From Sphingopyxis sp. YR583 (GTDB taxonomy: Bacteria; Pseudomonadota; Alphaproteobacteria; Sphingomonadales; Sphingomonadaceae), in the NCBI RefSeq assembly GCF_900108295.1, contig NZ_FNWK01000002.1, positions 124,001 to 188,000 of the forward strand: a DNA stretch of 64,000 bases, read 5' to 3'. The notes below the pieces were generated by a model. That model was not told the DNA's origin and did no database searches. It worked only from the letters and a program-made list of their open reading frames with translations. The position numbers and the translations under genes were made by a program. Positions 1 through 64,000 of the stretch are shown piece after piece; positions within the stretch are counted from its first letter, which is position 1; every line of letters starts with the position of its first letter.

Positions 1-288
1 GCCAAGGGGTGGAGCGAGGCCGAGGCGCTGGCCTGTTATACGGCGAACTCGCCGCAACCGATCGGCAAGATCCGTTCGGAGATTCGCCGCTATTTCGTCA
101 CTCCGGGACAGGCGACGTCGTACAAGGTCGGCATGCAGCGCATCCTTGCGCTGCGCGACAAGGCGCGAACGGCGCTCGGCCCGCGTTACGATCAGCGCGT
201 GTTTCACGAGATTATCCTCGGGCGCGGCTCGGTGCCGCTACCCGTGCTCGATGCACAGGTCGATCGCTGGATCGCCGCGCCGGCCTGA
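1..288 (+). CDS. DUF885 family protein, C-terminal fragment
   Basis: The frame is open from the first base and stops at TGA 286-288, so only the last 95 residues are present. The pattern GQATSYKVG followed by a helical stretch and GSVPLPVLD is the usual end of DUF885 proteins, which are predicted metallopeptidase-like enzymes, often exported. The zinc-binding part would lie upstream of the window, so activity cannot be judged. The gene ends about 55 bases before the palindrome that starts the iron region and is probably unrelated to it. Confidence 0.75.
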   Translation, partial: AKGWSEAEALACYTANSPQPIGKIRSEIRRYFVTPGQATSYKVGMQRILALRDKARTALGPRYDQRVFHEIILGRGSVPLPVLDAQVDRWIAAPA

Positions 289-342
289 AGGCTGGCGCGG
301 TCGGCGCGGCTTTCGCGCCAACGCCGGATTAATATTGTAATT

Positions 343-355
343 GAGAATCGTTCTC
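343..355. promoter_or_regulatory. Fur-type palindrome (candidate operator)
   Basis: GAGAATCGTTCTC is an inverted repeat with an A/T-rich flank, in the style of iron-responsive Fur sites. It lies 37 bases upstream of the ATG of the PepSY protein and close to the expected promoter. The assignment is by resemblance and by the iron-related genes downstream; the regulator (Fur, Irr or another) is not shown. Confidence 0.5.
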
Positions 356-391
356 GATAATGGCCGTGCATCTTTTCGGCAGAACTTCCAG

Positions 392-1036
392 ATGCACGCA
401 CCCACTCCCTCGCGACCGGCGACCAAGAAAAGCCGGAAAGCCTTTTGGCTGAAACAGTTGCACATGTGGCACTGGATGAGCTCGGCCATCAGCCTGATCG
501 GGCTGCTCTTGTTCGCGATCACCGGCTTCACGCTCAACCATGCGGCCGATATCGAGGGGACGCCGGTCGTCACGCAGGGATCGGCGCAGATGCCACCCGC
601 GCTGCTCACGCGGCTGAAAGCCGCGGTGCCCGACGCCGAAAAGGCGCCGCTGCCACCCGTCGCGGCCGAATGGGTCGAGAAAAATTTCCCCGTAAAGGCG
701 TCGGCCGAGGCCGAATGGTCTGCCGACGAAGTCTATCTTCCCGCCCCGCGTCCCGGCGGAGACGCGTGGGTCGCGATCGATCTCGCGACGGGAGAGGCGT
801 CGAGCGAAGTTACCAGCCGCGGCTGGATTTCCTATCTCAACGACCTCCACAAGGGCCGCAATTCGGGCGGCGAGTGGAGCCTGTTCATCGACATCTTCTC
901 CTTCGCCTGTCTCGTCTTCGCGATCACCGGCCTGTTCCTGCTCCAGCTTCACTCGGCGAAGCGCAAGAGCACCTGGCCGCTCGTCGGGCTCGGGCTTGCG
1001 ATCCCCGCCGCCATCGCCGTCATCTTCATTCACTAG
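392..1036 (+). CDS. PepSY-associated TM-helix membrane protein
   Basis: This 214-residue protein has a basic N-terminus, a first membrane helix near residues 28-50, an extracytoplasmic domain of about 110 residues, and two more hydrophobic helices near the C-terminus. Histidines sit in or beside the helices (HMWHW and LNH around helix 1, LQLH after helix 2), as expected for heme-b-binding PepSY-type membrane reductases. I start at ATG 392 because a longer reading would begin with a TTG inside the Fur-type palindrome. It leads a plus-strand set with DUF2271, DUF4198 and ApbE genes. The inferred role is carrying electrons across the inner membrane to a flavinylated partner for iron reduction; this is not proven by the sequence. 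Confidence 0.75.
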   Translation: MHAPTPSRPATKKSRKAFWLKQLHMWHWMSSAISLIGLLLFAITGFTLNHAADIEGTPVVTQGSAQMPPALLTRLKAAVPDAEKAPLPPVAAEWVEKNFPVKASAEAEWSADEVYLPAPRPGGDAWVAIDLATGEASSEVTSRGWISYLNDLHKGRNSGGEWSLFIDIFSFACLVFAITGLFLLQLHSAKRKSTWPLVGLGLAIPAAIAVIFIH

Positions 1037-1046
1037 GGAGACCTTC

Positions 1047-1577
1047 ATGCAGCTTTCCACCCCTGCGCGCATCCTCGGCGGCACGATCGGCCTCGGTGCC
1101 ATGCTCGGCGCGCCCGTCTTTGCCGCCAATCCCGGCACGATGGACGTCACGGTCAACATTCCGCGGCTGAAGGTCGCCGAATATCACAAGCCCTATGTGG
1201 CGATCTGGGTCGAGAAAGCCGGCGCACCCGCCAAGACCGTCGCGGTCTGGTACGATTATGACATGAAAGCCAATGAAGGCACCAAATGGCTGCGCGATGT
1301 GCGCCAGTGGTGGCGCGCCGCGGGCCGTTCGATGACTTTCCCGGCGAACGGCATCAGCGGCGCGACGCGCGCGCCCGGCGCACACAAGGTCTCCTTCACG
1401 CGCGCGCAGCTCGGCGCGACAGCGCCCGGCCAGTACACGCTGGTGATCGAGGCGGCACGCGAGGTTGGCGGCCGCGAACTTCTGCGTATTCCGTTCACCT
1501 GGCCGGCCAAGGCCGGGGCGGGGGGGCGTGCCGCCGGAACGACTGAATTGGGGGCCGTGTCGGTCGCCTTCCGTTAA
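1047..1577 (+). CDS. DUF2271 protein with flavinylation motif
   Basis: This 176-residue protein has a signal peptide (about residues 1-27, ending in VFAA). ATG 1047 was chosen because GGGAG lies just upstream and the signal peptide starts there. The sequence NGISGATRAPG at residues 101-111 contains SGAT, the kind of site at which ApbE attaches FMN through a phosphoester to threonine (here Thr107, codon 1365-1367). The gene begins 10 bases after the PepSY gene and sits two genes before apbE. The likely role is a periplasmic covalent flavoprotein receiving electrons from the PepSY protein. The family is known; the flavinylation is inferred from motif and neighbours. Confidence 0.75.
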   Translation: MQLSTPARILGGTIGLGAMLGAPVFAANPGTMDVTVNIPRLKVAEYHKPYVAIWVEKAGAPAKTVAVWYDYDMKANEGTKWLRDVRQWWRAAGRSMTFPANGISGATRAPGAHKVSFTRAQLGATAPGQYTLVIEAAREVGGRELLRIPFTWPAKAGAGGRAAGTTELGAVSVAFR

Positions 1578-1654
1578 AGGCGATTTCGAGCGGAGCGGGA
1601 CGTTCCGCAGCTCGGAAATCGCGAAAGAAAAGCAAAGCCTGAAAGGACAGGGAT

Positions 1655-2497
1655 ATGAAAAAGCGAATTTGGGGTTTCGCCGCGACCGCCGCGCTGGCCG
1701 CACTGGTTGCCGTTCCGGCTTCGGCGCATCGCCAGTGGATGATGCCGTCGTCGACCGTCCTCTCGGGCGATGACGTCTGGGTCACTGTCGATGCGGCCGT
1801 GTCGAACGACCTCTTCTATTTCGAACATCAGCCGATGCGTCTCGACGCGCTGAAGGCATGGGCGCCCGACGGGACCGAAGCGGCGATCGAGAACAAGGCC
1901 ACTGGCCGCTATCGCAGCACGTTCGACGTCCATCTGACGCAAAAGGGCACCTGGCGCATCGCATCGATCTCCGACGGCGTGATGGGCAGCTATGACCTGA
2001 ACGGCAAGACCGAGCGCCTGCCGCGCGGCACCACCACCGCGAACCTCGCCGAACGCATCCCCGCCGGCGCGACCAATGTGAAGACCGCCGAATCGAGCAA
2101 CCGCAACGAGATTTTCGTGACGGTGGGCGAACCGACGACGACTTTGTTCAAGCCGGTGGGGAAGGGCATCGAACTCGTCCCCGTGACGCACCCCAACGAT
2201 CTGATCGCGGGCGAGGCGGCAACCTTCCAGTTCCTGCTCGACGGGAAGCCCGCCGCAGGCCTGCCGGTCACGGTGATCCCGGGCGGCATCCGCTATCGCG
2301 ATCAGCTTGGGCAGATGGACCTCAAGACGGGTGCCGACGGCAAGGTCGAGGTCAACTGGACCGAACCCGGCATGTACTGGCTGAACGTCACGACGCCGCA
2401 GGCCGAGCGTGAAGAGGGTGCGGCAACGCCCGCAACCCCGCCGGCGCCCCAGCGCCGCGCGAGCTATTTCACGACGCTGGAAGTCCTCGCGCCCTGA
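1655..2497 (+). CDS. DUF4198 periplasmic protein
   Basis: The 280-residue product begins with a clear signal peptide (MKKRIWGFA through SASAHRQW, cut near residue 24) and reads as beta-sandwich modules. The mature N-terminus starts with HRQWMMPS, the usual beginning of DUF4198 proteins, many of which are linked to metal uptake loci. AAAGGACAGGG provides a good ribosome binding site before ATG 1655. Its place between the DUF2271 and ApbE genes suggests a periplasmic metal-binding or structural partner. Its exact function is unknown. Its TGA overlaps the proposed CTG start of apbE. Confidence 0.75.
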   Translation: MKKRIWGFAATAALAALVAVPASAHRQWMMPSSTVLSGDDVWVTVDAAVSNDLFYFEHQPMRLDALKAWAPDGTEAAIENKATGRYRSTFDVHLTQKGTWRIASISDGVMGSYDLNGKTERLPRGTTTANLAERIPAGATNVKTAESSNRNEIFVTVGEPTTTLFKPVGKGIELVPVTHPNDLIAGEAATFQFLLDGKPAAGLPVTVIPGGIRYRDQLGQMDLKTGADGKVEVNWTEPGMYWLNVTTPQAEREEGAATPATPPAPQRRASYFTTLEVLAP

Positions 2498-3456
2498 CCG
2501 ACCGCATTCTGATCCCCCGCGCGCTCACGCCCGCGGCCTTTGCAGGGCGTGACGCCGGGGCGATCATCGAAAGATTCTCCGGCGAGACGATGGGAACGAG
2601 CTGGTCCCTGCAAGCGGTGTCGCCGCCTGCGGGGACGGCTGAAGGCGTGCAGGCCGCGCTCGACATCGTCGTCGCGCAGATGAGCCAGTGGGAGCCGGCA
2701 TCGGACCTCTCGCGCGTCAACCGCGCTGCCCCCGGCCTGTGGCATGACGTGCCGAACGAACTTGCCCATGTCGTCGAAACCGCGCTCGATATCGCACAGG
2801 CGAGCGGCGGGGCGTTTAATGCCGGCCTTGGGCAGCTGACCGAAGCCTGGGGTTTCGGCAGCGCCGGCTCGGTGGGCGCGGTCCCGGAACGATCCGGCGC
2901 CGCCATCGACCGCACGATCGATTTCGATCCCGCGGCCCGGCGTATCCGGCGCGCGGAAGGCGCCGCGCTCGACCTTTCCGGCATCGCCAAAGGCTATGGC
3001 GTCGACCTCGTCGCCGAATGGCTGCTGGACAGCGGCATACGGCATTTCCTGTTCGAAGTCGGCGGTGAGCTGCGCGGCGAGGGGATCCGCCCCAACGGAC
3101 AGCCCTGGTGGGTGGACATAGAAATGCCGCCGACATCCTCCATTCCGCCATGGCGTATCGCACTGCACGACCTGTCGGTGGCGACATCGGGCAATTATCG
3201 CCGCGGTTTCAACGCCGGCGGCCAACATTATTCGCACAGCTTCGATCCAGAAACGGGGCGTCCGATCGTCAATGGCGTCGCGTCGGTGACGGTGCTGCAC
3301 CGTCAGTGCATGATGGCCGACGGCTGGGCCACCGCGTTGACGGTGATGGGGCCGGAAGCGGCTATTGCGCTTGCCGATCGGCAAGAGCTCGCGGCGTGCG
3401 TTGTTGCGGGTGACCGCGAGCATGTGTCGCGCGCATGGCGCGCCATGATGGATTAG
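2494..3456 (+). CDS. apbE: FAD:protein FMN transferase (ApbE)
   Basis: ApbE moves FMN from FAD onto threonine of target flavoproteins. The motifs are [10 protein letters not shown] near the N-terminus, GGAFNAGLG and EAWGFG, then [12 protein letters not shown], the [11 protein letters not shown] segment and ADGWATAL with the metal-binding Asp. The first ATG (2590) falls inside the conserved SGETMGT strand and would remove about 32 residues. Upstream, back to the in-frame stop at 2410-2412, there is no ATG, GTG or TTG. I therefore place the start at CTG 2494, which overlaps the previous stop as CTGA, with GGAAG about ten bases upstream; CTG 2509 is another option. The product is about 320 residues with no obvious signal peptide in this reading. 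The likely substrate is the neighbouring DUF2271 protein. The gene ends tail to tail with the piuC-like gene, overlapping by 3 bases. Confidence 0.85.
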
Positions 3457-4136
3457 CTGTCGGCCCAGAGGCGGAGCAGGTTGTGATAGATGCCGGTGAG
3501 TTCGATCACCGAGCGGTCCTTGCCGCCAAGCTCTCCGGTCAGCCGCTGCACCGCGCGGTCGAGGTCGAACAGGGTGCGCCGTTCCTCGGCATTGCGAACC
3601 ATCGACTGCAGCCAGAAAAAGGAGGCGACGCGGCGCCCGCGCGTGATCGGGGTAACGCGGTGGAGGCTCGACGAGGGGTAGACGACCGCGTGACCCGCGG
3701 CCAGCTTCACCCGCTGGACGCCATAATGGTCCTCGACGAGCAACTCGCCGCCGTCATAATTTTCGGGCGCCTCCAGAAAGACCGTGATCGACAGGTCGCT
3801 GCGGATACGGAAATCGCTGCCGCGTTTGATGCGGATGGCATTGTCGACATGCGTGTCGAATTCCTGTCCCGCGCCATAGCGATTGAACAGCGGCGGATAG
3901 ATGCGCAGCGGCAATGCCGAGGCAAAGAAGATCGGCGAGCGGCCGAGCGCCTCGAGGATCAGCCGGCCCGCCTGACGCGCGGCCTCGCCATCCTCTGGCA
4001 ATTGCTCGTTATTCTTGGCGAGCGCGGCCTGATGGCCCGACGTCGCGTTGCCGTCCACCCATTCGGCGGCATCGATGATGGCGCGGACTTCCGCCAGTTC
4101 GGCGGCTGTCAAAAGATCGGGAACGGCAATCAACAT
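3453..4136 (-). CDS. PKHD-type Fe(II)/2-oxoglutarate hydroxylase (PiuC-like)
   Basis: This 227-residue enzyme carries the double-stranded beta-helix iron site: His96 and Asp98 (DTHVDN), His159 (SSLHRVTP) and the 2-oxoglutarate-binding Arg169 (RGRRVASFF). It resembles PiuC/YbiX proteins, which commonly sit beside catecholate siderophore receptors. The start at ATG 4136 has AAGGGA upstream and gives the family's usual MLIAVPDLL beginning. It lies 98 bases downstream of the TonB-dependent receptor on the same strand, so co-expression under iron limitation is likely. The natural substrate of this family is not established. Confidence 0.88.
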
Positions 4137-4234
4137 GAGCGGGATGTCCCTTCGGCACGACCGCTTCGCGCTGCCACAAATGAGAAACTCGATCAATGAC
4201 GGGAGCGACGCGAGGCCGCTCCCGTCACCGATTG

Positions 4235-6601
4235 TCAGAAGCCGACCGTCAGCGTCAGCACTGCCGACCGCGCATCGCCGGGGGTGGCCCAGCCATTGTT
4301 GCGGATGCGGGTGTAATAGAGCTTGTCCGTGAAATTCTTCACGTTGAGCTGCGCCGAAATCTTGTCGGTGAAGTCGTACCCGAGGAAGGCATTGTGAACC
4401 CAATAATCGTCCGACTTCAGGATCGTCGGGTTCGTTGCGGTCGGCACATTGAACGCGAACTTGCCCTGATAGGTCGCCCCATAACCGATCTTCAACCCGA
4501 ACGGCAGTTCATAGGTGGTGAACAGGCTACCCGAATGCTTCGGCGTATTCTGAAGCTGGGCGCCGCCGGCCGGGTCGGGGTTCGCGGCCGTATTGCCGCA
4601 TCCCGTTGCGGCGGGGTTCGCAAGGCAAAAATCCGACACTGACTGACGGATCTCGCTGTCGAGATAGGTGTAGTTGGCGGTGACCGACCAACCCGGCAGG
4701 ATCTGACCGACCGCGCTCAGTGCAATGCCGTCAACACGCGAATGACCGTCCAGGACCTGGTCGGGGAACTGCGGATCGTTCGAATTGACGCGATAGCTGT
4801 CACGTTCGTTGCGGAATGCTGCAGCGCTCAGCAACAGGCGGCCCCCTGCGACTTCTGCCTTGACCCCGATCTCGTAATTTTTCGCGCTTTCGGGCTTTAC
4901 GTTGCAATTGCCGTTGGTCGCGGCTTCCGAACAGCTGCCATTGACCGACGACTGTGACGGCGTCTGCGAATTGCCGTAGGCGGCATAAAGCGTGACCGCT
5001 TCGACCGGCTTGTAAACCAGCCCGATGCGGTACGAGAAGATATTGTCGTCATAGCTCGTGATCGTCGGGATGCCGAGGCCGACGCGGCTCGACCCGCTGG
5101 TCTTTTCGTAACGAACGCCGCCATTGATCTCGAACTTGCCGATCTTCATCGCGTCGAACAGATAGACGGCATAATTGTCGACCTCGCCGATCGTGCGACC
5201 GGTGTAGGTGTAATTGACCGGGCCGTCATAGACGTTGCTGCCATAGGAGAAGCCGGCAGGAAGCGCCGGGCCGACGACGACCTCGTTCGGGTTGGCGATA
5301 TTGATCAGCGGATAGCGGGAATAGAAGGCGGTGCCATCGGCATTGCGCAGTGCGTTGCCGCTGTTCAGCGTGTATTTTTCCCACAGCGCCGAGGCGCCGA
5401 CGACTAACGTATGCTCGATCGCGCCGGTATTGAACGTACCACGCAGGTCGAGCTGGTCGTACATCAACTCATTCTTCGAATCGCGCAGGTTTCCGCGCGG
5501 TCCGCCGATATAATAATAGCCGTTGGGCACGGTGAAGTTGCCGAAACCGGTCACGGCGACGACGCAGCTCCCGCCGCTGGCCGAAACGCCCGACGGAAGG
5601 CAATAAGTACCCTGCGGCGGCCCGACGACCGTAAGTTGGCTGACCTGCTGCCAGCGTGCGAGGTTGCGGATCGACCAGCTGTCGCTCAAGTCGTGCTCGA
5701 CGGTGATCGTCGCCTGGTCGACGGTGATCTCCTGCCGGTCGACATTGCGGTAACCGAAATAGTCGCTGCGATCGACGCCGGGGACGAGGCCATTGTAATA
5801 GGGCACGCCATATTGCGGGATATTGTCGTCTTCCTGATGCAGATATTGCAGCGTCAGCTTGGTCGGGCCGTTCATGCCGATGCTCACCGACGGCGCGATG
5901 CCCCAGCGCTTGTAATTGTCGACGTCGCGACCGGGCACGTCATTCTTGTGTGCCATGGCGTTCAGGCGCACTGCGATCAGGTCGCTGACGCGCAGGTTCG
6001 CATCTACGGTACCGCGGTAATAATTGTCGGTGCCGATACCGCCCGTTGCGATGACGCGCGTTTCGTCAAGCGGGCGCTTGGTGACGATGTTGATCGACCC
6101 GCCGACCGAGCCCGCACCGCTCTGCACCGAATTGGCGCCGTTGACGATTTCAAGCTGCTCGAGGTTGAACGAATCCGACCGGCTGTATGCGGCGCTGTCG
6201 CGCACGCCGTCCTGCGTGATGTCGCTGCCCGCCGAATAGCCGCGGAAGTTGATCGAGTCTGCCGGGGGGGAGCCACCTTCGGCGGCGCCAAAAGTGATAC
6301 CGGGGACGGTCGAAAGCATATCGCGCAGCGTCAGCAGATTCTGCTGTTCGATCGTCTCACCCGTGATGACGGTGACCGTCTGCGGCGTGTCGCGCACGGG
6401 GCGCGTCGATTTCGGCGATTCCTGCTGGGTCTGATAATGCTGACCGGTGACGATGATCTGCTCGCGCTCGTCGCGGCGTTCGCGCTCGGTCTGCTGATCG
6501 GACGATGCTTCGGCACCAGCATCGGCCGCCATGGCCGAGGTGCTGATCAGGCTGCCGACGCAGGAGAGCGCCAGGAAAGTGGCGGACGTCGTAGGCTTCA
6601 C
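4235..6601 (-). CDS. TonB-dependent siderophore receptor (Fiu/PiuA type)
   Basis: The 788-residue outer-membrane receptor has a signal peptide (about residues 1-25, ending SAMA), an N-terminal plug containing QTVTVITGE and MLSTVPGI, and a long beta-barrel ending in aromatic LTLTVGF. The plug segments RGYSAGSD and [16 protein letters not shown] are typical of ferric catecholate receptors. AAGGGGGT lies upstream of ATG 6601 and a palindrome of Fur type lies at 6668-6680, so iron-controlled transcription is likely. The downstream piuC-like gene and the upstream tonB-like gene complete an uptake locus. The siderophore bound cannot be told from sequence alone. Confidence 0.92.
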
Positions 6602-6667
6602 GGCTGTTACCCCCTTGTTATGGACGGGCCGCCGCTATTGAGAGTCGGTTGCAATGTCAACTCTAAT

Positions 6668-6680
6668 GCGAATCATTCGC
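6668..6680. promoter_or_regulatory. Fur-type palindrome upstream of the receptor
   Basis: GCGAATCATTCGC is a perfect inverted repeat around a central C, flanked by AAT and GATATT. It resembles a Fur box (GATAATGATAATCATTATC style) and lies 67 bases upstream of the receptor start, in the 129-base gap after the tonB-like gene. Confidence 0.55.
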
Positions 6681-6730
6681 GATATTGTCGCAATTCCTTC
6701 GAGATGTGCGCAATGATCGAGAAGTTCCCC

Positions 6731-7453
6731 CTACCGCCGCTCAAGCCACCAGCTCTGCCGCCAACCATATTGGCTGGCGATCGCTTCGCCGACGGCGTTG
6801 GTTGCCGGCTTGAAACGAAACCGCTCCTCGATCAGATCGCAGGTTGTCCGGTCGAGCGAGCTGTCACCACTCGACCGGGTCACGCGGCATCCGCTCACGC
6901 GCCCATTCACCTCGATCGTAAAGCGCACCTCGACTTCGCCGCCGGCTCTCGCCCGGCTGGCCTCTCGCGGATAATCACGGTCGCGGATCGTGCCGCTCCG
7001 CCAGACGGCCTTGCTACCACCACCGGTGCCGCTGCCCGTTCCGCCCGCGCCCGTTCCGTCGCCCCGGCCACCGGCGCCCGAGCCCGGGCCGGGGTTTTGC
7101 GTCGCGCCCGCCGATGGATCGCTTCCAGCCCCGGCTTCGACTGCGGTAGCGACAGGCGGCACGACGGGACGCAGTCTCGGCGGCGGTGTAACAACGGCTG
7201 CTGCTTTGGCGGCCTTGTTCGGCGCCGAAGCTTTGCCGCTGGCTCTCTCGCTTGGCGCCTTTGTCGGCGTTGCGTCCTTATGAGGGGGCGGAGGAGCAGG
7301 GATGGCGATTGCTGTAATCGTCTCTCCCGCCTTGCGAACGATATCCAAATCAAGGCCGCTGGCCAGGCCGAGCCCGACCGCAACGACGGCGAGCAACGCC
7401 CCGCTCCCAGACGCGATCCTCTGCCGCCCCGTAATCTGCCCCGTATAGGCCAT
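6731..7453 (-). CDS. TonB-family energy transducer protein
   Basis: This 240-residue protein has a single N-terminal membrane anchor (about residues 17-36), a long Pro/Ala/Gly-rich periplasmic linker (about residues 50-150), and a TonB C-terminal domain with DYPREASRARAGGEVEVRF and SGDSSLDRTTC. TonB proteins couple the inner-membrane proton gradient, through ExbB and ExbD, to outer-membrane receptors. No exbB or exbD is in the window. AGAGG lies six bases before ATG 7453. It is encoded just upstream of the siderophore receptor on the same strand and is probably its dedicated partner. Confidence 0.85.
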   Translation of the reverse strand: MAYTGQITGRQRIASGSGALLAVVAVGLGLASGLDLDIVRKAGETITAIAIPAPPPPHKDATPTKAPSERASGKASAPNKAAKAAAVVTPPPRLRPVVPPVATAVEAGAGSDPSAGATQNPGPGSGAGGRGDGTGAGGTGSGTGGGSKAVWRSGTIRDRDYPREASRARAGGEVEVRFTIEVNGRVSGCRVTRSSGDSSLDRTTCDLIEERFRFKPATNAVGEAIASQYGWRQSWWLERR

Positions 7454-7499
7454 CGCGCCGCCTCTTGTCGCGCGCCGTAGCGCGCAGCCGGCAATGCTT

Positions 7500-8369
7500 T
7501 TAGAGGAATTCGTCTAGCGTGGACATGAACCGGTCGAACTGGTCGTGATGCAGCCAGTGGCCGGCATTCTCGAACTCGATCACTTCGGCGGTTTTGAAAT
7601 GTTCAAGCCGACCGTCCCTCTCGGGGTTCGACGCCCAGCTGTTGGCGCCATAGAGCAGCAGCGTGGGGCATGTGATCGCGCCCCACAGTGCGGCGATGTC
7701 GTCCTGCGGCATATCGAACGCCGGCCAGACATTGAGGTAATTGTCGAATTTCCAGCTCCACGTGCCGTCCTCATTGCGGCTGATGCCGTGGATGGTCAGG
7801 TGACGCGCCTGCGTTTCGGTCAGGTAGCTATTCTCGCCCATCATGCGCGCCAGCGCATCCTCTAGGGTTGCATAACGGCGAGGCGTACGCCCCGCAGCCT
7901 GACGTTTGTCGTCGATCCATTTGCGAAAGCGTTCGGCATAGCCGGTCTTTGCCCGTTCGGCGATCACCTTGGGCGAGGGACCAAGTCCCTCTATCGCCAC
8001 AAGCTTGCGGACGTTTTCGGGATAGAGGCCGGTATAGCGCAGCGCGATATTGCCGCCCATCGAGTGCGCCACGATCGACAGCGGCCCAAGATCGAGCTGA
8101 TGGATCAGCTGCGCCAGGTCATAGACAAAAGTGTCCATGGCGTAGTTGCCGTCGGGCGACCAGGCACTGTCGCCGTGACCACGCAGGTCGGGGGCGATGA
8201 TGTGATAGCGATCCTGCAGCTTTTCGGCGACCCAGTCCCAGTTGCGACAATGGTCGCGTCCGCCGTGCACCAACAGCAGCGGCGGTGCGCCGCGATTGCC
8301 CCAGTCCACATAGTGAAGCTTCAACCGCTGCGAGACGAAGCTATTCGAGGTGGGACCGGCACTTGCCAT
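7500..8369 (-). CDS. Alpha/beta-fold hydrolase
   Basis: The 289-residue protein shows the alpha/beta hydrolase layout: LLLVHGGRDHC (oxyanion region), the nucleophile elbow VAHSMGG, a lid region and the late His in NAGHWLHHDQ. The substrate cannot be assigned; related proteins hydrolyse esters, lactones or epoxide-like compounds. The longer open frame upstream of ATG 8369 has no family resemblance, and MASAGPTSNSF is the expected beginning. It lies 46 bases upstream of the tonB-like gene on the same strand, but a functional link is doubtful. It is divergent from the neighbouring reductase gene. Confidence 0.85.
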   Translation of the reverse strand: MASAGPTSNSFVSQRLKLHYVDWGNRGAPPLLLVHGGRDHCRNWDWVAEKLQDRYHIIAPDLRGHGDSAWSPDGNYAMDTFVYDLAQLIHQLDLGPLSIVAHSMGGNIALRYTGLYPENVRKLVAIEGLGPSPKVIAERAKTGYAERFRKWIDDKRQAAGRTPRRYATLEDALARMMGENSYLTETQARHLTIHGISRNEDGTWSWKFDNYLNVWPAFDMPQDDIAALWGAITCPTLLLYGANSWASNPERDGRLEHFKTAEVIEFENAGHWLHHDQFDRFMSTLDEFL

Positions 8370-8475
8370 CGGATCATCCTTGCTGTCTGGTCCAGTTTCA
8401 AAAGGCGACTGGTTTCGATCCGTCAACCCCGCATCGGCATCACTGGCCTTCAAAGACAAGATAAGGGAGAATAGC

Positions 8476-9267
8476 ATGACAACATTTCGCGATAATCTGC
8501 TGGTCGGCAAGACGGCCTTCGTCGCCGGAGGCACGAGCGGTATCAGTCTCGGCATAGCAAAACGCTTTGCCGAACTTGGCGCGAAGGTTGCGGTGGCCGG
8601 CCGCGACCCTGACAAGGCGCAGCGCGCCGCCGCCGAAATCGGACATGATGCGATCGGCTTGTCCGGCGATGTGCGTGACTATGCTGCGATTCGCGGCGTG
8701 ATGGAGACGGTCGTCGAAAAATTCGGTCCGATGGACATCGTTATCTCTGGTGCGGCGGGAAATTTCCTCGCGCCGGTCCTCGGCATGTCGGCAAATGCAT
8801 TTCGCACCGTGGTCGATATCGACCTCAACGGCACATTCAACGTATTCCGCGGTTGCCATGATCTGCTCAACCGCCCGGGCGCATCGTTGATTGCGATCAC
8901 TGCGGGGCAGGCGATTAACGCCTCTGCGCTGCAGGCGCACGCCTGCGCGGCGAAGGCCGGGATCAATCAGTTGATCCGGGTGCTCGCGCTCGAATGGGGC
9001 CCCGAGGTGCGCGTCAACGGCATCTCGCCGGGGCCGATCGCGGGAACCGAGGGCATGGCGCGTCTCGCGCCCGACGCTGCAACGCGCCAGTCGCATTTCG
9101 ACCGCATCGCGATGAAGCGTTGGGGCGAGATTGAGGAGGTCGCCGAATCGGCGGTGTTCCTGTGCTCACCCGCCGCCGGCTATATTACCGGAACGATCCT
9201 TGACTGCGACGGCGGAAGCCAGATCGGCGATGCGTCGCGCGGCGATCTGGCGAAGGGAATGGCCTGA
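8476..9267 (+). CDS. SDR-family reductase, 2,4-dienoyl-CoA reductase-like
   Basis: This 263-residue short-chain dehydrogenase/reductase has the nucleotide-binding AGGTSGISLGIA near residues 17-28 and the C-terminal SPGPIAGTEGMARL. The usual YxxxK site is replaced by A156-C-A-A-K160. HxxxxK with this SPGPI(A/S)GTEG ending is the pattern of peroxisomal-type 2,4-dienoyl-CoA reductases (DECR2), which reduce dienoyl-CoA intermediates of unsaturated fatty acid oxidation with NADPH. I take that as the best guess for its job. AAGGGAG lies before ATG 8476. A strong terminator follows the stop. Confidence 0.85.
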   Translation: MTTFRDNLLVGKTAFVAGGTSGISLGIAKRFAELGAKVAVAGRDPDKAQRAAAEIGHDAIGLSGDVRDYAAIRGVMETVVEKFGPMDIVISGAAGNFLAPVLGMSANAFRTVVDIDLNGTFNVFRGCHDLLNRPGASLIAITAGQAINASALQAHACAAKAGINQLIRVLALEWGPEVRVNGISPGPIAGTEGMARLAPDAATRQSHFDRIAMKRWGEIEEVAESAVFLCSPAAGYITGTILDCDGGSQIGDASRGDLAKGMA

Positions 9268-9271
9268 AAGC

Positions 9272-9308
9272 AAAAACGCCGCCAACCCGTTGGGGTGGCG
9301 GCGTTTTT
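9272..9308. terminator. Intrinsic terminator after the SDR gene (bidirectional form)
   Basis: AAAAACGCCGCCA and TGGCGGCGTTTTT form a 13-base-pair stem around an 11-base loop, with T-runs readable on both strands. It ends the reductase transcript and, on the other strand, the tRNA-Val transcript. Confidence 0.9.
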
Positions 9309-9310
9309 AA

Positions 9311-9385
9311 TGGTGGGCGTGGCAAGGATTGAACTTGCGACCCCTGCGATGTCAACACAGTGCTCTACCACTGAGCTACACGCCC
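9311..9385 (-). tRNA. tRNA-Val (GAC)
   Basis: The minus strand folds as a cloverleaf: acceptor GGGCGTG/CACGCCC, D arm GCTC-AGTGGTA-GAGC, anticodon stem CTGTG/CGCAG around loop TTGACAT (anticodon GAC), and a T arm with loop TTCAATC. The terminal CCA is encoded. Confidence 0.95.
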
Positions 9386-9456
9386 ATCCCTTGGGGTGAC
9401 GCGCCCCCTAAATGCCTCTGCGCGACTTGGCAAGCCCTTCGCGCAACGTCGCGTCG

Positions 9457-9834
9457 TTATTGTTGGCTCGAACGGTCGGCGCGGCCGAACATGTTATCGA
9501 CTTCACGCACCAGATCCTTGAGGTGGAACGGCTTCGAGAGCAGCTTTGCTTGCGGAACATTTTCCTCGGCGCGCAGCGAAACCGCTGCAAAACCGGTGAT
9601 GAACATCACCTGCGTCTGCGGTGCCGCCTTGGCGGTGTGCTGAGCGAGTTCGATCCCGTCCATCTCGGGCATCACGATATCCGACAGCAAGAGGTCGAAG
9701 GTTCCCGAATCGATGTAGGGAACGGCAGCGGTGCCGCGATCGACGGCGGTGACATGATAGCCGGCGCTCGTGAGCGCGCGCGCCAGATATTCGCGCATCA
9801 CATCATCATCTTCCGCCAGCAAAATGCGAATCAT
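9457..9834 (-). CDS. cpdR: Cell-cycle response regulator CpdR
   Basis: This is a 125-residue stand-alone receiver domain without an output domain. It carries the acidic pair in LLAEDDD, phospho-acceptor Asp52 (LLSDIVMPEMDG), Thr80 (MFITGFAAV) and Lys101 (LLSKPFHLKDLV). The MFITGFAAV and SKPFHLKDLVREV blocks are characteristic of alphaproteobacterial CpdR. There CpdR, when unphosphorylated, sends ClpXP to the pole and promotes degradation of cell-cycle proteins; CckA-ChpT phosphorelay input blocks this. The neighbouring N-formylglutamate amidohydrolase gene is a common alphaproteobacterial neighbour. Confidence 0.9.
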   Translation of the reverse strand: MIRILLAEDDDVMREYLARALTSAGYHVTAVDRGTAAVPYIDSGTFDLLLSDIVMPEMDGIELAQHTAKAAPQTQVMFITGFAAVSLRAEENVPQAKLLSKPFHLKDLVREVDNMFGRADRSSQQ

Positions 9835-9974
9835 GTTGAAATCGGTTCCCTGGTCCTTTGGCGCAGCCGGTTCCGGTCGGCGACACCCTCTGTCATGTTA
9901 TGCATAGCGTCAGAGATTTAACAAATTGACGTGCGGCGCTGGATTCGGCCCGCTTTTTTTGCCACCCATGCCTC

Positions 9975-10850
9975 ATGTCGCTGCGTAGCATCCCGTCTGC
10001 CGCTTTCGCTGTCAACCGGCCCGCGGTGAGTGGGCCGGTGATCGTGTCCGTGCCCCATGCCGGACGAATCTATCCTCCGGACATTCTCGATGCGGCGCGA
10101 GTCGAACAAGGGCAGCTCGAGCGCCTCGAAGATGCATGGAGCGACCTGATCGCGGCCGAAGCAACCGGTGCGGGAGCTACGGTCGTGCAAGCACTATGGG
10201 CACGCGCGGTTGCAGACCTCAACCGCGGCGAGGGGCAGATGGCCCCCGGAGAGGTTGCGATGCCGTTGCGGGCCCAATTTTCCGTGCCGGGGCGCAAGGA
10301 ACGCGCCGGGCTCGGCGTTGTACCGACGCGGCTTGCCGATTGTGGGCCCCTGTGGAAGCGGCCGATCGACGGCGCCGGCCTTCATTGGCGGCTCGAATCA
10401 TTCCATCGGCCGTATCACGCCGCGCTGGCCGAGGCCTTGAAAAGCGCGCGCAACCGTTTCGGCTATTCGATTCTGATCGACCTGCATTCCATGCCATCGA
10501 TTCCCGTGACGCAGCCGGGATGTGGTGCACGAATCGTAATCGGCGATCGCTTTGGCGAAACCGCCGGGACATGGCTGATCGATCGCGTGATGATGTCTGC
10601 GAGGTGCTTGGGCGAAGTCGTGACCCGCAACCAGCCCTATGCCGGCGGTCATATCATTCGCACGCACGGACGGCCGGGTGACGGCGTCCATGCGGTGCAG
10701 ATCGAAATCGACCGTTGCCTTTATCTGATGCCGGATCGATCGCCGGATTCGGCGCGTGTCGCCCGGTTGGCGCGCTGGTTTGCCGAACTTGTGAAGGATC
10801 TGGGCCAGATGCGGCCCGACACCGAAATATTTCCCCAAGCCGCTGAATAA
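9975..10850 (+). CDS. N-formylglutamate amidohydrolase family protein
   Basis: The 291-residue protein matches the family that cleaves N-formylglutamate to glutamate and formate, the last step of one histidine degradation route. Visible family blocks are VIVSVPHAGRIYP near the N-terminus, DLNRGEG, and ILIDLHSMPS with metal-binding residues. ATG 9975 is used because the ATG at 9968 runs into a stop after six codons. No other hut genes are nearby, so a role in histidine use is uncertain; related proteins next to cpdR may act on other formyl-amino acids. Divergent from cpdR. Confidence 0.82.
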   Translation: MSLRSIPSAAFAVNRPAVSGPVIVSVPHAGRIYPPDILDAARVEQGQLERLEDAWSDLIAAEATGAGATVVQALWARAVADLNRGEGQMAPGEVAMPLRAQFSVPGRKERAGLGVVPTRLADCGPLWKRPIDGAGLHWRLESFHRPYHAALAEALKSARNRFGYSILIDLHSMPSIPVTQPGCGARIVIGDRFGETAGTWLIDRVMMSARCLGEVVTRNQPYAGGHIIRTHGRPGDGVHAVQIEIDRCLYLMPDRSPDSARVARLARWFAELVKDLGQMRPDTEIFPQAAE

Positions 10851-10880
10851 AAAACCACCTCGTACCGAAGTACGAGGTGG
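10849..10880 (-). terminator. Intrinsic terminator for the tRNA-Pro transcript
   Basis: CCACCTCGTA and TACGAGGTGG (10855-10864 and 10871-10880) form a 10-base-pair stem with a six-base loop. A T-run follows only on the minus strand (complement of the A-run 10849-10854). This fits a terminator for the minus-strand tRNA upstream of it, overlapping the end of the amidohydrolase gene. Confidence 0.75.
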
Positions 10881-11032
10881 CCAGGGTCCAGGGAGGACGC
10901 ATCCGCGCCAAAGATGGCGGGACACTCGCCGCGATGGAAAGGGGGAAAACCACGGCGGCGTAGTTTGAATTTAGGGGTTTCTTCGCCGACTTACAAGAAG
11001 GGACGATGCAGAATCTGCAATATGCAGGAAAT

Positions 11033-11109
11033 TGGTCGGGGAGAGAGGATTCGAACCTCCGGCCCCTGCCTCCCGAAGACAGTGCTCTACCAGGCTGAGC
11101 TACTCCCCG
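11033..11109 (-). tRNA. tRNA-Pro (CGG)
   Basis: The minus strand gives a 77-base cloverleaf: acceptor CGGGGAG/CTCCCCG, D arm GCTC..GAGC, anticodon stem CTGTC/GGCAG around loop TTCGGGA (anticodon CGG), and a T arm with loop TTCGAAT. The terminal CCA is encoded. Confidence 0.95.
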
Positions 11110-11216
11110 ACCGATCTGCGCGCCGACCGGGGTCGCCGCGAAGGCAGGGCGGTCCTCTAGACGTGCAATCTGCGAACTTCAAGCGCCAATCGGCACATTG
11201 AAGATGATTGCTGGAA

Positions 11217-11684
11217 CTAGAGCATTTCGGCAGTTCGAAAACTGAAATGACCGCCCGCGACGAAAATCAGATGATCGACCAGATCGATGCCCGCGGTGCG
11301 CAGGAAAAATGCGGCGTCATGCGTCGCGGCGATATCGGCATCGCTTGGCCATGGCATGTCGGACGGGTGGTTGTGCGCCATGAGGACCGCCGCAATGCTG
11401 CTGTCCAGCAAAGCGCGCCAGCAATGCGGGGTGATGACGCAACGGCCGGTCATGTCGCCTTCGACGTGTTTGAGGCGGACAAGGCGTTCGAAGGGGTCGA
11501 ACGCAGCAAGAAGCAGGGTTTCACGTTCGTTGTCGAACAACGGGCGCAGCAGCAGTTGCGCGAAATCGTCCTCAAGCTGGCACGGCACGAAGCCGGCCGC
11601 TGCCGACGGGGACGGCACTTCGCCGACGGGTTCGAACAGGGCCATCCTTTTTTCCATGCTCAAAGCGTAGGCGATTCCCAACAT
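11217..11684 (-). CDS. RadC-like JAB-domain protein
   Basis: About 155 residues covering only the RadC/MPN(+) core. The metal-site motif is AHNHPSD followed by PSDAD, i.e. the HxH...D arrangement of JAMM folds, then VDHLIFVAGGHFSF. It lacks the N-terminal helix-hairpin-helix part of full-length RadC. Despite the historical name, RadC proteins have no proven DNA repair role; short versions occur in many alphaproteobacteria. The start is uncertain: ATG 11684 has GGGG a few bases upstream; ATG 11657 is the alternative. It is divergent from thyA. Confidence 0.75.
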   Translation of the reverse strand: MLGIAYALSMEKRMALFEPVGEVPSPSAAAGFVPCQLEDDFAQLLLRPLFDNERETLLLAAFDPFERLVRLKHVEGDMTGRCVITPHCWRALLDSSIAAVLMAHNHPSDMPWPSDADIAATHDAAFFLRTAGIDLVDHLIFVAGGHFSFRTAEML

Positions 11685-11799
11685 CCGACTGCCCCGCATC
11701 GGAGGCTTTGTGCTGCCGGGCAGCTTGTGTTTCCCGTTGCTCCCTTGTCGCGTTGCGGCGCGAGGCCTAGCACCGGAAGGCAAAACCGGGAGCTGAGCC

Positions 11800-12735
11800 T
11801 TGTCTGATTCCATCCATTATGAACTGCAATATCTGGACCTGATGCGGCGTATCTGGGTCGAGGGCGACGAACGAGTCGACCGGACCGGAGTTGGTACGCG
11901 CTCTCTGTTCGGCGAGACGATGCGATTCTCGCTGCAGGACGATGCGATCCCGTTGCTCACGACCAAGCGCGTCTATTGGAAGACCGCATTGCGCGAGTTG
12001 CTCTGGTTCCTGACCGGCGACACCAATATCCGGTCGCTCGTTTCGCAAGGTGTGAAGATCTGGACCGACTGGCCGCTCGACAAATATCGCCGCGCGACCG
12101 ACGACCAGATCAGCGCGGAGGATTTCGAGGCGCGCATCGTCGCGGATGAAGATTTCGCAGCGAAGTGGGGCGATCTTGGCCCCGTCTATGGACATCAATG
12201 GGTGAACTGGCCGCGCTATGAGGCGGCGGGTGAGGGGCTTTTTCGCCGCGCGGAGCGGGGGCACAACCAGATTGCTGCGCTGATCGATTCACTGAAAAAC
12301 AACCCGGGGTCGCGGCGACATATCTTCACGGGTTGGAATGTCGCCGACCTTGACCGCATGGCCTTGCCACCATGTCACATGACCTATCAGTTTCATGTTC
12401 GCAGCGATGGCGGTTTGTCGTGTCTTCTGTTCCAGCGCTCGTGCGACTTGGGCTTGGGCTTCGCCTTCAACGTCTTCGAAGCGGCACTGCTCACGCGAAT
12501 GGTCGCCGAGCAGGCGGGGCTTCATGCGCATGAACTCGTCTGGACCGGCGGCGATGTGCATCTGTATCTGAACCACGCCGAACTGGTCGAACAGCAGCTG
12601 TCGCGTGTTCCGGGCGGGGCGCCGAAGCTACGCATCCTTCGTCGCCCTTCGAGCATTTTTGACTATCGGTTCGAGGATTTCGCAGTCGAGGAATATGCGC
12701 CGCAAGCGCATATTTCCGCGCCTGTCGCGGTCTGA
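11800..12735 (+). CDS. thyA: Thymidylate synthase
   Basis: ThyA methylates dUMP to dTMP using methylene-tetrahydrofolate. The 311-residue protein shows DRTGVGTRSLFGETM, PLLTTKRV, ELLWFLTGDTN, the catalytic cysteine in LPPCHMTYQF, the phosphate-binding RS.D (FQRSCD) and GDVHLYLNH. The start is TTG 11800, supported by GGGAG seven bases upstream and by the conserved HYELQYLDLMRRI beginning that a later ATG would cut. It has a roughly 25-residue insertion after IWTDWPL compared with the E. coli enzyme. The C-terminal segment is of ordinary length. Confidence 0.95.
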   Translation: MSDSIHYELQYLDLMRRIWVEGDERVDRTGVGTRSLFGETMRFSLQDDAIPLLTTKRVYWKTALRELLWFLTGDTNIRSLVSQGVKIWTDWPLDKYRRATDDQISAEDFEARIVADEDFAAKWGDLGPVYGHQWVNWPRYEAAGEGLFRRAERGHNQIAALIDSLKNNPGSRRHIFTGWNVADLDRMALPPCHMTYQFHVRSDGGLSCLLFQRSCDLGLGFAFNVFEAALLTRMVAEQAGLHAHELVWTGGDVHLYLNHAELVEQQLSRVPGGAPKLRILRRPSSIFDYRFEDFAVEEYAPQAHISAPVAV

Positions 12736-12744
12736 GCGCCATCA

Positions 12745-12773
12745 TTGCATTCGTATGGCGACTGTAATATTAT
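12745..12773 (+). promoter_or_regulatory. Candidate sigma-70 promoter of the bkd operon
   Basis: TTGCAT and TATTAT are separated by 17 bases in the A/T-rich gap between thyA and the E1alpha gene, and lie 57 bases before the ATG. The spacing fits a housekeeping promoter. No transcript data support it. Confidence 0.45.
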
Positions 12774-12829
12774 GTCGTCACGTTGAAATATAACTAGGCG
12801 CCGATTCGCGCCTTCAAAGGGAAGAAGAT

Positions 12830-14125
12830 ATGCCTGAGACGCCTCAGCGCCCGGCGAGCAATTTGCCGCCGCTGTCGCTTCATATCCCCGAACCGCGTTA
12901 TCGCCCCGGCGATACTCCGGACTTTGGCGATATCGAAGTTCCCGCGGTCGAAGCGACCCCGCGCCCGAGCGAAGCGACCAAGCCCGACGCGATGCGCGAG
13001 CTGAGCTATGGCCTCGTCCGCGTGCTCGATTTCGACGGGCAGGCGAAGGGGCAGTGGGATCCGAAGCTGTCGCCCGAGCGGCTGCGGACGATGCTCCGCA
13101 ACATGATGCTGACCCGCGCGTTCGACGACCGCATGTTTCGGGCACAGCGGCAGGGCAAGACCAGTTTCTATATGAAGTGCACCGGCGAAGAGGCAACCTC
13201 GGTTGCATCGACGATGGCGCTTGACCGCACCGACATGGTGTTCCCGAGCTATCGCCAGCAGGGCATCCTGATCACGCGCGATTACCCGCTGATCCAGATG
13301 ATGAACCAGATTTACTCGAACCGCGGCGACCATCTGCTCGGCCGCCAGCTGCCGATCATGTATTCGGCGCCCGAGCACGGATTCTTCAGCGTGTCGGGCA
13401 ACCTCGCGACTCAATATCCGCAGGCCGTGGGCTGGGCGATGGCGTCGGCATCGAAGGGCGACAGCCGCATCGCGACCGTATGGTGCGGCGAAGGCTCGTC
13501 GGCGGAAGGCGACTTTCACTCGGCGCTGACCTTTGCGACCGTCTATAACGCGCCGGTCATCTTCAACGTCGTGAACAACCAGTGGGCGATCTCGAGCTTC
13601 TCGGGCTTTGCCGGCGGCGAGCGCACGACGTTCGCGGCGCGCGCGGTGGGTTACGGCATTGCCGGCTTACGCATCGACGGCAACGACCCGCTTGCGGTTT
13701 ATGCCGCAACGCAGTGGGCGGCCGATCGCGCCCGCACGAACAACGGCCCGACGCTGATCGAACATTTCACCTATCGCAGTGAGGGGCACAGCACCTCGGA
13801 CGACCCGAGCGCTTACCGCCCCGCCGATGAGGCGACCGCCTGGCCGCTTGGGGACCCGATCGCGCGGCTGCGCCAGCACCTCGAGGCGCTCGGCGAATGG
13901 GATGCCGAACGCCACGAGGCGCAGGCGAAGGAACTCGACGATCTGGTGAAGACGACCCAGAAACAGTCGGAGAAGCTCGGTATCCTCGGCCACGGCATGC
14001 ACCAACCGTTCGAGACGATGTTCGACGACGTGTTCGAAGAGTTGCCTTGGCACCTCAAAGAACAATGCGCGCAGATGCTCGCCGAGCAAGAGGCCAAGTT
14101 CGGCCCCAACTGGAAGCCCGAATGA
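12830..14125 (+). CDS. bkdA1: Branched-chain 2-oxoacid dehydrogenase E1 alpha subunit
   Basis: The 431-residue subunit begins with a Pro-rich extension of about 60 residues common in bacterial BCKDH E1alpha, then the thiamine-diphosphate fold: YMKCTGEEAT, FPSYRQQGILI, the ThDP motif GEGSSAEGDFH...NNQW and the phosphorylation-loop-like YRSEGHSTSDDPSAYR. These favour 2-oxoisovalerate over pyruvate dehydrogenase. With E1beta it decarboxylates 2-oxo acids from Val, Leu and Ile. GGGAAGAAG lies just before ATG 12830. It is first in a three-gene operon (E1alpha-E1beta-E2). No lipoamide dehydrogenase (E3) gene is in the window. Confidence 0.93.
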   Translation: MPETPQRPASNLPPLSLHIPEPRYRPGDTPDFGDIEVPAVEATPRPSEATKPDAMRELSYGLVRVLDFDGQAKGQWDPKLSPERLRTMLRNMMLTRAFDDRMFRAQRQGKTSFYMKCTGEEATSVASTMALDRTDMVFPSYRQQGILITRDYPLIQMMNQIYSNRGDHLLGRQLPIMYSAPEHGFFSVSGNLATQYPQAVGWAMASASKGDSRIATVWCGEGSSAEGDFHSALTFATVYNAPVIFNVVNNQWAISSFSGFAGGERTTFAARAVGYGIAGLRIDGNDPLAVYAATQWAADRARTNNGPTLIEHFTYRSEGHSTSDDPSAYRPADEATAWPLGDPIARLRQHLEALGEWDAERHEAQAKELDDLVKTTQKQSEKLGILGHGMHQPFETMFDDVFEELPWHLKEQCAQMLAEQEAKFGPNWKPE

Positions 14126-15150
14126 TGAGCGGCGATGTGAAAACCATGAACATGATCGAGGCGATCAACAGCGCCATGGACGTCATGCTCGAACGCGATC
14201 CCAACACCGTCGTGATGGGTGAAGACGTCGGCTTTTTCGGCGGTGTGTTCCGCGCGACCGCCGGCCTTCAGAAGAAGCATGGCAAGACGCGCGTGTTCGA
14301 CACGCCGATCAACGAATGTGGCATCATCGGCGTCGCGGTCGGCATGGGCGCCTATGGCCTGCGCCCGGTCCCCGAAATCCAGTTCGCCGACTATATCTAT
14401 CCGGGGCTCGATCAACTCGTCAGCGAAGCGGCGCGCCTGCGCTATCGTTCGGCGGCGGACTTCATCTGTCCGATGACGGTGCGCACGCCGTTCGGTGGTG
14501 GTATCTTCGGCGGCCAGACGCATAGCCAGTCGCCCGAAAGCATCATGACGCACATCTGCGGCGTGAAGACGGTGATCCCGTCGAACCCCTATGATGCCAA
14601 GGGTCTGCTGATCGCGGCGATCGAGGACAACGACCCCGTCGTCTTCCTCGAGCCCAAGCGCATCTACAACGGCCCGTTCAGCGGCTATTATGATCGCCCG
14701 GTCGAGCCCTGGTCGAAGCATGAGGCGAGCGCGGTGCCCGAGGGGCATTACCGCATCGAACTCGGCAAGGCCGCGACGGTGCGTTCGGGCGAGGCGCTGA
14801 CGATCCTAGCCTATGGCACGATGGTCCATGTGACGAAGACCATCGTCGAGGAAATGGCCGTCGATGCGGAAATTATCGACCTGCGCACGCTGCTGCCGCT
14901 CGATATCGACGCGATCGAGACGTCGGTGAAAAAGACCGGCCGCTGCCTGATCATCCACGAAGCGACGCGCACCTCGGGCTTTGGCGCTGAACTCGCGGCG
15001 CTGGTGCAGGAACGCTGCTTCTACCATCTCGAGGCACCCATCGAACGCGTTACCGGCTTCGACACGCCTTATCCGCATAGCCTCGAATGGGCCTATTTCC
15101 CCGGCCCGGTGCGCATCGCGACCGCGCTGACCAAGATTTTGAAGGACTGA
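14122..15150 (+). CDS. bkdA2: Branched-chain 2-oxoacid dehydrogenase E1 beta subunit
   Basis: The 342-residue E1beta has EAINSAMD near the start, VMGEDVGFFGGVFRAT, FDTPINECGIIGVAVGMG, EIQFADYIYPG and the C-terminal transketolase-type domain with DLRTLLPLDID. It forms the alpha2beta2 decarboxylase with the upstream gene. The ATG at 14122 overlaps the E1alpha stop as ATGA, so the two subunits are probably translationally coupled; a second ATG follows immediately at 14125. Length and motifs are normal. Confidence 0.93.
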   Translation: MMSGDVKTMNMIEAINSAMDVMLERDPNTVVMGEDVGFFGGVFRATAGLQKKHGKTRVFDTPINECGIIGVAVGMGAYGLRPVPEIQFADYIYPGLDQLVSEAARLRYRSAADFICPMTVRTPFGGGIFGGQTHSQSPESIMTHICGVKTVIPSNPYDAKGLLIAAIEDNDPVVFLEPKRIYNGPFSGYYDRPVEPWSKHEASAVPEGHYRIELGKAATVRSGEALTILAYGTMVHVTKTIVEEMAVDAEIIDLRTLLPLDIDAIETSVKKTGRCLIIHEATRTSGFGAELAALVQERCFYHLEAPIERVTGFDTPYPHSLEWAYFPGPVRIATALTKILKD

Positions 15151-15154
15151 CGCC

Positions 15155-16438
15155 ATGGCCCGTTATTCATTCCGTCTGCCCGACATCGGCGAAGGCATTG
15201 CCGAGGCCGAAATCGTCGCCTGGCACGTCAAGATCGGCGAGCGCGTCGAGGAAGACGCGCAGCTTGCCGACATGATGACCGACAAGGCGACCGTCGAAAT
15301 GGAATCGCCCGTTTCGGGGATCGTCGTCGAACTCGCGGGCGAGGTCGGCGACCTGATCCCGATCGGCTCGACGCTGGCGGTGATCGAGACCGATGGCGAC
15401 GGCGATGTCGAAGCGCCGCCCGCGGACACGCCGGTCGAGCAGGAAATCGTCGCGGAAACGCCGGGCGCCGAGGAAATCTCGGTGGCCGAGGTCGCTGCGT
15501 CTGCGCCCGTTGCGGTTCCCGCGCCGACGCCCGCTCCGGCACCGGCCTCCGCAGCGGTCACCGCTCCAGATCAAAGCCGCGCTGTGCTCGCATCGCCCGC
15601 CGTCCGTGCGCGCGCCAAGGACCTCGGTGTCGATCTCGGCCAGGTTCAGGCCGAAGGCGACCGCATCCGCCACGCCGACCTCGACGCCTTCCTCCGCTAC
15701 AGCGGCGGGCAGGGCTATCACGCGCCCGGCGCCAGCCGTGCCCGCGCCGACGAGCCGATCAAGGTCATCGGCATGCGCCGCAAGATCGCGGAGAATATGG
15801 CGGCATCGAAGCGCGCGATCCCGCACTTCACCTATGTCGAGGAAATGGACGTCACCGCGCTTGAAGAAATGCGTGCCGATTTGAACGCCAATCGCGGCGG
15901 CCGTCCGAAGCTGACGATGCTGCCGTTCCTGATTGTCGCGATCTGCCGTACCATTCCGCAATTCCCGATGATCAACGCGCGCTACGACGACGAAGGCGGC
16001 GTCGTGACGCGTTATGGTGCGGTGCATCTTGGCATGGCGACGCAGACCGACGCGGGGCTGATGGTTCCGGTTATCCGCGACGCGCAGGACAAGAATGTGT
16101 GGCAGCTCGCTAGCGAGATCACGCGTCTTGCCGAAGCCGCGCGCACGGGCAAGGCGAAGGTCGAGGAACTGACGGGCGGCACGTTGACGGTGACGTCGCT
16201 CGGCCCGCTCGGCGGTATCGCGACGACTCCGGTGATCAATCGTCCCGAGGTGGCGATCATCGGTCCGAACAAGATCGTCGAACGCCCCGTCTTCGACGGA
16301 GACGATATCCGCAGGGCAAAGCTGATGAACCTGTCGATCAGCTGCGATCACCGCGTCGTCGATGGCTGGGACGCTGCGAGCTATGTGCAAGCGCTGAAGA
16401 AGCTGATCGAAACGCCGGTTCTGCTGTTCGCGGACTGA
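15155..16438 (+). CDS. bkdB: Branched-chain 2-oxoacid dehydrogenase E2 (dihydrolipoyl acyltransferase)
   Basis: This 427-residue core subunit transfers the acyl group from E1 to CoA. It has one lipoyl domain (residues about 2-80) with lipoyl-lysine Lys44 in MTDKATVEME, an Ala/Pro-rich hinge (about 95-145), a peripheral subunit-binding domain (ASPAVRARAKDLGVDL, about 148-185) and the catalytic domain ending with the active-site His/Asp in SCDHRVVDGWDAAS. It begins four bases after the E1beta stop. A hairpin follows the gene. Confidence 0.95.
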   Translation: MARYSFRLPDIGEGIAEAEIVAWHVKIGERVEEDAQLADMMTDKATVEMESPVSGIVVELAGEVGDLIPIGSTLAVIETDGDGDVEAPPADTPVEQEIVAETPGAEEISVAEVAASAPVAVPAPTPAPAPASAAVTAPDQSRAVLASPAVRARAKDLGVDLGQVQAEGDRIRHADLDAFLRYSGGQGYHAPGASRARADEPIKVIGMRRKIAENMAASKRAIPHFTYVEEMDVTALEEMRADLNANRGGRPKLTMLPFLIVAICRTIPQFPMINARYDDEGGVVTRYGAVHLGMATQTDAGLMVPVIRDAQDKNVWQLASEITRLAEAARTGKAKVEELTGGTLTVTSLGPLGGIATTPVINRPEVAIIGPNKIVERPVFDGDDIRRAKLMNLSISCDHRVVDGWDAASYVQALKKLIETPVLLFAD

Positions 16439-16446
16439 CATAGATA

Positions 16447-16489
16447 CGAAGCTATCCGGGGCAGTGGACGCTCGCCCCGGATAGCTTCG
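16447..16489. terminator. Perfect hairpin between convergent bkdB and the barrel gene
   Basis: CGAAGCTATCCGGGGC and GCCCCGGATAGCTTCG form a 16-base-pair perfect stem around an 11-base loop in the 68-base gap between two converging genes. There is no T-run, so termination would depend on the stem or on Rho; an mRNA 3'-end stabiliser is equally possible. Confidence 0.6.
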
Positions 16490-16506
16490 CTATCTGCGCG
16501 GCGGGC

Positions 16507-19500
16507 TTACAGCCCGAGCCCCGCGAAACTCGTCTGGTCGAACTTCAGTTTGAAGGTCACATAGGCGCCCGAGCGCGAGAAGCGTGCGTCCTCGAAATCG
16601 CGATCGTGGAAGCCCGCGAAATTATAGCCGAAGGTGATGTTCGCGTTGGTCATCGGCGCCAGCGTCACCGTCGGGCCGCCCGCCCAGCTCACCGTATCGG
16701 CGTCAGTGCCGACGCGCACGGTGCCCGACGCGCCGACGTCGACATGCTCGCCGAGGTTGAAACGGACGTCTGCGCCGATCAGGTTCGACCAACCCTTTAC
16801 GTCGTCTACGCCGAAGCGGTCGAAATTGTAGCGCGTGCCCCAGAAGAGGCCGATCTCGGCGCGTTCATACCAACCCTTGCCGAAACCGCGATCGCCAAGC
16901 GGTGTCCAGTTCACCGACAGGCTGTTGAGCAGGCGGCGGCTCGTCGCGTCGCCGTCGATCGTCAGCGTGCCGCCGATCGGGCCAGCCTGACCCGCTATCG
17001 CATCGCGAACCTTGTCCGAACGAAATTCGCTTTTGTTGAGCCATGATACTCGCGAATCGGCGGGACGGTGCGCCCAGCTCATCTCGAAGTTGATGACCTC
17101 GGTCGTTGGCGTCGTACCGCTGCCGCTTGCCTTCGCATAGGTGAAGAGTGCGCCGAGCGCCCGCCCTTCGCCAAGCTGGCGGAGGCCGCCGAGCGTCAGG
17201 CCGTAACGGTTGGCGATTTCGCCATTGCGATATTCGGCGCGACCGGTCAGTGTCCAGCGGTCGGCGCGATAAGTGGCGCCGGTGCTGATCGCGAGGAAAT
17301 CTTCGGTCAGCGTGCCATTGCCGCCTAAAAAGCCGCCCGAAGCCACCGGATGCTCGGTGTTGAGTACGTCGCCCGCGCGGACGCCGCCGATGGTGCGATT
17401 GCCGTCGACCGACACATCGACCGACCAGCGTTCGCCGAGCTTCAGCGATTGCGACAGACCATAGGCGGCAAAGCTGCGCGGACCATATTCGCCGATCTCC
17501 TGTTGGTTTGCGGTCGCGAGCAGGCGCGCGCCGGACCAGGGTGTGAGGTCGAAGCCAAGCCGCGCGGTGCGCGCCTTGATCGTGTCGCCGTCGGCAATCT
17601 CGTAGCTGCCGACCAGATTGACGTCGCGGTTGATCGCGTAGCGGGCGCCGAGACGATGGCGGGTCGGGAAATCGATGCTCGCATCCTTGCCACCGAGCGC
17701 AAATTCGGTCTGCGCGTCAAGTTCAAGCCGTTTATTGAAGAGCCGCTGCGTCGCGCCGAGCTGGACGATGTTCGAGCGGTTGCGGCTGCCGTCGGTCAGG
17801 CGGTCGTCGGCGTGGGTCAGCCCGGCGCGCGCGACGCTGATGCCATTGTCATATTCGACCAGCGCACGGGCGGCACGGCGGCGGGCATTGGTGTCGAGAT
17901 AGTCCTCCTGCCACGCACTGCCGGTCACCGAGAGGTTGCGGCTGGCTTTGAACCGCGCATCGAAACCGAATTTGCGCGTGCCATTCTCGCTGCTGTTGAG
18001 CTGACCGGTACCGAAACCCGCTTCGCGTTCGCGAACATAGGCGAGGAAGTCGGCGTTGCTGCTGTGATGCTCGGCCTCGATCAGCCATGCCTTGGCGGTG
18101 CCGTCGGCGGTCGTGCTGCCGTTCGTTGCCTTGGCATCGCTGACCGCGAGTTCGGCGCGGACCTCGGTCTCGATCGTCGGGCGATAGCGCGCATCGACGC
18201 CGCCGAGGTTCGTCTTGGCGTTGCCGTCCTCGTCATGGATGAAGGTCGCGCCGACGCGCAATTTCTCGTCATTCGACTGATAGCTGACGCGGCCGCCGGC
18301 GTTGAGCACACGGTGACCGACACCATCGACCTCATATTCGGCGACGATGAACTGCGGATCGAGGTTCGAGGAGCGGCTGAGCACCGGCTCGCGGAAGCGG
18401 ATCGTTCCCGACAGATAATCGATATCGTAATCGACGTGGCGCGACAGGCTGACGCTGTCGACGATGCGTTCGCTGTGCAGCCGGTTGCGCGTCTCGATCG
18501 TGATGCGCTCGCTGTTCGGCAGGATATCCTTTGCACCGAGCTGGTACGGACCCGTCAGGCCGTTGCCCTGAATCTCGTCGCGGCGGAAGCGATAGGGTGT
18601 GTCGGCGACGAAGGCGGTCGCCGCGACATTGCGGCCGCGATACTCGGCCTTGCCGCCGTTAAGCGCGCGTTGGTAACGTGCGAGTTCGGGTTCGGAGATC
18701 CCAGTCTCGATATCGCCGAACATCGCATAGAATTGCGGGCGTTCGAGGCGGATGTAGAGCTTGCGCACCGAGGCGGCGTCATAGCGCGTCTCGTTGCGAT
18801 CGGCGTAGATGGTATAATAGGCGCGCGGATCGATCACGCCGCCGAACCGGGCGTCGTCCTTGTCCTTGTCGCTGTCATAGGCCAGCGTCATCAGCCATTT
18901 TCCGCGCACACGGCCCTTGGCATAGAGCGCAAGGCGGGCATCGGCGTTGAGATCGCCCGTCGTCTCCGCCACCGGCTCCATCCGGTCGTCGAGCGTGTTG
19001 TAACCCAGCGTGCCTGCGGCAAAGCCTACGACGGTCCATGGACGATTGCCCGGGTCGAGCCAAGTTTCGATCGTCTGCTTGCGCGTCACCTTGTCGTCGC
19101 GGAAGGTGAAATCCATCGCGAGCGTGCCCGACGCGGTGGTCGGTTCGAGCTCGATATAGGCCACGCCATCGTCGCCGTCGATCTTCCACACCGGTTGTGC
19201 GCGTTCGAGGCCCGCGAGCTGGCGTGCCTGCTGCGCATCGGCTTCGACTGCCGGATAATAAGGCGTGGGAACGTTGAATTCGCCCGTCAGGCCGGCGCGG
19301 ATCGGCTTGCCGTCGCGGTCGGTCAGGCGCACCGCGATCACCGGGCGCGTCACGCCGTCGGCGACGAGCACCGACTTTTCGCGGATCAGCGATGCGCGCA
19401 TCGGGGTGATCGAATAATGAACATTGCGCTCGAGCGTTTCGACGACGGATCCGCCTGCATCCTTCACCTCGGCGACGAGGCGGTTTTCGCCCTCGCGGAT

Positions 19501-21594
19501 TTCAAGGCCGCGCCACAGGCTGACCACGACGCTGCCGTCGGCCGACTTGCTGACGCCTTCGAAGGTCAGGGGATCGGCGGGCTTGCCGTTGACGCGGAGC
19601 GACACCTTTTGCCCCGGGGCGTGCTTCACCGCGGCGCGGATCGCCTTGGCGCGCGGATTGTGGTCGGTGGTGGGGAACAGCCAGCCGATGCCGGGTGCTT
19701 CGCCTGCGACCCAATCGCGACCGGAGCCGGCCGCGTCGGGGTCGCTCAGCACCTTGGGCGCTTCGATTGCGACTTTGTTCGGCGCGGCGCGCGGCGCGCT
19801 GGCAACGGCGCGGAAGTCGGCGCGCTTCAGGGCGCCGCCGCGACCTTCGACAAAACGCGAAATCGGGCTGCCGGCGCTTTGCGTCGAGCGGGCGCAGTCG
19901 ATGGCTTCGCGATCCAGTGGGAGCGTCGACGGGTCGATCTGAACGACGTGCAGGCCGGGGCGCACACCCTCGAAATGATAGCGGCCATCCTCATCGGTGA
20001 CGGTGTAGCTGCCATCCTGCAGCATCACGCGGACGCCCATGACGCCGTCGGCCTTGCCCGGATCGACGTTGCAGCCGCCGTCGGTGATGCGGCCGATGAT
20101 CGTCATGCGGTCGCCGAGCTGGTCGCGTTTGATCGAAATCGTCGCTTCGGCGATATTGCTGGTCGAGCCGCGATTGTCGGTGGCGGTGGCGCGGTTGAGC
20201 GCGTTGCCCGGCTGCGCCGATACGATGACTTCGGCCAGATAGGTGAGCAGCGCCGAACGCGATGCCGCAATGCCGGGCAGGGTGACGGCGAACTCGCGGC
20301 CGTTCGCTGCGACAACGGCGTCGGTGCGCACGCCATCGACGCGGACGGTATCGGCGCGTAGCCGCATGCCGGCGGGCAGTACGTCGCGCACCGTCACCGC
20401 GCCGGTGTTGCGGCGCGTGTCGCGGTTCGCGACCTCGATGCGATACTGGATGACATCGCCGGGCACCGCGACCTGCGTCGAGGTCGTCTTGCGCAGGATC
20501 AGCGGCAAGCCGGGCTGGTCGACGGGAATATCGACGCGGACGGGCGCGGGGCTGCTCAGCGTGAACGGATTGCCATAGCTGGCGCCCGTGATCTCGAACG
20601 GCTGGCCGTCGTCTGGGCGGCGGAGGCCGGCGAGCGCGGCCGGGCTCGACGTCGACGGTGCGGTATAGGGGGCGGGCGGCGAGACGATCAGCCGGTAGGT
20701 CCCCGGCGCAACGAACGGGAAACGATAGTCGCCCGGCGGGAAGCTGTAGGTCGTGCCGCCAGCGTCGGTGACGGGCTGCCCGGTGATCACGCTCGACGGA
20801 TAGGCCGACACGCCGTCGTCGCCGAATACCTGCGCGGGCTGGCCGGTCGCTGCATCGACGAGCGTAACGCGGCTCCCCGCGACGGGCGCACCGTCGCCGC
20901 TGTCGAACACGATGCCGAAGGGGTCGACGAGGAAGTCGATTGTCGCGAGTGCGACAAGGCTGGCATTCGCCTGGTCGGTCACGCGCAGCGTCAACGGCGC
21001 ACCCGGATTGACCGACAGGCGGCAATCGCCCTGCACGACAGCAGGCGGGACGCCGATGGTGTTGATGATACCCACGAACTCGCCGCTGTTGTTTGCGGTC
21101 TCGGTCAGCGTGATCGCCTCGCGGTCGCCATTTTCGAGTTCGAGTATGACGGGCAGGGTGTCACGCGCCTGCGGATCGACGTTGGCCGATGCGAGCGTGA
21201 CCCCGACGACCAGCACTTCGCCGACCCGGAAATTGCTGGTGGATTGCAGCGACGCCGGCGCGGTCGAGATGCCTTCATAGACGCCGCCGAGATCGATCGT
21301 GCTGGTCGCGCTACGTGCCGCCGGGCGGCTGCATTGTGTGGGCGCGAGTGCTACCGATTTGTTGCCGCCGCCGTTGGTCAGGCGATAGGTGGTGATCGTC
21401 GGCCGCTCGGGCGGGCGCGCCGTCACCGTCACATCGACGCGATTCGACAGCGCCTGACCGGGCTGCCCGTCATGCGTCCACTGCGCCGAAGCCGTGTTCG
21501 TGATCACTTGTGCGTGCGCCGGGTTTGCCGCAGCCAGCATGGCTGCCGCGACCAAAGCGGTCACAAGGCCGGAAAATTTCGTGCGGAGTGCCAT
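16507..21594 (-). CDS. Giant DUF11/Ig-like protein with C-terminal outer-membrane barrel
   Basis: This 1,695-residue exported protein has a signal peptide (cut after AHA28) and an N-terminal module beginning ITNTASAQW and ending NRVDVTV. Around residues 365-478 is a DUF11-type Ig domain (VPGDVIQYRIEVANRDTR), around 500-555 an SdrD/Cna-B-like domain (VTDEDGRYHFEGVRPG), and around 745-770 a Big_1-like segment (VADGVTRPVIAVRLTD). From about residue 860 to the end, alternating-strand sequence with many aromatic-girdle repeats ends in GAYVTFKLKFDQTSF, as in outer-membrane beta-barrels. ATG 21594 gives the signal peptide; the open frame upstream has none. It is the last and largest gene of a four-gene operon whose other members share its N-terminal or DUF11 modules. 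Function is unknown; I infer an outer-membrane anchor or exporter for them. Confidence 0.8.
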   Translation of the reverse strand: MALRTKFSGLVTALVAAAMLAAANPAHAQVITNTASAQWTHDGQPGQALSNRVDVTVTARPPERPTITTYRLTNGGGNKSVALAPTQCSRPAARSATSTIDLGGVYEGISTAPASLQSTSNFRVGEVLVVGVTLASANVDPQARDTLPVILELENGDREAITLTETANNSGEFVGIINTIGVPPAVVQGDCRLSVNPGAPLTLRVTDQANASLVALATIDFLVDPFGIVFDSGDGAPVAGSRVTLVDAATGQPAQVFGDDGVSAYPSSVITGQPVTDAGGTTYSFPPGDYRFPFVAPGTYRLIVSPPAPYTAPSTSSPAALAGLRRPDDGQPFEITGASYGNPFTLSSPAPVRVDIPVDQPGLPLILRKTTSTQVAVPGDVIQYRIEVANRDTRRNTGAVTVRDVLPAGMRLRADTVRVDGVRTDAVVAANGREFAVTLPGIAASRSALLTYLAEVIVSAQPGNALNRATATDNRGSTSNIAEATISIKRDQLGDRMTIIGRITDGGCNVDPGKADGVMGVRVMLQDGSYTVTDEDGRYHFEGVRPGLHVVQIDPSTLPLDREAIDCARSTQSAGSPISRFVEGRGGALKRADFRAVASAPRAAPNKVAIEAPKVLSDPDAAGSGRDWVAGEAPGIGWLFPTTDHNPRAKAIRAAVKHAPGQKVSLRVNGKPADPLTFEGVSKSADGSVVVSLWRGLEIREGENRLVAEVKDAGGSVVETLERNVHYSITPMRASLIREKSVLVADGVTRPVIAVRLTDRDGKPIRAGLTGEFNVPTPYYPAVEADAQQARQLAGLERAQPVWKIDGDDGVAYIELEPTTASGTLAMDFTFRDDKVTRKQTIETWLDPGNRPWTVVGFAAGTLGYNTLDDRMEPVAETTGDLNADARLALYAKGRVRGKWLMTLAYDSDKDKDDARFGGVIDPRAYYTIYADRNETRYDAASVRKLYIRLERPQFYAMFGDIETGISEPELARYQRALNGGKAEYRGRNVAATAFVADTPYRFRRDEIQGNGLTGPYQLGAKDILPNSERITIETRNRLHSERIVDSVSLSRHVDYDIDYLSGTIRFREPVLSRSSNLDPQFIVAEYEVDGVGHRVLNAGGRVSYQSNDEKLRVGATFIHDEDGNAKTNLGGVDARYRPTIETEVRAELAVSDAKATNGSTTADGTAKAWLIEAEHHSSNADFLAYVREREAGFGTGQLNSSENGTRKFGFDARFKASRNLSVTGSAWQEDYLDTNARRRAARALVEYDNGISVARAGLTHADDRLTDGSRNRSNIVQLGATQRLFNKRLELDAQTEFALGGKDASIDFPTRHRLGARYAINRDVNLVGSYEIADGDTIKARTARLGFDLTPWSGARLLATANQQEIGEYGPRSFAAYGLSQSLKLGERWSVDVSVDGNRTIGGVRAGDVLNTEHPVASGGFLGGNGTLTEDFLAISTGATYRADRWTLTGRAEYRNGEIANRYGLTLGGLRQLGEGRALGALFTYAKASGSGTTPTTEVINFEMSWAHRPADSRVSWLNKSEFRSDKVRDAIAGQAGPIGGTLTIDGDATSRRLLNSLSVNWTPLGDRGFGKGWYERAEIGLFWGTRYNFDRFGVDDVKGWSNLIGADVRFNLGEHVDVGASGTVRVGTDADTVSWAGGPTVTLAPMTNANITFGYNFAGFHDRDFEDARFSRSGAYVTFKLKFDQTSFAGLGL

Positions 21595-21607
21595 AATAGC
21601 CCCGAAG

Positions 21608-21648
21608 GGAGCAGCGGGAGACGGTTTTCGGGCCGCAACCGCTGCTCC
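21608..21648 (-). promoter_or_regulatory. Hairpin between the DUF11 gene and the barrel gene
   Basis: GGAGCAGCGG (21608-21617) and CCGCTGCTCC (21639-21648) form a 10-base-pair inverted repeat inside the 67-base gap, just upstream of the barrel gene start. No T-run follows. It may dampen read-through or protect the upstream message, giving more of the small protein than of the barrel. Confidence 0.45.
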
Positions 21649-21661
21649 ATCGGTTTTCCGA

Positions 21662-22741
21662 TCAGTTGACCGTCGCGCGGAAAACGAGGGTGCTTGCGGC
21701 CCCCGCAGCGATCGAGGCGATCGTGCCCGACACGTTCGGCGCGGCGTAACTGCCGCCGGCGGTGCCGTTGAAATCGCACACTCCGCCCGTAACGGTGCCG
21801 CCCAGCAGGATCGTACCCGCATTGAACGTCAACTGGCCCGGAACCGGATCGGTGATCACGACCGACGTTGCAGCCGCGCCGCCGGAGTTGGAGACCGCGA
21901 TGCAATATTCGACGACTGCACCCGGAATCAGTTTCGGATTCGTTGTGTTGTTGAACGGATCCGAGATGACGCGGCTGCTTTTACTGACCGCAAGCGTCGC
22001 CGTTTGCAAGGTGTAGTCGTCGTTGTCGCTGTGCGAACCGTCGCGCGCGACATCGCCCGCAGCGCCGGCGATATCGGCGAAGACGGTGTCCTTGCCGGCG
22101 GTGTTCGCGCCGGTGGTTTCAGTGATCGCTGCACCCTGTGTCCCGGCAAGTCCGCCCTCGCGCGCCGTGGCACGCAAGGTCACGCCGGCGACTGCGCCGT
22201 TGACGACGGCAGGCACTGCAAGCGTCGTCGGGATGTCTGCGACAACGAACAGGCGAATCGCCGTATCGACGACGAGTTCGTCGACATAACCGGTGAGCAG
22301 GGTGTCGCCGACATCCCAGCTGCCGACCGTACCCGTGACGGTATTGTCACGATAGATGCGGATGTTGTTCACGTTGAACGTGTCGGTGCCGCCGTGTGCG
22401 GCGGTGCCGCCCGCGATCTGCGACGCGACGAGCGCAAAATCGAGCGTTTCGTTCGACGTGTTCGTCAACTGAAACGTCGTGACGGCATTCGCCTGTCCGG
22501 GCACGACGTTGGTCGTGACCGTACCGACCTCTTCGACGAGGAGGTTGATCTTGCGGTCGACGACGAAATTGTTCGCCGCTTGCTGCTGGGCCTGTGCGAC
22601 GCCACCGACCTGATAGTCGACGGTAGCGGTATTCGTGATCGTGGTGCCCGCGGTCGTGCCGGCGGCAAAGGCCGGCGTGGCGGCGACGCTCGAAAGCGCC
22701 GCCAGACCGATGACACCCATATACGTCAGCTTGCTGGTCAT
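21662..22741 (-). CDS. Exported DUF11-domain protein
   Basis: The 359-residue product has a signal peptide (cut near AFA26) and then TTITNTATVDYQVGG, the same N-terminal module as in the first gene of the operon and the giant barrel protein. A central beta-rich region follows. The C-terminal DUF11 Ig-like domain carries LIPGAVVEYCIAVSNSGG and VVITDPVPGQLTF, closing with FRATVN. AGGAG lies eight bases before ATG 22741. It is Asp/Thr/Ala-rich with only two visible cysteines, both in the DUF11 domain (one in EYCIAV, one in GGVCDF), which could pair. DUF11 domains are known as repeats in bacterial and archaeal surface proteins; a surface fibre or matrix role is inferred. Confidence 0.78.
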   Translation of the reverse strand: MTSKLTYMGVIGLAALSSVAATPAFAAGTTAGTTITNTATVDYQVGGVAQAQQQAANNFVVDRKINLLVEEVGTVTTNVVPGQANAVTTFQLTNTSNETLDFALVASQIAGGTAAHGGTDTFNVNNIRIYRDNTVTGTVGSWDVGDTLLTGYVDELVVDTAIRLFVVADIPTTLAVPAVVNGAVAGVTLRATAREGGLAGTQGAAITETTGANTAGKDTVFADIAGAAGDVARDGSHSDNDDYTLQTATLAVSKSSRVISDPFNNTTNPKLIPGAVVEYCIAVSNSGGAAATSVVITDPVPGQLTFNAGTILLGGTVTGGVCDFNGTAGGSYAAPNVSGTIASIAAGAASTLVFRATVN

Positions 22742-22815
22742 AGCTGAGCTCCTGGGCTTTATGCTGGTTGCCGTTTCCCCACCGCTGGCAACCGTTAAGC
22801 GGTTTTATTCAGTCG

Positions 22816-23280
22816 CTATTTGACGACTCCCCGAAACATGAGTTTGCCTGTTCCGCCTGCAGGGATCGGCTTTTGGAAAGCCCAGCGGACGTGCGTGACG
22901 TCCGCCGGCTGCGCTGCGCGCCGCGAGCCGTCCGTCATCGGAATGCTGAGGTCGGAAAGCAGTCCCCACTGCTTGCCGCCATCGACCGAAACGAGCGGGC
23001 TGCTATCGCCCGCGTCCGCAAAGCGGACCGCGGCGGGCATCGGGTTGGTAATGACGAACTTGTCGGCTGGCTGTGCGCCGGCGTTGCGATAGTTGAGCAC
23101 GAAGACGAGCCGATCGCCGGGAACGACGACCTTCGGCTCCTCGAGCAGGATCTTCTGCTTGCCCTGGGCATCGGTCGACACGCGTTCGACGAACACATTA
23201 TTGTCGAGCGCAACCTGGTTGGCAGCGAGCGCCTGGCCCGGCATCAGCGTGGCGAGCAAAAGCAAAAGAGCGGTGCGCAT
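22816..23280 (-). CDS. Small exported DUF11-like protein
   Basis: The 154-residue protein has a signal peptide (MRTALLLLLATL to ALA19) followed by a single Ig-like DUF11 unit: VVVPGDRLVFVLNYRNAG, FVITNPMPAAVRF and a final strand KLMFRGVVK. It lacks the ITNTA module of its neighbours. I chose ATG 23280 because GGAG sits six bases upstream; ATG 23292, which overlaps the preceding gene's stop by one base, would add four residues. It is third from the end in the DUF11 operon and may be an adaptor or tip-like subunit; that role is speculative. Confidence 0.75.
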   Translation of the reverse strand: MRTALLLLLATLMPGQALAANQVALDNNVFVERVSTDAQGKQKILLEEPKVVVPGDRLVFVLNYRNAGAQPADKFVITNPMPAAVRFADAGDSSPLVSVDGGKQWGLLSDLSIPMTDGSRRAAQPADVTHVRWAFQKPIPAGGTGKLMFRGVVK

Positions 23281-23291
23281 ACGCATCTCCA

Positions 23292-24293
23292 TCAGTTAAT
23301 TCGGGTGCGGAAGGTGACGGTGCGGGTCTGCCCGCCGGCGACAGTGCCGAGCGCAACGTTGATCCGCGTGCCGTTGTAATCGCCCGCATCGGCGTCGGCC
23401 GCATCTGACAGGCCGCCGCCGCCGAGCGTGATCGAGCCGGGGACATAGCTGGTGTCTGCGGGGATATTGTCGGTGATTGCCAACCCGCTGACCGAGCCGC
23501 TGCCCGCTACGGTGGCGACAATTGTGTAAGTGATTATCGCGCCGGGAACCGGATCGGCCGTACCAAGCGAATTGGTGACGACGGCCGATTTGACGAGCGT
23601 CACCGTCGCTGCAGATACGATGAAGGCGCCTGCATCCTGACCGTCAGCACCCGTCGAGCCGACAACGGCGTCGCCGCCGCCTTCGCCCCGTCCTGCAAAG
23701 CTGGTTCCTGGAGCGCCGGTGCCCGTTTTCGCCGCCGCGACGAGGCTGACGATGCCGCGATTTCCATCGACGACCGTTCCCGGTGTCGTCGCGAGGACAA
23801 AAACAGTGATGCTCTGGTCGGGATTGAGCGAGGGGTCGTTTGCGCCCGCTGTATAAAGTGTGTCGGTGCTCGCATCGAAAACGCCGTCGCCATTATCGAT
23901 ATAGATTTGCGTAACGACGGGGTCGTAATTGTCGCCGCCGGCGTTCGCGATCGTCGTGAGCCCAAAGGCCTCGACGCCGTTGCCGTTATTGGTGACCGAG
24001 AAGGTGAGCACCTGCGCCGTTGCGCCCGGTGTGGTCGGAACGTCGGCAGGATTGCTCGAATCGACCGTGACGTCGAGCAGTTCGTCGACAAGCAGATCGA
24101 CGCGGTTCGAATCGACCGTGGTCGTGCCGCCGCCAGTGTCGAAACTCGCGCTCGCGGTGTTGCTGATGGTGGAACCGGCACGGGTGCCGGCTGCTTCGGC
24201 CTGCATCGGCAGCGCGAACGCGGCCAGCAAGGCGAGAATTGAACACGAGGGTAGAAGCTGATGCTTCGCGCCCCCCACAGGCGCTTTCATCAT
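23292..24293 (-). CDS. Exported DUF11-domain protein, first gene of operon
   Basis: This 333-residue protein has a signal sequence (hydrophobic residues about 15-30, cut near AEA) and then the module STISNTASASFDTGGG ending in NRVDLLVDEL. Next come two further beta-rich segments and a C-terminal DUF11 domain (VPGAIITYTIVATVAGSG, AITDNIPADTSYVPG) ending TVTFRTRIN. The start is ATG 24293, with GGAG eight bases upstream; a GTG one codon earlier is possible. Its layout mirrors the 359-residue protein, so the two are probably ancient paralogues. A CtrA-like box lies 53 bases upstream. Very low cysteine content suits extracellular exposure. Confidence 0.78.
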   Translation of the reverse strand: MMKAPVGGAKHQLLPSCSILALLAAFALPMQAEAAGTRAGSTISNTASASFDTGGGTTTVDSNRVDLLVDELLDVTVDSSNPADVPTTPGATAQVLTFSVTNNGNGVEAFGLTTIANAGGDNYDPVVTQIYIDNGDGVFDASTDTLYTAGANDPSLNPDQSITVFVLATTPGTVVDGNRGIVSLVAAAKTGTGAPGTSFAGRGEGGGDAVVGSTGADGQDAGAFIVSAATVTLVKSAVVTNSLGTADPVPGAIITYTIVATVAGSGSVSGLAITDNIPADTSYVPGSITLGGGGLSDAADADAGDYNGTRINVALGTVAGGQTRTVTFRTRIN

Positions 24294-24345
24294 CACTTTG
24301 ACTCCGAACAGGTTGGTCCTTGGAGCCTTTCGTCGCCGATAAAGG

Positions 24346-24360
24346 GTAATTTCTGGTTAA
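24346..24360 (-). promoter_or_regulatory. CtrA-like box upstream of the DUF11 operon
   Basis: Read on the minus strand this is TTAACCAGAAATTAC, matching the CtrA consensus TTAA-N7-TTAA with one mismatch. A TTTATC element follows downstream at -10-like distance, so the box would cover the -35 region, as in CtrA-activated promoters. Cell-cycle control of the operon is inferred only. Confidence 0.4.
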
Positions 24361-24488
24361 AAAGCAGGAAGAAGGACGCGCTTTTGACCCAGATAGGGAC
24401 AGTGGATCGCGCGATCTGACGCAAAACGGGGCGACTGGCGCGGAAAGTAAAGCTCGCGTAAGACGAGCCGGTTAACGAGGAGAGCAGG

Positions 24489-25688
24489 GTGGCGGACGAG
24501 CGGGGCGGCAAGGATGTGCGTTCGTCGCGCGTCAATCCGCTGCACCAGATCGAGATCGACGATTTTCGCCGCGACCGGCTCCTTGCCGCGCTTGCGCTGA
24601 TCCTCGGCGCGAGCTTTTGCCTGGGGCTGCCATTCGCCTTGCAGGCGGGTGCCGAATTCTTCCTGCCGCTGACCGCCGCGATCGTTATCGCGATCGCATT
24701 GGTTCCGTTGCTCGAATGGCTGGAACGGCGAGGTGTGCCGTCGGCACTCGCGTCTTTCCTAGCGCTCGCGACGTTTCTGGCGATCATCAACGCCGCGCTC
24801 GCGATCATTGTCGTACCGGCAACGGGCTGGTTCGCGCGAATCCCCGAATCTATTCCCCGCATTCAAAGCAACCTGGCGCCGTTGATTGATTTTTATTCGA
24901 CGCTGCAACGCTTCGTCGATCGCACGCTGATGTCGGTGGCGAGCGGAACCGAGGCGACCGCGCAGGCGGTGGCGGCAACCGCGCCGACCTCTGTCGTCGA
25001 CTATTTCATCTCATCGGCGCCTGCCGCGGCGATTCAGCTCTTCTTCGCCATACTCGTCATCTTCTTCTTTCTCGCGGGTTGGACGCGGCTGCGAAAGGGC
25101 ACGATCCGGCGACGCGGCAGCTTCGACGGTGCGATGCAAACCGCGCGCGTGATCCAGAATGTCGTCGATGCGACCGCCGATTATCTGGCGACCATCACGA
25201 TGATCAACGCGATTCTCGGTCTGACTGTGTCGCTCCTGCTTTGGGCGCTTGGCATGCCGTCGCCCTTCATGTGGGGCGGGATCGTCAGTATCTGCAATTT
25301 CGTACCCTATCTGGGACCGATCGTCGCCGCGGTGTTGCTCGGGCTCGGTGGACTGATGACATTCGATGCCGTCGGGCTCGCGCTTTTGCCTGCGCTGATT
25401 TTCATCGGCGTCCATCTCGTCGAGGCGAATCTGATCACGCCTTTGGTCCTCGGCAAGCGGCTGACGATCAATCCGCTGCTGATTCTCGTATCGCTGAGCT
25501 TCTGGGGATGGATATGGGGCACTCCGGGTGCGCTGCTGGCGGTGCCGCTGCTGCTGATTTTGCAGACCGTGCTTGCGTCGACCGGAACCCCCGATCTCGC
25601 AGGTTTCCTGTTCGAACATGGCACGCTGACCACCACCGACGACGTGCGTGATCGATTAAATCGCACGCAGGATGAAAGCGACGGTTGA
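24489..25688 (+). CDS. AI-2E family transporter (PerM-type membrane protein)
   Basis: The 399-residue membrane protein has about eight hydrophobic segments. These include paired helices at about residues 30-75, a pair around 80-115, a long extramembrane loop (about 120-180), and C-terminal helices with ICNFVPYLGPIVAAVLLGLG and HLVEANLITPLVLGKRL, signatures of the AI-2E exporter/PerM family. Members export small molecules or act as Na+/H+ antiporters; the cargo here is unknown. The start is GTG 24489, preceded by GAGGAG. It is divergent from the DUF11 operon, with a 195-base intergenic region between them. Confidence 0.88.
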   Translation: MADERGGKDVRSSRVNPLHQIEIDDFRRDRLLAALALILGASFCLGLPFALQAGAEFFLPLTAAIVIAIALVPLLEWLERRGVPSALASFLALATFLAIINAALAIIVVPATGWFARIPESIPRIQSNLAPLIDFYSTLQRFVDRTLMSVASGTEATAQAVAATAPTSVVDYFISSAPAAAIQLFFAILVIFFFLAGWTRLRKGTIRRRGSFDGAMQTARVIQNVVDATADYLATITMINAILGLTVSLLLWALGMPSPFMWGGIVSICNFVPYLGPIVAAVLLGLGGLMTFDAVGLALLPALIFIGVHLVEANLITPLVLGKRLTINPLLILVSLSFWGWIWGTPGALLAVPLLLILQTVLASTGTPDLAGFLFEHGTLTTTDDVRDRLNRTQDESDG

Positions 25689-25731
25689 CAGGTCGGGGCG
25701 GGGGCCATATTGGCGCGGCTCCCAAGCACAC

Positions 25732-25808
25732 GCGGGTGTAGCTCAGTTGGTTAGAGTGCCGGCCTGTCACGCCGGAGGTCGCGGGTTCGAGCCCCGTCAC
25801 TCGCGCCA
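25732..25808 (+). tRNA. tRNA-Asp (GTC)
   Basis: This 77-base cloverleaf has acceptor GCGGGTG/CACTCGC (one mismatch-tolerant pair), D arm GCTC..GAGT, anticodon stem GCCGG/CCGGA region around loop CTGTCAC (anticodon GTC), T loop TTCGAGC and encoded CCA. Confidence 0.95.
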
Positions 25809-25874
25809 TTCCTTCCTTTTTTAGGATAGGATGGCCACCGCAGCTTGGGAGTTTCCATCACCGGAAATATTGGA

Positions 25875-25900
25875 TTGGCGCCGCTCTCTAGCGGCGCCAA
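25875..25900 (-). terminator. Hairpin overlapping the end of the DUF2842 gene
   Basis: TTGGCGCCGCT and AGCGGCGCCAA form an 11-base-pair stem with a four-base loop that includes the DUF2842 stop codon. On the minus strand it is followed by ATCCAATATTT rather than a clean T-run, so it is a plausible but not textbook terminator. Confidence 0.55.
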
Positions 25901-26118
25901 GTCCCTAACTCCATCCAGCGCAGCAATGGCTTCAGCGGCGCGATCCATATGATCCCCGCCACCAGATAGAAGATCGCCTGCACCAGCACCGGCCAGGTGC
26001 CGACCCATGGCGAGAGGCTGACGACAATCGCGGTCCAGCCGCCGATCAGTGCGAGGATGAGGAACATGCCCGCAGGCTTGCGCCAGCTTGGCTGGGGATT
26101 GGCCGGACCCTGATTCAC
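25888..26118 (-). CDS. DUF2842 small membrane protein
   Basis: The 76-residue protein has two predicted membrane helices (about residues 18-38 and 45-65) and the family ending WIAPLKPLLRWM. I place the start at GTG 26118. It overlaps the cyclo-ligase stop as GTGA and has GGAG seven bases upstream; an upstream TTG would add five unlike residues. DUF2842 proteins are conserved small alphaproteobacterial membrane proteins of unknown role. It is co-transcribed with the upstream cyclo-ligase gene. Confidence 0.8.
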   Translation of the reverse strand: MNQGPANPQPSWRKPAGMFLILALIGGWTAIVVSLSPWVGTWPVLVQAIFYLVAGIIWIAPLKPLLRWMELGTWRR

Positions 26119-26708
26119 AAACGATCTCCGCAAAGGATGAATTCCTGTTCGGTCAATATCGCGTCGAGCGCGACATCGGTCGATTCACGCGGCGTAGCGT
26201 CGATTTCCTGTACCGACCAGCCGATACCGATGCGCAGCGCCCCGGGATGGGCGGCGAAATAGCGGTCATAATGACCGCCGCCCTGACCGATCCGGCCTCC
26301 CTGCCGATCGAAGCCGACCAGCGGACAGAAAATGAGGTCCGGCGTTGCCGTTGGCGCATCGTCGGCGGGCTGGCGGGTGCCCCAAGGGCCTTTGACCAGC
26401 GTTTCGTCTGGCCGCCAGCGTCGAAAGTTCATTTCAGCGATGCGGCCATCGTGATGGGGAAGGCCAAGCGCGCCCGCTTCCGCGAGACTCCCGACCATTG
26501 GCAGAATGTCGGGTTCGTCACCCCATGCGACATAGGCACCGATCATTGCATGGTTGGCGAGAAGCCCGGAAAGTGGCGCCGGGAGCGCTCGAAAGGCCGC
26601 AAGCTGCGCCATGCCATCAAGATGCGCAGCGAAATGCCGCCTCCGAAAGCGGAGCCGCTCGCGCAGTTTTCTCTTCTTCTCGATGAGGTCGGCGGACAGG
26701 TCGGTCAT
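26115..26708 (-). CDS. 5-formyltetrahydrofolate cyclo-ligase
   Basis: This 197-residue enzyme converts 5-formyl-THF to 5,10-methenyl-THF using ATP, returning a stored folate form to one-carbon metabolism. It has the N-terminal basic ATP-binding helix (EKKRKLRERLRFRR), PLVGFDRQGGRIGQGGGHYD with the glycine-rich substrate loop, and IGIGWSVQ. ATG 26708 is preceded by GAGGAGG. Upstream on the same strand is the probable 6S RNA, then zapA: the same order as ygfE-ssrS-ygfA in enterobacteria. It overlaps the DUF2842 gene by four bases. Confidence 0.9.
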   Translation of the reverse strand: MTDLSADLIEKKRKLRERLRFRRRHFAAHLDGMAQLAAFRALPAPLSGLLANHAMIGAYVAWGDEPDILPMVGSLAEAGALGLPHHDGRIAEMNFRRWRPDETLVKGPWGTRQPADDAPTATPDLIFCPLVGFDRQGGRIGQGGGHYDRYFAAHPGALRIGIGWSVQEIDATPRESTDVALDAILTEQEFILCGDRL

Positions 26709-26763
26709 CGCCTCCTCGGGAATTTGGTGGCTGGTTGGCGGGACCACCATAGTCGTTTGCCGG

Positions 26764-26790
26764 AAAATCCTCTGACGCCAGTAACGTCAG
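26764..26790 (-). terminator. Terminator at the 3' end of the 6S RNA region
   Basis: On the minus strand CTGACG and CGTCAG (26785-26790 and 26772-26777) form a six-base-pair stem with a seven-base loop, followed by AGGATTTTCC. It is a short stem with a modest T-run. Confidence 0.55.
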
Positions 26791-26905
26791 GTGGGGACCA
26801 TGTACGTCGGACCAGGGTCCGGGCAGGGACAGCCCCCTTGGATGATGTATCGCCTCAGGGATATTCGCAACGGCTCGTGCAGGGCAGCGCCCGCCGCCGC
26901 CTATG
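26764..26905 (-). ncRNA. ssrS: Probable 6S RNA (SsrS)
   Basis: The 218-base gap between zapA and the cyclo-ligase gene is the classic site of the 6S RNA gene. The minus strand holds CCCTGAGGCGATA (26860-26848), matching the conserved CCCUGAGCCGAUA of the E. coli 6S central bubble. A hairpin CGGACC..GGTCCG fits the distal arm, and a terminator follows. 6S RNA mimics an open promoter and sequesters sigma-70 RNA polymerase in stationary phase. Ends are approximate, and I could not build a full closing stem by eye. Confidence 0.6.
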
Positions 26906-26926
26906 TAGGGGCAGCGCCCGACTTCC

Positions 26927-27373
26927 TCAAGGGAGCTGCTCGACTTTCGTTGCGAGCGCTTCGATCCGGTCGGCGATTTGGAGTAACGCGCGATCGTTCG
27001 ATGGATTTGACGGAGCCGAAGAACTGAGAGGTGTCTGCCGCGCCGTTTCGAGTTCCTTGAGTGCAGCCTTCTCCCGCGCAACCGCCGCTTGCAACTCGTC
27101 GCGCGCCGCTGCCTCGCGGCTTTCGGCGAGCGCAACTGCCGCGCGCAGCGAATCGGATTGCGGTTCGGCTTTTTCGATCTTGCCTCTCGCTTCCTGTGCT
27201 TCGTCCGCAAGCATGAGTGCTGCAAAAAGCAATTGGCGGACCTCGGTCCCGCCCGGCATCGTGCGGACTTTTTCGTCGACGACGGATGCGAGTTGGATCA
27301 GCTGGGTTTCCTGACCGTCGGCGCAATGAACGTCATAAGGGCGCCCGGCAATGGTAAGCTTGACGTCAGCCAC
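26927..27373 (-). CDS. zapA: Cell division protein ZapA
   Basis: The 148-residue protein begins MADVKLTIAGRPYDV, then GQETQLIQLASVVDEKV and LMLADEAQEA, the globular ZapA head, followed by a long Ala/Glu-rich coiled coil. ZapA binds and bundles FtsZ at the division ring. The start is GTG 27373, with GGAGG six bases upstream. It overlaps the preceding small gene by eight bases. It is longer than the E. coli protein (109 residues) because of the extended coiled coil, which is common in alphaproteobacteria. Confidence 0.9.
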   Translation of the reverse strand: MADVKLTIAGRPYDVHCADGQETQLIQLASVVDEKVRTMPGGTEVRQLLFAALMLADEAQEARGKIEKAEPQSDSLRAAVALAESREAAARDELQAAVAREKAALKELETARQTPLSSSAPSNPSNDRALLQIADRIEALATKVEQLP

Positions 27374-27572
27374 GGTCGGCCTCCGCAATCAGCAGGTCGA
27401 GTTCGCCAATCACGGCGGCAACCTCTGCCTTCAGCGCTGACTGTTCGGATGAGGGTGCCGCTACGGCAGGCGCCGCGCGGTTTGCCCGGTCTGTCAGGGC
27501 TTTTTCAATACGGCTCAGGGCGCGTTCAATGCGGCCGATGGCCAGACTGGATTCGTCGAGATCGAGTTCCAT
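27366..27572 (-). CDS. Small coiled-coil protein upstream of zapA
   Basis: The 68-residue acidic protein has two helices (IGRIERALSRIEKAL and SALKAEVAAVIGELDLLI) joined by an Ala/Pro linker. I do not recognise a named family with certainty; short coiled-coil genes (DUF4164-like) are often found directly before zapA in alphaproteobacteria. The start is ATG 27572 (MELDLDESSLA). Overlap with zapA suggests coupled translation and perhaps a joint division role. Confidence 0.7.
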   Translation of the reverse strand: MELDLDESSLAIGRIERALSRIEKALTDRANRAAPAVAAPSSEQSALKAEVAAVIGELDLLIAEADRG

Positions 27573-27739
27573 GACCAAGGGTTAGCAGTGCGGGGGGAGC
27601 GGTGCAATTGCCTCTCCGCACCGAAATGCGCCGTAAATTGTGCTGCATTCGTGCCACGGGCGGTTGACTCCTGACCCTGTGACCGCAAAGGGCTGTCCCA
27701 CCGAATCCGGTCACCTTCACATCCTTTTCCGGGGGACTC

Positions 27740-29707
27740 ATGACACTGCCCGAACGTCAACTCGCCAACGCGATCCGTGCGCTTGCGATGGACGCCGTAC
27801 AGGCCGCGAATAGCGGCCACCCTGGGATGCCCATGGGCATGGCCGACGTCGCCACCGTCCTTTATTCGGATTATCTGAAGTTCGACCCGACCGATCCGAA
27901 ATGGGCCGATCGCGATCGATTCGTACTGTCGGCAGGCCATGGGTCGATGCTCGCCTATGCGACGCTCAACCTCGCGGGCTATGCGCGGCCGACGCTGGGC
28001 GACATTCGCAATTTCCGCCAGTTGCACAGCCCGTGCGCGGGGCATCCCGAGAATTTCGAACTCGAAGGCGTCGAGACGACGACCGGGCCGCTGGGGCAGG
28101 GGCTCGCGACTGCGGTGGGCATGGCGATCGCCGAGCGGCATCTCAATGCGCTCTATGGCGACGATCTTGTCGATCATCGCACATATGTCATAGCCGGTGA
28201 CGGGTGCCTGATGGAGGGCATCAACCACGAAGCCATTGGTTTGGCTGGGCATTTGGGGCTTGGTCGCCTGACCGTGCTGTGGGACGACAACAAGATCACG
28301 ATCGACGGCGCGACCGACCTGTCGACGAGCGAGGATATCGCGGCGCGCTATGCGGCGACCGGCTGGCATGTCGAAAGCTGCGACGGGCACGATCCCGCCG
28401 ATATTCGCCGTGCTATCGATGCCGCGCTCGCCGATCCGCGCCCGTCGCTGATCGCGTGCCGCACGATCATCGGTTTCGGCGCGCCGAACAAGCAGGGCAC
28501 CTCGGCAACGCATGGCGCCCCGCTCGGCGCCGACGAGATTGCAGCAGCGCGCAAGGAACTTGGCTGGACCGCCGAGCCGTTCGTCATCCCCGCCGATATC
28601 GCGTCGGCTTGGGCGGCCTTTGGCGAAAAGGGCAAGGCGCTTCACGCCGAATGGAGTGAACGCCTTGCAAGTAACGAAAAGAAAAGTGAATTTTCTGATC
28701 GTTTGAGTGGCAAGATCGTTCCGGGCGATGCGTTCAAGGCCTATCTCGATGGCCTTGTCGCCGAGCCACCCAAGGTCGCGACGCGCAAGGCGTCGGAGAA
28801 CACGCTCGGCGCCCTGACCGCCGATATTCCGGCGCTGATCGGCGGAAGCGCCGACTTGACCGGTTCGAACAATACCAAAACTTCGTCGACCAAGCCGTTG
28901 ACCAAGAATGATTATTCTGGACGCTATATCTATTATGGCATCCGCGAGTTCGGCATGGCCGCCGCGATGAACGGCATGGCGCTGCACGGGGGCATTATGC
29001 CCTATGGCGGCACGTTCCTGGTGTTCGCCGACTATTGCCGCGCCGCGATCCGCCTGTCGGCGCTTCAGAAGCAGCGCGTCGTCTATGTGATGACGCACGA
29101 CAGCATCGGGCTCGGCGAAGACGGTCCGACGCACCAGCCAATCGAGCATCTCCAGTCGCTGCGCGCGATGCCGAACCTGCTCGTGCTGCGTCCCGCCGAC
29201 GCGGTCGAGACCGCCGAATGCTGGGCGCTCGCACTGGCGCAGGAAGACCGGCCATCGCTGCTCGCGCTGACCCGCCAGAACCTCCCGCCGCTGCGCCATG
29301 ACGTCAGTGAAAATCTTTGCCTGAAAGGCGGTTATCGCCTTCGCGATGCGGCTTCGGCGCGCAAGGTCGTGCTCGTCGCGACCGGCTCCGAAGTCTCGTT
29401 GGCGATCGAAGTCGCGGATAAGCTTGAGGCCGCAGGCCACGGCGCCGACGTCGTTTCGATGGTCTCGACCGAATTGTTCGACGAACAGACCGCCGCCTAT
29501 CAGGCCGACATCCTGCCCGACGATGCGCTGATCGTGTCGATCGAGGCGGGCACGACCTTCGGTTGGGAACGCTACACCGGCCGCCACGGCCTGCGCTTCG
29601 GTATCGACAGCTTTGGCGCATCGGCGCCGATTGAAGACCTATTCAAGCATTTCGGCCTTACGGCCGATGCTATCGCACCCCAAATTCTGGCAAAGCTCGG
29701 CAATTAA
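27740..29707 (+). CDS. tkt: Transketolase
   Basis: This 655-residue enzyme transfers two-carbon units between sugar phosphates in the pentose phosphate pathway. Key blocks are the N-terminal [28 protein letters not shown], the thiamine-diphosphate motif GDGCLMEG...[38 protein letters not shown] and the C-terminal [14 protein letters not shown] precedes ATG 27740. It heads a run of carbon-metabolism genes (tkt-gap-pgk-fba) with short gaps, probably one operon. Length is normal. Confidence 0.96.
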
Positions 29708-29743
29708 GGACCGGGTTACCCTACGCAGAAAGGACTCCTCGAC

Positions 29744-30751
29744 ATGGCAGTGAAAGTCGCAATCAACGGTTTCGGACGCATCGGCCGCAACGTGGCGCGC
29801 GCAATTCTCGAGCGTACCGACCATGATCTCGAACTGGTGTCGATCAACGACCTGGGCGATGCCAAGGCGAATGCCCGCCTGCTCCGCCATGATTCGGTGC
29901 ATGGCGCATTCAACGGCACCGTCGAAGTCGATGGCAGCGACCTGATCATCAACGGCAAGCGTATCCAGGTGACCGCCGAGCGCGATCCGGCCGCGCTGCC
30001 GCATGCCGCCAACGGCATCGACATCGTGATGGAATGCACCGGCTTCTTCACCAACAAGGCCGGCGGCCAGAAGCATCTCGACGCCGGTGCGAAGCGCGTC
30101 CTGATTTCGGCCCCCGCCAAGGAAGTCGACCTGACCGTCGTCTATGGCGTCAACGACGACAAGATCACCGCCGATCACCTGATCATCTCGAACGCGTCGT
30201 GCACGACTAACTGCCTCGCGCCCTTTGCCAAGGTGCTGCATGAGGCAATCGGGATCGAGCGCGGCCTGATGACGACGATCCACGCCTATACCAACGACCA
30301 GAAGATCCTCGACCAGATCCATGACGATCCGCGCCGCGCCCGCGCCGCCGCGATGTCGATGATCCCGACCTCGACCGGTGCGGCGGTTGCCGTCGGCTTG
30401 GTCCTGCCCGAACTCAAGGGCAAGCTCGACGGCTCGTCGATCCGCGTCCCGACGCCGAACGTCTCGGTCGTCGACCTCACCTTCACGCCGCTTCGCGAAA
30501 CCACGAAGGAAGAGGTCAACGCGGTGCTCAAGGCTGCCGCCGAAGGTCCGCTGAAGGGCGTGCTCGGCTTTACCGAAGAGCCGCTGGTTTCGATCGACTT
30601 CAACCATAATGCGGCGAGCTCGACGATCGACAGCCTCGAAACCGCCGTCATCGACGGCAAGCTGGTGCGCGTGCTCAGCTGGTACGACAATGAATGGGGC
30701 TTCTCGAACCGCATGATCGACACTGCGGGCGTGATCGCCAAGTTCCTCTGA
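29744..30751 (+). CDS. gap: Glyceraldehyde-3-phosphate dehydrogenase, type I
   Basis: This 335-residue enzyme oxidises glyceraldehyde 3-phosphate to 1,3-bisphosphoglycerate with NAD(P). It has the Rossmann start [16 protein letters not shown], the catalytic Cys153 in [20 protein letters not shown] with the general-base histidine, and [12 protein letters not shown] at the end. AGAAAGGAC lies before ATG 29744. The residues after the first strand (INDL) suggest NAD preference. It sits 36 bases after tkt. Confidence 0.97.
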
Positions 30752-30767
30752 TCCAAAGGAAGCGTCG

Positions 30768-31964
30768 ATGACTGCGTTCAAAACCCTCGACGATATCGGT
30801 GACGTCACCGGCAAGCGCGTGCTCGTGCGCGTCGACCTCAACGTCCCGATGATCGATGGCGCGGTCAGCGACGCAACGCGGATTCAGGCGGCGATGCCGA
30901 CGATCCGCGAACTGTCGGAAAAGGGTGCGATCGTCCTGCTGCTTGCCCATTTCGGGCGGCCGAAGGGCGCGAAGAACCCGACCCAGTCGCTCAGCCTCGT
31001 CATGGGCGGCGTCGAGGATGTGCTGGGCCATTCGGTCATGTTCATTCCCGAAGCCGTCGGCGACGGCGCCAAGGCCGGCATCGCGGTGCTCGCCGCAGGC
31101 GATGTCGCGGTGCTGGAGAACACGCGCTTTTATCCCGGCGAAGAAGCGAACGATCCGGCGTTTGCCGACGCTTTGGCTGAAATCGGCGACCTTTATGTCA
31201 ACGACGCCTTTTCAGCCGCGCACCGCGCGCACGGTTCGACCGAAGGCATCGCGCGCCGCCTGCCGGCCTATGCCGGGCGCGCGATGGAGGCCGAACTCAA
31301 GGCGCTGGATGCCGCGCTCGGCAATCCCGCGCATCCGGTCGCAGCGGTGGTTGGCGGCGCGAAGGTGTCGAGCAAGATCGACGTGCTGCGCAACCTCGTC
31401 GGCAAGGTCGATCATCTGATCATCGGTGGAGGCATGGCGAACACCTTCCTCGCTGCGCGCGGGGTCGATGTCGGCAAGTCGCTGTGTGAACATGACCTCG
31501 TCGATACCGCCAATGCGATCTTCGACGCCGCCGATGCCGCGGGCTGCACGATCCATCTGCCTTATGACGTCGTCGTGGCAAAGCAGTTCGCTCCCAACCC
31601 GCCGACGCGCACCGTCAACGTGCACGAAGTCGCCGCCGACGAAATGATCCTCGACGTCGGTCCCGCCGCCGTCGAAGCGCTGGCCGATGTGCTCAAGAAT
31701 TGCCGCACGCTCGTATGGAACGGGCCGCTGGGCGCGTTCGAGACGCCGCCGTTCGACACGGCGACGGTCGCGCTCGCCAAGACGGCTGCGGCGCTGACGC
31801 GCAGCGGGACGCTCATTTCGGTCGCGGGTGGGGGCGATACCGTCGCGGCGCTCAATCACGCCGGTGCAGCGAGCGATTTCACCTTCGTTTCAACCGCGGG
31901 CGGTGCGTTTCTCGAGTGGATGGAAGGCAAGCCGTTGCCGGGCGTCGACGCGCTGACGGCCTAG
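30768..31964 (+). CDS. pgk: Phosphoglycerate kinase
   Basis: The 398-residue PGK makes ATP and 3-phosphoglycerate from 1,3-bisphosphoglycerate. Motifs: [11 protein letters not shown] near the start, [47 protein letters not shown] and the C-terminal [12 protein letters not shown] nucleotide loop. It begins 16 bases after gap with AAAGGAAG as binding site. Full length, no anomalies. Confidence 0.97.
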
Positions 31965-32043
31965 GCTTTCCCGCCGCATTGCATCCCGGCAACGGGGTCG
32001 CTATGCGGACCGCCACATACGTATGCAAACAACCGGAGATCCT

Positions 32044-32934
32044 ATGACCAGCGCCAATGCCGCCATGCTCGACCAGATCAAATCGGGACAGGGCTTCATC
32101 GCCGCGCTCGACCAGAGCGGTGGTTCGACGCCCAAGGCATTGAAGGGTTACGGGATCGAAGCCGACGCCTTTTCGAACGATGAGGAAATGTTCGGCCTGA
32201 TCCACGACATGCGCAGCCGCATCGTGACCGCGCCGTGCTTCAACGGCGAGAAAGTGATCGGCGCGATCCTGTTCGAGCGCACGATGGATGGCGAAGCGGG
32301 CGGTAAGCCGGTTCCGGCGCTCCTTTGGGAGCGCAGCGTGGTACCGTTCCTGAAAGTCGACAAGGGGCTCGAAGACGAAGCCGATGGCGTCCAGTTGATG
32401 AAGGCCAACCCCGGCCTCGACGAGTTGTGCGAACGTGCGGTGTCTAAGGGCGTGTTCGGCACCAAGATGCGCAGCGTCGTCAACCTCGCCAATCCGGTCG
32501 GGATCAAGGCGATCGTCGAGCAGCAGTTCGCCGAAGCCGCGCGCATCGCGGCGCACGGCCTCGTCCCGATCATCGAACCCGAAGTGAACATCAAGAGCGC
32601 CGAGCGCGACGCCGCGGACCGGCTGCTGCTCAAGGAAACGCTCGCGGCGCTCGACGCGTGGACCGGTGCTCCCGTCATGCTCAAGCTGTCGCTCCCGACC
32701 GAAGCCGGCCTGTTCCAGCCGCTGGTCGATCATCCCAAGGTGCTGCGCGTCGTCGCGCTGTCGGGCGGCTTCGCGCGGCCCGAAGCCTGCGTCGAGCTTG
32801 CAAAAAATCCGGGCATCATTGCGAGCTTCAGCCGCGCTTTGCTCGAAGACCTGCGCCATCAGATGAGCGATGACGAGTTCAACGCGTCGCTCGGCGGCGC
32901 GATCAAGGAAATTCACGCGGCCTCCGTGGCCTGA
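32044..32934 (+). CDS. fba: Fructose-bisphosphate aldolase, class I
   Basis: The 296-residue protein is a class I (Schiff-base) aldolase that interconverts fructose 1,6-bisphosphate and the two triose phosphates. It shows GFIAALDQSGGSTPKAL at the start, PIIEPEVNI, and the Schiff-base lysine in PVMLKLSLP. ATG 32044 has GGAG six bases upstream; the earlier ATG at 32023 is less likely. It lies 79 bases after pgk and completes the lower carbon cluster. Class I rather than class II Fba is typical of sphingomonads. Confidence 0.92.
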   Translation: MTSANAAMLDQIKSGQGFIAALDQSGGSTPKALKGYGIEADAFSNDEEMFGLIHDMRSRIVTAPCFNGEKVIGAILFERTMDGEAGGKPVPALLWERSVVPFLKVDKGLEDEADGVQLMKANPGLDELCERAVSKGVFGTKMRSVVNLANPVGIKAIVEQQFAEAARIAAHGLVPIIEPEVNIKSAERDAADRLLLKETLAALDAWTGAPVMLKLSLPTEAGLFQPLVDHPKVLRVVALSGGFARPEACVELAKNPGIIASFSRALLEDLRHQMSDDEFNASLGGAIKEIHAASVA

Positions 32935-32938
32935 AGTG

Positions 32939-33595
32939 ATGGGAGAGCGGTGGCAAGCCGTCGACGACTATATCGCCGGCAAATTGCTTGGCGACGATGA
33001 CGCGCTTGCCACCACCCTCGCTTACAATGCCCAAGAGGGCTTGCCGCCGATCGATGTGTCCGCGGCGCAGGGCAAGGTGCTCTTCCTGCTCGCTCAGATG
33101 GCGGGCGCGCAGCGAATCCTCGAGGTCGGCACGCTCGGCGGCTACTCGACGATATGGCTTGCGCGGGCACTGCCTGAAGGCGGATCGCTGGTGACGCTTG
33201 AACTCGAAGCGCATCATGCGCGCATTGCGCAAGCGAATCTGGAAACCGCGGGATTGGCTGGCAAGGTCGATATCCGCGTTGGTCCTGCGGTCGACAGCCT
33301 GAGGGCGATGACCGATGAGGCACCGTTCGATTTCGTTTTCATCGACGCCGATAAACAGAGCAACGTCCGCTACGTCGAAGAAGCCATCCGTCTCGGTCGC
33401 CCGGGCACGACGATCATCGTCGACAATGTCGTGCGCGAGGGCGGGGTGCTGGATGCGGACAGCGACGACGAACGCATCGTCGGCACGCGCGCGCTGTTCG
33501 ATATGCTGAGCGCCAATCCCCGCCTGGACGCGACCGCCATCCAGACGGTCGGCGCCAAGGGCTGGGACGGCTTCGTACTGGCGCGCGTGCTTTAA
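32939..33595 (+). CDS. Class I SAM-dependent O-methyltransferase
   Basis: The 218-residue enzyme matches the catechol/caffeoyl-CoA O-methyltransferase group: LEVGTLGGYSTIWLARAL (SAM loop), VTLELEAHHARIAQANL, DFVFIDADKQ with the metal-binding Asp, and IIVDNVVREGGV. It probably needs a divalent metal and methylates a hydroxyl on an unknown small molecule. ATG 32939 follows the fba stop by four bases; GTG 32936 is an alternative. It ends four bases into the convergent lipoprotein gene. Confidence 0.85.
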   Translation: MGERWQAVDDYIAGKLLGDDDALATTLAYNAQEGLPPIDVSAAQGKVLFLLAQMAGAQRILEVGTLGGYSTIWLARALPEGGSLVTLELEAHHARIAQANLETAGLAGKVDIRVGPAVDSLRAMTDEAPFDFVFIDADKQSNVRYVEEAIRLGRPGTTIIVDNVVREGGVLDADSDDERIVGTRALFDMLSANPRLDATAIQTVGAKGWDGFVLARVL

Positions 33596-33990
33596 AGCCC
33601 GCCTGCGAAGCGGAACGAGAAGCGATAGTCCGACGGCTTGATCGTCACATTGGTCATCTTTTCGGGCCGCACCGATTCGAGCGTGAACTGCCCGTCGGCA
33701 AGCTGAACCGGCTCGCCCAGCGTCGCTTCGAACGGCTGTTTCTCGCCATTGCCGCGAATCCAGACCATCTTTACCCGCACGCGGCCCGCCCAGACGCAGC
33801 GCGCGTTCATCGGACAGCGGCTATCCTCGATCACCTCGACCGGCTGGACGAGCGGGCCGTCGACATAGGCTTTCTGGCCGAGTGCGACGTCGCTGCCATC
33901 GGGCAGCGGCGCGCCGCGCGTCGTGGCGCAGGCGGAAAGGGCGAGGGCAGCGGGGAGGGCGACGATCGCGAGGCGGTATATGTTCTGCAT
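33592..33990 (-). CDS. Putative lipoprotein
   Basis: The 132-residue protein has a lipoprotein signal with lipobox LSAC (residues about 17-20), then the block EDSRCPMNARCVWAGRVRVK, a motif common to a family of small exported sphingomonad proteins, and a beta-rich C-terminus. No function is known. The start is ATG 33990; the upstream in-frame extension would displace the signal peptide. It is convergent with the methyltransferase gene and divergent from thiE. Confidence 0.78.
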   Translation of the reverse strand: MQNIYRLAIVALPAALALSACATTRGAPLPDGSDVALGQKAYVDGPLVQPVEVIEDSRCPMNARCVWAGRVRVKMVWIRGNGEKQPFEATLGEPVQLADGQFTLESVRPEKMTNVTIKPSDYRFSFRFAGGL

Positions 33991-34025
33991 TTGCCCGTCT
34001 GTGACGGCGCCGCTATGAACGCGCC

Positions 34026-34664
34026 ATGAAAGCACCGACCTGCCAACTTTACCTCATTTCACCGCTCGATGTCGGCGGCGATTTTCCGGGCCAACTTGCT
34101 GAAGCATTGGCCGCCGGCCCCGTTGCTGCGTTCCAGTTTCGCGTCAAGAATATCGACCAGCATGAAGCGGCGCGGCTCGCCGAACCGCTGCAGGCGATCT
34201 GCGCTGACCACGATGTCGCGTTCATCGTCAACGACGATGTCGCGCTCGCGAAACGCTTGGGCGCCGACGGCGTGCATCTGGGGCAGGGCGACGGCGATCC
34301 CAAGGAGGCGCGCAAGCTATTGGGACCGGAAGCGCAGATTGGCGTGACCTGTCATGCGAGCCGCCATCTGGCGATGGAAGCGGGCGAGGCGGGCGCCGAT
34401 TATATCGCATTCGGCGCCTTCTTCCCGACGACCACCAAGACGGTCGAACATCATGCAGATCCCGAAATCCTCGAATGGTGGCAGGGCATGTTCGAGCTGC
34501 CATGTGTCGCGATCGGCGGGATCACCGTCGGCAATGCTTCGGCGCTGATCGATGCGGGGGCGGATTTTCTCGCGGTGTCGGGTGGCGTCTGGTCGCACCC
34601 CGAAGGACCGGCAGCGGCCGTTCGCGCGTTCGGCGCCCTTCTGGACGATCAACCCGCGGGGTAA
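34026..34664 (+). CDS. thiE: Thiamine phosphate synthase
   Basis: The 212-residue TIM-barrel enzyme joins HMP pyrophosphate and thiazole phosphate to give thiamine phosphate. It has [57 protein letters not shown] and a C-terminal phosphate loop AIGGIT. The start at ATG 34026 sits 36 bases from the divergent lipoprotein gene. No other thi gene or TPP riboswitch is visible close by. Confidence 0.88.
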
Positions 34665-34971
34665 TCGCGCCCGGGCGTTTTCGGGGCATCTTTAGGACTG
34701 CGCGGCGCCGCCGCATCCTTGCGCCAGCCAAAAAGGCCGGCGCAAGGCGCCCCGCGCGGTGTTGCTGCGGTGCCGCGAGGGGGCGGCGGGGTCAGATCGA
34801 TATTCATCATGGCCCCGTGTCGCATCGATGCAGCGCCGCATATTGGATCGATGCGTCAAAAGGCGATCGGGCCGTCGCTTTTGGCGTTTCCGTCCAACGA
34901 AATCGGGTTCATGGATTATTGCTTGCGCCGCACATGGCGCCCCCGCAAGACAGCGGATGGGGAGAATGTTG
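34665..34971. other. Intergenic region with two inverted repeats
   Basis: No gene is convincing in these 307 bases. One imperfect hairpin (34717-34729 with 34735-34747, loop AAAAA) lies near thiE and may end its transcript, though no T-run follows. A second, perfect inverted repeat, CGCATCGAT/ATCGATGCG (34821-34829 and 34847-34855, 17 bases apart), lies 117 bases before the OPT gene and may be an operator. Confidence 0.5.
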
Positions 34972-36930
34972 ATGACCGAAACGACCACGCCGACTTCGCG
35001 CGGACGCGAACTCACCATCCGCGCGATCCTGCTCGGTGGCTTGCTGACGTTGGCGTTCACGGCCGCGAACGTCTATCTCGGGCTGAAGGTCGGGCTGACC
35101 TTTGCGACCTCGATCCCCGCCGCGGTGATTTCGATGGCGCTGCTGCGCTATATGGCGGGATCGACGATCCTCGAGAATAATATCGTCCAGACGATCGCGA
35201 GCGCCGCGGGCACGTTGGCCGCGATCATCTTTGTGCTGCCGGGGCTCGTCATGGTCGGTTATTGGCAAGGCTTTCCGCTGCTGGAGACCACCGCGATCAC
35301 GATGCTTGGCGGCATATTGGGTGTGCTCTTTTCGGTGCCGCTTCGCCGCGCGCTCGTCGTCGATTCGGATCTGCCCTATCCCGAAGGCCGCGCTGCCGCC
35401 GAAGTGCTGCAGGTCGGCGCCGCGAGCGCCGAGGGTGCCGAGGAAAATCGCGCCGGATTGTCGGCGTTGATGTGGAACAGCATCGTCGCGGCGGGCTTCA
35501 CATTGCTCACCCAGATGAAGCTGGCGGGAGCAGAGGTCGCGCGCTGGTTCGCGGTCGGCAGCGGCGCGACGGGCATTGCCGGGGGCCTCGCCTTTGCGCT
35601 GTTCGGGGTCGGGCATCTTGTCGGCCTGTCGGTCGGAATGGCGCAGCTTGTCGGGCTTGTTACCGGCTGGTGGGTGCTGTTGCCGATCCTGACGCAGGGC
35701 GGCGCGGGCGACGCCGAGACGCTTGCCAACACGGTGTTCCGCGCCGACGTGCGCTTCTTTGGCGCGGGTGTGATTGCCGTTGCGGCGCTTTGGACGCTGA
35801 TCAAGATCGCCAGGCCGGTGGTGGGAGGCATCCGCTCGGCGATGGCCGCGAGCCGTGCACGCGAAGGCGGGGCGGCGCTCGCGATCGAAGAACAGGATAT
35901 GTCGATCAAATGGGTTTTCGGCGGATCGCTGGCGCTCATGCTGCCGATCGGCATCCTGCTCTGGTCCGAGCTTTCAGGCGGTCCGCTTGCGGGTGCGTCG
36001 ATGGTCCTGATTGCGGGGGCGATCCTGTTCATCGTCGTCGTCGGCCTGATGATCGCATCGGTCACCGGCTATATGGCTGGCCTGATCGGTGCGTCGAACT
36101 CGCCGGTGTCGGGCATCGGCATTCTCGCGATCATCGCTTCGTCGCTGTTGCTCCTCGGCCTGCTTGGCCGGGGCGGCGGCGAGGAAGAAGTCGCGGCGAT
36201 GGTTGCCTATGCGCTGATCGTCACCGGCCTGGTGTTCGGTATCGCCACGATCTCGAATGACAATCTTCAGGACTTGAAGACCGGCCAGCTTGTCGGTGCG
36301 ACGCCGTGGAAGCAGCAGGTCGCCTTGATCATCGGCGTCATTTTCGGCTCTTTGATCGTTCCGCCCGTGCTGAACGTCCTCAATGAAACACTCGGCTTCG
36401 TCGGTGCGCCGGGGGCGGGGCCGAACGCCCTCGCGGCGCCGCAGGCGGGGCTGATCTCGTCGCTGGCGCAGGGTGTCCTCGGCGGCGACCTCAACTGGGC
36501 GATGCTCGGTTACGGCGCGCTCGCTGGGGTCGGTTTCATCATTATCGACGCGCTGCTCGGCCGCGCGGGCAAACTCCGGCTGCCGCCGCTCGCGATCGGC
36601 ATCGGCATCTATCTGCCGATGGCGGTGATCCTGCCGGTGGTGATCGGCGCCGTCGGCGGTTGGTTCTATGACCGCTGGGCGGCCAAGCGCCCCAATGCGA
36701 GCTTCGCGCATCGCATGGGCGTGCTCACCGCGACGGGCATGATCGTCGGCGAAAGCCTGTTTGGCGTGCTCTACGCCGGCATTGTCGCGGGCAGCGGCAG
36801 CGACGCGCCGCTTGCGGTCGTCGGCGACGGCTATGCGCCCTATGCGCCGTGGGTCGGGTTGATCCTGTTCGTCGGCCTCGTGTGGCTCAGTTACAAGCGC
36901 ACGCGCACGATGGTCGTCGCCACGCCCTGA
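34972..36930 (+). CDS. OPT family oligopeptide transporter
   Basis: The 652-residue membrane protein has many hydrophobic helices (about 14-16) and OPT blocks: FTAANVYLGLKVGLTFATS, ENNIVQTIASAAGTLA, DSDLPYPEGRAAAEVLQ near the N-terminus, and SVTGYMAGLIGASNSPVSG and ISNDNLQDLKTGQLVGATPW in the second half. Family members import peptides or metal-chelate peptides with protons. ATG 34972 is preceded by GGGGAG; ATG 34966 is two codons earlier. It stands alone between two intergenic gaps. Confidence 0.93.
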   Translation: MTETTTPTSRGRELTIRAILLGGLLTLAFTAANVYLGLKVGLTFATSIPAAVISMALLRYMAGSTILENNIVQTIASAAGTLAAIIFVLPGLVMVGYWQGFPLLETTAITMLGGILGVLFSVPLRRALVVDSDLPYPEGRAAAEVLQVGAASAEGAEENRAGLSALMWNSIVAAGFTLLTQMKLAGAEVARWFAVGSGATGIAGGLAFALFGVGHLVGLSVGMAQLVGLVTGWWVLLPILTQGGAGDAETLANTVFRADVRFFGAGVIAVAALWTLIKIARPVVGGIRSAMAASRAREGGAALAIEEQDMSIKWVFGGSLALMLPIGILLWSELSGGPLAGASMVLIAGAILFIVVVGLMIASVTGYMAGLIGASNSPVSGIGILAIIASSLLLLGLLGRGGGEEEVAAMVAYALIVTGLVFGIATISNDNLQDLKTGQLVGATPWKQQVALIIGVIFGSLIVPPVLNVLNETLGFVGAPGAGPNALAAPQAGLISSLAQGVLGGDLNWAMLGYGALAGVGFIIIDALLGRAGKLRLPPLAIGIGIYLPMAVILPVVIGAVGGWFYDRWAAKRPNASFAHRMGVLTATGMIVGESLFGVLYAGIVAGSGSDAPLAVVGDGYAPYAPWVGLILFVGLVWLSYKRTRTMVVATP

Positions 36931-37038
36931 CACGCGGCTTGCCCTTCGGCGCTGGCGCGGCTAAAGGCGCGCACCTGACTGCTGTGCCCGGGTGGGCGCC
37001 GCTTTGCTCTTTCCATCCTTGAACTGTGAGTGTGCGCG

Positions 37039-37602
37039 ATGAAAATCACCGGCGTTGAAATCCGTCCCGGCAATATTATCGAATATGAAGGTGGCATCTG
37101 GAAGGTCACCAAAATCCAGCACACCCAGCCGGGCAAGGGCGGCGCCTATATGCAGGTCGAGGCCAAGAACCTGATCGACGGGCGCAAGCTCAACAACCGC
37201 TTCCGCAGCGCCGACACGGTCGAAAAGGTTCGCCTCGACACCAAGGATTTCCAGTTCCTCTATGCCGAGGGCGACGACCTGGTGTTCATGGACAAGGACA
37301 CGTTCGAACAGATCAACATCAGCAAGGATGTCGTCGGCGAAGCGCATGAATTCCTGCAGGACGGAATGGACGTCGTACTCGAGCTTTGGGAAGAACGCCC
37401 GATCTCGGTCGAACTGCCCGAAACGATCGAAGCGACGATCGTCGAGGCCGACGCGGTGGTGAAGGGGCAGACGGCGTCGTCGTCGTACAAGCCTGCCATT
37501 CTCGACAATGGCGTTCGCGTGATGGTGCCGCCGCACATCACCAGCGGAACCAAGATCGTCGTGCATGTGTACGACCGCGAATATGTTCGCCGCGCCGACT
37601 AA
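37039..37602 (+). CDS. efp: Translation elongation factor P
   Basis: The 187-residue EF-P has the KOW-like N-terminal domain with the modifiable Lys33 in QPGKGGA, and two OB domains ending [23 protein letters not shown] relieves ribosome stalling at polyproline stretches. The start is ATG 37039; an in-frame GTG nine bases earlier is possible. No epmA or epmB for lysine modification is in the window. A hairpin separates it from suhB, which may share its transcript. Confidence 0.95.
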
Positions 37603-37609
37603 CTGAAAT

Positions 37610-37633
37610 CACCGCCCGCAATTCGGGCGGGTG
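37610..37633. repeat. Inverted repeat between efp and suhB
   Basis: CACCGCCCG and CGGGCGGGTG bracket a five-base loop, a strong small stem with one bulged base in the 41-base gap. It could attenuate or terminate after efp, but no T-run follows and suhB is just downstream. Confidence 0.45.
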
Positions 37634-37643
37634 GAGATTTGAT

Positions 37644-38462
37644 ATGGCCGTATCTGGCATCATTACCGTCATGGAACGCGCCGCGCGCAAGGCTGGCACG
37701 AAACTGCGCCGTGACTTCGGCGAAATCGAGCATCTGCAGGTCTCGCAAAAGGGGCCGGCGGATTTCGTGTCGAAGGCCGATCAGGCTGCCGAGCGCACGC
37801 TCTATGACGAACTTGGCCGCGACCGTCCGGGCTGGGGCTTCAAGATGGAAGAAGCTGGCGAGATCGAAGGCGAATATGGCAAGCCGCGCTTTATCATCGA
37901 CCCGCTCGACGGAACTTCCAATTTCCTGCACGCGATTCCGCATTTCGCGATCTCGATCGCGGTGCAGGAGCCGAAGCCTGGCGGCGGCTGGGGCGACGTC
38001 ACCGCAGCGCTCGTCTATCAGCCGATTACCGATGAAAGCTATTGGGCCGAACGCGGCCGTGGCGCCTGGCTGCACGACCGCCGCCTTCGCGTCGCATCGC
38101 GCCGTCACCTCAACGAGTGCCTGATCTCGACCGGCATTCCGTACATGGGCCATGGCAATATGGCGCAGTGGAGCCGCATTTTCGGTGCGGTCGCCCCCGA
38201 AGTCGCCGGTATCCGCCGCTTCGGCGCCGCCAGCCTCGACCTCGCATGGGTCGCGGCGGGCCGCTATGACGGTTTCTGGGAAAGCGACCTGCAAGTCTGG
38301 GACGTCGCGGCGGGCATGTTGCTCGTGCGCGAGGCGGGCGGCTTCGTCAGCGATTTCCGCGGCGGCGATCGTGCGATCGAACGTAGCGAGTTTATCGCGG
38401 GCAGTGCCGCGGTGCACTCGAAGCTTCAGAAACTGGTTGCGGGGGCGCTCCGCAACGCCTGA
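37644..38462 (+). CDS. suhB: Inositol monophosphatase family protein (SuhB-like)
   Basis: The 272-residue Mg-dependent phosphatase contains the metal ligands in KMEEAGE, FIIDPLDGTSNFLH and VWDVAAGMLLVREAGG. SuhB proteins dephosphorylate inositol monophosphate and, in E. coli, also associate with the rRNA antitermination complex. ATG 37644 is preceded by GGAG; the long open frame upstream is an out-of-frame read of efp. It converges on the broken YbjN-like gene with a one-base gap. Confidence 0.9.
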   Translation: MAVSGIITVMERAARKAGTKLRRDFGEIEHLQVSQKGPADFVSKADQAAERTLYDELGRDRPGWGFKMEEAGEIEGEYGKPRFIIDPLDGTSNFLHAIPHFAISIAVQEPKPGGGWGDVTAALVYQPITDESYWAERGRGAWLHDRRLRVASRRHLNECLISTGIPYMGHGNMAQWSRIFGAVAPEVAGIRRFGAASLDLAWVAAGRYDGFWESDLQVWDVAAGMLLVREAGGFVSDFRGGDRAIERSEFIAGSAAVHSKLQKLVAGALRNA

Positions 38463-38463
38463 C

Positions 38464-38920
38464 CTATTCGTAGATGAACTCGGCGAAGACGGTCATCAAC
38501 TCGTCCCATAGCTCGATATTGTAGAGGAAGAGCGCTTTCGACATTCCGCCGGCGGCAAGGTTGAAATCCATCCGCAGGCCGGCCTCTCCGCCGCTTTCGA
38601 TCACGGCGCGAGAGAAACGGCGGTCGAGGTTGAACTGGTTGAGCGTTGTGACGGTCGCCTTGCTGCCCGTGTAGAGCGAGTGGAACTGTAACGAGTTGCA
38701 TTTCGCGCCGTCGGTGCAGCCATAAAAATAGATGGTGAATTTGGCGCCTTCGTCGAACTGGGTCTGCAGGACCGGATTGCCGTCGCCGTCCTTTTCCTGC
38801 TGACCGGCATGCCGCGGCCTTTGAGCGCTGCGGTGACGGATGCAGGATCGGCCGATATGGTCTGGGCTGTGGCAGGCGTGGCGGAAACGGCATCGGCCGC
38901 ACCGCGCGCGCACCGTTCAG
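38464..38920 (-). pseudogene. Broken YbjN-domain gene (frameshift, no start)
   Basis: The downstream frame (38464 to about 38805) encodes QQEKDGDGNPVLQTQFDEG through ELMTVFAEFIYE, clearly related to the intact YbjN-like neighbour. The matching N-terminal part (SATPATAQ, then ADPASVTAALKGRGMP) is in another frame and joins near 38800, implying an indel. In that frame there is no start codon before the stop of the intact gene, 16 bases upstream, so the signal peptide is missing too. I read it as a decayed tandem duplicate, unless the frameshift is a sequencing error. Confidence 0.7.
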
Positions 38921-38935
38921 GGGAGGGCTTCGGCC

Positions 38936-39418
38936 CTATTTTTCGAAAACATACTCGCGAAAGCTGTCCATCAGCGACGCCCAGGTGTTGAAGGTCTCGC
39001 CGACATTTTCGCGCGGGATTCCGCCGAAATCGAGATCGACGTCCATTTCGAGCACCGGATCGCCCTCGTCATCCTTGTACGCGCGGGCAAAGCGCTTGTC
39101 CTTGTTCCACTTGTTGAGCCTGTCGAGCGAGACGTCCTTGGCGTCGCTGAACCCCATATAATATTGCAAGGTCTTGCACTTCTTGCCCTCGTCGCAATTC
39201 ATGAAGAGGACGAGGAATTTGAGCCCGTTGCGATTGCTTTCGAGATACGGATCGTCGCCGGCCTTGCTGACCAGCGTCGCGGGCCAGCCCTGTGATTCGA
39301 GGATGGCCTTGATCGTCGCCGGATTCGTCGCGTTGACCAGTTCGGCGTGCGCCGGAGTTGCCGCAAAAAGCGCGGCGGCGCCCAAAGTCGTGACGGCGCG
39401 AACGGTGATTGGTCCCAT
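38936..39418 (-). CDS. Exported YbjN-domain protein
   Basis: The 160-residue protein has a signal peptide (to about AHA25), then a YbjN fold with ATIKAILESQGWPATLV, DPYLESNRNG, CDEGKKCKTLQYYMGF and a C-terminal FREYVFEK. YbjN proteins are type III chaperone-like folds with roles in stress and motility in enterobacteria; this exported form is of unknown function. AAGGGAG precedes ATG 39418. A decayed copy lies directly downstream. Confidence 0.82.
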   Translation of the reverse strand: MGPITVRAVTTLGAAALFAATPAHAELVNATNPATIKAILESQGWPATLVSKAGDDPYLESNRNGLKFLVLFMNCDEGKKCKTLQYYMGFSDAKDVSLDRLNKWNKDKRFARAYKDDEGDPVLEMDVDLDFGGIPRENVGETFNTWASLMDSFREYVFEK

Positions 39419-39642
39419 GGATGCTCCCTTTACCCAAGTTGCGCTGGAAAAGCGCGGCAGTGCGACCCTTTTCCGGTTGCGTATCACAGCGATAGGTCCG
39501 CTCGCCAGCGTGCAATATGCTTTTGGTCACACAGGAGACGAAAATCCTGCCCGCAGCGCTTGCGACATGCGGCTTCGTGGCCTAAAGCGCCCCCGATAAA
39601 CGGGTGCAAAGACACCCCAAAACAACAGAACTGCGAGCTCCC

Positions 39643-40017
39643 ATGGTCGATCTGACGCAATATTTGCCGATTCTGATCTTTCTGGTCGTCGCCGTCGGCC
39701 TGTCTTCCGCCTTCGTGTTCCTTCCGATGGGCGTCGCGCGGCTGACAGGGGCGCACAAGCCCGATCCGGCGAAGCTGACCGAATATGAATGCGGTTTCCC
39801 CGCTTTTGAAGACGCGCGCAGCCAGTTCGACGTGCGTTTCTACCTCGTCGCCATCCTTTTCATCATCTTCGACCTCGAAGCGGCCTTCCTCTTCCCCTGG
39901 GCGGTAAGCCTTGAGGAAATCGGCTGGGCCGGCTGGGCCACGATGATGATCTTCCTCGCCGAACTCACGCTCGGCCTTGTGTACGCGTGGAAAAAAGGCG
40001 CGTTGGATTGGGAATGA
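39643..40017 (+). CDS. nuoA: NADH-quinone oxidoreductase subunit A
   Basis: This 124-residue membrane subunit of complex I has three helices and the block [20 protein letters not shown] with the loop cysteine that lines the quinone entry. It is the first gene of nuoA-N. The start is ATG 39643; an in-frame GTG at 39604 gives an atypical extension. The 224-base gap before it should hold the operon promoter, which I could not identify. Its stop overlaps nuoB as ATGA. Confidence 0.95.
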
Positions 40018-40580
40018 GCACTTCCAGCATCATCATGCCCGGCCAGATGCCGGTCGCAAGTCCTGTCGCTCCGGGCACGAACCCGGATCAGGGTTTCTTC
40101 GACGACCTCAACAGCGAAGTCGGCGACAAGGGCTTTCTCGTCACCTCGACCGAGGATCTGTTCAACTGGGCGCGCACCGGCTCGCTGTGGTGGATGACCT
40201 TCGGCCTCGCTTGCTGCGCGGTCGAGATGATCCACGTCAACATGCCGCGCTATGACATGGAGCGTTTCGGCGCGGCGCCGCGCGCCAGCCCACGCCAGTC
40301 CGACGTGATGATCGTCGCGGGCACGCTGTGCAACAAGATGGCGCCCGCACTGCGCCGGGTTTACGATCAGATGTCGAACCCGAAGTACGTCATCTCGATG
40401 GGCAGCTGCGCCAATGGCGGCGGCTATTATCATTACAGCTATTCGGTGGTGCGCGGCTGCGACCGCATCGTGCCCGTCGACATCTATGTCCCCGGTTGCC
40501 CGCCGACAGCGGAAGCTTTGCTCTATGGCGTGATGCAGTTGCAGCGGAAGATCCGCCGCGTCGGGACGATCGAACGCTGA
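40014..40580 (+). CDS. nuoB: NADH-quinone oxidoreductase subunit B
   Basis: The 188-residue PSST-type subunit binds the terminal cluster N2: LACCAVEM (two adjacent cysteines), [15 protein letters not shown] and [11 protein letters not shown] provide the four ligands. It passes electrons to quinone together with NuoD. The N-terminal 35 residues are a flexible extension rich in Pro and Gly. It overlaps nuoA by four bases and nuoC by one. Confidence 0.96.
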
Positions 40581-41479
40581 TGGCTCATCCTGCTCCCCTC
40601 ATCGCGCCGCGCGAAACGCTGGCGGCCGAACTTAAGGCGCTGCTCGGCGCCGACCTGCTGGCGCATGTCTTCACCGTCGACGAAGACAGCATCACCGTGT
40701 CGCGCGATGCGATCGCCGGCGTGATGGTCGCGCTGCGCGACAATCTCGAATATCAGCAGATGATGGAGATCGCGGGCGTCGATTATCCTGACCGCGCCGA
40801 ACGCTTCGAAGTCGTCTATCACCTGCTCAGCGTCACGCGGAATCACCGCCTGCGCGTTCGCGTGTCGACCGATGAGGCCACGCCGGTGCCGACGATCGTT
40901 CCTGTCTGGCCGAACGCCGGCTGGCTCGAACGCGAAGTGTTCGACATGTATGGCGTGCTGTTTTCGGGAAATACCGACCTTCGCCGCATCCTGACCGACT
41001 ATGGTTTTCAGGGGCATCCGCAGCGCAAGGACTTCCCGCTGACCGGCTATACCGAGCTTCGGTACAGCGAAGAGGACAAGCGCGTCGTGTACGAGCCGGT
41101 GAAGCTCGCGCAGGATTTCCGCAATTTCGACTTCCTGTCCCCATGGGAAGGCGCAGACTATGTGCTGCCCGGCGATGAAAAGGCCGGCGGGACGGGCGAG
41201 GCCCCCGGCAAGGGCGCGCCGACGCCGCTGACCGCGGCCGAGGTCAAGAAGGCCGACGAAGCGAAAGCTCCGCCGCCGCCGACGCCGAAGACCACCGAAA
41301 AACCCGAGCAGACCGGAGCAGGGGCAAAGGCCAACCTCAAGGCCGCGAAGACGAGCCGCGATGGCGCCAGTGCCAAGCCGGCCACCAAGGCTGCGAAAAC
41401 GCCCGCGACGGCCAAGGCCGAAAAGGCGCCCGCCAAGCCGCGCGCGCCGCGCAAGCCCAAGACGGGAGGTGACGCATGA
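40580..41479 (+). CDS. nuoC: NADH-quinone oxidoreductase subunit C, with long tail
   Basis: The first ~195 residues are the usual 30-kDa subunit: [32 protein letters not shown], and [14 protein letters not shown]. After [15 protein letters not shown] follows a tail of about 105 residues rich in Ala, Lys and Pro (for example [17 protein letters not shown]) that canonical NuoC lacks. It is intrinsically disordered and very basic at its end. ATG 40580 overlaps the nuoB stop as TGATG. The tail is in frame with good codon usage, so it is real, not a frameshift. Confidence 0.94.
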
Positions 41480-42732
41480 CCGACTCCCCTTATGTGAAGC
41501 ATCACGGCAGCGACATGTTCGAAGGCTATCCGGTCGATACCGCCGATACCGCGGGCGATCAGGCCGTTACCAATTACACGATCAACTTCGGTCCGCAGCA
41601 CCCCGCGGCGCACGGCGTGCTGCGCATGGTGATGGAGCTCGACGGCGAAATCATCGAGCGTGTCGACCCGCACGTCGGGCTGCTGCACCGCGGCACCGAA
41701 AAGCTGATCGAATATAAGACCTATCTGCAGGCTTTGCCCTATTTCGACCGGCTCGACTATTGTTCGCCGCTCGGCATGGAGCACTCTTACGTGCTGGCGA
41801 TCGAGAAGCTGCTCGACCTCGAAGTGCCCGAACGCGCGCAATATTTGCGCATGCTGTTCGCGGAACTGACGCGCATCTGCAATCATATGCTCAACATCGG
41901 GTCGCACGTCATGGACGTCGGCGCGATGACCCCGAACCTCTGGGTGTTCGAGCTGCGTGAGGATTGCCTGAACTTCTTCGAACGTGCGTCGGGCGCGCGG
42001 ATGCACTCGGCATATTTCCGTCCGGGCGGTGTTCATCAGGATGTGCCCGAACGCTTACTCTACGACATCGGCGAATGGTGTGAAAAGCGCCTGCCGAAGC
42101 TGTTCGGCGACGCGATGAGCCTCGTCATCGACAACCGCATCTTCAAGCAGCGCAACGTCGACATCGCGACGGTGAGCAAGGAAGATGCGCTGGCGTGGGG
42201 CTTCTCGGGCCCGATGATCCGCGGCAGCGGCATCGCATGGGATCTGCGCAAGTCGCAGCCCTATGACGCCTATGCCAAGATGGAATTCGACATTCCCGTC
42301 GGCACGCGCGGCGACTGCTACGACCGCTTCATGGTTCGCGTGCAGGAAGTCTATCAGTCGGCGCGCATCATCCTGCAGTGCCTGCGCGACATGCCCACCG
42401 GCCCGATCGCCAGCCTCGACCGCAAGGTCGTGCCGCCCAAGCGCGGCGAGATGAAGCAGTCGATGGAATCGCTGATCCACCACTTCAAACTCTACACCGA
42501 GGGTTTCCACGTCCCCGCGGGCGAGGTCTATGTGGCGACCGAGAGCCCCAAGGGCGAATTCGGCGTCTATCTGGTCAGCGACGGCACCAACAAGCCGTAC
42601 CGCTGCAAGATCCGCCCGACGGCGTTTTCACACCTTCAGGCGATGGACATGATGTCGAAGGGCCACATGCTCGCCGACACCACCGCGATCATCGGCGCGA
42701 TCGACGTCGTGTTCGGGGAGTGCGACCGGTGA
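41476..42732 (+). CDS. nuoD: NADH-quinone oxidoreductase subunit D
   Basis: The 418-residue 49-kDa subunit forms the quinone cavity with NuoB. Blocks: [12 protein letters not shown] (quinone-head His), [42 protein letters not shown] and the C-terminal [17 protein letters not shown]. It derives from the hydrogenase large subunit but lacks the NiFe ligands. It overlaps nuoC by four bases (ATGA) and the following small gene as GTGA. Confidence 0.97.
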
Positions 42733-43061
42733 CGAAGCTGGAAATCGCCGAAAAGATGATCGCGCATTACAATGCGCAGGACGCCGACGCCTATGTCGCG
42801 CTGATGACCGACGATGCGGCGGAAGCCGGCTATCGCGGTGCAGTCGTGCGCGACGGCAAGGAAGGCGTTCGATCGGGCTTGAAGGCGATGTTCGCCGAAT
42901 TTCCGCAGAACCGGGCCGAAATCCTCTCGGGCTATACGCTCGGTGATTTTGCCGTCCTGCACGAGAAGGTCGCCCGTTCGCCGGAGGCCGAGCCGTTCGA
43001 GGTTATGACCATCTATAGTTTTGAAGGCGACAAGGTGTCGCGTGTGGAGTTTGTCCGCTAA
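42729..43061 (+). CDS. NTF2/SnoaL-like protein inside the nuo operon
   Basis: The 110-residue protein has the NTF2-like cone fold pattern: an N-terminal helix [42 protein letters not shown] and paired beta strands ending [13 protein letters not shown]. These folds bind or convert small ligands or act as scaffolds; no catalytic Asp/His pair is certain here. It starts at GTG 42729, overlapping nuoD by four bases, and ends one base into nuoE. It is not a standard complex I gene; an assembly or accessory role is inferred from position. Confidence 0.8.
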
Positions 43062-43729
43062 TGGCCGACGCACCCCAAATCCCCGATGAAGCCGAAACCC
43101 GCGCGCGCTGGGGCGCTTTTGCGTGGACGGCTGAAAATGCTGAGAAGGCCAAGGCGGTCATCGCGCGCTATCCTGCGGGGCGCCAGCGCTCGGCGGTAAT
43201 GCCGCTGCTCGACCTCGCGCAGCGCCAGGTCGGCGCCGAGACGCAGACGCAGGGCTGGCTTCCGGTGCCGGTGATCGAATATGTCGCCGCGCAGCTCGAT
43301 ATGCCGTTCATCCGCGCCTATGAGGTCGCGACCTTCTATACGATGTACAATCTCGTTCCGGTCGGTCGCTATCATGTGCAGGTGTGCGGCACGACGCCGT
43401 GCCTGCTGCGCGGGTCTGACGATGTGATGGCCGCGTGCAAGAACCGCGGCATGGTGAAGGGCAAGACGACGCCCGACGGCCTGTTCACGCTGACCGAAGT
43501 CGAGTGCATGGGCACCTGCACCAACGCGCCGATGGTTCAGATCAACGACGATAATTACGAAGACCTCGACTATGACAGCACCGTCCGCATCCTTGATGCC
43601 CTCGCTGCGGGCGAACAGCCGAAGGCAGGGACGCAGCTTGCGAACCGCCACACGAGCGAGCCCGACGGCGGTCCGACGACGCTGAAGGACATGGTCAAGG
43701 CCAACCACGACTATCGGAAGGAATGGTAA
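43061..43729 (+). CDS. nuoE: NADH-quinone oxidoreductase subunit E
   Basis: This 222-residue subunit carries a [2Fe-2S] cluster (N1a) with ligands in VCGTTPC and VECMGTCTNAP. The helical N-terminus (SAVMPLLDLAQRQVG) and VATFYTMYNLVPVG are typical. It partners NuoF in the NADH-oxidising arm. The roughly 40-residue C-terminal tail after the cluster fold is longer than in E. coli NuoE. ATG 43061 overlaps the preceding stop by one base. Confidence 0.96.
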   Translation: MADAPQIPDEAETRARWGAFAWTAENAEKAKAVIARYPAGRQRSAVMPLLDLAQRQVGAETQTQGWLPVPVIEYVAAQLDMPFIRAYEVATFYTMYNLVPVGRYHVQVCGTTPCLLRGSDDVMAACKNRGMVKGKTTPDGLFTLTEVECMGTCTNAPMVQINDDNYEDLDYDSTVRILDALAAGEQPKAGTQLANRHTSEPDGGPTTLKDMVKANHDYRKEW

Positions 43730-43732
43730 GCC

Positions 43733-45022
43733 ATGCTGGCCGATAAGGATCGCATTTTCACCAATCTCTACGGCTTCCAGCCGTGGAACCTCAAATCCGC
43801 GCAGGCGCGGGGCGATTGGGACAATACCAAGGCGCTGATGGCTGCAGGGCAGGACGCGATCATCGAAACGGTGAAGGCATCGGGCCTGCGCGGCCGTGGC
43901 GGTGCGGGCTTCCCGACCGGGCTCAAGTGGAGCTTCATGCCGAAGGAGCCGCGCGCCGATCGCCCGAGCTTCCTCGTTATCAACGCCGACGAATCCGAGC
44001 CGGGGTCGTGCAAGGACCGCGAGATCATCCGCCACGATCCGCACAAGCTGATCGAAGGCGCACTGATCGCGGGTTTCGCGATGCGCGCGCGCGCCGCGTA
44101 CATCTACATCCGCGGCGAGTTCATCCGCGAGGCCGAGACGCTCTTCGCAGCCGTGCAAGAGGCGTATGATGCCGGCCTGCTCGGCAAGAATGCGGCGAAG
44201 TCGGGCTATGATTTCGACGTCTTCGTCCACCGCGGCGCCGGCGCTTACATCTGCGGCGAAGAAACCGCGATGATCGAAAGCCTCGAGGGCAAGAAGGGAC
44301 AGCCGCGCCTCAAGCCGCCTTTCCCGGCGGGCGCGGGTCTCTATGGCTGCCCGACGACGGTGAACAATGTCGAGAGCATCGCGGTGGTCCCGACGATCCT
44401 GCGTCGCGGCGCGCCGTGGTTCGCCTCCTTCGGGCGCGAGAATAACAAGGGCACCAAGCTCTTCCAGATATCGGGCCATGTCGATCGCCCGTGCGTCGTC
44501 GAGGAAGAGATGGGCATCACCTTCCGCGAACTGATCGACAAGCATTGCGGCGGCATTCGCGGCGGCTGGGACAATCTGCTCGCGGTGATCCCCGGCGGGT
44601 CGTCGGTTCCGCTTGTTCCCGCGGCCGAGATCATGGACGCGCCGATGGACTTCGACGGGCTGAAGGCCGTCGGATCGGGGCTCGGCACCGCCGCCGCGAT
44701 CGTAATGGACAAGTCGACCGACGTCGTCCAGGCGATCAGCCGGATCAGCTATTTCTACAAGCATGAAAGCTGCGGCCAATGCACCCCGTGCCGCGAAGGC
44801 ACCGGCTGGATGTGGCGCGTGATGGAGCGGCTGCGCACCGGCGACGCCGACATCAGCGAGATCGATACGCTGTTCGACGTCACCAAGCAGGTCGAAGGCC
44901 ACACCATCTGCGCATTGGGCGATGCCGCCGCGTGGCCGATCCAGGGCCTGATCAAACATTTCCGACCCGAAATCGAACGCCGCATCCGCGAAAATGGCGG
45001 CGCGCTGGAGGCTGCGGAGTGA
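43733..45022 (+). CDS. nuoF: NADH-quinone oxidoreductase subunit F
   Basis: The 429-residue subunit binds NADH, FMN and cluster N3. Seen: [16 protein letters not shown] (glycine-rich NADH site), [32 protein letters not shown] (FMN region) and the cluster ligands in [12 protein letters not shown] with a further Cys in [13 protein letters not shown]. It begins three bases after nuoE and overlaps the next small gene as GTGA. Confidence 0.97.
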
Positions 45023-45219
45023 GCGAGGCCGAAATCAAAAGCCTTATACTGATCGCCTTCGTGGCGATGCTGGCGCTCGGCGTGCGGGCCCTGTGGGGCA
45101 AGCGGTCGCCGCAGCCTTCTGCGAAGAATGGCTGGCGCAAAACTGACGAATCAAAGTCCGGCCGCTGGTTCGATGACCAGGGTGCCGGCGGCGACCCGAT
45201 GACGGGCGGAGCAGACTGA
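45019..45219 (+). CDS. Small single-helix protein between nuoF and nuoG
   Basis: The 66-residue product has one predicted membrane helix (residues about 5-24, [20 protein letters not shown]) followed by a basic, Pro-containing segment with KNGWRK and a polar tail. It starts at GTG 45019, overlapping the nuoF stop as GTGA, and its stop overlaps the nuoG start as TGATG, so it is translated as part of the operon. The NGW motif recurs in the small protein between nuoG and nuoH. I know no named family; a supernumerary complex I subunit or assembly factor is an inference. Confidence 0.72.
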
Positions 45220-47231
45220 TGCCTAAAGTAACCGTAGATGGCGTAGAACTCGACGTCCCGCAGGGCGCGACCGTTTTGCAGGCGTGCGAGATGGCGGGGA
45301 AGGAAATTCCGCGCTTCTGCTACCACGAACGCCTGTCGATCGCCGGCAATTGCCGCATGTGCCTCGTCGAAGTGTCGCCCGGCCCGCCGAAGCCGCAGGC
45401 GTCGTGCGCACTGCCGACCGCCGAAGGGCAGGTGATCAAGACCGACAGCCCGATGGTGAAGAAGGCGCGCGAAGGCGTGATGGAGTTCCTGCTCATCAAC
45501 CACCCGCTCGACTGCCCGATCTGCGATCAGGGCGGCGAATGCGACCTGCAGGACCAGTCGGTCGCTTATGGCCGCGGCGCGACGCGCTATGACGAAAACA
45601 AGCGCGCCGTCACCGAGAAATATATGGGCCCCATCGTCAAGACGGTGATGACCCGCTGCATCCAGTGCACGCGCTGCGTCCGCTTTGCGGAAGAAGTCGC
45701 GGGCGTGGAAGATGTCGGCGCGATCTATCGCGGCGAAAATATGCAGATCACGTCGTATCTCGAACGCGCGGTCGGCAGCGAGCTGTCGGGCAATATCGTC
45801 GACCTGTGCCCGGTCGGCGCGCTGACCAGCAAGCCCTATGCGTTCGAAGCGCGTCCGTGGGAGCTCACCAAGACGCTCGGCATCGACATGATGGACGCGG
45901 TCGGCACCAATGTGCGCATCGACGCGCGCGGCCGTCAGGTCCTGCGCGTGCTGCCGCGCGTCAACGATGACGTGAACGAGGAATGGGCGAACGACAAGAC
46001 GCGCCACCATGTCGACGGCTTGACCCGTCGCCGCCTCGACCAGCCCTATGTCCGCGTGAACGGCGCGCTGCAGCCCGCAAGCTGGGCCGAAGCCTTTGCC
46101 GCGATCAAGGCGGTGAACGCCGGTTCGTCGGTTGCCGCGATCGCGGGGGATCTTGCCGACTGCGAGACGATGTTCGCGGCGAAGTCGCTGGTGACCGCGC
46201 TCGGCGGCAGCCTGCTCGAAGGGCGTCAGACCGGGCTCGACTATGACGTCACCAGCCTGTCGGCGGTCAATTTCAACACAGGCATTGCCCAGGCCGAGAA
46301 CGCCGACGTGATTCTGCTCGTCGGCACGAACCTTCGCTGGGAAGCGCCGCTGATCAACACGCGCATCCGCAAGGCGGTGTGGAAGAAGGGCGCGAAGGTT
46401 TTCGCCATCGGCCCCGAAACCGACCTCACCTACAAGACCGAATGGCTCGGCGACGACGCCTCGCTCGTTTCGAAGCTGCCCGCGCATGTGCTCGACGCGC
46501 TCAAGGGCGCCGAGCGGCCGATGCTGGTCTTCGGCGGCGGCGCCTTGTCGGTGCCCGGCGTCCACGGCGCAGGCCTCGCGCTCGCCAAGTCGGTGAACGC
46601 GGTCAAGGACGGCTGGAACGGCTATAATGTCGTCCATTTCTCGGCCGCGCGCATGGGTTCGCTGATGCTCGGTTACGGCCTGCCCGGCGGGATCAAGGAT
46701 GTGATCGCGGCGAAGCCGAAGCTCGCTTTCTTCCTCGGCGCCGACGAGGTCGATTTCGCGGCGCTGCCCGACACATTCAAAGTCTATGTCGGCCACCATG
46801 GCGACAAGGGCGCGCATGCCGCGGACGTCATCCTGCCGGCCGCCGCATGGACCGAAAAGGACTTCACGACGGTCAACACCGAGGGCCGCGTCCAGCGCAG
46901 CGAAAAGGCGGTGTTCGCACCAGGTGACGCGCGCGAGGACTGGAGCATTTTTCGCGCCCTTGCCGATACGCTCGGCGTTTCGCTCGGCTTCGACAGCTTT
47001 GCGCAGTGCCGCGCGGCGATGATCGCCGCGGTGCCGGCGCTGGGCGTCGAAGGTCTCGCCGACTATGGCTGGACGGTGCCGAAGCTGCCCGCGAAGCCCG
47101 AAGCACGCGCAATCCCGTCGCCGATCAAGGATTTCTACCTCACCAACGCCATCTGCCGCGCGTCGCCGACGATGCAGCGCTGCTCGGAAGAGCTGATCCA
47201 TGGCGCAGACTTTGCGGAGGCCGCGGAATGA
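45219..47231 (+). CDS. nuoG: NADH-quinone oxidoreductase subunit G
   Basis: The 670-residue subunit holds the electron wire: [2Fe-2S] ligands in CYHERLSIAGNCRMCLVE and SCALP, the His/Cys cluster HPLDCPICDQGGECDL and the ferredoxin-like CIQCTRCVRF with a later CPVGAL. The C-terminal half is a molybdopterin-oxidoreductase fold without cofactor. Length is typical of alphaproteobacteria, shorter than E. coli NuoG. It overlaps the following small gene by four bases. Confidence 0.97.
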   Translation: MPKVTVDGVELDVPQGATVLQACEMAGKEIPRFCYHERLSIAGNCRMCLVEVSPGPPKPQASCALPTAEGQVIKTDSPMVKKAREGVMEFLLINHPLDCPICDQGGECDLQDQSVAYGRGATRYDENKRAVTEKYMGPIVKTVMTRCIQCTRCVRFAEEVAGVEDVGAIYRGENMQITSYLERAVGSELSGNIVDLCPVGALTSKPYAFEARPWELTKTLGIDMMDAVGTNVRIDARGRQVLRVLPRVNDDVNEEWANDKTRHHVDGLTRRRLDQPYVRVNGALQPASWAEAFAAIKAVNAGSSVAAIAGDLADCETMFAAKSLVTALGGSLLEGRQTGLDYDVTSLSAVNFNTGIAQAENADVILLVGTNLRWEAPLINTRIRKAVWKKGAKVFAIGPETDLTYKTEWLGDDASLVSKLPAHVLDALKGAERPMLVFGGGALSVPGVHGAGLALAKSVNAVKDGWNGYNVVHFSAARMGSLMLGYGLPGGIKDVIAAKPKLAFFLGADEVDFAALPDTFKVYVGHHGDKGAHAADVILPAAAWTEKDFTTVNTEGRVQRSEKAVFAPGDAREDWSIFRALADTLGVSLGFDSFAQCRAAMIAAVPALGVEGLADYGWTVPKLPAKPEARAIPSPIKDFYLTNAICRASPTMQRCSEELIHGADFAEAAE

Positions 47232-47365
47232 CCCCGGTGCATGCGATTGCCAGCGTGTTGCTGGTCGGGATGGGCTATTCGGTGTGGCGCGGGTTCAATC
47301 CGCGCAAGTCGGAAAAGCCCGGGCCGCATAATGGTTGGAAAAACCAGGACGGGGCCAAGAAATGA
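47228..47365 (+). CDS. Small single-helix protein between nuoG and nuoH
   Basis: This 45-residue protein has a short membrane helix (about residues 4-20), a basic stretch and [10 protein letters not shown]. The ATG at 47228 overlaps the nuoG stop as ATGA and its TGA overlaps the nuoH ATG the same way. It resembles the 66-residue protein before nuoG in layout (helix, basic Pro/Ser linker, NGW motif), suggesting related function. Too short for confident family assignment; position implies a complex I role. Confidence 0.65.
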
Positions 47366-48405
47366 CCGAGACCTTCATCTCGTGGGGCATGGACCCGAAT
47401 TGGGCATGGGGCGTCGCGACGATTTGCGGCATCCTGCTCATCGCGCTGCCGCTGATGCTCGCGGTCGCGATGATCATTTATGCCGACCGCAAGATCTGGG
47501 CGGCGATCGCGCTGCGCCGCGGTCCGAACGTCGTCGGTCCCTTTGGCCTGCTGCAGTCGTTCGCCGACGGTTTGAAAGTCTTCCTGCAGGAAACGATCAT
47601 CCCGACCTCGGCGAACCGCGGGCTGTTCCTGATCGCGCCGATCATCACCTTCACGGTCGCGTTGCTCGCGTGGGCGGTGATCCCGTTCAATTCGGGCGCG
47701 GTGCTCGCCGACATCAACGTCGGACTGCTCTACATTCTCGCGATCTCGTCGCTCGGCGTCTATGGCGTGATCCTGTCGGGCTGGGCGTCGAACTCGAAAT
47801 ATCCCTTCTTCTCGGCGATGCGCGCATCGGCGCAGATGATCAGCTATGAAGTCTCGATCGGTTTCATCCTGATCGGCGTCGTGCTCTTCGCCGACAGCTT
47901 CAACATGAACGAGATCGTCAAGGCGCAGCAGGGTCACGGGCTTGGCTTCGTCAACGCCTTCGGCTTCAACCTGCTGCTCTTCCCGCTCGCGGTGATGTTC
48001 CTGATCTCGTCGCTCGCCGAAACCGCGCGCGCGCCGTTCGATTTGACCGAAGCGGAATCGGAACTCGTCGCGGGTTACCAGACCGAATATTCGTCGATGA
48101 GCTTCGCGCTCTTCTGGCTTGGCGAATATGCCAACGTCCTGTTGATGTGCACGCTCAACGCGGTGCTCTTCTGGGGCGGCTGGCTGCCGCCCTTCGATAT
48201 CCCGATCCTCTATGCGGTTCCGGGTATCATCTGGCTGTTCGCGAAGATCTTGCTGTTCTTCTTCATCTTCAGCTGGGTCAAGGCGACGGTCCCGCGCTAC
48301 CGCTATGACCAGCTGATGCGGCTGGGCTGGAAGGTCTTCCTGCCGATTTCGCTTCTCTGGATCTTCCTGATCTCCGGCTATCTGATGCTGACGAGGTATT
48401 CATGA
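47362..48405 (+). CDS. nuoH: NADH-quinone oxidoreductase subunit H
   Basis: The 347-residue membrane subunit (about eight helices) joins the quinone site to the proton-pumping arm. Visible: [20 protein letters not shown], the acidic loop [20 protein letters not shown], and the C-terminal helices. ATG 47362 overlaps the stop of the 45-residue gene; an in-frame ATG at 47335 lies inside that gene. It overlaps nuoI by four bases. Confidence 0.97.
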
Positions 48406-48890
48406 GTACCATTGCCCACCTCATCAAAAGCTTCACGCTGTGGGAGTTTGTGAAGGCGCACGCCCTTACGCTGAAATATTTCTTCAAGCCGAAGGCGACG
48501 ATCAACTATCCGTTCGAGAAGAACCCGCTGAGCCCGCGTTTCCGCGGCGAGCATGCGCTGCGCCGTTATCCGAACGGCGAGGAACGCTGTATCGCGTGTA
48601 AGCTGTGCGAAGCGGTGTGTCCGGCGCAGGCGATCACGATCGAGGCCGAGCCGCGCGACGACGGCTCGCGTCGCACGACGCGCTATGACATCGACATGAC
48701 CAAGTGCATCTATTGCGGCTTTTGTCAGGAAGCCTGCCCGGTCGATGCCGTGGTCGAGGGGCCGAACTTCGAATTCGCGACCGAAACGCGCGAGGAACTG
48801 CTCTATGACAAGGCCAAGCTGCTCGCCAATGGCGACAAATGGGAACGCGCGATCGCGGCAAATCTTGCCGCTGACGCGCCCTATCGATAA
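48402..48890 (+). CDS. nuoI: NADH-quinone oxidoreductase subunit I
   Basis: The 162-residue ferredoxin-like subunit binds clusters N6a and N6b through [12 protein letters not shown] and [12 protein letters not shown]. The N-terminal amphipathic helix ([19 protein letters not shown]) anchors it to the membrane arm. It starts at ATG 48402, overlapping nuoH as ATGA. It is of normal length. Confidence 0.97.
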
Positions 48891-48902
48891 GGGCGCGCGC
48901 AC

Positions 48903-49514
48903 ATGATCCAGCTCTTTGCCTTTTACCTGTTCGCGACCATCGTCATCGCCTCCGCGGCCATGGTGATTTTCGCGCGCAATCCCGTCCACAGCGTCATGTG
49001 GCTGATCCTCGCCTTCTTCAACGCGGCTGGCCTGATGCTGCTCGCGGGCGCCGAGTTCATCGCGATGCTGCTTGTCATCGTCTATGTCGGCGCCGTCGCG
49101 GTGCTGTTCCTGTTCGTCGTGATGATGCTCGACATCGATTTCGCCGAACTGCGCGCGGGTTTCGTGCGGTACCTGCCGCTCGGCGCGCTCGTCGCGATCA
49201 TCCTGGCCGCTGAACTCGTGTTCGCGGTCGGCGCATGGAGCGCGGGCGGGGTCGACCTCGCCGCACGCGCCGCTCCGGTCGTCAGCGACAAGAGCAATAT
49301 CCAGCAGATCGGCGAGTTGCTCTACACGCGCTATATCTTCCTGTTCGAGGCGGCGGGCATCGTCCTCCTCGTCGCGATGATCGGCGCGATCGTGCTGACG
49401 CATCGCCAGCGCGGCGGGGTCCGCACGCAGAATATTTCGGCACAGAACCGGCGCCGTCCCGAGGACGCGACGCGTCTCGTCGATCCGGGCGTCGGGCAGG
49501 GGATGGAATTGTGA
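48903..49514 (+). CDS. nuoJ: NADH-quinone oxidoreductase subunit J
   Basis: The 203-residue membrane subunit has five helices and the block [20 protein letters not shown], whose third helix undergoes a pi-bulge change in structural studies of complex I. The C-terminal polar tail (about 30 residues, [14 protein letters not shown]) is longer than in E. coli. It overlaps nuoK by four bases (GTGA). Confidence 0.95.
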
Positions 49515-49816
49515 TTTCGGTCGGCCATTATCTCGCCGTTTCGGCGGTGCTGTTCACGCTCGGCGTGCTCGGCATCTTCATCAACCGCAAGAATATCATC
49601 GTCATCCTGATGGCGATCGAGCTGATCCTGCTCGCGGTGAACATCAACCTCGTCGCGTTCAGCGCGGCGCTGGGCGATCTCGTCGGGCAGGTGTTCTCGA
49701 TGTTCGTGCTGACCGTTGCGGCGGGTGAAGCCGCCATCGGTCTTGCCATTCTCGTTATTTACTTCCGCGGCCGCGGCACCATTGCCGTCGACGATGCCAA
49801 CCGGATGAAGGGGTAA
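49511..49816 (+). CDS. nuoK: NADH-quinone oxidoreductase subunit K
   Basis: The 101-residue, three-helix subunit carries the conserved membrane Glu residues in [17 protein letters not shown] and [13 protein letters not shown], part of a proton channel. It starts at GTG 49511 ([10 protein letters not shown]), overlapping the nuoJ stop. An ATG-only reading would miss the true start. Confidence 0.96.
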
Positions 49817-49820
49817 ACCG

Positions 49821-51878
49821 GTGATTCAGGCGATCGTTTTCCTGCCGCTGCTGGCGGCAATCATCGCAGGCCTCGGTCAGCGTGTGATCGGCAATGTGCC
49901 GTCCAAAATCATCACTACGGGCGCGCTGTTCACCAGCTGCGCCCTGAGCTGGCCGATCTTCCTGTCCTTCGTGACGGGCAGCGGCGAGGCGACGGTGACC
50001 CCGGTGCTCCACTGGGTTCAGTCGGGCGCGCTTCAGTTCGACTGGGAATTGCGCGTCGACACGTTGACCGCGGTGATGCTGGTCGTCATCACGACCGTTT
50101 CGGCGCTCGTCCATCTGTATAGCTGGGGCTATATGGAGGAAGACCCGGACCAGCCGCGCTTCTTCGCTTACCTCTCGCTCTTCACCTTCGCGATGCTGAT
50201 GCTCGTGACCGCGAACAATCTCGTGCAGATGTTCTTCGGTTGGGAGGGTGTCGGTCTCGCATCCTATCTGCTCATCGGTTTCTGGTACAAAAAGCCGAGC
50301 GCCAATGCCGCAGCGATCAAGGCTTTCGTGGTCAACCGCGTCGGCGACCTTGGCTTCATGCTCGGCATCTTCGGCACGTTCCTTGTGTTTGGCACCGTCT
50401 CGATCCCCGAGATTCTGGCGGCCGCGCCGGGCATGGCGGGTTCGACGATCAGCTTCATGGGCATGCGTCTCGACACGATGACGATCCTCTGCCTGCTGCT
50501 GTTCATCGGCGCGATGGGCAAGTCGGCGCAGCTTGGCCTGCACACCTGGCTTCCCGACGCGATGGAAGGCCCGACCCCGGTGTCGGCGCTGATCCATGCC
50601 GCGACGATGGTCACCGCGGGCGTCTTCATGGTCTGCCGCCTGTCGCCGATGTTCGAGACCGCGCCGGTTGCGCAGGGCGTCGTGATGTTCGTCGGCGCCG
50701 CAACCTGCTTCTTCGCCGCGACCGTCGCGACGACGCAGTGGGACATCAAGCGCGTCATCGCCTATTCGACCTGTTCGCAGCTCGGCTACATGTTCTTCGC
50801 CGCGGGTGCGGGCGCTTATGGCGCTGCGATGTTCCACCTGTTCACGCACGCCTTCTTCAAGGCTTTGCTGTTCCTCGGCGCCGGTTCGGTGATCCATGCG
50901 ATGCACCATGAACAGGATATGCGTTATTATGGCGCGCTGCGGAAATCGATCCCGCTCACCTATTGGGCGATGATGCTCGGCACGCTGGCGATCACCGGCG
51001 TCGGCATCGCGGGCGTTGCGGGCTTTGCAGGCTTCTATTCGAAGGACGGCATCCTCGAGGCGGCTTATGCGAGCGGCGGCGGCGGTATCATCGCGTTCTG
51101 GGTCGGCATTTTCGTCGCCTTCCTCACCAGCTTCTATTCGTGGCGCCTCGTGTTCCTGACCTTCTATGGCAAGGCGCGCTGGGAACAGAGCGAGCATATC
51201 CAGCACGCGGTCCATGACGATCACGGCCACGGCCATGACGATCATGCGCACGCTGCGCACGACGACCATCACCACGACGCACACCATGGCGCTTCTGGGG
51301 ACGGCACCGCGGGTTATCACCCGCACGAAAGTCCGATCACCATGCTGATCCCGCTGGTCGTGCTGTCGATCGGTGCGGTGTTCGCGGGTATCGCGTTCCA
51401 CCACCAGTTCATCTACCCCGAAGAGGGCATGGCGTTCTGGAAGGGTAGCCTCGCGTTCGACGAGCATCTGATGCACGCCGCGCATGAAGTCCCGCTGTGG
51501 GTGAAATGGACGCCGTTCACGGTGATGGCGATTGGTCTGTTCCTCGCGTGGAACAGCTACATCCGCAACACCACCTTGCCGGCGCGCTTCGTGGCGCAGT
51601 TCAAGCTGCTTCACCAGTTCCTGTACAAAAAATGGTATTTCGACGAGCTCTACAACATCCTTTTCGTGAAGCCCGCCTTCGCGATCGGCCGCTTCTTCTG
51701 GAAGCGCGGGGATGAAGGCACCATCGACCGCTTCGGTCCCGATGGCGCCGCCGCGCTCGTCGCTGGGGGGACCCGTCTCGCGGTCCGGCTGCAATCGGGT
51801 TATGTTTATGGATATGCGTTTGTGATGCTGCTCGGTCTTGTCGGCCTCGCCAGCTGGGCCATGGTGAATTTCCTGTGA
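49821..51878 (+). CDS. nuoL: NADH-quinone oxidoreductase subunit L, His-rich insert
   Basis: The 685-residue antiporter-like subunit pumps protons and carries the long lateral helix. It has [27 protein letters not shown] sequence (read in parts), [19 protein letters not shown] and [12 protein letters not shown] with key Lys and His residues. Residues 459-502 form an insert with 16 histidines in 44 positions, between TM segments [13 protein letters not shown] and [11 protein letters not shown]. The start is GTG 49821. It overlaps nuoM by four bases. Confidence 0.96.
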
Positions 51879-53428
51879 GCAGCTTTCCGATCCTTTCGTT
51901 GATGCTGGCGGTCCCCGCGATCGCCGCCATCGCTTGCCTGTTCGTCGGCGACAAGATGTCGCGCTTCGTTGCGCTGGGCGCGACGCTCGCGACCTTCGTT
52001 CTCGGCTGCATCCTCTGGGCAAACTTCGACATCGGCGGCGCGCAGTGGCAGTTCACCGAACGCGCCGACCTGTTCGGCCGCTTCCAGTGGGCGCTCGGCA
52101 TCGACGGTATGGCGCTGATGCTGATCATGCTCAGCGTCTTCCTGATGCCGCTCTGCATCCTCGCGAGCTGGGACGCGATCAAAGAGCGCGTCGGCCTCTA
52201 CATGGCGATGTTCCTGATCATGGAAGTCGTGATGATCGGCGTCTTCATGGCGCAGGATTTGCTGCTATTTTACATCTTCTTCGAAGCCGGCCTGATCCCG
52301 ATGTATTTCATCATCGGCATCTGGGGCGGGGCGAACCGCAAATATGCGGCGTTCAAATTCTTCCTCTACACGCTGCTTGGATCGGTGCTGATGCTGATCG
52401 CGATGATCGCGATGATTGCGGAAGCCGGCACGACCGATATCCCGACGCTGCTGAACTATAATTTCCCGCCTGCCATGCAGACGTGGCTGTGGCTCGCCTT
52501 CTTCGCCAGCCTTGCGGTCAAGATGCCGATGTGGCCCGTCCACACCTGGCTTCCCGACGCGCACGTGCAGGCGCCGACCGCGGGTTCGATGATCCTGGCG
52601 GGCGTGCTGCTGAAGCTAGGTTCGTATGGCTTCCTGCGCTTCATGATGCCGATGTTCCCCGACGCCTCGGCGCAGCTGATGTGGATCGTCTTTGCGCTGT
52701 CGATGATCGCGGTGGTCTACACCAGCCTCGTCGCGCTGGTGCAGAGCGACATGAAGAAGCTGATCGCTTACTCGTCGGTCGCGCATATGGCGATCGTCAC
52801 GGCGGGCCTCTTCGCTTTCAACCAGCAGGGGATCGAAGGCGCGCTGATCATCATGCTTAGCCATGGTGTCGTGTCGGCTGCACTCTTCTTCTGCGTCGGC
52901 GTGATCTATGATCGGCTGCACACGCGCGAGATCGACCGTTACGGCGGCCTTGCGGTGAATATGCCGGCCTATGCGATCTTCTTCATGCTGTTCACCATGG
53001 CGTCGATCGGTCTGCCGGGTACCAGCGGCTTCGTTGGCGAATTCCTGAGCCTCGCGGGCATCTATGAAGCCTCGAGCTGGGTCGCCTTCGTGTGCACCAC
53101 CGGGATCATCCTCGGCGCGGCATATATGCTTTATCTTTACCGCCGCGTCGTGTTCGGCGAACTGACCAAGGACGATGTGAAGGCAATGCCTGACCTCAAT
53201 GCACGCGAATGGACGATCATGGTGCCGCTGGCTGCCGTGGCGCTGTGGATGGGGGTCTATCCCGAAAGCTTCCTCGCGCCGATGCGCGGCGACGTGACGA
53301 CGGTCGTTGCCCGTCTTGCTCCGGCGAAGCCCGCGGGTGACGCGCATCTTGCCGCTGGCAAGCCGAAGCCCGCCAAGGCGCACGGTGAAACCGCCCACGG
53401 ATCGAGCCATGCAGGAGGCGTCCAATGA
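51875..53428 (+). CDS. nuoM: NADH-quinone oxidoreductase subunit M
   Basis: The 517-residue antiporter-like subunit has the channel Glu in [12 protein letters not shown], the lysine-containing [19 protein letters not shown] and the C-terminal pump half. The last ~40 residues are a polar Ala/Lys/His tail ([13 protein letters not shown]). It starts at GTG 51875, overlapping nuoL, and overlaps nuoN by four bases. Confidence 0.96.
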
Positions 53429-54858
53429 CCGCCGACCTGATGCTCATCTGGCCCGAACTGATCCTGACGATCGGCGGGCTCGTCACGCTGATGCTCGGCA
53501 CCTTCTTCGGTGACCGGAATGTTGGCCTCTATCAGCTAAGCTCGCTCCTCACGCTCGCCGCCGCGGCGGCTGCGGTCGTCGCGCTGTTCGGCATCGAAAC
53601 GACGGTCTTCTCGGGCACGCTCTCGGTCGACAGCTTCGGCGGCTTTGCCAAGCTCCTGATCTATGCCGCGAGCTTCGTTTGCATCGTCATCGCGCCGCGC
53701 TTCTTCAATGGCGGAATGCGTGCCGAATATCCGACGCTGATCCTGTTCGCGGCGCTCGGCATGGGCATCATGGCCTCGTCGCGCGACCTGATGACGCTCT
53801 ATGTCGGGCTCGAGCTCAACAGCCTTGCGGCCTATGTGCTCGCCAGCTTCATGCGCACCGACGAGCGGTCGAGCGAAGCGGGCCTCAAATATTTCGTCCT
53901 CGGCGCGCTCGCGTCGGGCATGCTGCTCTATGGCATTTCGCTGCTCTATGGCTTCACCGGTACGACCGATTTCGCCGGCATTGCAAAGGTGCTCGGTGGA
54001 GAGCTGAACATCGGACTGATCTTCGGCATCGTGTTCGTGCTCGCGGGCATCGGCTTCAAGATCAGCGCCGTGCCGTTCCACATGTGGACCCCCGACGTCT
54101 ATGAAGGCGCACCGACCCCGGTGACGACCTTCTTTGCCACCGCCCCGAAAGTCGCGGCGATGGCGTTGATGACGCGCGTCGTGATCGACGCGATGGGCCC
54201 CGCGGTCGGCGCATGGCAGCAGATCGTGATCTTCCTGTCGCTCGCTTCGATCATCCTCGGTGCGGTCGGCGCGATCGGGCAGAAGAATATCAAGCGCCTG
54301 CTGGCCTATTCGTCGATCAACAATGTCGGCTTCATGCTCGTCGGCCTTGCTGCCGGAACGCAGCAGGGGGTCGAGGGCGTGCTGACCTATCTGCTCGTCT
54401 ATATGCTGACGACGCTCGGCGCCTTCCTCGTCGTGATCCAGCTTCGCGATGAGGCGGGCAATCAGGTCGAGAGCATTCCTGCGCTTGCCGGCCTTTCGCA
54501 GCGTCGCCCGGGACTCGCCGCAGCAATGGCGGTGTTCCTGTTCAGCCTTGCCGGCATCCCGCCGCTCTTCGGCTTCTGGCCGAAGTATCTGGTGTTCGAG
54601 GCTGCGGTGAACGCGAACCTCGTGCCGCTGGCGGTCGCGGGTATCGTCGCCTCGGTGATCGGCGCTTTCTATTATATCGCGATCATCAAGACGATGTACT
54701 TCGACGACAAGTCGGACACCGAATTTCCGAAGGGTGGCGGCGCGATCGTCGAGGATGCGGTGATTACGGCGAGCGCGCTCTGGCTCTCGGTCATCGGCTA
54801 TCTCTTCATTCCCGTGCTGGCGGTCCTTTCGGCCAGCGCCGCGGCGGTGCTGTTCTGA
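53425..54858 (+). CDS. nuoN: NADH-quinone oxidoreductase subunit N
   Basis: The 477-residue antiporter-like subunit closes the nuo set. It has [38 protein letters not shown] (key Lys) and [15 protein letters not shown]. The ATG overlaps the nuoM stop. Its own stop overlaps the proposed CTG start of birA as CTGA. It is of normal length. Confidence 0.96.
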
Positions 54859-55580
54859 TACCGCCCATCGAGCGGATCGCGCAGACAGGTTCGACCAACG
54901 CCGACCTGCTGGCGCGGCTGGCAGGCGGTGAGCATGTCGGCGAAGGCCATTGGCTGGTCGCTGACCGCCAGACCGCCGGACGCGGCCGCTTAGGTCGCGG
55001 CTGGAACGACGGGCAGGGCAATTTCATGGGCTCGACCGTCGTTCATCTGACGATCGGCGATCCGTCGCCGGCAACGCTGGCGCTCGTCGCCGGGGTCGCG
55101 CTGGCGAAGACCGTCGACGCGCTTGCGCCGGGCATCCATGCGCAGCTCAAATGGCCGAACGACCTGTTAATCGACGGTGCCAAATGCGCTGGCATTTTGA
55201 TGGAACGGACGGGAAATTCGGTGGTGATCGGCATCGGGGTCAACCTGACCGCTGCGCCCGAACTGCCTGACCGCCCGACCGCGACGCTTGCCGCTAACGG
55301 CGCCGCCATCGACCGCGATCATTTCGCCAATGCGCTGGGCATCGCGATGATCGATGCACTGTGGACCTGGCGGCAGGAAGGCGTGGCGAGCATCGTCCGC
55401 GCATGGACTCCGCAAGCCCACCCCGTCGGTACGCCGCTGCGCGTGTCCGAACAGGGCATCGACGGCTTCTTCGACGGGCTTGCCGAGGATGGTGCGCTGC
55501 GCTTGCGCCGCGAGGGCGGCGAGACCATGTTGGTCCATGCGGGAGACGTCGAGTTACGGCGCCCCGTGGAGGGGAATTGA
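54855..55580 (+). CDS. birA: Biotin--[acetyl-CoA-carboxylase] ligase, CTG start
   Basis: The 241-residue ligase activates biotin and attaches it to the carboxyl carrier protein. Essential motifs are [12 protein letters not shown] and [14 protein letters not shown] (biotinyl-AMP loop), then [18 protein letters not shown] and the C-terminal SH3-like domain. The first ATG in frame (55026) would delete the GRGRLGR loop; no ATG, GTG or TTG exists upstream of it in frame. I start at CTG 54855, which overlaps the nuoN stop as CTGA. There is no N-terminal DNA-binding domain, so it is a monofunctional ligase rather than a bio repressor. Confidence 0.85.
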
Positions 55581-55581
55581 G

Positions 55582-56367
55582 ATGCTGCTCGCGATCGATG
55601 TCGGCAACACCAACGCCAAATTCGCGCTGTTTCGCGACGCCGAACTGCTTGCTCGCTGGCGCATCGCGACCGACGATCGCCGCACCGCCGATGAATATAT
55701 GGTCTGGCTCGACCAGCTGATGCGGATCGAGGGCCATGACCGGAACGATGTCGAAGCCGTCATCATCTCGACCGTCGTGCCGCGCGCGCTCCACAATCTC
55801 CAATTGCTCGCGGTCAAATACTTCGGCGTCGATGCGCTGGTTGCGGGGCGCGAGCCGGTGACGTGGGGCATCGCGCTCAAGGTCGACGAGCCGCAGTCGG
55901 TCGGCGCCGACCGTGCGGTCAACGCGATATCGGCGCAGGCGGTCGAGCCCGGCAAGGACAAGCTGGTCATCAGCTTCGGCACCGCGACGACGCTTGACCA
56001 TATCGGGCCCGAGGGTGCCTATCTGGGCGGTATCATCGCGCCCGGGGTCAATCTGTCGCTCGAGGCGCTCGTCGCCGCCGCCGCGAAACTGCCGCGCATC
56101 GCAATCGAAGCCCCGGCAACGAGCAGCGTTATCGGACGGACGACCGAAAGCCAGATGCTGATCGGCGTCTATTGGGGCTATGTCTCGATGATGGAGGGCC
56201 TGATCGCACGCATGAAGGCCGAAATCGGCAAGCCGCTCACCGTCATCGCTACGGGCGGCCTCGCGACACTTTTTCAGGAACAGGCGCACCTGTTCGACCG
56301 TATCGAGCCCGACCTGACGCTGAACGGGCTGATGCATCTTTATAATCAACGAAAGCCAACGACATGA
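55582..56367 (+). CDS. coaX: Type III pantothenate kinase
   Basis: The 261-residue kinase makes 4'-phosphopantothenate, the first step of CoA synthesis. Seen: [16 protein letters not shown] (phosphate loop), [28 protein letters not shown] and the C-terminal [16 protein letters not shown] lies nine bases before ATG 55582. It overlaps rnj by four bases and follows birA by one base, completing the nuo-birA-coaX-rnj run common in alphaproteobacteria. Confidence 0.94.
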
Positions 56368-57998
56368 CGACTCCGGGCAAGGAGCTGCTTTTCCTCGCAT
56401 TGGGCGGATCGGGCGAGATCGGCATGAACGCCAATCTCTATGGCTGCGACGGCAAATGGATCATGGCCGACCTTGGCGTCACCTTTGGCAGCCACGATTA
56501 TCCGGGCATCGACATCGTCATGCCCGATCTCGAATTCATCGAAGATCGCAAAAAGGATCTGCTCGGCATCATCCTTACGCATGGGCATGAGGATCATATC
56601 GGGGCGCTGCCTTATCTCGCCGCCGACCTTGGCGTGCCGCTCTACGCCAACCGTTTCACCGCGGGGCTGATCGCGCACAAGCTCGCCGAAGAGGGGCTGG
56701 AAAACGACGTTGACCTGAAGGTCGTCGACATCGACGACAGTTTCCAGCTTGGGCCCTTCGGTATCCGCCTGATTCCGCTCGCGCATTCGATCCTCGAAAT
56801 GAGCGCCGTGGTGATCGATACGCCTTATGGCCGCGTGTTCCACACCGGCGACTGGAAACTCGACGACGAACCGATCCTTGGCGTTCCAGCAACCGCCGCC
56901 GCGCTGACCGCAATCGGCGACGAGGGCGTGGATGTTCTCGTCTGCGATTCGACCAACGCGTTCAACCCCGAGGCATCGGGCAGCGAAGGCGGCCTCCGCA
57001 AAGGGCTGGAGCAGGCGGTCGGCGCGGCGAAGGGCAGGGTGGTCGTCACGACCTTCGCGTCGAACGCCGCGCGGCTTGCGACGCTGGGCGCGGTGGCGAA
57101 GGCGACGGGGCGCACGCTCTGCGTCGCGGGCCGCTCGCTCGACCGTATTCTCGGCGTTGCGCGTTCGGTCGGCTATCTCAAGGACTTCCCGCCAACGGTC
57201 GATTTTGACGAGGCGATGCGGCTGCCCCGCGACAAGGTTATGGTGATCGCGACGGGCGGGCAGGGTGAACCGCGCGCCGCGCTTGCGCGCATGGCGGCCG
57301 ACATCCATCAGATCAAGCTCGAAGCAGGCGACACTGTCGTCTTCTCGTCGAAGCAGATCCCGGGCAACGAGGTCGCGATCGGACGGATCATGAACCAGCT
57401 CGCGGCGAAAGACGTGCTGACGGTCACCGAGAAACAGGCGCATATTCACGTCAGCGGGCATCCGGGACAGCCCGAACTCGCGGCGCTCTATGGCTGGCTG
57501 CGTCCGAAACTGGTCCTGCCGGTGCATGGCGAGATCCGCCACATGCACGAACAGGCGCGCTTCGCGCTCGAAACGGGCGTGCCGGACGCCTTGGTGCAGG
57601 AAAATGGCGATCTTGTTCGCCTGTCGCCGGGCGCGCCCCGGATCATCGAGCGCGTCCGCGCTGGCCGCCTGATCCTCGACGGCGATGTCATCCTTCCCGC
57701 TGATGGCGAGACGATCAACGAACGGCGCAAACTCTCGCTTCACGGCCACATCACCGTCGCGGCGATCTTTTCCGGCAAGCGCTTCGTGGAAAGCGCGATC
57801 AGCTATCGCGGCGTGCCGGTCGAGGATGAGCGCGAAGCCTTTATCGACGAGATGCGCGAAGCCGCCGAGCAGGCGGCAACAGGCCCCGCACGCGACGAGG
57901 AAAAGCTGCGCGAGGCGATCCGCCTTGGCGTGCGCCGCATCGCGACCGACTGGACAGGCAAGAAACCCGTCGTCGACGTCATGCTTGTCGATATCTGA
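56364..57998 (+). CDS. rnj: Ribonuclease J
   Basis: The 544-residue metallo-beta-lactamase RNase has the zinc motif [15 protein letters not shown], the beta-CASP region with [20 protein letters not shown] and the [11 protein letters not shown] motif, and a C-terminal domain. RNase J degrades and matures RNA with 5'-to-3' exo- and endonuclease activity. ATG 56364 overlaps the coaX stop as ATGA. Full length. Confidence 0.95.
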
Positions 57999-58013
57999 GC
58001 CGGGAGCACTGCG

Positions 58014-58274
58014 ATGAAATGGACTTCGGCGCTCGCCATCTATCTGCTCTTCTGGGCGTTCAGCGCCTTTTTCGTGCTGCCTTTCCATGGCCGACGCGCG
58101 AGCGATGACGCGACGCCGCTGGTCAAAGGGCAGGAACCGGGGGCACCGGCAAGTTTCCGGCCCGGACGCATCCTGTTGCAGATGACGATCGCCGCGACGA
58201 TCGCCTTCGGGCTCTATTATACCGCCTATGTGAATGGCTGGGCCGATCCCGACGTCCTGACCGGACGGGCTTGA
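58014..58274 (+). CDS. DUF1467 small membrane protein
   Basis: The 86-residue protein has two membrane helices (about residues 3-22 and 56-74) around the loop FHGRRASDD, typical of DUF1467 family proteins found after rnj in sphingomonads. No function is known. ATG 58014 is preceded by GGGAG. It is probably the end of the nuo-rnj transcript, after which a region of lower GC begins. Confidence 0.85.
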   Translation: MKWTSALAIYLLFWAFSAFFVLPFHGRRASDDATPLVKGQEPGAPASFRPGRILLQMTIAATIAFGLYYTAYVNGWADPDVLTGRA

Positions 58275-58379
58275 GCCAGCCGCGATATTGTCGTTCCGAT
58301 ATGTCTGCGCTGGGGTGGGGAAGCTGAATGGCTGCAATCGGCGATTATAGTGTCCAACCAGACGCCGCTGCGAAATAGT

Positions 58380-59138
58380 TTAAGGCTGGAGCGCTTTTAG
58401 AGCCTGAATAATATCGCTCGACGGCGTCTTTTCAGCATCCTTTGTATTCAGCAAAATTGCCGCTGCTTCTCGTGCGAATAGGTCTTCGGGATCGGCGCGC
58501 AGCATATCGATAATGAACTTTGTTGCGCGGTTGTCTCGGCGACGCCCCAAGCCAATCGCGGCTTCGTAGCGCACATCGGGATCCCCGTCGGCCAAGTTGT
58601 TGGCTAGCACATCCCGTATCTCATTTGAATCCTCCTCGCTCAATTGACCTAGTCCAAACGTCGCCCAATCGCGGACTTCGTCGTCTCTGTCATCCGATAG
58701 CGTTAATAGTGCCGAAATCGCAGGCGGAGTCTCCACCCCTCCCAAAGCGACGGCTACGGCATACCGAACTTTCGTATCTGCATGTTCCGCATAAGGCAGG
58801 ACAAATGGCGCCGCTTGTTCGCGGTCTAGGTGCTGGAGGCCCATGATGGCTGCGGAAGTCACGTCAACGTCTTTATCCGAAAGCAATCTGAGCAGATTGT
58901 CGAAACACTGATCCGGGAACGTCCGGTCCGGAATGCCGAGTTGCCCGAGGATGTCTGCGGCCCGTGCCCGCTCTTTTGCATCGCTCGATCGGGAGAGAAT
59001 GATGCTCCTCTCCAGAACTTCTTCGGTGCCGCGCCAGTGAAGAGCGGTCACGGCATCCCATGCCGCATCCCCCTCAAATCTCAAAGCGACCCGGAATAGA
59101 TCATCGGTCGAGCGTGCGTCGTTGACTAGATCGGTCAT
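58380..59138 (-). CDS. HEAT-repeat protein
   Basis: The 252-residue acidic protein consists of about six HEAT-like helical repeats (for example VDVTSAAIMGLQHL, DDEVRDWATFGLGQL, DPDVRYEAAIGLGRR), a scaffold for protein binding. No catalytic residues are visible. Base composition is clearly more AT-rich than its surroundings and it is isolated between unrelated genes, which suggests recent acquisition. ATG 59138 is the natural start. Such proteins can be toxin immunity or scaffold factors, but nothing here decides. Confidence 0.75.
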   Translation of the reverse strand: MTDLVNDARSTDDLFRVALRFEGDAAWDAVTALHWRGTEEVLERSIILSRSSDAKERARAADILGQLGIPDRTFPDQCFDNLLRLLSDKDVDVTSAAIMGLQHLDREQAAPFVLPYAEHADTKVRYAVAVALGGVETPPAISALLTLSDDRDDEVRDWATFGLGQLSEEDSNEIRDVLANNLADGDPDVRYEAAIGLGRRRDNRATKFIIDMLRADPEDLFAREAAAILLNTKDAEKTPSSDIIQALKALQP

Positions 59139-59257
59139 CCGGACAGGTACTCATAACAAGGCAGGGCAGCAATGGCCGGTAGCGGGGATCAACTATTGAG
59201 CCACTTCATGACCGGCATCGGTCGTGAGCCGCCATGTCGACACGCTATCCGGTCTGA

Positions 59258-61621
59258 TTAATTCCGCAGCCGGTCGATAGCCTGCGCCAGCGCGACATAG
59301 AGCTTACCGATATCGGACGAGAGCAAGGTCACGCTGATCGCCGATCCGTCGCGCGCACCGATCAGCACGCGCAGCATGGCTTCGAAGTCGTGGATGAACT
59401 GGTTCACCGACGCGTGGAAGCCGTCGTCGGCCTGATAAAGCCGCAGGATTTCCTTCGCCTCGCTATTCTCGATCAGCTTGACGGCGCGGCGCGCGAATAC
59501 GCCGCGATCGCCCTTCAGATAGGCGTCCCAGGCGGTGTCGCTGACTTCGCTCGACAGGATCTTGGTCACGTCGATCGCGGTCGATTTCAGCGACTCTGTC
59601 AGCAGGCCGACCTGTTTCGCGAGCGAATCGCGATCGGACGCCGCGATCGCCTGTTCGGCTTCGCTGACGCGCTGTTCGACGCTCGCGCTGGTGTCCATGA
59701 TCGTGATCAGCTGGCGCATCAACCGGTCGGCGGCACCATTGGCAGCGGCGACCGCGCGGGCCGAAGCGTCCTCGATCGCGGTCAGTTGCGCCATGACCTC
59801 GTTCTTGAAGGCCGCGTTGATGGCGTCGGTGGCGGTTGCCTGCATCGTCTCGCGGGCGCTCGTCACCAGTTTTTCGAGCGTCAGCCGGGCCTCGTTGGCC
59901 GCAGAATCGGCGGTGGCGCGAACCTCGCCCAAGGTTGCGATCATACGCGCGCCGCCCTGTTCGGCGAATTCGTCGGCGCCGTCGCGCAGCTTGGCAAGCG
60001 CCGCCTCGGCATCGGTGAGCGCGCCATTGATCCGGTCGACAAGTTCCTGCTGGCTCGTCGCATGGCCCGCCATCTGCTCCTCATTCGCCTTGAGCGTCGA
60101 TTGCACGGCATTGACGTGCGACACCGTCGATTGCGCGACAAGTTCCGAGGCGTCGAGGAGGGGGCGCAGTTGCGACAACGCCGTCTGCGTCGTCTTGCCG
60201 TGCAGGGTGATGCGGTCGAGCGCATGCGGAAGCGTCTCGTCGAGTTCGCGGGTGACGGCATCGAGCGCGAGCAGCAGCGATTCGGCGTGGGTGATCAGCT
60301 GGTGTGCCGAAGCGTTGCCGCTCTGCACCTCTTGCATGAAGGCGGCGAGCTGCCCCTTGGTATCGTCGATCGCACGGCCGATCACGCCGGTGCTGGCGCT
60401 GACGCTGACGTCGAGAACCTCAAGCTGCTGCCCGACCTCGGCGACATGGGCGGTGATGCGCGACGCAAGGGCGTCGCTGGCGTCGGCGTGGGCGGTGAGT
60501 TGTGCGCCCATCGCATCGCCGGCATCGCGCGCGACCGCGAGCTTCGCATCCATCAGCGCGCCGGCATCGTCGACGCCTTCGCGGAACCGTCGCCAGCTTT
60601 GATCCATCCGCTCGGTTATCGTGGTGACGGTCGAGGCCATGTCGTCGCGCGCCGAAGCCGCGGTCTGCGTCATTCGCGCAAGGGCCAGGTTCTGGGCGTC
60701 GACAACCTGGGCGGACGTGGCGAGCAGGTCGGTTTCGGTTTCTTTCGTCTGTTCCTGCAGCGCGACGATGGCTTCGAGCATCGTCGCGGTCGACTCGGTG
60801 CCCGTCTGCGCGGCCTTTGCCGCTTCTTCGCCGAGAGCGGCAAGCTTGGCTTCGAGATTCGCGCCCTGTTGATGTGCGACCAGCCCGGCCTCGCGGAAAT
60901 TGACCGCAAGTCGCTGCGCGACATCGTCGATCCGCGGCAAGCCGGCGAGAAGCCCATCCATCCGCTGCAATGCGACATCGCCCGAGCGCGCGAGTTGGTC
61001 ATGCGCATTGGCGATGACCGAGGCGTTGCTAGCAAGCTTGTCGCTGCTCTCATTGAGGCGCAGGACGGTGTCGAGACCGAGTTGCTGGACGATCTTCGCC
61101 TGATCGCCCAGTTGCTTCTGCGCGTCGGCAAGATGAAGCCCGAGCGAGTGCATCGACTGGTTGAGCGCCATATTCTCTTCGCGAAGCGCGGTCGCGACGC
61201 GCGCGAAACGCGCCTGTTCGGACCGCCCAGAACGGAGCAGGATCATCCACAGCACGGCCAGCAAAGTCAGCGGCATCGCGATCGTTGCGACGAGCGTCGG
61301 CCAGGTGGACAGGGCAAGGCCGCGGGTAAATCCGTCCGTTGCTACGAACAGCGCGAACGCCATCCAGCCGATCGCAAGAAGAATGAGCGATGCAGGAGCG
61401 ATACGGTCACGCCATGCCGATGCTCCGTCGACATTTCCTGTGTCGGCGAGGTCGGGATCGACGAGGGCGGACGTGTCGAGCCAATTCTGGTCGGGCGAAG
61501 TCTCTGCTTCGGGCGTGCGCACGGTTTCGGGCGCCTCCATTGCTGCCGGCTCCGCGCTGTCCGCTTCCTGGTTCGCCGCGGAATTCCGCCACAAACCGAC
61601 GATTTTCTTTTCCCCCGTCAT
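59258..61621 (-). CDS. TipN-like coiled-coil membrane protein
   Basis: The 787-residue protein has a short acidic cytoplasmic N-terminus, two membrane helices (about 75-95 and 108-129) and then about 520 residues of almost continuous coiled coil rich in Ala, Gln, Asp and Thr, with a conserved C-terminal block (DTAWDAYLKGDRGVFARR and VTLLSSDIGKLYVALAQAI). This is the plan of the alphaproteobacterial polarity factor TipN, which marks the new pole; the C-terminal block supports the match. ATG 61621 is used. It is divergent from the HPt-like gene. The assignment is by architecture, so a different polar scaffold remains possible. Confidence 0.65.
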   Translation of the reverse strand: MTGEKKIVGLWRNSAANQEADSAEPAAMEAPETVRTPEAETSPDQNWLDTSALVDPDLADTGNVDGASAWRDRIAPASLILLAIGWMAFALFVATDGFTRGLALSTWPTLVATIAMPLTLLAVLWMILLRSGRSEQARFARVATALREENMALNQSMHSLGLHLADAQKQLGDQAKIVQQLGLDTVLRLNESSDKLASNASVIANAHDQLARSGDVALQRMDGLLAGLPRIDDVAQRLAVNFREAGLVAHQQGANLEAKLAALGEEAAKAAQTGTESTATMLEAIVALQEQTKETETDLLATSAQVVDAQNLALARMTQTAASARDDMASTVTTITERMDQSWRRFREGVDDAGALMDAKLAVARDAGDAMGAQLTAHADASDALASRITAHVAEVGQQLEVLDVSVSASTGVIGRAIDDTKGQLAAFMQEVQSGNASAHQLITHAESLLLALDAVTRELDETLPHALDRITLHGKTTQTALSQLRPLLDASELVAQSTVSHVNAVQSTLKANEEQMAGHATSQQELVDRINGALTDAEAALAKLRDGADEFAEQGGARMIATLGEVRATADSAANEARLTLEKLVTSARETMQATATDAINAAFKNEVMAQLTAIEDASARAVAAANGAADRLMRQLITIMDTSASVEQRVSEAEQAIAASDRDSLAKQVGLLTESLKSTAIDVTKILSSEVSDTAWDAYLKGDRGVFARRAVKLIENSEAKEILRLYQADDGFHASVNQFIHDFEAMLRVLIGARDGSAISVTLLSSDIGKLYVALAQAIDRLRN

Positions 61622-61689
61622 TCCGCCATCTTAGCATCAAATGGCCGCCATGAAACGGAAACTTAACTACAGGATGCCAATCCTGTGGA

Positions 61690-61986
61690 ATGTCTTTCGA
61701 CAGTGGACCCCTCGACCGATATCTCAGCGCGGCGTTCGGTGACGACCCCGTGATGGCGATGGACTTGCGCAGCGCCTTCACCGGCAGCGCGCGCGACCTG
61801 TCCGATCTGATGCGCCGATCGCGTTGCGACGCGAACTGGGAAATGGCGGCAATCCGCCTCAAAAGCCTTGCCGCAACCTTTGGTATCATCCCGCTGATCC
61901 AGCTTGCCGATGAGGCAATCGAGGGCGCGCCGGGGGATCCCGCCGTGTTGCGCCAGATCAATCAGGCGATCGACGCGATCGCCTGA
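61690..61986 (+). CDS. HPt-like protein lacking the phospho-histidine
   Basis: The 98-residue helical protein follows the pattern of histidine phosphotransfer domains (DDPVMAMDLRSAF at the start, NWEMAAIRLKSLAATFG, then LADEAIEGAPGDP). The usual AHxLKG site reads A-A-I55-R-L-K-S, so the phospho-acceptor His is replaced by Ile. It may bind receiver domains without phosphotransfer, or be a structural relic. ATG 61690 gives the full domain. It is divergent from the TipN-like gene. Confidence 0.65.
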   Translation: MSFDSGPLDRYLSAAFGDDPVMAMDLRSAFTGSARDLSDLMRRSRCDANWEMAAIRLKSLAATFGIIPLIQLADEAIEGAPGDPAVLRQINQAIDAIA

Positions 61987-62174
61987 CGGCCGCTCGGGCC
62001 GCCGGTTTGCCGACCGGCAGAACGGGTTCAATTTCCGTTCAGCCGATTCCCTCCATTGAAATATCGATACCGGCTGTCTTGCCTTGGCAACGCGACGGGT
62101 TTAGCCGCGTTAACGACGCGCGGCCGAACCTGCATGCTTGGGCGAAGGCGGCCGAGTTCAAAGGAGAGATTTCG

Positions 62175-63494
62175 ATGTTCACCCGTTTCCGCTCGATGCC
62201 CGCAACGGCGATGGCCGCCGTGCTGGGTTGCGCGCTGATGGCGACTGCGGCGCCGGCTGCTGCCCAGAAAAAGGAAAAGCCCAAAAAGGAAGAGGCTGCG
62301 AAGGGCAAGGATCTGACCGCGAGCAAGGGATTCGCTCCCGCTTTGAAAAAGATGACCGATGCGAACAAGGCCAAGGACGCGGCGACGCTACAGGCAGCTT
62401 TGGGCGAAGGTCAGGCGAGCGCGACGACGCCCGACGACAAATATCTCGTCGGATTCTATCAGCTCCAGCTTGGTATCCTGAACAAGGATCAGGCGCTTCA
62501 GGGGCTGGGGCTCGATGCGATGCTCGATTCGGGCCTGACCCCGCCTGAAAATCTGGCGGTCTACAACTTCTTCTCAGGCAATTTTGCATACTCCGCAAAG
62601 GATTATCCGAAGGCGATCAAACGCCTTGAGGCGGCGCGGGCAGCCGGATCGACCGAAGCGAATATGCCCGTCCTGCTGATGGACAGCTATTTGAGTTCGG
62701 GACAGGTCGATCAAGGCATCGCGACGGCAAAAGCGGCGATCGATGCGAGCCGCGCTGCCGGACAGCGCCCGTCGGACGAGCTGTATGTGCGTCCGATCCG
62801 GGCATTGCAGGCCGCAAAGCGGAACGACGAGATGCTGGCCCTGATGACGCTGCGTCTGCGCGACTATGGCCAGCCGCAGGTCTGGCGCCAGACCTTGTTC
62901 TCGGTCCTTCAGGTTTCGCCGCCTGCAGGAACGCCGAAGGAACAGGAATCGTTCACGCTCGATGTGATGCGCCTGATGCGTGCTGCGGGCGCGATGACGG
63001 AACGCCTCGAATATGACGAATATAGCGCGCTTGCGGCCAGCGACGGCCTGCCCGGCGAAGCGGTCGCGGTGATTCAGGAAGGCGAGCGGAAGAAGGCCTT
63101 CCCCGCAACGGATGCCAAATTGGCCGCCCGTCGCGACGACCAGAAGGCGCGTGCCGGCAACGAAGGGTCGACCATCGTGGCCTATTCGAAACAGGCTTCG
63201 ACGCTCGCCAATCCCAAGACGGCAGGCGCGACCGCCGATGCGCTTGTCGGTTATGGGCATTATACCGATGCGATTCCGCTCTATCAGGCCGCGGCCAAGG
63301 GCGCTGCCGACAAGGATATGTGGACGTACCGCCTCGGCGTTGCGCAGGCCTTGTCGGGTGACAATGCGGCGGCGAAGGCGAGCTTCGGTCAGGTGACGGG
63401 TACGCGCAAGCGGCTGGCCGACCTGTGGGTGGTCAAGCTCGATACACCCGCGTCGGCTCCGGCGGCCGCCCCGGCCGCTCCCGCGACCAACTGA
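62175..63494 (+). CDS. Exported repeat (TPR-like) protein
   Basis: The 439-residue protein has a signal peptide (residues about 1-30, ending APAAAQ), a lysine-rich segment (KKEKPKKEEAAKGKD), then helical pairs with a TPR-like rhythm (DYPKAIKRLEAARAAG, GHYTDAIPLYQAAAKGA) and a Pro/Ala-rich end. It is likely a periplasmic scaffold; no enzyme motif is seen. ATG 62175 has AAGGAG eight bases upstream, which decides it over the longer open frame. A strong terminator follows. Confidence 0.75.
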   Translation: MFTRFRSMPATAMAAVLGCALMATAAPAAAQKKEKPKKEEAAKGKDLTASKGFAPALKKMTDANKAKDAATLQAALGEGQASATTPDDKYLVGFYQLQLGILNKDQALQGLGLDAMLDSGLTPPENLAVYNFFSGNFAYSAKDYPKAIKRLEAARAAGSTEANMPVLLMDSYLSSGQVDQGIATAKAAIDASRAAGQRPSDELYVRPIRALQAAKRNDEMLALMTLRLRDYGQPQVWRQTLFSVLQVSPPAGTPKEQESFTLDVMRLMRAAGAMTERLEYDEYSALAASDGLPGEAVAVIQEGERKKAFPATDAKLAARRDDQKARAGNEGSTIVAYSKQASTLANPKTAGATADALVGYGHYTDAIPLYQAAAKGAADKDMWTYRLGVAQALSGDNAAAKASFGQVTGTRKRLADLWVVKLDTPASAPAAAPAAPATN

Positions 63495-63512
63495 TCGCGC
63501 GGATCGCAAACG

Positions 63513-63550
63513 AAAAAGGGCGCCATCCCGCGAGGGGTGGCGCCCTTTTC
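63513..63550. terminator. Intrinsic terminator between convergent genes
   Basis: AAAAGGGCGCCA and TGGCGCCCTTTT (63514-63525 and 63538-63549) form a 12-base-pair stem with a 12-base loop and T-runs on both strands. It can end both the repeat-protein gene and the Lrp-type gene. Confidence 0.88.
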
Positions 63551-63568
63551 TATGTCCGTCCCAAATTC

Positions 63569-64000
63569 TCAGAGTTCGACTGGAATTCCGGCCAATTGCT
63601 TTGCGGTCCGGATCGTCAGCGACGTCTTCACGCTCGTGACGTTGGGCGCCGATGTCAGATGTGCGGTGAGGAAGGACTGAAAGCTCTGCAAATCGCGCGC
63701 GACGACCTTGAGCAAAAAGTCGATCTCGCCGTTCAGCATGTAGCATTCGCGCACTTCGGCCAGCCCGCCGACATAGTCCTCGAACGCCTTCAAATCCGAT
63801 TCGGCCTGACTGCGCAGGCTGACCATCGCAAAGACGGTAATGCCATAGCCGAGCTTCGATGCGTCGAGGTCAGCGTGATAAGACCGGATCACCCCCGATT
63901 CTTCGAGCGCGCGGACTCGGCGGAGGCATGGAGGAGCCGTCAGTCCCACCATCTGTGCCAGTTCGACATTCGTCATCCGCCCGTTTTTTTGCAGCTCGCC
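63569..64000 (-). CDS. Lrp/AsnC-family regulator (5' end outside the window)
   Basis: The visible 143 residues end at TGA 63569 and continue past base 64000; the frame reads GELQKNGRM, then TNVELAQMVGLTAPPCLRRVRAL, the helix-turn-helix of Lrp-type regulators, and a C-terminal RAM/AsnC effector domain (GITVFAMVSL, LNGEIDFLLKVVARD). The ATG at 63976 is internal. These proteins sense amino acids and regulate amino-acid or alanine/leucine metabolism genes. The ligand is unknown. Confidence 0.85.
   Translation of the reverse strand, partial: GELQKNGRMTNVELAQMVGLTAPPCLRRVRALEESGVIRSYHADLDASKLGYGITVFAMVSLRSQAESDLKAFEDYVGGLAEVRECYMLNGEIDFLLKVVARDLQSFQSFLTAHLTSAPNVTSVKTSLTIRTAKQLAGIPVEL

What the first reader, a model, noticed from the sequence alone, without database searches (positions are those of the whole stretch)
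16507..24293. Four-gene operon of exported DUF11 modules with a giant outer-membrane barrel
Three proteins (333, 359 and 1,695 residues) share an N-terminal module starting with an ITNTA-type motif and ending with NRVD; the first, second and third products each close with a DUF11 Ig unit ending FR-x-x-(V/I)-(N/K). The giant member joins Ig/SdrD-like modules to a predicted C-terminal barrel, the reverse order of intimin. Junctions are short or overlapping. This looks like a dedicated surface system: soluble DUF11 subunits plus their outer-membrane anchor or exporter. I know no described system with this gene set.
Basis: partly seen in the sequence, partly recalled or inferred. Interest (0 to 1): 0.8.

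Follow-up and report, generated by a model that had tools for sequence, protein, structure and literature searches.

The report
Split-domain surface fibre and cargo system
Four neighbouring genes in a Sphingopyxis genome, conserved as a set in many relatives, appear to encode outer-membrane building blocks that join by completing each other's unfinished protein domain, possibly with a permanent chemical bond, to build fibres or hold diverse sticky proteins at the cell surface.

Summary
The four genes are real (A 333, B 158, C 359, D 1,695 aa, minus strand, 24293-16507) and form a conserved operon: order A-B-C-D in 74 of 75 loci with upstream DNA. In 196 order genomes, A occurs in 44 of 44 D+ and 1 of 152 D- genomes. 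D has a large predicted outer-membrane barrel (moderate confidence). A and C are full-length paralogues.

The C-terminal DUF11 of A, C and cargo proteins stops before that strand (30 of 30 cargo) but keeps Lys and Asp. A and C carry both halves, D only the tag, cargo only the catcher. Cargo N-terminal parts fall into eight unrelated groups. The catcher is in 44 of 44 D+ and 2 of 152 D- genomes.

Proposal: donor-strand-like assembly, probably covalent, anchored at or exported by D. Strand homology is well supported; polymerisation, covalency and export are inferred. Ten paper searches showed no described counterpart.

The parts
23292..24293 (-). gene A, 333 aa: signal peptide (by eye), N-terminal tag strand, Ig-like domain, C-terminal truncated DUF11 (catcher)
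   Evidence: AlphaFold2 pLDDT 86.4, matches to tandem Ig-like domains
24090..24191 (-). tag of A (residues 35-68, AGTRAGSTISNTASASF...SNRVD); Asn45 in 28 of 28
23295..23609 (-). catcher of A (residues 229-333): DUF11 ending at Pfam position 84 of 114; Lys235 and Asp275 28 of 28
22816..23292 (-). gene B, 158 aa: single DUF11-like domain, no strict tag motif; catalytic Asp replaced by Asn83 (74 of 75), Glu36 (68 of 75) and Arg37 (60 of 75) near the Lys place
21662..22741 (-). gene C, 359 aa, full-length paralogue of A
22559..22663 (-). tag of C (residues 27-61, AGTTAGTTITNTATVDY...); Asn37 41 of 42
21665..22000 (-). catcher of C (residues 248-359), the type of C-terminal domain shared with cargo; Lys254 and Asp298 42 of 42
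16507..21594 (-). gene D, 1,695 aa: tag, unknown N-terminal region, complete DUF11, CarboxypepD_reg/SdrD_B, Ig-like region, large barrel
21421..21510 (-). tag of D (residues 29-58, QVITNTASAQW...SNRVD); Asn33 16 of 16
20140..20499 (-). complete internal DUF11 of D (residues 366-485, Pfam 3-113 of 114); Lys369, Asp404, Asn467 each 15 of 16
19933..20064 (-). CarboxypepD_reg (above cut-off) / SdrD_B (just below) domain of D (residues 511-554)
16510..19017 (-). C-terminal barrel region of D (residues 860-1695); strands modelled at 980-1683
16447..16489 (-). 16-nt perfect inverted repeat after D, a possible terminator
   Evidence: I23

Best explanation
A split-DUF11 (split-CLIPPER) assembly system of the outer membrane. 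In a normal isopeptide-forming DUF11 domain one chain holds a Lys, a catalytic Asp and, on the last strand (ITN-T-A), the Asn that forms the bond. Here the domain is divided between proteins. A, C and D begin, just after the signal peptide, with the last strand (tag). A, C and a family of cargo proteins end with a DUF11 lacking that strand but keeping the Lys and Asp (catcher). Inferred order of events: exported subunits meet in the periplasm; the tag of one completes the catcher of another, giving a strand-complemented and probably Lys-Asn cross-linked joint; cargo (catcher only) can only be an outer end, A and C (both halves) are adaptors or links of a chain, and D (tag only) is the base. 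D's large barrel either lets the chain out, tip first, as an usher does, or holds it at the outer membrane. B, a catcher-like domain that in sphingomonads has lost the catalytic residues, is a candidate chaperone that shields tags without bonding. Shown: gene order, co-occurrence, barrel-like strands, strand homology, shared C-terminal domain on unrelated proteins. Inferred: intermolecular pairing (about 0.65), covalent bond (about 0.5), export through D (about 0.35), chaperone role of B (about 0.3).
For: (1) A matrix trained only on the N-termini of A and C, scanned over 63 internal DUF11 sites of other ORFs (63 of 112 sites had enough flank), puts its best hit at +85..+130 in 30 of 63, against a mean of 13.3 (6-21) for 20 column-permuted matrices; 15 of the 16 best hits lie at +93..+97, the last strand (GSTITNTAQITASS and the like); most are orthologous E proteins, so not independent events. 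(2) The C-terminal DUF11 of A and C stops at Pfam position 84 of 114, while D's internal copy runs 3-113. (3) Triad: tag Asn A 28/28, C 41/42, D 16/16; catcher Lys A 28/28, C 42/42, cargo 27/30; Asp 28/28, 42/42, 28/30. The solved DUF11 9IFR has Lys715-Asp748-Asn806 (passages of PMC12617251). (4) 30 of 30 cargo have the catcher within 5 residues of the C-terminus (22 of them not used to build the profile); catchers form one cluster, N-terminal parts eight. (5) The tag motif is absent from 28 of 29 cargo. (6) Co-occurrence: A in 44 of 44 D+ and 1 of 152 D- genomes; catcher in 44 of 44 and 2 of 152, with seven genera holding both states by my reading of the rows. (7) Joining catcher and tag in silico raises DUF7507 for C from 18.2 to 24.1-27.4 bits; three controls give 17.6-18.6. 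(8) The arrangement recurs in distant Proteobacteria. (9) The D profile, through its positions 10-71 alone, matches the N-terminus of A in G182 and G194 (E 5e-4 and 8e-4).
Against: No complex was predicted and no bond seen; A and C could complete themselves. Joined-sequence tests are mixed: on PF01345 the tags add 2.9-7.0 bits but the N-terminus of B, meant as a control, adds 4.5; of five further pairs three gain 3.4-5.6 over the reversed tag, one loses 0.7 and one is not recognised at all. A hairpin profile made from D's own internal DUF11 did not pick out the tags; decoys and shuffled tags scored higher. The first matrix scan had only 6 sites and said nothing. In distant genomes some D lack the Asn or the motif (7 of 10 show it) and 3 of 7 B-like proteins keep an Asp at the catalytic place. 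Three of 30 cargo lack the Lys. G194 keeps A, a B/C-like ORF and a 573-aa catcher ORF although no D was found in it; G162 has a 121-residue catcher piece. Phylum-wide, 4 of 32 genomes with a catcher hit have no D or Y hit (G378, G393, G439, G571). One D+ genome (G182) shows no cargo beyond A and C. The barrel model is of moderate confidence.
Confidence: 0.6

Rival explanations
1. The C-terminal domain is a folded sorting signal, as in type IX secretion: D (or D with A-C) recognises it and exports or anchors the cargo, and the N-terminal ITNTA strand of A, C and D is only a relic.
For: Shared C-terminal domain at the extreme C-terminus of unrelated exported proteins, in only 2 of 152 genomes without D; N-terminal domains known with other C-terminal anchors, e.g. 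choice_anch_U (33.8 bits, cut-off 32) and a PEP-CTERM family just under its cut-off (89.1 vs 90).
Against: The domain lacks exactly the strand that A, C and D carry at their N-termini, with the Asn conserved. D matches SprA only at 13.8 bits against a cut-off of 200 and in 2 of 16 members.
Confidence: 0.17
2. A and C are circularly permuted, self-completed monomers; D is an outer-membrane/peptidoglycan tether and pore in the manner of Deinococcus SlpA, and the soluble proteins coat it.
For: A alone is predicted with high confidence (pLDDT 86.4); Foldseek's best matches for D are SlpA chains (E 4.5e-8); OmpA domains in 6 of 10 distant D.
Against: D has a tag and no truncated catcher, and 28 of 29 cargo have a catcher and no tag motif, so at least these cannot complete themselves.
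Confidence: 0.13
3. Ordinary DUF11 surface adhesins that happen to be neighbours; the C-terminal domain has merely been shuffled around.
For: DUF11 proteins are common stalks of fibrillar adhesins (PMC12617251, passages); generic DUF11 also occurs in 9 of 152 D- genomes.
Against: Strict order in 74 of 75 loci, joint gain and loss and fixed C-terminal position are not expected; only 1 of those 9 D- genomes (G194) has the catcher type.
Confidence: 0.08

Closest known systems
Chaperone-usher pili (Fim/Pap)
   Different: No usher, PapD-chaperone or fimbrial Pfam match in any of the four proteins at E up to 1; the joint would be a split isopeptide-type DUF11.
Archaeal thread of Sulfolobus acidocaldarius (Saci_0406; PMC9715654, passages)
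   Same: Donor strand complementation plus a proposed intermolecular isopeptide bond between subunits.
   Different: The bond there joins Asn57 to the N-terminal alpha-amino group two subunits on; no outer membrane and no DUF11 triad (recalled); no sequence comparison was made here.
DUF11/CLIPPER fibrillar adhesins (PMC12617251, passages) and the grappling hook GhlA of Litorilinea (PMC13319060, passages)
   Same: Same domain family; Lys-Asp-Asn triad in CLIPPER; surface location.
   Different: There the domain is complete within one chain and serves as a stalk repeat; here it is divided between proteins.
Type IX secretion (SprA translocon, C-terminal sorting domain)
   Same: Works-like: giant barrel and a common C-terminal Ig-like domain on diverse cargo (T9SS side recalled).
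   Different: SprA model far below cut-off and not consistent across the family; no T9SS sorting-domain family matched in 10 cargo scanned at E up to 0.01.
SlpA of Deinococcus radiodurans
   Same: Large C-terminal barrel preceded by non-barrel domains (recalled); best Foldseek match of D.
   Different: TM-score by query length only 0.26-0.28; no associated split-domain subunits (recalled).

Membership tests
DUF11 / CLIPPER domain family (PF01345) | Pfam gathering score 24.6 | tested here: met
   C 30.8 and D 36.6 bits above it; A 23.9 and B 17.5 below it as whole proteins; the catcher piece of A alone 30.3
DUF11 / CLIPPER domain family (PF01345) | complete isopeptide triad within one domain | tested here: not met
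   C-terminal copies of A, C and most cargo keep Lys and Asp but end before the Asn strand; met only by D's internal copy, 15 of 16 at each position
Chaperone-usher pathway | usher (PF00577) barrel | tested here: not met
   no match of D at E up to 1
Chaperone-usher pathway | PapD-like chaperone and fimbrial subunits | tested here: not met
   no match of A, B or C at E up to 1
Chaperone-usher pathway | donor strand complementation between subunits | tested here: inconclusive
   sequence evidence for a detached strand; no structure of a complex
Type IX secretion | SprA translocon (TIGR04189, cut-off 200) | tested here: not met
   13.8 bits; 2 of 16 members at E up to 0.1
Type IX secretion | T9SS C-terminal sorting domain on cargo | tested here: not met
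   no such NCBIfam match in 10 cargo at E up to 0.01
Type V secretion (autotransporter, intimin) | autotransporter or intimin barrel family | tested here: not met
   no such Pfam match at E up to 1, only a weak Invasin_D3 Ig-domain hit (E 0.63); 36 strands listed in the model
Type XI secretion | DUF560/Slam barrel and TbpB-type cargo barrel | tested here: not met
   no Pfam match in A-D at E up to 1 or in 10 cargo at E up to 0.01
Split isopeptide (tag/catcher) assembly | intermolecular Lys-Asn bond | not testable with these tools
   needs protein chemistry

The most novel reading that the evidence does not exclude
A natural tag/catcher system in Gram-negative bacteria: outer-membrane fibres and surface proteins are joined without sortase by spontaneous Lys-Asn bonds across a DUF11 domain divided between protein chains, with a giant barrel protein as base and exporter and an inactive catcher as chaperone. 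It would be a separate class of covalent surface assembly, in Alpha- and other Proteobacteria.
Probability: 0.45. Interest if true: 0.92.

Novelty: new variant of a known kind. Interest (0 to 1): 0.84.

Why it matters
Covalent, enzyme-free joining of surface proteins is known mainly from isopeptide domains of Gram-positive adhesins and from laboratory tools made from them (recalled), plus a proposed bond in archaeal threads (PMC9715654). A widespread Gram-negative system that divides an isopeptide-type domain between secreted proteins would explain a large set of unnamed DUF11 proteins, give a simple rule for finding its cargo (truncated DUF11 at the exact C-terminus), supply new orthogonal tag/catcher pairs, and make testable how such fibres are built and anchored in an outer membrane.

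Tried and rejected
Sequence searches of solved structures with D, C and the A2 profile gave only chance-level hits. Foldseek and VIA-align for A returned generic Ig pairs such as integrin legs (mostly rmsd 10-14) and were not used as evidence; SprA was not among the 50 rows shown for D in either list. SprA kinship from one weak hit was dropped after only 2 of 16 members showed it. A hairpin profile from D's internal DUF11 failed to recognise the tags; a first matrix scan excluded too much and had 6 sites; the scan that counts is. T11SS was looked at because a paper on its cargo holds the letters DUF11 25 times; in the passages seen these are nearly all DUF1194. A preprint on F-ENA spore fibres mentions DUF11 only as repeats of an anchor protein (passages). 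The region search with the catcher listed 120 rows, all with the E architecture (PF01345 + PF01483), and added no new cargo types. Ten paper searches found no account of this gene set; they cover open-licence PMC papers only. B as 'dead catcher' holds for sphingomonads (74 of 75 at Asn83) but not for all distant homologues, so it is not part of the core claim.

The D+ count of 44 excludes G012, G157 and G184, which match D only through the related two-gene X-Y system, and includes G130, which has only the end of D at a contig edge. The 20 cargo regions were picked by hand rows as carriers other than A and C; two of them (L244, L245) prove to lie just downstream of D. Of the 30 cargo, eight had helped to build the A5 profile; L243's E orthologue and the L252 piece were left out. 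In 48 further loci all 42 hits of 45 bits or more were C-terminal and the best internal one had 36 (some loci overlap, and A and C are among them).
Full report
WHAT IS THERE. The window is from a Sphingopyxis genome (nearest proteins and loci). On the minus strand lie A (24293-23292, 333 aa), B (23292-22816, 158 aa), C (22741-21662, 359 aa) and D (21594-16507, 1,695 aa), with junctions of -1, 74 and 67 nt and a perfect 16-nt inverted repeat after D. All four begin with what reads as a Sec signal peptide (by eye; no predictor was run). Pfam sees DUF11 at the C-termini of A (just below cut-off) and C, weakly in B, and inside D together with CarboxypepD_reg and SdrD_B.

CONSERVATION. In 80 named loci found with D (Sphingopyxis, Sphingorhabdus, Parasphingorhabdus, Novosphingobium, Erythrobacter relatives and others), 75 have upstream DNA; 74 of these have A, B, C, D in that order and one (L089) shows A, C, D. 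In 196 genomes of the order, D proper is in 44; three more match only through a related two-gene system. A (E up to 1e-10) is in all 44 and in 1 of the other 152. The trait is patchy: by my reading of the rows listed, genera g2, g3, g4, g6, g10, g12 and g15 hold both D+ and D- genomes. Beyond the order, the D profile finds relatives in 55 of 398 phylum genomes, several of them of the Y type only; among the 20 stretches then fetched (two are the own genome), L167, L168, L170-L173, L175, L177 and L185 show D preceded by A-, B- or C-like genes.

A FIFTH COMPONENT AND OTHER CARGO. Downstream of D in 10 of the 80 loci lies a further exported DUF11 protein, E. In the window's own genome E is elsewhere (L183, 660 aa, P-domain plus DUF11), next to F (682 aa, a sub-threshold Calx-beta match). 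E, F and C share a C-terminal domain of roughly 115-150 residues. A profile of it (A5) finds C, E, F and A in the own genome, with weaker internal copies in D and E. In the 196 genomes it occurs in all 44 D+ genomes and in 2 D- genomes: G194, which has A, a B/C-like ORF and a 573-aa carrier but no D found, and G162, a 121-residue piece. Part of this is built in, since C belongs to the operon; the telling parts are that 150 of 152 D- genomes have none and that by my reading of the rows 43 of 44 D+ genomes have at least one carrier besides A and C (G182 is the exception). As a control, generic DUF11 (PF01345) is in 43 of 44 D+ and 9 of 152 D- genomes, only one of the nine (G194) with the C-terminal type. 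Phylum-wide the profile is weaker: 32 of 398 genomes, 28 of them with a D or Y match, 4 without.

In 20 fetched regions all 21 carriers have the domain within 5 residues of the C-terminus. With linked E genes and E and F, 30 of 30 do (eight of these 30 had helped to build the profile); their C-terminal domains form one blastp cluster and the 29 N-terminal parts long enough eight (15, 4, 3, 2, 2, 1, 1, 1). N-terminal domains in the ten scanned include, above cut-off, SpaA_3, CshA_NR2, GEVED, P-domain, DUF2341, DUF7933 and choice_anch_U; below cut-off, F5/8 type C, Calx-beta, an AgmC gliding-protein match (142.5 bits vs 275) and a PEP-CTERM family (89.1 vs 90). This looks like a shared sorting or docking domain on diverse adhesin-like cargo.

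THE SPLIT DOMAIN. DUF11 has recently been renamed CLIPPER: a crystal structure (9IFR) shows an intramolecular isopeptide bond with Lys715, Asp748 and Asn806; not all DUF11 domains have the bond (PMC12617251, passages read). In D's internal DUF11 the matching residues, by my reading of the spacing, are Lys369, Asp404 and Asn467, each in 15 of 16 homologues, and Pfam covers positions 3-113 of 114. The C-terminal copies of A and C stop at position 84: the chain ends one strand early and has no Asn strand. The Lys and Asp are kept: Lys in A 28/28, C 42/42, cargo 27/30; Asp in 28/28, 42/42, 28/30. The N-termini of A, C and D after the signal peptide read AGTRAGSTISNTASASF, AGTTAGTTITNTATVDY and QVITNTASAQW, with the Asn in 28/28, 41/42 and 16/16.

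Test: a 14-residue matrix from the N-termini of A and C only was slid over DUF11 sites in other ORFs, with A, B, C and D orthologues removed. Of 112 sites 63 had enough flank; the best hit lay at +85..+130 from the domain start in 30 of 63, against a mean of 13.3 (range 6-21) for 20 column-permuted matrices, and 15 of the 16 best hits lay at +93..+97, for example GSTITNTAQITASS and GATITNIAEVSASS, inside E-type proteins. Many of these are orthologous E proteins, so they are not 15 independent events; one match comes from the unrelated X protein L033. In E the internal DUF11 has the strand and the C-terminal copy lacks it. Scoring joined catcher+tag pieces gave support on DUF7507 for C (18.2 alone; 27.4, 24.1, 25.0 with tags of A, C, D; 18.6, 17.6, 17.8 with controls) and for A (17.8 alone; 23.4, 20.6), and a mixed result on PF01345 for C (36.9; 39.8, 41.5, 43.9; controls 41.4, 37.9, 36.4); of five further pairs three gained 3.4-5.6 bits over the reversed tag, one lost 0.7, one was not recognised. 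A profile of D's internal hairpin did not recognise the tags. The D profile does match the N-terminus of A through its positions 10-71 in two genomes (E 5e-4 and 8e-4), so the modules of A and D are related to each other.

Inventory: loose tag motif in 70 of 73 A, 72 of 75 C, 74 of 74 D, 17 of 74 B, 1 of 29 cargo and 25 of 1,919 decoy ORFs; strict motif in 69 of 73 A, 70 of 75 C, 2 of 74 D, 0 of 74 B and 4 of 1,919 decoys. So A and C carry both halves, D the tag only, cargo the catcher only. B resembles a catcher but in sphingomonads has Asn83 for the Asp (74 of 75) and Glu36/Arg37 near the Lys place; distant B-like proteins are mixed, 3 of 7 keeping an Asp. In distant Proteobacteria 11 of 12 A/C-like proteins and 7 of 10 D-type proteins show a recognisable tag (by eye).

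MECHANISM. The simplest reading is donor-strand-like assembly: catcher of one protein, tag of the next, perhaps sealed by a Lys-Asn bond; cargo at the outer end, A and C as links or adaptors, D at the base and possibly the way out, B possibly guarding tags. The homology of the strand is the firm part; that pairing is between molecules follows from D and cargo each having one half; the bond, the polymer and the export are inferred.

PLACE AMONG KNOWN SYSTEMS. It works like chaperone-usher pili and, for the covalent element, like the archaeal thread (PMC9715654, passages), but no usher, PapD, fimbrial, autotransporter, SprA or T9SS sorting-domain family was met. None of ten paper searches showed this gene set (calls listed under Tried and rejected); subscription papers and bioRxiv preprints were not covered.

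Counts were recounted; the number of loci with E downstream was mended from 11 (in my notes) to 10, and a further search found no D in G194 or G162.

Noticed in passing
window 24346-24360 (-): CtrA-like half-site pair TTAACCAGAAATTAC 67 nt upstream of A. TTAA-N7-TTAA with at most 1 mismatch lies within 300 nt upstream of A in 54 of 72 loci, against about 6.5 per 72 in shuffles and 1.65 in random windows; the position differs between genera. The motif name is recalled.
   Followed up: partly
L031-L033, L035-L037, L174, L176, L179, L180, L186: A related two-gene system X-Y: X with DUF11 and related repeats (up to 2,958 aa) and Y with a D-like barrel, adjacent and separate instead of fused. Named Y relatives include hypothetical proteins of Stenotrophomonas, Xanthomonas, Pseudoxanthomonas and Lysobacter.
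   Followed up: partly
L184:8803-9315 (own genome): A second, unlinked B-like protein (170 aa, 113 bits to the B profile), next to a DUF3800 gene.
   Followed up: no
L197 (G194) and L252 (G162): Two genomes without D keep parts of the system: A, a B/C-like ORF and an unlinked 573-aa carrier in G194, and a 121-residue C-terminal-domain piece in G162. Described only.
   Followed up: partly
L244, L245: Two cargo proteins just downstream of D share a large N-terminal domain; in L244 it resembles the Myxococcus adventurous gliding protein AgmC (NF047640, E 1.8e-41, below cut-off).
   Followed up: no
G025:C1, about 2196778-2198292: An open frame of 11,302 aa with DUF11 repeats in a D- sphingomonad.
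   Followed up: no
window D residues 851-978 (18661-19044): One of the most conserved stretches of D yet unmodelled by AlphaFold2 (pLDDT below 30); Y proteins match D in this stretch.
   Followed up: no
L130: A contig labelled Woeseia carries a sphingomonad-like operon (D 46% identical); transfer or mis-binning cannot be told apart.
   Followed up: no
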